From: Dysgonamonadaceae bacterium
GTDB taxonomy: Bacteria > Bacteroidota > Bacteroidia > Bacteroidales > Azobacteroidaceae
Length of the DNA stretch: 17,343 nucleotides
Direction of reading: 5' to 3'
Assembly: GCA_031260235.1 (NCBI GenBank)
Contig: JAIRKG010000004.1
Coordinates: 1-17,343 of the forward strand
This document shows, in pieces, positions 1 through 17,343 of this stretch. The notes beneath the pieces are model-generated. The model had not been told where the DNA came from. It made no database searches and was given only the letters and a program-made list of their open reading frames with translations. Numbering within the stretch: the stretch's first letter is position 1; every line of letters starts with the position of its first letter. The position numbers and the translations under genes were made by a program.

Positions 1-174
1 ACCTACGATGAAGATTTATCGGACGATAAATTAACGTTGTTGGGAAGCCTACGACATATTTTCTTTTTGCCCGATAGTAGCAGGCGGCTGAAATATGCGA
101 GTGAGCATATTGGGTTAAAAAATTATGTAAAACCTATATCGTCACTAATTGATAATATTCAGGCGCAGATGTAA
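1..174 (+). CDS. C-terminal end of an unrecognised protein (5' partial)
   Basis: Frame 1 is open from the first base to a TAA at 172-174 and encodes 57 residues. The translation begins TYDEDLSDDKLTLLGSLRHI and ends SLIDNIQAQM. It reads as plausible soluble helical protein, with balanced charge, regular hydrophobic residues and no low complexity. No motif allows a family assignment. A Bacteroidota-type promoter for the next gene begins about 160 bases after the stop, so this gene probably ends its own transcription unit, though no convincing hairpin terminator is visible in between. It is called a CDS because the frame is uninterrupted and stops just ahead of a promoter. The reading frame is fairly certain and the function is unknown. 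Confidence 0.6.
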   Translation, partial: TYDEDLSDDKLTLLGSLRHIFFLPDSSRRLKYASEHIGLKNYVKPISSLIDNIQAQM

Positions 175-337
175 AATCGCCCGCCTTTTGCCTTCCATTG
201 CAAACCTCCACCACATTTTGTCATCCCTGGTTTTGCTACGCAAACGATTATCCGGGCTGGCAAAACGTCATATACAGCCGGAACGTTGGCACAAGCGGCG
301 ATTTGGGAACGCGGCAAAAGTGGCAGGTTATAGAAAG

Positions 338-367
338 TTGCCGATAATAAAAAAAAAACTACCTTTG
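338..367 (+). promoter_or_regulatory. Bacteroidota-type promoter of the PD40-nfeD-floA-pdxT operon
   Basis: TTG at 338-340 (the -33 element) is followed after 19 bases by TACCTTTG at 360-367, an exact match to the TAnnTTTG -7 element of the Bacteroidota primary sigma factor. Transcription would start near 373-375, giving a leader of roughly 18 bases before the ATG at 392. The promoter lies inside the longest upstream extension of the following reading frame, so it also argues for the shorter start. Confidence 0.7.
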
Positions 368-391
368 CATATTCTAAAACAATTCGGTCGC

Positions 392-1666
392 ATGCGATAC
401 CTCTTTTTCATTTCATTATTCTTTGTTTCGGTTGTTCTTCATGCACAGACGCTTGAAGAAGCCGATGCGCTGTATGCTGCTAAAAAGTATGTAGCGGCAG
501 CGGAGATGTATGAGCAATTATACCGGTTTGACCGAGCGGCCGAATCCTGTAAAATGCAAATTTCTTTGCTTGAAAAAAGCATAAAAAATAAAAAAAAGGT
601 ACAAGCCGTAATCTCGGATTCTATAAAATATTTATCGAAAAAGACGACCGGTTTGGAAAAACTGGAAAACATGGTTCGCCGGTGCGAAGATATTCAGATT
701 ATTGACAGTATTATTGTTGATAAAAATGATTTTTTGAATGTCTATCATATAAGCGAAGACGCCGGAACACTTGCAAAAACCCAAAATTCGGTCATCTATG
801 AAAACCAGTTGAAAAACCGTCGTTTCTACGCTAAGCAAAGCGACAAAAACCGTTTCCGGTTATATACGCAAGTGAAAATACAGGGCGGGTGGTCGGAAGA
901 AAAACCGTTGAATATGTCGGTCGATTCGCTGGAAGATGACAATTATCCTTTCGTAATGGCAGACGGATTAACGATTTACTACGCATCTACAGGCAATGAA
1001 TCCATCGGCGGCTACGACCTGTTTGTCAGCCGTTACAACATAGATAATGATGCGTATTTGGCTCCGGAGCAACTCGGAATGCCTTTCAATTCAACTTATA
1101 ACGATTATATGATGGTAATCGACGAACTTAACAATATCGGCTATTTTGCGACCGACCGTTTCCTGCCGGAAGATCAGGTAATCATATACACATTTATTCC
1201 GAATGAATATCCTTTATTCATTGAAGATGACGATTTTGCGGTTTTGTCAAGCCGTGCGGGAATTAATTCCATTCGGGATACATGGCGGAAAGGAATAAAC
1301 TATCAGGCGTTGTTGCAAAAAATAAAAAAGGATATTGAAAAAAAACGTCAACCGACAATCAAAAAGGATTTTACCTTTGTGATAAACGATAAAATCGTTT
1401 ATTATACGTTGGCGGATTTTGACGACGACGGCGCGAAACAGACTTTTTTGCGTTCACAAGACCTGCAAAAGCAAATTTCAACTTTGGAAAATCAACTGGA
1501 AATGCAAAGGCGAAACTATACCGAAGGCGACGCAAACCGGAAGCAAATCCTGAAACTGTCGATTCTTGAAAAAGAATCTCAATTAGAGAATTTATATGAC
1601 ATGTTCGGGAAAACAGAGATTGAGGCAAGAAACAGGGAGATTAGTAAATTAAGAATTAAGAATTAA
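392..1666 (+). CDS. Secreted TPR/PD40 beta-propeller-like protein
   Basis: A 424-residue protein with a clean signal peptide (MRYLFFISLFFVSVVLHAQ, cleavage likely after HAQ). A short TPR-like helical segment follows (about 20-60: EADALYAAKKYVAAAEMYEQL). The middle carries PD40/TolB-like strand motifs, including DNYPFVMADGLTIYYASTG, GGYDLFVSRY and a second set ending YNDYMMVIDELNNIGYFATD. The C-terminal third is charged and probably coiled coil. This architecture is common among exported Bacteroidota envelope proteins, some of which act with OmpA-like or gliding/Por components, but no OmpA domain is seen here, so a role in the envelope is only inferred. The frame stays open upstream to 149; the ATG at 392 is preferred because it starts a signal peptide and sits just downstream of a consensus promoter. 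Only 7 bases separate it from nfeD. The precise function is unknown. Confidence 0.8.
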   Translation: MRYLFFISLFFVSVVLHAQTLEEADALYAAKKYVAAAEMYEQLYRFDRAAESCKMQISLLEKSIKNKKKVQAVISDSIKYLSKKTTGLEKLENMVRRCEDIQIIDSIIVDKNDFLNVYHISEDAGTLAKTQNSVIYENQLKNRRFYAKQSDKNRFRLYTQVKIQGGWSEEKPLNMSVDSLEDDNYPFVMADGLTIYYASTGNESIGGYDLFVSRYNIDNDAYLAPEQLGMPFNSTYNDYMMVIDELNNIGYFATDRFLPEDQVIIYTFIPNEYPLFIEDDDFAVLSSRAGINSIRDTWRKGINYQALLQKIKKDIEKKRQPTIKKDFTFVINDKIVYYTLADFDDDGAKQTFLRSQDLQKQISTLENQLEMQRRNYTEGDANRKQILKLSILEKESQLENLYDMFGKTEIEARNREISKLRIKN

Positions 1667-1673
1667 GAAACCT

Positions 1674-2138
1674 ATGGATATTATAATTGTTATCGTATTG
1701 TGTTTCATTGGAATTATCTTAATACTGGCTGAGATATTCCTGATTCCGGGACTGACGTTTACGGCTTTGGCAGGCGGTGCGTTTTCCATTATCGGTATTT
1801 ATTATGCGTTCCGGAATTTTGGCGTATTAGGCGGAAGCATTACGCTTGTTTCGACGCTGGCAATTATTGGATCTGCTTTTGTTTATTTAGTGAAGACCAA
1901 GGCATTGGATATGATTTCCCTGAAGACCGGCATTGATTCGACGGTAGCCTCCAACGATGCGGCGAACATTGCCGTTGGTGACGTGGGAATCTGTATTTCG
2001 CGCCTGAATCCGGCAGGCAAAGTTCGCGTAAACAACATCACGATGGAAGCAAAAACGTTGAGCGAATTTGTTGATGAAAACACGGAAATAGTCGTTTTGA
2101 AAGTATCACCGACACAATTAACAGTAAAAACAAAATAA
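1674..2138 (+). CDS. Short NfeD family membrane protein (partner of FloA)
   Basis: 154 residues. The first 75 or so are very hydrophobic, with about three membrane segments (starting MDIIIVIVLCFIGIILILAE), a glycine-rich turn and a further helix. A short linker leads to a small soluble beta domain (about 98-154: VGDVGICISRLNPAGKVRVN...ENTEIVVLKVSPTQLTVK), typical of the C-terminal OB fold of NfeD proteins, including the G-x-a/c-x-s-x-L-x-P-x-G-k-V motif. It lacks the ClpP-like protease domain of long NfeD proteins, so it is the short form. Members of this class sit next to flotillin/FloA genes and are thought to act with them in membrane microdomains. Here floA starts 12 bases downstream, as that pairing predicts. 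Start is the ATG 7 bases after the preceding stop. Confidence 0.88.
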   Translation: MDIIIVIVLCFIGIILILAEIFLIPGLTFTALAGGAFSIIGIYYAFRNFGVLGGSITLVSTLAIIGSAFVYLVKTKALDMISLKTGIDSTVASNDAANIAVGDVGICISRLNPAGKVRVNNITMEAKTLSEFVDENTEIVVLKVSPTQLTVKTK

Positions 2139-2150
2139 AAATTAAAAATT

Positions 2151-3146
2151 ATGATTGAAACAGCAGCTTTTCTTTGGATTATTTTGCTTATAGCGGCAGG
2201 CGTCCTGCTGTCTATATTCGTTTATTATGTGCCTTTCGTATTATGGATCAACGCAAAAGCTTCGGGAGTAAGCATCTCTTTGTTGCAACTCTTTCTGATG
2301 CGGTTGCGGAAAGTCCCGCCCCATGTGATTGTCAATGCAATGATTGAAGCGCACAAAGCAGGGTTGAAAAACATTACCCGCGACCAGTTGGAAGCGCATT
2401 ACCTGGCAGGCGGCCATGTTGAAAGGGTAGTACACGCATTGGTTTCAGCCGAAAAAGCGAACATCGATTTGACCTTCCAGATGGCAACGGCTATCGACTT
2501 GGCGGGACGCGATGTGTTTCAGGCTGTTCAAATGTCTGTAAACCCAAAGGTGATTGATACTCCGGCTATCGCGGCAGTAGCGAAAAACGGTATTCAGTTG
2601 CTGGTTAAAGCGCGTATCACCGTTCGCGCCAATATCAAACAACTGGTTGGCGGCGCGGGTGAAGAAACGGTTATCGCGCGGGTTGGCGAAGGGATTATCT
2701 CTTCGATAGGTACGGCGGAAACGCACAAGGAAGTTTTGGAAAACCCCGACAGTATTTCCAAAGTAGTTTTGAAAAAAGGGCTGGATGCCGGCACAGCTTT
2801 TGAAATCCTCTCTATTGATATTGCAGATATTGATATAGGGAAAAACATCGGCGCCGAATTACAGATGGATCAGGCGCAAGCCGATAAAAACATTGCTCAG
2901 GCAAAAGCGGAAGAACGCCGCGCAATGGCTGTCGCCCTTGAACAGGAAATGAAAGCCAAAGCGCAGGAAGCCCGCGCCAAAGTGATTGAAGCGGAAGCCG
3001 AAGTGCCGAAAGCAATGGCAGAAGCTTTCCGTTCCGGCAATCTGGGTATTATGGACTATTACAAAATGAAAAATGTGCAAGCTGATACCGATATGCGGGA
3101 AAGCATTGCGAAACCGAAAATATCAGAAAAATCAATTAAGAATTAA
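2151..3146 (+). CDS. floA: Flotillin-like protein FloA (UPF0365/YqfA family)
   Basis: 331 residues, the usual length for FloA. The N-terminus is a membrane hairpin (about 5-33: [25 protein letters not shown]). An SPFH-like domain follows, with the family-typical stretch [20 protein letters not shown] and later [20 protein letters not shown] and [11 protein letters not shown]. The C-terminal part (about 235-300) is a long Ala/Glu/Lys/Arg-rich coiled coil with EA repeats ([29 protein letters not shown]), the oligomerisation region of flotillins. FloA scaffolds membrane microdomains; the adjacent nfeD is its standard partner. The last codons are AAG-AAT-TAA within a repeated AATTAAG motif that also closes two other genes of the window. 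Co-transcribed with its neighbours. Confidence 0.95.
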
Positions 3147-3168
3147 GAGGATGGCGCCCTTAATTGAT

Positions 3169-3738
3169 ATGAAGATTGGAGTATTGGCTTTGCAGGGTGG
3201 ATTTGCGGAACACATCTGCCGCCTGCAAACGCTTGGGGCAGACGCTTTCGAGATTCGGAAACAGTCGGATTTGGCGCAGCCGATGGACGGACTGATTATC
3301 CCGGGCGGCGAAAGTACCGTCATCGGGAAGTTACTAAAAGATCTGGCTATCTACGACGATTTGAAAAAGAAGATTGATAGCGGCTTACCGGTATTCGGCA
3401 CTTGCGCCGGCATGATTTTGCTGGCACGGGAAATCGCCGGAACGAAAACTGCCTGTTTCGGTTCAATCGACATTGCCGTGAAACGGAACGCCTATGGCAG
3501 GCAATTAGGCAGTTTTTTTACGGAAGCGGAAATGAAAGGTGTCGGCATCGTCCCGATGACTTTCATTCGTGCGCCTTACATCGAAACGATGGGCGCGGGG
3601 GTGGAGGTGTTGTCCGTTGTAGAGGGGCACATCGTTGCCGCCCGTGAAAAAAATGTGCTGGTTACCTCCTTTCATCCGGAATTGACTTCCGACAATCGGG
3701 TGCACCGGTATTTTTTGGAGAGGATTATCAAATCCTGA
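3169..3738 (+). CDS. pdxT: Pyridoxal 5'-phosphate synthase glutaminase subunit PdxT
   Basis: 189 residues, the normal PdxT length. This class I glutamine amidotransferase hydrolyses glutamine and passes ammonia to PdxS for vitamin B6 synthesis. The family opening [15 protein letters not shown] is present, as are GGEST (46-50), the nucleophile elbow FGTCAGM with Cys79, and the His169/Glu171 pair in TSFHPEL. The ATG at 3169 is chosen because it begins exactly at the conserved N-terminus; an in-frame ATG at 3151 would add six residues (MAPLID). The gene lies 22 bases after floA and probably belongs to the same operon. The usual partner pdxS is not in this window. The last 70 or so bases recur, degraded, ahead of the second ilvC copy. 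Confidence 0.95.
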
Positions 3739-3751
3739 AAAAATTCCGTTA

Positions 3752-3787
3752 CGTCATTGCGAACTGCGTAGCAGTGAAGCAATCCGG
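3752..3787 (+). repeat. Small interspersed hairpin repeat, copy 1 (REP-like)
   Basis: A short imperfect palindrome in the pdxT-ilvC gap. The outer arms are ATTGC (3756-3760) and GCAAT (3779-3783), the inner arms CTGC (3764-3767) and GCAG (3771-3774) around GTA, followed by the tail CCGGA. Similar GTCATTGCGA...GAAGCAATCC palindromes are widespread in bacterial intergenic regions. Two further copies of this architecture lie at 9739-9767 and, inverted, at 9997-10029. The corresponding gap ahead of the second ilvC lacks it. Confidence 0.75.
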
Positions 3788-3840
3788 AAAAAGAATATAA
3801 ACTAATTATAAACATTCACTTAATTAAAAAGTAAAAATCT

Positions 3841-4887
3841 ATGGCAACAATTAATTTCGGCGGCATAAACGAACAAGTCGTTACCCGCGAAGAATTTCCA
3901 CTGGAAAAAGCAAGAGAGTTTTTAAAAGACGAAACAATCGCCGTGATTGGATACGGTGTGCAGGGTCCCGGTCAGTCTTTAAATTTGCGCGACAACGGTT
4001 TCAATGTAATCGTTGGTCAGCGCAAAGGCGGCAAAACCTGGGACAAAGCCGTTGCCGACGGATGGGTTCCCGGCAAAACGCTTTTTGAAATCGAAGAGGC
4101 TGCAAAACGGGGAACAATTATCCAGTATCTGCTTTCCGACGCGGCGCAAATCGAAGTATGGCCCCGCATCAAACCTCACCTCACAGCAGGCAAGGCATTG
4201 TATTTCTCTCACGGTTTCGGGATTACCTACAAAGAACGGACAGGCATCATTCCCCCTGCCGACATTGATGTGATTCTGGTCGCCCCGAAAGGCTCCGGAA
4301 CTTCCCTGCGCCGGATGTTCCTGCAAGGCAGAGGACTAAATTCAAGTTATGCCGTTTTTCAGGACGCTACCGGAAAGGCAAAGGAAAGAACGATTGCTTT
4401 GGGCATTGGCGTCGGGTCGGGATACCTGTTTGAAACCGACTTCAAACGCGAAGTTTATTCCGACCTGACCGGCGAACGCGGCACCCTGATGGGCGCTATA
4501 CAGGGTATCTTGCTCGCGCAGTATGAAACGTTGCGCGAAAACGGACATTCGCCTTCGGAAGCCTTCAATGAAACGGTGGAAGAATTGACGCAATCGCTGG
4601 GTCCTCTGTTCGCTGAAAACGGCATGGACTGGATGTATGCCAACTGTTCGACAACCGCGCAGCGCGGCGCTCTGGACTGGATGAAGCCCTTCCGCGATGC
4701 GACCAAACCGGTTTTTGAAAAACTGTACAGAGAAGTCGCAAATGGAAACGAGGCGCAACGGTCTATCGACGCCAATTCCAAACCTGACTATCGCGAAGGC
4801 TTGGAACGCGAACTGAAAGCGTTGCGCGAAAGCGAAATGTGGCAAACGGGCGCTGTTGTCCGCAAATTGAGGCCGGAAAACAATTAA
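3841..4887 (+). CDS. ilvC: Ketol-acid reductoisomerase (NADP+), first and probably active copy
   Basis: 348 residues, the typical Bacteroidota IlvC length. It converts acetolactate or acetohydroxybutyrate to the dihydroxy acid in valine, leucine and isoleucine synthesis, using NADPH and Mg2+. The Rossmann motif is IGYGVQGPGQ (36-45), with the cofactor-phosphate loop around GQRKGGKTW (59-67). Active-site residues expected for class I enzymes are present: His124 (FSHGFG), Lys150 (APKGSG), Asp208 and Glu212 (SDLTGE), Glu244 and Glu248 (NETVEE), Ser270 (CSTT). It stands apart from ilvD, ilvB and ilvN, which often accompany ilvC in this phylum and are not seen here. It starts 102 bases after pdxT, with a hairpin repeat in the gap and no clear promoter, so read-through from the upstream operon is possible. 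A diverged copy follows in tandem. Confidence 0.97.
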   Translation: MATINFGGINEQVVTREEFPLEKAREFLKDETIAVIGYGVQGPGQSLNLRDNGFNVIVGQRKGGKTWDKAVADGWVPGKTLFEIEEAAKRGTIIQYLLSDAAQIEVWPRIKPHLTAGKALYFSHGFGITYKERTGIIPPADIDVILVAPKGSGTSLRRMFLQGRGLNSSYAVFQDATGKAKERTIALGIGVGSGYLFETDFKREVYSDLTGERGTLMGAIQGILLAQYETLRENGHSPSEAFNETVEELTQSLGPLFAENGMDWMYANCSTTAQRGALDWMKPFRDATKPVFEKLYREVANGNEAQRSIDANSKPDYREGLERELKALRESEMWQTGAVVRKLRPENN

Positions 4888-5000
4888 TTTTGTACTCAGT
4901 TCCCTGTATATTCCAAGACACTGATTGTTCTTGCCAACGAGTTTGCATAGAAGCCGGTATAAGATGCTCTCAAATCGTCGGTCGTACTTCCTTTAGAGGT

Positions 5001-5072
5001 ACCTGTTCTCCCGAGCCGAAGCGACCCCGATTAATCATTGGTATTTTTTGGAGAAGATTATCAATTACAGGC
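5001..5072 (+). pseudogene. Degraded duplicate of the pdxT 3' end
   Basis: The sequence just upstream of the second ilvC resembles the final bases of pdxT: 5040-5064 matches 3707-3731 at all but about two positions, and more weakly matching sequence (GGTACCT against GTTACCT, then C-rich stretches) extends leftward to about 5000. No start or complete domain is present, and the frame has drifted. It is a passenger remnant of the tandem duplication that created the second ilvC. The left edge is uncertain because similarity fades gradually. Confidence 0.6.
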
Positions 5073-5115
5073 AGAATATTAAAATGCAAACAATAATAAG
5101 TGAAAAGTAAAATCT

Positions 5116-6162
5116 ATGGCAACAATTAATTTTGGCGGAGTTGAAGAACAAATTATTACCCGCGACGAATTTCCAATGCTTGAAGCACAAAAAGTTTTAC
5201 AAGATGAAGTAATCGCTATAATTGGTTACGGCATACAAGGTCCGGGACAAGCCAGGAATCTGCGCGACAATCTGTTCAATGTAATCATCGGACAGCGTAA
5301 AAATAGCCCGACTTGGGGTAAAGCAATCGGCCACGCTTGGTTTCCCGGTCGGAGGCTTTATGAAATCGAAGAAGCCGTCCGGCGCGCGACATTTATCGTG
5401 TATCTGCTTTCCGATGCGGCGCAAGTCGAAGTATGGCCCCGCATCAAACCTTACCTGACGTCATGCAAGACGCTTTGTTTCTCTCACGGCTTGGGGCTTG
5501 CTTACAGGGACAGGACAGGCATCATTCCCCCTGACGACATTGATGTGATTATGGTTGCACCGCAAGGCCCCGGAATTTCCCTGCGCCGGATGTTCATGCA
5601 AGGTAAAGGAATAAATTCGAGTTTCGCCGTTTATCAGGACTTCACCCACAAAGCGAAGCAAAAGGCGATTGCCTATGGCATCGGCATCGGTTCGTCCAAT
5701 CTGTTTGAAACCACTTTCAAACGCGAAGCGTTTTCCAATTTGACCGGCGAACGCGGCACGCTAATGGGCGCTATACAGGGCATCTTGCTCGCACAGTATG
5801 AAACGTTGCGCGAATACGGGCATCCGCCTTCGGAAGCTTTCAACGAAACGGTGGAAGAGCTGACGCAATCTCTGATGCCGTTATTTGCCGAAAAAGGAAT
5901 GGACTGGATGTTCGCTAACTGTTCGACAACCGCACAGCGCGGTGCTTTGGACTGGATGAAGCACTTCCACGACCTGAACAAACCGCTTTTTGATAAACTG
6001 TACAGGAAAGTTGTCCTCGGCGAAGAAGCGGAGCGAGCAATCGAAGCTAATTCCAAACCCGACTATCGCGATGCTTTGGATCTCGAACTGAAAGCATTGC
6101 GCGAAAGCGAAATGTGGCAAACAGGTGCTATGATCCGCAAGTTGCGTCCGGAAAACAGTTGA
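5116..6162 (+). CDS. IlvC paralogue with substituted catalytic residues, possible pseudoenzyme
   Basis: 348 residues, collinear with the first copy without gaps; my hand count gives about 253 identical positions (73%). The dinucleotide motif IGYGIQGPGQ, His124, Glu212, Glu244, Glu248 and Ser270 are kept. Two residues that are nearly invariant in ketol-acid reductoisomerases are changed: Lys150 is Gln (APQGPG instead of APKGSG) and the Mg-ligand Asp208 is Asn (SNLTGE instead of SDLTGE). The cofactor loop also differs (GQRKNSPTW). Residues 211-280 are about 93% identical to copy 1, while 1-200 are about two-thirds identical. The frame is intact, so it is not a simple decaying pseudogene. Normal KARI activity is doubtful; a structural or regulatory partner of IlvC, or a new activity, are possibilities. 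It probably shares a transcript with its neighbours, since no promoter is evident. Confidence 0.9.
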   Translation: MATINFGGVEEQIITRDEFPMLEAQKVLQDEVIAIIGYGIQGPGQARNLRDNLFNVIIGQRKNSPTWGKAIGHAWFPGRRLYEIEEAVRRATFIVYLLSDAAQVEVWPRIKPYLTSCKTLCFSHGLGLAYRDRTGIIPPDDIDVIMVAPQGPGISLRRMFMQGKGINSSFAVYQDFTHKAKQKAIAYGIGIGSSNLFETTFKREAFSNLTGERGTLMGAIQGILLAQYETLREYGHPPSEAFNETVEELTQSLMPLFAEKGMDWMFANCSTTAQRGALDWMKHFHDLNKPLFDKLYRKVVLGEEAERAIEANSKPDYRDALDLELKALRESEMWQTGAMIRKLRPENS

Positions 6163-6206
6163 TTTTGTACTCAGTTTCCTAATCATTATTAATTATTTAA
6201 ATAGTT

Positions 6207-6821
6207 ATGACAAAAAAAGTTTTATTAAAACCGGCAATTTTCGCCGTATTCGGTTTAACGGTATTATTGTGTATAAGTTTCGCTGGTTGTAAAACCGACG
6301 ACGAAATCATTGGGTACGCCAGCCGCCTGCGCACGGCGCGAGAAACTCTCCAAGACAGCATCGTTTTATCCGCCCACGCCACGATGAATGGAACCAACCT
6401 GACTAAACTCGAACGTGGATGTCCGGTTAAGTTCTATTTCTCGTGGATAAACGGCGATACGGTGAACCTGCAAATCCGTGATTTCCACGTGGGGAAAATG
6501 CCGCTCAGCCTCTCGTTTTCAATCAACCTGAAGTTTATGGATTTGAACGACTGGGACAAAGACGAATACACCGGCTCCGGCTGGATAAAATTTGTGGGCG
6601 ACGGCGGAGTAAGCACGATGAGTGGCACCGAAAGAGACGGAAACGGAATCGTAACCGGCTATTTCAATGCCAACACAAAGGAAATAGAGTTTGTAACCGA
6701 TTTCAATGTTGCGTCCGTTACGCTTGACGTCTATCAGCAGTCGATAGATTTTGGTCGCATGGCTAACTACAACGATGAACTCGCCGAATATGAAAGCGCC
6801 CTTGCCGCATTAGGACAATAG
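6207..6821 (+). CDS. Putative lipoprotein of the haem-uptake operon (DUF4903-like)
   Basis: 204 residues. The lipoprotein signal has a lysine-rich start, hydrophobic core IFAVFGLTVLLCISF and lipobox FAGC with Cys28 as the lipidated residue. The mature part is mostly beta with a hydrophilic, glycine-rich middle (WIKFVGDGGVSTMSGTERDG) and a C-terminal helix (YNDELAEYESALAALGQ). I tentatively relate it to the DUF4903 lipoproteins of Bacteroidales; that is from memory and not proven by a motif. The gene is followed after 51 bases by a HmuR-like receptor and then hmuY, so it probably encodes an accessory surface lipoprotein for haem capture or receptor function. The start ATG at 6207 has an A/T-rich leader and begins directly with the signal peptide. 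Confidence 0.75.
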   Translation: MTKKVLLKPAIFAVFGLTVLLCISFAGCKTDDEIIGYASRLRTARETLQDSIVLSAHATMNGTNLTKLERGCPVKFYFSWINGDTVNLQIRDFHVGKMPLSLSFSINLKFMDLNDWDKDEYTGSGWIKFVGDGGVSTMSGTERDGNGIVTGYFNANTKEIEFVTDFNVASVTLDVYQQSIDFGRMANYNDELAEYESALAALGQ

Positions 6822-6862
6822 TTACAAGTCGGCTTCGTGGCTATTTACTATTCACTTGTAAC
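6821..6862 (+). repeat. Inverted repeat in the lipoprotein-hmuR gap
   Basis: GTTACAAGT (6821-6829) and ACTTGTAAC (6854-6862) are perfect 9-base inverted arms around a 24-base loop. The left arm begins at the last base of the lipoprotein stop codon, and the right arm ends 10 bases before the hmuR start at 6873. CTATTTACT is also directly repeated (6841-6849 and 6862-6870). The RNA hairpin would occupy nearly the whole intercistronic gap and could tune hmuR expression. No U-run follows, so it is not a standard terminator. Confidence 0.6.
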
Positions 6863-6872
6863 TATTTACTCA

Positions 6873-8948
6873 ATGTCAAAAAGGACAAAACTACTTGCCT
6901 GTTTATGCGCAACGCTCGCCGCGCCGCTGGCAGCAATAGAAAAAGACACTGTAAATCTCTCCGAAGTGATTGTAATTGCTCCGCGAACGCCGCGCCCCGT
7001 CAAACTTTCGCCTATTCTGACGCGGGTACTCGGTGGCAAAGCGATGCTTGACGCGGGACATGCCGACCTGCAACAAGTCCTGGAGCAGGAAACACCCGGG
7101 CTGAATATCCGCAAAACCGGCTTCGGCAACGAAATCAACGTGCAGGGACTCGACGCCCGGCACGTTCTTTTTTTGATTGACGGCGAGCGTATGACCGGCG
7201 ATATGGCGGGCAACCTCGACTACGAACGTTTTAACCTTCATGCCATCGACCGAATTGAAATTGTGAAAGGTGCAGGCAGCGCGCTTTACGGTTCGCGGGC
7301 TTCCGGCGCCGTTATCAACCTGATTACGAAGAAACCCTCGCAGCCGCTCGCGGTGGACGCAGGCCTGCGATACGCGCAAATGAACGAGCGCAACTATCCA
7401 GACCCGCACAAAAAAGATTTCCTGTATATGTATGAGAAAAACGCCGACCGCCCCAACCGGCAAAGTTGGGCGTCAGTCGGGGTGAAAACCGGGGCATTTG
7501 CTTCGCAAACCGACGTGTGGTATGCCGAAAGCGACGCTTTTAACCTTTACCAAAAGGCGGGTGACAAAAAAGTATATACCCGCGAGGCCAATCCCTTTCT
7601 GGACAGCGACGTTGAAATTGTTAGCGAACTGGCGCGCCCGCCAATGGGCGTTGATGGCGGAGAACATATTTCCGCTTCGCAAAAACTGTTTTTCGAGCCT
7701 TCGGCAAACCTGAAAATGCAACTCTACGCTACCTCTTTCTTCAAGAATACTTACGATATGGTGCAAGACTTGGTTTTTACGCAGTCGCGGGATTTTACCG
7801 GCGGCGCAAAAGTTACTTACGACCTGAAAACCCGCCTCAGCCTGACCGCCGCCGTCCATGCCGACCGTTACAATCGCTACAAACGGCACGAGCGGCGAGA
7901 CGAGCGAAAAACCGTATATAAAAGCCGCATCCTGCAACACCGCTTTGCTCTGACCGGTCGCTATTTCAGCGGACACGACCTGACACTTGGCATGGAATAC
8001 TTTACAGACGAATTGACCAGCGACCGTTTCGTGAACCGCAAAATGACTTCGCGGGCGCTCAAGGAAACCGAATATTTTTTTCAGGACGAATGGACGGCGG
8101 GCGAAAAATGGGCGCTGACGGCGGGCATCCACAGCCTTTTTTCAAAGCCGTTCGGATGGATGTGGGCGCCCAAGTTGGCGGTGAAATACTCGCCTGCCGA
8201 GCAATGGAGTTTCCGCGCGGTCTTCTCGTCCGGATACCGCTTGCCGTCTATAAAAGAACTGTTTTTTAATTGGAGTCATTTAGCCATGTTCGTGATTAAG
8301 GGCAACGAATTTCTGCGTCCGGAAACGAACCGCTATGTTTCGCTCGGCGCGGAATATTCGGACAGCAGGCTGTTTGTCAACGCCAACTTTTACGGCAACT
8401 TCTTTCGCGACAAGATAGAAGGCGTGTGGCGGATATACGATATGCAGTACAACTTTGAATATACCAATCTCGGATGGCAAAACCTGCGGGGCGTCGAAGC
8501 GGTGGCGCGGTGGCAGGCTTCGGATTACTTCACATTGAATGTTTCGTATGCTTATGTTGATGTCGGCGAACCGGGCGGCGTGCGCATCAACACCGCTTCG
8601 CCTCACGCGGCGACGGGCGGCGCGGAATACCGCTATTGCCGGAAAAACGGTACGTTCGCCGCCGGTTTCTCCGCTTCATACATGGGGCGCAAACGTTTCG
8701 ACGTGCAAGACCGCGTCTATGTGGAAAAGGAAGGACGAAGCCGCGACGCCTGGTTCCGGTGCGACCTGCCTGCCTACACGCTCTGCAACCTCACCCTGTC
8801 GCAAACCTTTTACAAACTGAAAATAACGGCGGGGATAAACAACCTGTTCAATTATAAACCGGCAACGCTGGGATCGGGGCTGACGGCGTTTAGCGTTCCG
8901 GCTACTGCGGGGGCGCGGGGGTATATCCAATTTACAGTTAAGAACTAA
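6873..8948 (+). CDS. HmuR-like TonB-dependent haem receptor
   Basis: 691 residues, the normal size for an outer-membrane haem/haemoglobin receptor. Signal peptide MSKRTKLLACLCATLAAPLAA, then a likely TonB box near DTVNLSEVIV. The plug domain (about 45-150) includes LEQETPGLNIRKTG, INVQGLDARHVLFLIDGERM and IEIVKGAGSALYGSRASGAV, all family hallmarks. A long beta-barrel ends in aromatic-rich strands (GYIQFTVKN). The haem-receptor motifs are altered: FRAP appears as YRLP (455-458) and NPNL as NEFL (478-481, followed by RPETN). The downstream hmuY-like gene, 5 bases away, supports a role in haem import. An upstream in-frame ATG at 6837 is rejected because it would add residues ahead of the signal peptide. 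The gene is visibly GC-richer than pnp or tpiA. Confidence 0.9.
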   Translation: MSKRTKLLACLCATLAAPLAAIEKDTVNLSEVIVIAPRTPRPVKLSPILTRVLGGKAMLDAGHADLQQVLEQETPGLNIRKTGFGNEINVQGLDARHVLFLIDGERMTGDMAGNLDYERFNLHAIDRIEIVKGAGSALYGSRASGAVINLITKKPSQPLAVDAGLRYAQMNERNYPDPHKKDFLYMYEKNADRPNRQSWASVGVKTGAFASQTDVWYAESDAFNLYQKAGDKKVYTREANPFLDSDVEIVSELARPPMGVDGGEHISASQKLFFEPSANLKMQLYATSFFKNTYDMVQDLVFTQSRDFTGGAKVTYDLKTRLSLTAAVHADRYNRYKRHERRDERKTVYKSRILQHRFALTGRYFSGHDLTLGMEYFTDELTSDRFVNRKMTSRALKETEYFFQDEWTAGEKWALTAGIHSLFSKPFGWMWAPKLAVKYSPAEQWSFRAVFSSGYRLPSIKELFFNWSHLAMFVIKGNEFLRPETNRYVSLGAEYSDSRLFVNANFYGNFFRDKIEGVWRIYDMQYNFEYTNLGWQNLRGVEAVARWQASDYFTLNVSYAYVDVGEPGGVRINTASPHAATGGAEYRYCRKNGTFAAGFSASYMGRKRFDVQDRVYVEKEGRSRDAWFRCDLPAYTLCNLTLSQTFYKLKITAGINNLFNYKPATLGSGLTAFSVPATAGARGYIQFTVKN

Positions 8949-8953
8949 GAGCA

Positions 8954-9664
8954 ATGAAACACTCGTCAATTATCTATTACTTGCTTGCATTGCTGGGGGC
9001 AGTTTCCTGTGTGGAATACGACGCGGAACCTTTCACTGGAAAAATCATGCCCCGCGCTACGGGTTACAGTTCCGGTGTAACCGACGACTGGATTTATTTC
9101 AACCTGCACACGGGGGAGGTTTTTAATAAATACATGCCCAATGAAGATATTCGGGAAGGAGAACAATTCAACCGCACGGATTGGGATTTGGCTTTCTGCG
9201 GCTATCACATGCGCACCAACAGCGGCACGAGCGGTTGCGGGCAGGGCGGCGCAATCGACCTGGGTTACGGCGATTACGACCGGTGGAAAACCGTCGCACA
9301 ACTCCCAACGAATGCCGAATGGATAACGGATACCGATACGGATGTGTACATTACTTATTCGCAAAGCGACTGGTATCGCCATCTGCTGGAAAACCACATG
9401 AATGTCGAAGATAACCCCTGGTTTGACCCCAACAGCGGACCGGCGCGCAAACTCACCAGCGCCAACCGCAAATTGGAAGAATCAATGTCGCTCGCCGGTC
9501 CCCCGATGTCCTACACGCCGTCGTATCACACCTACGTCGTGCGTACTGCCGATGGACTGCGATATTTTAAGCTGCAGGTTGTCAACTGGTACAACGTTCA
9601 TTCCGAAATTGACGCGACCGGCGGTGAGTTGAGTTATTATTGCGATGAGTTGAATGGTATTTAG
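8954..9664 (+). CDS. HmuY-like haem-binding lipoprotein (haemophore)
   Basis: 236 residues with a lipoprotein signal (MKHSSIIYYLLALLGAVSC, Cys19). HmuY-family signatures are clear: WIYFNLHTGEV (46-56), then DWDLAFCGYHMRTNSGTSG (76-94) running into a glycine-rich GQGGAID, and a late strand VVRTADGLRYFKLQVVNWYN. HmuY proteins capture haem at the surface and hand it to the HmuR receptor; the receptor gene lies directly upstream with a 5-base gap, suggesting translational coupling. In P. gingivalis HmuY two histidines bind haem. Here the region around the second (SMSLAGPPM, 177-185) has methionines (178, 185) and no histidine, suggesting Met ligation as described for several HmuY homologues. The first ligand cannot be placed by eye. 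The gene closes the operon. Confidence 0.88.
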   Translation: MKHSSIIYYLLALLGAVSCVEYDAEPFTGKIMPRATGYSSGVTDDWIYFNLHTGEVFNKYMPNEDIREGEQFNRTDWDLAFCGYHMRTNSGTSGCGQGGAIDLGYGDYDRWKTVAQLPTNAEWITDTDTDVYITYSQSDWYRHLLENHMNVEDNPWFDPNSGPARKLTSANRKLEESMSLAGPPMSYTPSYHTYVVRTADGLRYFKLQVVNWYNVHSEIDATGGELSYYCDELNGI

Positions 9665-9738
9665 AATATCAGTCTAACGATATTCAGACTGCAAAAAAAG
9701 AACAATTAGCCTTACTGCAATGCCGTTTTTCTTTTTTT

Positions 9739-9767
9739 GATTGCTTCGCCCGAAGCAATCCGGAAAA
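9739..9767 (+). repeat. Interspersed hairpin repeat, copy 2
   Basis: GATTGCTTCG (9739-9748) and CGAAGCAATC (9751-9760) form a perfect 10-base hairpin with a CC turn, followed by CGGAAAAAA. The outer arms and tail match copy 1 at 3752-3787, with a shortened interior. A T-run lies before and an A-run after the stem, which is the wrong order for a plus-strand terminator. It faces copy 3 in inverted orientation across the 21-bp repeat array. Confidence 0.8.
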
Positions 9768-9799
9768 AAACTTTCATTTATCCTAAATCCACTCTTTTG

Positions 9800-9931
9800 G
9801 AGTGGAAATACACTCTTTTAGAATATAATTATACTCTCCGAACATATAATTATAGTCTTTTTACATATAATTATACTCTCTGAACATATAATTATAGTCT
9901 TTTTACATATAATTATACTCTTTTAGAATAG
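9800..9931. repeat. 21-bp tandem repeat array with palindromic TATAATTATA cores
   Basis: Units of exactly 21 bases start at 9800 (degenerate), 9821, 9842, 9863, 9884 and 9905, with a partial unit at 9926-9931; a further degenerate unit may lie at 9781-9799. The core of the five good units is ATATAATTATA, containing the self-complementary TATAATTATA, followed by CTCT or GTCT and a T-rich or CTGA end. Units at 9842 and 9884 are identical (GTCTTTTT ending) and alternate with CTCT-type units, so there is a 42-bp higher-order period. Stops occur in the frames on both strands, so this is not a protein repeat. There are no unique spacers, so it is not CRISPR. A spacing of two helical turns would place every core on the same DNA face. 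Confidence 0.9.
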
Positions 9932-9996
9932 TCGGCGATACTTTTCAGTATCAAAATAATACAAAAAGAGTGCAATTTGATTATTTGCAGCGTTTC

Positions 9997-10029
9997 TCCG
10001 GATTGTTTCGCCGCGTAGCGGCATACAAT
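9997..10029 (-). repeat. Interspersed hairpin repeat, copy 3 (inverted)
   Basis: Read on the minus strand, ATTGT (10029-10025) pairs with ACAAT (10006-10002), CCGC with GCGG around TAC, and the tail is CCGGA. This is the architecture of copy 1 with paired changes in both stems (ATTGC/GCAAT to ATTGT/ACAAT, CTGC/GCAG to CCGC/GCGG). With copy 2 it forms imperfect inverted ends (CGAAnCAATCCGGA, then A-rich) around the 21-bp repeat array. Confidence 0.75.
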
Positions 10030-10066
10030 AAGATGTATGGGATTGCAAAAACCGTATAGGAGGGTA

Positions 10067-10088
10067 TTTCGTTGCGGGCGCAACGAAA
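10067..10088. repeat. Perfect 10-bp hairpin
   Basis: TTTCGTTGCG (10067-10076) and CGCAACGAAA (10079-10088) flank a GG turn. No T-run follows on the plus strand beyond GTGTTTTTC a few bases on, and none on the minus strand, so a terminator role is weak. It has the same form as repeat copy 2 (10-bp arms, 2-base turn) but an unrelated sequence. It lies between the repeat element and the block that ends in the orphan terminator. Confidence 0.7.
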
Positions 10089-10266
10089 GTGTTTTTCAGT
10101 TGATGTTGTAATTCATTTTGCGTGATATGTCTGCCTTACCCCTTTTGCTCCCCGCAAAGATACCGGCAAACAGCCGACTGCCCAGATGATGTTTTCGAGC
10201 ATACGACCCAAAAGTCTCTGTCCTGTAATCAAAACCGTCTTTCCAGTGCGTGCATGACCCAAACGC
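10089..10266. other. Gene-free block of unknown role ahead of an orphan terminator
   Basis: No convincing gene is seen. The block is more GC-balanced and more complex than the flanking A/T-rich repeats. On the minus strand one frame is open for about 64 codons, ending at a stop at 10098-10096 (it contains HWKDGFDYRTETFG), but it lacks a start codon. On the plus strand the 9-mer AAACAGCCG at 10168-10176 recurs exactly 100 bases later as the left arm of the terminator hairpin. A TATCTTTG box on the minus strand (10162-10155) matches a -7 element but has no TTG at the right distance. A small RNA or a coding remnant are both possible. Confidence 0.35.
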
Positions 10267-10292
10267 AAAACAGCCGGATACGGCTGTTTTTT
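10267..10292 (+). terminator. Strong intrinsic terminator without an obvious gene
   Basis: AAAACAGCCG (10267-10276), loop GATA, CGGCTGTTTT (10281-10290) and further Ts give a 10-bp stem ending in a six-T run on the plus strand. The four As on the left could serve weakly on the minus strand. The nearest plus-strand gene (hmuY-like) ends 600 bases upstream, so the terminator either closes a long hmu transcript or ends an unannotated small RNA. Confidence 0.8.
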
Positions 10293-10386
10293 ACAAGGCT
10301 TGCGATACATAATATCTTATATATATTTTGCATCCGCAACTACAAGGTTTTCGTTAAATATTTCGTTCGATGGCAACCTCTGTTCG

Positions 10387-10890
10387 TCAGTTAATCTTCA
10401 CAAGATGTTGTTTCAAATGATCCGGAACATCGGCAAGGTCGATAATCTTCAATTCCCTGTCCGAAGATGTTTCCGTCTTAACTAATGTTTCATTCAGATA
10501 TTCCGTATCAATTTTCCACATGGCGCCTGTTGCGGGGTCGATTATTAACATTCCGATCAATCCGCCGATCAGAATATTCCCAAAATACCAGCCATCAATA
10601 TCGGCGTCAATGAATACGGTTTTATCGGCATACCCCGCTTTGGAAAACTTTACCAGGTATTCCGCTCTCGAGAAAAATCCCGCGCTTGCTTTCATCTTCA
10701 CGCTTGTTGGCGTAATCCCTGTATAAACTTCCCTGCCGTGTTTATCAACAATACTGATATTTGCACCCTGAGGGTTGCTGTTAATGTGTACCGGATAGGT
10801 CGACCGCGTAACGATTGTTGCGCAGCTTGAAAATAAAACCGGTGCGCAGATAACTGCGACTAACATAATCGTCAAATTTTTTTTGTTCAT
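10387..10890 (-). CDS. Small lipoprotein with a PEGA-like domain
   Basis: 167 residues. N-terminal lipoprotein signal: MNKKNLTIMLVAVICAPVLF, then lipobox FSSC with Cys23. The following segment (about 32-100) resembles PEGA-type surface domains: VHINSNPQGANISIVDKHGR, then YTGITPTSVKMKA, ending in a YLVKFSKAGY strand. A hydrophobic Gly/Ile stretch (YFGNILIGGLIGMLIIDPATGAMW) with the D-P-x-T-G-A-M-W motif is typical of small Bacteroidota and proteobacterial lipoproteins of unknown function. The C-terminal tail is charged. It lies downstream of pnp on the same strand, but a terminator intervenes, so it probably has its own promoter; none is clear. The leader carries a near-duplicated A/T-rich stretch (10891-10915). 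Role unknown; probably envelope-anchored. Confidence 0.8.
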   Translation of the reverse strand: MNKKNLTIMLVAVICAPVLFSSCATIVTRSTYPVHINSNPQGANISIVDKHGREVYTGITPTSVKMKASAGFFSRAEYLVKFSKAGYADKTVFIDADIDGWYFGNILIGGLIGMLIIDPATGAMWKIDTEYLNETLVKTETSSDRELKIIDLADVPDHLKQHLVKIN

Positions 10891-10926
10891 GATATTATCT
10901 TTATATTATCTTTTTAGTTGACAAAT

Positions 10927-10955
10927 AAAAAAAGTAGACGAGTTAACTCGTCTAC
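10927..10955 (-). terminator. Intrinsic terminator of pnp
   Basis: The 22 bases at 10934-10955 are a perfect palindrome: GTAGACGAG, TTAA, CTCGTCTAC. On the minus strand it is followed directly by a seven-T run (plus-strand As at 10927-10933). It lies 19 bases beyond the pnp stop and separates pnp from the next minus-strand gene. Confidence 0.9.
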
Positions 10956-10973
10956 CTGTTAATTAATTAATCT

Positions 10974-13172
10974 CTATTTCCGCTCCGGTCTGTGTGGTCT
11001 ACGAGACCTGTCGTCGCGGTTCGGACGCTCATACTCATACGGACGGTCTTCATGTTCCGGACGTGGCAAGAGAGCCTTGCGGGACAGTTTAACCTTGCCG
11101 GTTTTCGGGTCAATATCCACCAGTTTTACCTGCACGGTATCACCTTCCTTCAAGCCCGCTTCTTCAACGGTTTCCAAACGTTTCCATTCGATTTCGGAAA
11201 TATGAAGCAAACCGTCTCTCCCCGGAAGAAACTCGACGAATGCGCCGAAAGGCATTATCGAGCGAATTTTTCCTTCATATATTTTATTGATTTCGGGAAC
11301 GGCGATAATACCACGGATTTTTTCCATAGCGGCATTGATTGCCGACTTGTTCGGAGCGGCAACTTCTATGCGCCCTGCGCCGTCAATTTCTTCAATCGTG
11401 ATTGTTGTTCCTGTTTCTTCCTGCAATCCTTGAATTACCTTTCCACCGGGTCCAATCACTGCGCCGATAAATTCTTTGGCAATCATCAGCATTTCAATTC
11501 TCGGCACATGCGGTTTGAAATCAGGACGCGGTTCGGGAATCGTTTCCAGCAGTTTGCCCAGTATGTGTTCCCTGCCCTGTTTGGCTTGCGCCAAAGCGTT
11601 TTCCAGAATTTCGTAGGAAAGGCCGTCTACCTTAATATCCATTTGCGTAGCAGTAATTCCGTCGCGGGTGCCGGTAACTTTGAAATCCATATCGCCCAGG
11701 TGATCTTCATCGCCCAAAATATCCGAAAGCACGGCGTATTTTGTTCCTTTATTTTCGGAAATCAAACCCATAGCAATTCCTGAAACAGGTTTTTTAATTT
11801 GTACGCCGGCGTCCATCAGAGCAAGTGTACCCGAACAAACGGTCGCCATAGAAGAAGAACCATTTGATTCGAGGATGTCGGATACGATGCGAACCGTATA
11901 AGGAAAGTTTTGAGGAAACATAGGTTTCAATGCGCGGTGCGCCAGATTTCCATGCCCGACTTCGCGACGTCCGACGCCCCGTTGCGGCCGTGCTTCGCCG
12001 GTAGCGAAAGGCGGGAAATTGTAATGCAGCAGGAAACGTTCCTTCTCGGTATCCAACACGTCGTCCACAATTTTTTCGTCCAGTTTGGTACCCAAAGTAA
12101 CGGTTGCCAGCGCTTGCGTTTCGCCGCGTGTGAAAACAGCCGATCCGTGAGGTCCCGGAATGTAATTTACTTCCGACCAGATAGGACGGATTTCCGAAGT
12201 TTTGCGTCCGTCCAGACGAATACCTTCGTCCAAAATACAGCGACGCATGGCTTCTTTTTCCACTTCGTGGTAATATTTGCCTATCAATGCCTTTTTTTCG
12301 TCAGTCAATTCTTCTTCGGTGAACTGCGTTTTGTATTCCTCAACAATGGCTTTGAAAGCCTCGCTGCGTTCATGTTTGCCCTGTCCCGAACGGGCTACGG
12401 CATATACTTTGTCATACAGTTTGGTTTTAATATCTTCGCGCAGAGCCTCGTCGTTTTCTTCGTGGCAATATTCGCGTTTCACGGCAGTCCCAACTTCTTC
12501 CGCCAGTTCGATTTGCGCCCGGCACATAACCTTAATGATTTCGTGGGCAAATTTGATGGCTTCGAGCATTTCGGCTTCCGAAACTTCTTTCATTTCGCCT
12601 TCCACCATCATGATATTGTCAATGGTTGCGCCGACCATAATGTCAATATCTGCCATTTCCAGTTCATCGAAAGTCGGATTGATTTTGAATTGTCCGTTGA
12701 TTCGGGCAACACGCACTTCGGCAATCGGCCCGTTGAAAGGAATAGTCGAAACGGACAGGGCAGCCGAAGCGGCCAATCCGGCCAGCGCATCGGGAATATC
12801 TTTCCCGTCTGTCGAAAACAGAATAATGTTCACAAAAACTTCTGCATGATAATCGTCTGGAAATAGGGGACGTAAAGCGCGGTCAACCAATCGGCAAGTC
12901 AAAATTTCGTAGTCTGAGGCTCTGCCTTCTCTTCTTGTGAATCCTCCAGGGAAGCGTCCGAAAGCCGAATACTTTTCTTTGTACTCAACTTGCAACGGCA
13001 TAAAATCCGTACCGGGAACAGCATCTTTGGCGGCGCATACTGTCGCCAAAATCATAGTGTCGTTCATTCTTAACTCGACCGCACCGTCGGCTTGTTTCGC
13101 CAGTTTGCCGGTCTCAATGGTGATGATTCTTCCATCACCCAAATCAAATTTTTTAACAATCGGATTAATCAT
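10974..13172 (-). CDS. pnp: Polyribonucleotide nucleotidyltransferase (PNPase)
   Basis: 732 residues, within the usual range. PNPase degrades RNA 3' to 5' by phosphorolysis and works in mRNA turnover. The order is: first RNase PH domain ([20 protein letters not shown] and [12 protein letters not shown]), helical linker, second RNase PH domain with the catalytic-site motif [19 protein letters not shown] domain ([19 protein letters not shown]) and S1 domain ([25 protein letters not shown]). An Arg-rich tail ([13 protein letters not shown]) ends the protein and may add RNA affinity. The ATG at 13172 is chosen over one 14 codons upstream because MINPIVKKF is the family-typical start and the -7 element lies just upstream. 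The gene is monocistronic: own promoter and own terminator. Large open frames on the opposite strand here are shadows. Confidence 0.97.
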
Positions 13173-13213
13173 AAAATAATCTTTTTTAGTCTGTTTTTCT
13201 TTATAAAATTGCA

Positions 13214-13221
13214 CAAAGATA
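13214..13221 (-). promoter_or_regulatory. pnp promoter -7 element
   Basis: On the minus strand, TATCTTTG is an exact TAnnTTTG match about 42 bases before the pnp ATG, implying a leader near 35 bases. The -33 element is not clear; it would fall around 13241-13244, overlapping the opposing promoter. Confidence 0.6.
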
Positions 13222-13244
13222 ATTAAAAATAACGAAAAACATCG

Positions 13245-13252
13245 TATATTTG
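13245..13252 (+). promoter_or_regulatory. Promoter -7 element of the TlpA-like/tpiA/SPOR/folE unit
   Basis: TATATTTG is an exact TAnnTTTG match 30 bases before the ATG at 13283, implying a leader of roughly 24 bases. No TTG occurs at the ideal distance. It is divergent from and interlocked with the pnp promoter. Confidence 0.55.
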
Positions 13253-13282
13253 TACCTAAATTTCAAAAAATAAACCAATCGA

Positions 13283-14509
13283 ATGAAGACGAAAATGACT
13301 TCTCACGATACGCTATACACGGCACACGATTCACGGTACACGACGTTTGTTGTATATCGCTTATCGTTTGCCGTTTACCTTATAATCCTGTTTGGGTCAT
13401 GTACAAAGGGCAATGAGTTTACGATTGAAGGCTACATCAAGAATAGTTCCGAAAAAACGCTCTACTTGGAAAATGTTACTACGTCGTCGATTGTGGTTTT
13501 GGATTCCGTGAAATTAGGCAATAGCGGTTCTTTCCGTTTCAAAAGGCAACGGCCACAAGAGCCGGATTTCTACCGTTTGCGTTTGAAGCGGCAATTCATT
13601 AATTTGTCTATCGACAGTACGGAAACGATCACCGTGCTGGCGGATACGCTGAATTTTGCCCGCGATTATACGGTGGAGGGTTCTTACGAATGTGTGAAAA
13701 TCAAAGAATTGACTTTTTTGCAATTAGCCGCCAACGAAACTTATCGTCAGTTGCAAAAACGATACGAGTCCAAAGCGATTTCCTTGGATGAATACACTGC
13801 CGAAGTAAAAGAAGTTATTGATACGTATAAAAGGAGAGCCATAAATTATATCATAGCAAATCCGGCTTCGGCGACGGCTTATTTCGCGCTGTTCCAGCAA
13901 ATAGACGGATTGCTGATATTCGATCCTTACGACAGGCAGGATTCCAAAATGTATGGCGCTGTTGCCAACAGCTGGAATGTGTATTATCCCAATGCGCTTC
14001 GCACGAAACATCTGGTTGGTTTATTCACCAATTCGCTGATTGTATTGCGGGGGAGGAAAGACAGGGTAACACTGCAGCAATTAGACAGTAAGCAGTTTTT
14101 CGACATTTCTTTGCCGTCGATTCAAGACAGCGAGATCCGCTTTTCGGAAACGTGCGCCGGAAAGATAACGCTTTTGGATTTCACGGCTTATGAATCACAA
14201 TATTCGCCTCGGCACAATATGGGTTTGCTGAAAATTTACCGGAAATACGATCAGCAAGGTTTTACGATTTATCAAGTGTCGCTGGACAGAGACAAACATT
14301 TCTGGAAAAATGCCGCCGTCAATCTACCCTGGATTTGCGTTAATGATCCGCAATCTGTTTATTCCGAAATTGCCAGAAAATATAATGTGAGCAACCTTCC
14401 GACCGGTTTTTTGTTCGGCAGGGACGGGGAGATTATTGCGCGGATAAGCGATTATGGCGATTTGGAGAAGTTGGTTGCGACTGAAATACACAATATAATT
14501 AACAAATAA
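13283..14509 (+). CDS. DUF4369/TlpA-like lipoprotein with SxxS in place of the CxxC redox motif
   Basis: 408 residues. A lipoprotein signal ends FAVYLIILFGSC with Cys40. An N-terminal DUF4369-like beta domain follows (FTIEGYIKNSSEKTLYLENV and later LDSVKLGNSGSFRFK), then a helical linker and a C-terminal thioredoxin-like/TlpA domain (about 290-400). Where TlpA has W-C-x-x-C after the first strand, this protein reads DFTAYESQYSPRHNM: Ser305 and Ser308 replace both cysteines. The cis-proline region LPTGFLFGRDGEIIARI is kept. It therefore cannot do thiol-disulfide chemistry by the usual route. The N-terminal 25 residues are unusually long for a signal peptide n-region and are encoded by a repetitive CACGATnC/ACAC tract. 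It heads the tpiA unit, with a 22-base gap. Probably periplasmic and membrane-anchored; its role is unknown. Confidence 0.88.
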   Translation: MKTKMTSHDTLYTAHDSRYTTFVVYRLSFAVYLIILFGSCTKGNEFTIEGYIKNSSEKTLYLENVTTSSIVVLDSVKLGNSGSFRFKRQRPQEPDFYRLRLKRQFINLSIDSTETITVLADTLNFARDYTVEGSYECVKIKELTFLQLAANETYRQLQKRYESKAISLDEYTAEVKEVIDTYKRRAINYIIANPASATAYFALFQQIDGLLIFDPYDRQDSKMYGAVANSWNVYYPNALRTKHLVGLFTNSLIVLRGRKDRVTLQQLDSKQFFDISLPSIQDSEIRFSETCAGKITLLDFTAYESQYSPRHNMGLLKIYRKYDQQGFTIYQVSLDRDKHFWKNAAVNLPWICVNDPQSVYSEIARKYNVSNLPTGFLFGRDGEIIARISDYGDLEKLVATEIHNIINK

Positions 14510-14531
14510 TAATTTATAAAAAACAAACAAA

Positions 14532-15281
14532 ATGAGAAAAAAAATTGTAGCAGGGAACTGGAAAATGAACAACAACCTGCAAGAAGGAGTTAAGTTGGCA
14601 AAAGATTTGCAAAGAGTTTTGAAAGATAAAACGATTCAATGCAATGTGGTTATATGCACGCCTTTCATTCACTTAGCGTCTGTTGCAAAGGAAATCAGCG
14701 TCATTGGATTGGGCGCACAGAACTGCGCCGATAAAGTTTCGGGCGCTTATACGGGGGAAGTTTCGGCGGCAATGATTGCTTCAACGGGTGCACAATATGT
14801 GATCATCGGTCACTCCGAACGCAGGGCTTATTACGGTGAACCCAATGCGGTTTTGAAGGAAAAAGTTTTGTTGGCTTTGGCGAATCATTTGACGCCGATT
14901 TTCTGCATCGGCGAAGTTTTATCGGAAAGAGAAGCCGGAATACAGGAGCAGGTGGTTGAAACCCAGATTAGAGAGTCTTTATTCGATCTTTCGCCCGCCG
15001 ATTTCGGGAAAATTGTTTTGGCGTATGAACCTGTCTGGGCGATTGGCACCGGCAAAACAGCTACTTCGGCACAGGCTCAGGAAATGCATGCTTTTATCCG
15101 TAAAACCATAACCGGCAAATATGGAAAAGAGATTGCAGACAATACGTCTATCCTCTATGGCGGGAGCGCCAATGCCGGCAATGCCAAAGAATTATTCTCC
15201 AACCCGGACGTTGATGGTGGCTTGATTGGGGGGGCTTCGCTTGGAGTGGAAAAGTTTTTGCCGATTATTGAGGCTTTTTAA
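14532..15281 (+). CDS. tpiA: Triosephosphate isomerase
   Basis: 249 residues, standard length. It interconverts dihydroxyacetone phosphate and glyceraldehyde 3-phosphate in glycolysis and gluconeogenesis. All signature elements are present: AGNWKMN with Lys11, GAQNC and GAYTGEVS, catalytic His94 in VIIGHSERR, catalytic Glu166 in [14 protein letters not shown] (loop 6 follows), and the phosphate-binding YGGSA and GGLIGGASL. The start is fixed by the conserved [14 protein letters not shown] run of seven Gs at 15228-15234 lies in the frame near the end, which is a potential slippage site but is read through correctly here. Followed after 51 bases by the SPOR gene, as is common in Bacteroidales. 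Confidence 0.98.
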
Positions 15282-15332
15282 TTGAAACCTTTGAGATTGA
15301 TTCTATAAGATAAAAACGGCTAACAAATTTTT

Positions 15333-15833
15333 ATGAAAAGCACTTTTTTTGTATTAATTGCAGTTTCCTGTTATTTTGGGGCAGCAAATTCAAAAGCGAA
15401 CGCCCAAAACATTATCAGCGAGTTGGAAACTTCAAAAGAAGGAGAAGGAACGATTCACATTGTGTGCGACCCGAAAATAACCGAATTGTTGGGAACGCCG
15501 GCGGTTATCAGCAATCCCGACGAATCCATTCCGGCGCAGGGAAATGAAAATCCTGCCGCAAGAGCCATCGGTTACCGCATACAAATTTATATGGACAATT
15601 CTCAAAAGGCGAAAAATGAAGTCATCCGCATAGAAAGTTTATTTAATGAAACTTTTCCCGATGTGTGGACTTATGTTACATACAACGCGCCGAACTGGAA
15701 AGTTCTTGCCGGCGATTTCCGAACAAGGGAAGAAGCTGCCGCTTTTCAACAAACCATTCAACATTTCTTGCCGGAATTGGGAAAGGAAATGTATGTTGTT
15801 CCCAGTAAAATTAACCTATCCATACAAAGATAA
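15333..15833 (+). CDS. Exported SPOR-domain protein
   Basis: 166 residues with a signal peptide ([25 protein letters not shown], cleavage likely after ANAQ). A short segment of unknown fold follows ([20 protein letters not shown], then DPKITELLG). The C-terminal half (about 78-160) has the SPOR pattern: [20 protein letters not shown], then [20 protein letters not shown] with [13 protein letters not shown] domains bind denuded glycan strands in peptidoglycan, so the protein probably acts in the periplasm. It sits between tpiA and folE, only 8 bases before folE, an arrangement I recall as common in Bacteroidales. It has no OmpA or amidase domain, so it may be only a binder. Confidence 0.88.
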
Positions 15834-15841
15834 AATCGTTT

Positions 15842-16420
15842 ATGAACCGGACGACCGAAACAATTAAAAAGAAGGAAGAAATAGCTTTTCATTACAGTAA
15901 AATATTAGAATTATTGGGTGAAGACGTCTCGCGGGAGGGCTTGCTTAAAACGCCCGACCGCGTAGCTAAATCTTTGATGTTTCTGACTAAAGGTTATGAA
16001 CAGAATCCGGCCGAGATTTTATCTTCGGCCATTTTTGCGGAAGATTATAAGCAGATGGTTATCGTGAAAGATATAGATTTCTTTTCGATGTGTGAGCATC
16101 ATGTTTTGCCTTTCTTTGGAAAAGCGCACGTGGCTTATATTCCCAACAAAGCCGTTGTCGGACTGAGCAAAATCCCCCGTATTGTGGATGTTTTCGCCCA
16201 CCGGTTGCAAATTCAGGAACGGATGACTACGCAAATTAAGGATTGCATTCAGCAAACCATACAGCCACTTGGAGTGATGGTGGTTATTGAAGCGCAACAT
16301 CTTTGTATGCAGATGCGTGGCGTGGAAAAGCAAAATTCCATTACGACGACTTCCGATTTTACCGGCGCTTTCAACCGTGCAAAAACACGGGAAGAATTTA
16401 TTTCACTTATCAGACGGTAG
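15842..16420 (+). CDS. folE: GTP cyclohydrolase I
   Basis: 192 residues, typical length. It converts GTP to 7,8-dihydroneopterin triphosphate, the first step to folate and other pterins. Zinc ligands are visible: Cys84 and His87 in [19 protein letters not shown], and Cys155 in [11 protein letters not shown]. Other family elements: [15 protein letters not shown] near the start, [20 protein letters not shown] in the core, and [14 protein letters not shown] near the end. Start is the ATG 8 bases after the SPOR gene stop, suggesting coupled translation. It ends the plus-strand unit and converges on the next gene; a weak GCAACT/AGTTGC inverted repeat lies in the gap, without a T-run. Confidence 0.97.
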
Positions 16421-16477
16421 ATTGGATGCAACTAAAAAACAAAAGAGAGTTGCGATTTCCTCTAACACTAAGCACAA

Positions 16478-17343
16478 TCAATACGTTCCCAAAATAATCA
16501 ACTTAGTCTTAAAGCCGTTCCCCGCAACCAAATAAATCCCTGTTCTCAAATCCGACACATCAATGCGGTCTTCGCCAACTATGCTGGATTTCATCTGCCG
16601 CCCGGTCGCATCATAAATCCGAAGACTTTCTCCCTGCGGCGCGGTGCAGTAAAAATAACCGTCCCTGACCGGATTTGGATAAAACAAAGACTTTTCGACG
16701 TCTACATCTATATAAGAATTTTCCTCGTACTTCAACGTAAAACTTCTCACATTGATGATGTTAAAATGATCGGGTATTTCCGCATTCCGGTCGATAGACA
16801 GTCGGTATAAACCCGATTGCGGAATATGGATTTTGATATTGGAAAAATCTTTGGTAATGTAGTTATCAAAATCTTCGGTAGCGGATTTGTAATTGTCTGT
16901 TTTGGAGTAGGCTGCGGTATGCACGCTGCCATTTATGCTGAAATACAATTCTCCCGTTTCTATGGCGGCATATTCGGCCTGCACGGTGTAAACGCCCGGT
17001 GTCAGGTAAAGATTATACCGTATTTTGTGGTCTTTCCGATACCATTCTTTAAATGCGTAAGGCTCAAAATCCTTTGTCATTCCGCTGGTAACTGCCTGAT
17101 AGGGCGTAAGCCGTATTTGACCGTTCCGCATTTGCGGCAGATGCGTTTGTTGGGGCAAATGATTAAAACAAAGGTCAATCGTTACATAATACTTGTCCGG
17201 CGTGGTTTCCGGCAAATTCACGGTTACGGTATTATCGTTCCACGTGAAATTCGCATCCCGACCGTCGGCAAGGAAAGTTGCGCCAACAGGCGGTTCGTTG
17301 ATTCCGTAGAGGTAAATTGTTCCCTCTTTCCAGTAGCCCGGCG
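16478..17343 (-). CDS. C-terminal part of a secreted, possibly GH29 (alpha-L-fucosidase)-like protein with a type IX sorting domain (5' partial)
   Basis: The frame is open from the stop at 16478 to the window edge (in-frame codons begin at 17341), giving about 287 residues; a GTG at 17221 is internal, not a start. The edge-proximal residues (GYWKEGTIYLYGI, WNDNTVTVNLPETTPDKYYV) resemble the C-terminal beta-sandwich of GH29 alpha-L-fucosidases; this is a tentative reading, because the catalytic domain is outside the window. A middle beta-rich module (YNLYLTPGVYTVQAEYAAIE, LYFSINGSV, SGLYRLSIDR) looks like a carbohydrate-binding or similar accessory domain. The last 80 residues are a Por/type IX type A sorting domain: YPNPVRDGYFY, LRIYDATGRQMKS, IDVSDLRTGIYLV and a final KLIILGTY. 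Such proteins are exported across the outer membrane and anchored or released. Confidence 0.8.
   Translation of the reverse strand, partial: PGYWKEGTIYLYGINEPPVGATFLADGRDANFTWNDNTVTVNLPETTPDKYYVTIDLCFNHLPQQTHLPQMRNGQIRLTPYQAVTSGMTKDFEPYAFKEWYRKDHKIRYNLYLTPGVYTVQAEYAAIETGELYFSINGSVHTAAYSKTDNYKSATEDFDNYITKDFSNIKIHIPQSGLYRLSIDRNAEIPDHFNIINVRSFTLKYEENSYIDVDVEKSLFYPNPVRDGYFYCTAPQGESLRIYDATGRQMKSSIVGEDRIDVSDLRTGIYLVAGNGFKTKLIILGTY

Follow-up and report, generated by a model that had tools for sequence, protein, structure and literature searches.

An ilvC gene and a diverged second copy of it stand in tandem on a single contig (C54) of 17,343 bases, the whole of which is the window analysed here. 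The second copy (W2) is probably a retained paralogue of ketol-acid reductoisomerase (KARI; IlvC) that is dead as an isomerase while its fold is still selected. As alignment with the rest of the family confirms, this unusual paralogue lacks two catalytic residues of KARIs, the active-site lysine and the aspartate that bridges the Mg ions. The genome is a 1.41 Mb draft in 158 contigs, estimated to be 75% complete, and everything said here of W2 comes from the sequence of that one draft. The features referred to, including the upstream copy (W1), are collected in Table 1.

Table 1. Features of the tandem ilvC region (window coordinates)
Feature	Position	Strand	Basis
W1, upstream ilvC, normal; catalytic residues checked are present	3841..4887	+	
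W2, second ilvC copy, paralogue with Gln150 and Asn208, 348 amino acids	5116..6162	+	ORF, alignments, profile matches
W2 codon 150, CAA (Gln); AAA (Lys) in W1, G016, G019 and G031	5563..5565	+	codon comparison
W2 codon 208, AAT (Asn); W1, G016, G019 and G031 have GAC for the bridging Mg ligand, Asp	5737..5739	+	
W2 codons 201-280, knotted core; Glu212, Glu244, Glu248 and Ser270 kept; slowest part of W2, dN/dS 0.14	5716..5955	+	
pdxT, upstream neighbour of ilvC in the window as well as in G016, G019, G031 and G034	3172..3738	+	
pdxT 3′-end remnant in the spacer between the ilvC copies; matches 3707-3744, 82% identity	5040..5077	+	
18-base tail 3′ of W1, recurring 3′ of W2	4888..4905	+	
W2 copy of the W1 tail, 17/18 bases equal	6163..6180	+	
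W2 leader, matching W1 leader 3821-3840	5097..5115	+	

Origin and distribution of the second copy

Both genes encode 348 amino acids and, as the first-pass annotation had it, they align without a gap over that length (73.0% amino acid identity, 78.4% nucleotide identity). With 225 nucleotide differences between the copies, W2 is too unlike W1 to be a sequencing error of it. W2 runs from its ATG to its stop codon with neither an internal stop nor a frameshift, again as claimed. By profile it is a KARI, with both Pfam domains (KARI_N, 146.1 bits; KARI_C, 124.1 bits) and the curated NCBIfam model TIGR00465 (301.4 bits) above their cut-offs of 20.6, 29.1 and 226.15 bits, and no gene of the draft genome other than these two copies matches the KARI C-terminal family. 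Other genes of the pathway, ilvD and ilvB, are present. The four predicted promoter and two predicted terminator matches around the two ilvC copies are inside the range given by shuffled sequence. Downstream of W2, at 6207-9664, are a DUF4903 gene, a TonB receptor gene and an HmuY gene, none of which was found by tblastn at the ilvC locus of the relative G016; there, about 1.8 kb lie between ilvC and a gene matching the window ORF at 10387-10890.

The sequences directly 5′ of the two ATGs are near-identical, and the 18 bases directly 3′ of the W1 stop have two matches in the window, where 0.03 would be expected with three or fewer mismatches allowed. The spacer holds a 38-base remnant of pdxT (score 48; the best of 200 shuffles scored 37). 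Because leader and tail are common to both copies and a scrap of pdxT lies between them, the duplication is, on this sequence evidence, a tandem one that took in the end of pdxT and, after it, ilvC. The 31 loci compared, several of them with short flanks, include four genomes that share the gene order pdxT-ilvC. In G016 (L073) about 630 bases separate pdxT and ilvC, compared with about 100 in the window, and blastn matches the last few bases only.

By sequence comparison W2 is a young, local duplicate. Third codon positions set it at much the same distance (0.25-0.28) from W1 and from the ilvC genes of G016, G019 and G031, and at a larger one (0.41) from G008. Its exact placement differs among the methods: the codon model favours a place beside W1 over three others by at least 7.8 log units, a third-position tree joins it to G019 and G031 (support 83) and in an amino acid tree it branches basally to these relatives, a position taken as long-branch attraction. 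That the second copy was created in assembly or binning is scarcely credible. The fragmented and incomplete draft leaves some room for it, as does a same-genus genome, G029, whose second ilvC groups with genes of other families; against it, the two copies share a contig, their leaders and tails match and the pdxT scrap stands between them, a layout that a chimera would hardly yield, and third positions place W2 nearer W1, G016, G019 and G031 than G008.

A W2-like copy was found nowhere else in 45 genomes of the family or 393 sampled from the order (its own genome counted), an absence that is not proof, since assemblies may break at tandem copies and many of these genomes are drafts with parts missing. 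KARI matches at E ≤1e-60 occur in 142 of the 393 order genomes, with two at that threshold only in the genome of the window. (In six genomes of the order sample, G054, G066, G179, G183, G223 and G352, a single in-frame stop interrupts an otherwise full-length KARI match.) Among the closest relatives, one ilvC each is listed for G016 and for G019, and one full gene with a contig-end piece for G031. For G016, relaxed tblastn for the remnant of a lost second copy gave nothing beyond ilvC itself better than E 0.23.

Within the family, second matches or fragments are listed for G024, G029 and G031, and all are nearer W1 than W2. The G031 fragment equals the end of that genome's own ilvC at 262 of 273 bases and is followed by similar DNA, so that strain variation at a single locus is the likelier explanation; the overlapping ilvC 3′ ends are on contigs C27 and C23 (L065, L060). 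G029 has two full-length ilvC genes, on contigs C113 and C53 (L063, L064). The second was considered as a counterpart of W2 and rejected on its grouping in the amino acid tree, by which it appears to be contamination or a transfer. The contig-end pieces of G020 (one) and G024 (two) were likewise dismissed as second copies of the W2 kind, all being nearer W1.

Active-site residues lost and kept

Alignment with E. coli IlvC puts Lys155 opposite Gln150 of W2 and Asp217 opposite Asn208, bearing out the two substitutions that had been called from the window; the change from GAC to AAT at codon 208 took two nucleotide changes. E. coli His132, Glu213 and Glu221 correspond to the conserved His124, Glu204 and Glu212. 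W2 also keeps Glu244, Glu248 and Ser270.

The alignment behind the conservation counts holds 62 other sequences: W1, 39 from family and order genomes (five of them fragments) and 22 named loci from genome contigs. Position 150 is lysine in 59/59 and position 208 aspartate in 60/60 of the homologues that cover the column, the rows lacking it (three and two, respectively) being contig-end fragments. A further 21 of 21 order loci retain both residues, along with His124, Glu204, Glu244, Glu248 and Ser270. The totals, W1 included, are therefore 80/80 for the lysine and 81/81 for the aspartate, and W2 alone deviates. The near-invariance asserted in the first-pass annotation thus holds, and the proposed search of related genomes for the same pair found neither change in any other KARI compared. 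In solved structures (three aligned of 37 matched) the two sites are Lys and Asp. At columns at least 98% conserved in the remaining sequences, W2 departs at 10 of 139 and W1 at none, and by this comparison the departures of W2 are not chance.

How such sites are built is known from the class I enzyme of Sulfolobus acidocaldarius (Sac-KARI), in which D191 and E195 bind Mg(I) and D191, E227 and E231 bind Mg(II), D191 bridging both ions (PMC5940873). The site is shared: one monomer supplies E227 and E231, the other supplies D191, and the knot domains intertwine in the dimer (PMC5940873). The same four metal residues are described for a methanogen KARI (PMC8615647). By spacing and conservation, Asn208 of W2 is at the D191 position and Glu244 and Glu248 are at those of E227 and E231. 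Activity of a fungal IlvC is described as significantly reduced by D260K and E264A (PMC8471054), residues matched here to Asp208 and Glu212 by their spacing; the fungal replacement, Asp to Lys, is harsher than the Asp to Asn of W2. In the open literature no mutagenesis study of E. coli IlvC Lys155 or Asp217 was found, and for S. pneumoniae IlvC mutants there was no such paper among the matches listed.

From the known metal chemistry of the family, it is likely that W2 has lost isomerase activity: the Mg-bridging Asp and active-site Lys are absent, though Glu212, Glu244 and Glu248 are in place. It is very unlikely that W2 is instead a working but slower KARI in which compensating changes let Gln150 and Asn208 support catalysis. 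In its favour, all six of the other residues followed here are kept and the NCBIfam cut-off for ilvC is passed; against this stand the lack of either change in every other KARI compared and the lowered activity of the fungal enzyme when the presumed equivalent Asp becomes Lys (PMC8471054).

The AlphaFold2 model of W2, from a 30-sequence alignment, is confident (pLDDT 87.3, pTM 0.83). All of the 50 PDB matches listed for it are KARIs, with whole-chain TM-scores (query) of 0.59-0.70 and rmsd of 14-19. Because rmsd is high and TM-scores are in that range, the domains of the modelled monomer probably have a different relative position.

Selection on the second copy

When amino acid changes are polarised by G016, G019 and G031, 85 are private to W2 and one to W1, with nine unresolved (G016 has three, G019 one and G031 one). 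A custom codon model of the Goldman-Yang type was applied to six sequences. On the best topology dN/dS is 0.43 for W2 against a background of 0.026 (LRT 133.9), and it is below 1 (LRT 15.5). With W2 beside (W1,G016) or (G019,G031) it is 0.54, and the LRTs against 1 are 9.2 and 9.0. Placing W2 at the base of the four-species clade gives 0.71, indistinguishable from 1 (LRT 1.3), with a fit that is worse by 7.8 log units. A mixture of sites, in which 51% of codons are constrained as in the relatives and 49% are neutral, beats a single dN/dS by 6.6 log units. Positive selection on W2 was considered and discarded, as the free class has a dN/dS of 1.19 and gains only 0.13 log units over 1.

A redundant copy on its way out, dead by missense and perhaps tolerated as a half-active heterodimer, would also have a raised dN/dS. 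That W2 is such a copy is decidedly unlikely, though about 49% of its codons evolve at the neutral rate, G016 and G019 have one ilvC each (G031 one full gene and the contig-end piece) and the basal topology does not set its dN/dS apart from 1. A two-phase model, in which function gives way to neutral decay, has no better fit than one with a constant rate and needs about 177 neutral substitutions. It predicts 23.5 amino acid changes in codons 201-280, where eight are seen, and none of 5000 simulations, with W1 as the ancestor, gave as few; by this test function followed by neutral decay is rejected on the best topology, the only one on which the two-phase and regional tests were run. After 150 or 200 random substitutions a stop-free frame is left in 0.8% and 0.35% of runs, respectively (2000 runs each). 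Also against decay, D208N required two nucleotide changes and the pdxT scrap that was duplicated along with the gene is recognisable over 38 bases only.

The marks of a pseudogene, unconstrained evolution with stops and frameshifts, are thus not those of W2, whose frame is intact and for which two-phase decay is rejected (best topology). Of the marks of a pseudoenzyme, family-conserved catalytic residues are lost, and the fold is under purifying selection on the best topology, though not significantly so on the basal one. Because dN/dS is below 1 and two-phase decay is rejected on the best topology, the fold of W2 would, if that topology holds, have been under selection for much of its history. 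The suggestion that W2 is retained, not decaying, gains support on that topology from its intact frame, a dN/dS below 1 in the proposed comparison with relatives, and the unevenness of its changes, the basal topology being indistinguishable from 1.

Codons 201-280 have a lower dN/dS (0.14) than the remainder (0.555; LRT 19.5, best topology), which hinted at a specially kept dimer interface. That idea was dropped when a control for the family's own pattern removed the effect for change counts: eight of the 85 changes in W2 fall there, compared with 47 of 592 in the family background (p 0.67), so there is no relative depletion. The counts of family-invariant sites broken, 3/66 within the region and 25/137 outside it (p 0.008), disagree with the change counts. 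The data are read as indicating a kept fold and not specifically a kept partner interface. The C-terminal knot is kept, as had been said, but by change counts only in the proportion seen in active KARIs.

Candidate roles and known systems

The preferred reading, held tentatively and with a little less than even confidence, is that W2 acts through W1:W2 heterodimers that adjust how much W1 activity there is, how stable it is or how it is regulated. Lacking the Mg-bridging Asp and the active-site Lys, W2 would be expected to carry out no Mg-dependent alkyl shift. In a class I dimer each site combines the Asp side of one subunit with the Glu227/Glu231 pair of the other, and it is the Lys/Asp part that W2 has lost and the other part (Glu244, Glu248, Ser270) that it keeps. 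A W2 homodimer would miss the bridging ligand in both sites and be dead. Since class I active sites are shared between subunits and W2 keeps the Glu/Glu/Ser part, a half-dead heterodimer is expected, with one complete site (Lys/Asp/Glu of W1 with Glu/Glu/Ser of W2) and one dead. The more specific proposal of a bacterial pro-enzyme system, in which an IlvC pseudo-subunit completes one of two shared sites to give a half-site enzyme whose output or regulation is unlike that of the homodimer, is doubtful.

The main rival to the heterodimer is that W2 is a reductase with another job, the NADPH reduction of a 2-keto acid (ketopantoate, 2-ketoisovalerate) or of some other small molecule, and this is somewhat unlikely. 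The W2 model and Pfam match retain the NADPH-binding domain, and in the alignment the W2 residues opposite Arg68 and Ser78 of E. coli IlvC are Arg61 and Thr66. Many of the changes in W2 are in residues 71-200, where 18 of 63 family-invariant sites are broken. E. coli KARI mutants without isomerase but with reductase activity were reportedly obtained (Tyagi 2005), in favour of this rival; against it, the reductase step of KARIs also uses the Mg site. KARIs are promiscuous reductases: the ilvC of Buchnera is described as replacing panE (PMC4306246), and the paralogues in Streptomyces as differing in the substrates they use after divergence (PMC4353338). In this genome the obvious opening is already taken: a panE homologue scores above the curated cut-off in the genome, so W2 as a replacement for a missing panE was set aside. 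A further point against this rival is that no class of sites has a dN/dS clearly above 1 (the class at 1.19 being the highest).

Known dead paralogues that act as partners are mostly eukaryotic. In the open-licence literature no paper with both 'ketol-acid reductoisomerase' and 'pseudoenzyme' was found. If the heterodimer reading is true, W1 and W2 would be a young bacterial case of a dead partner, in a core pathway, with the intact parent adjoining and sites shared between subunits, and would allow a direct test of how a duplicated gene for an inactive subunit comes to be retained.

W2 shares with class I KARIs (IlvC; TIGR00465, PF07991 and PF01450) its length, fold, NADPH-binding and knotted domains and most active-site residues, and it is a duplicate of the adjoining ilvC; it differs in being without the active-site Lys and Mg-bridging Asp. 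The Streptomyces paralogues and the panE-replacing Buchnera ilvC resemble it as KARIs with a changed or additional role in reduction (PMC4353338, PMC4306246). Compared by description, they differ in that loss of catalytic residues is not reported in the parts of those papers available, and the W2 genome has its panE homologue.

As a candidate pseudoenzyme partner of W1, a class predicted for it from class I dimer architecture, W2 is closest to two dead paralogues of trypanosomes, which are described as oligomerising with their partner enzymes and thereby activating them about 1000-fold (PMC5201418). Like the AdoMetDC prozyme and the deoxyhypusine synthase paralogue there, W2 is a duplicate with catalytic residues lost, fold kept and a potential to form heterodimers, and plant PDX1.2 is likewise described as a dead paralogue that oligomerises with the active enzyme (PMC6829848). 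Unlike these, W2 is bacterial, young, in tandem and found in one genome, its partnership is predicted, and W1 looks fully competent alone.
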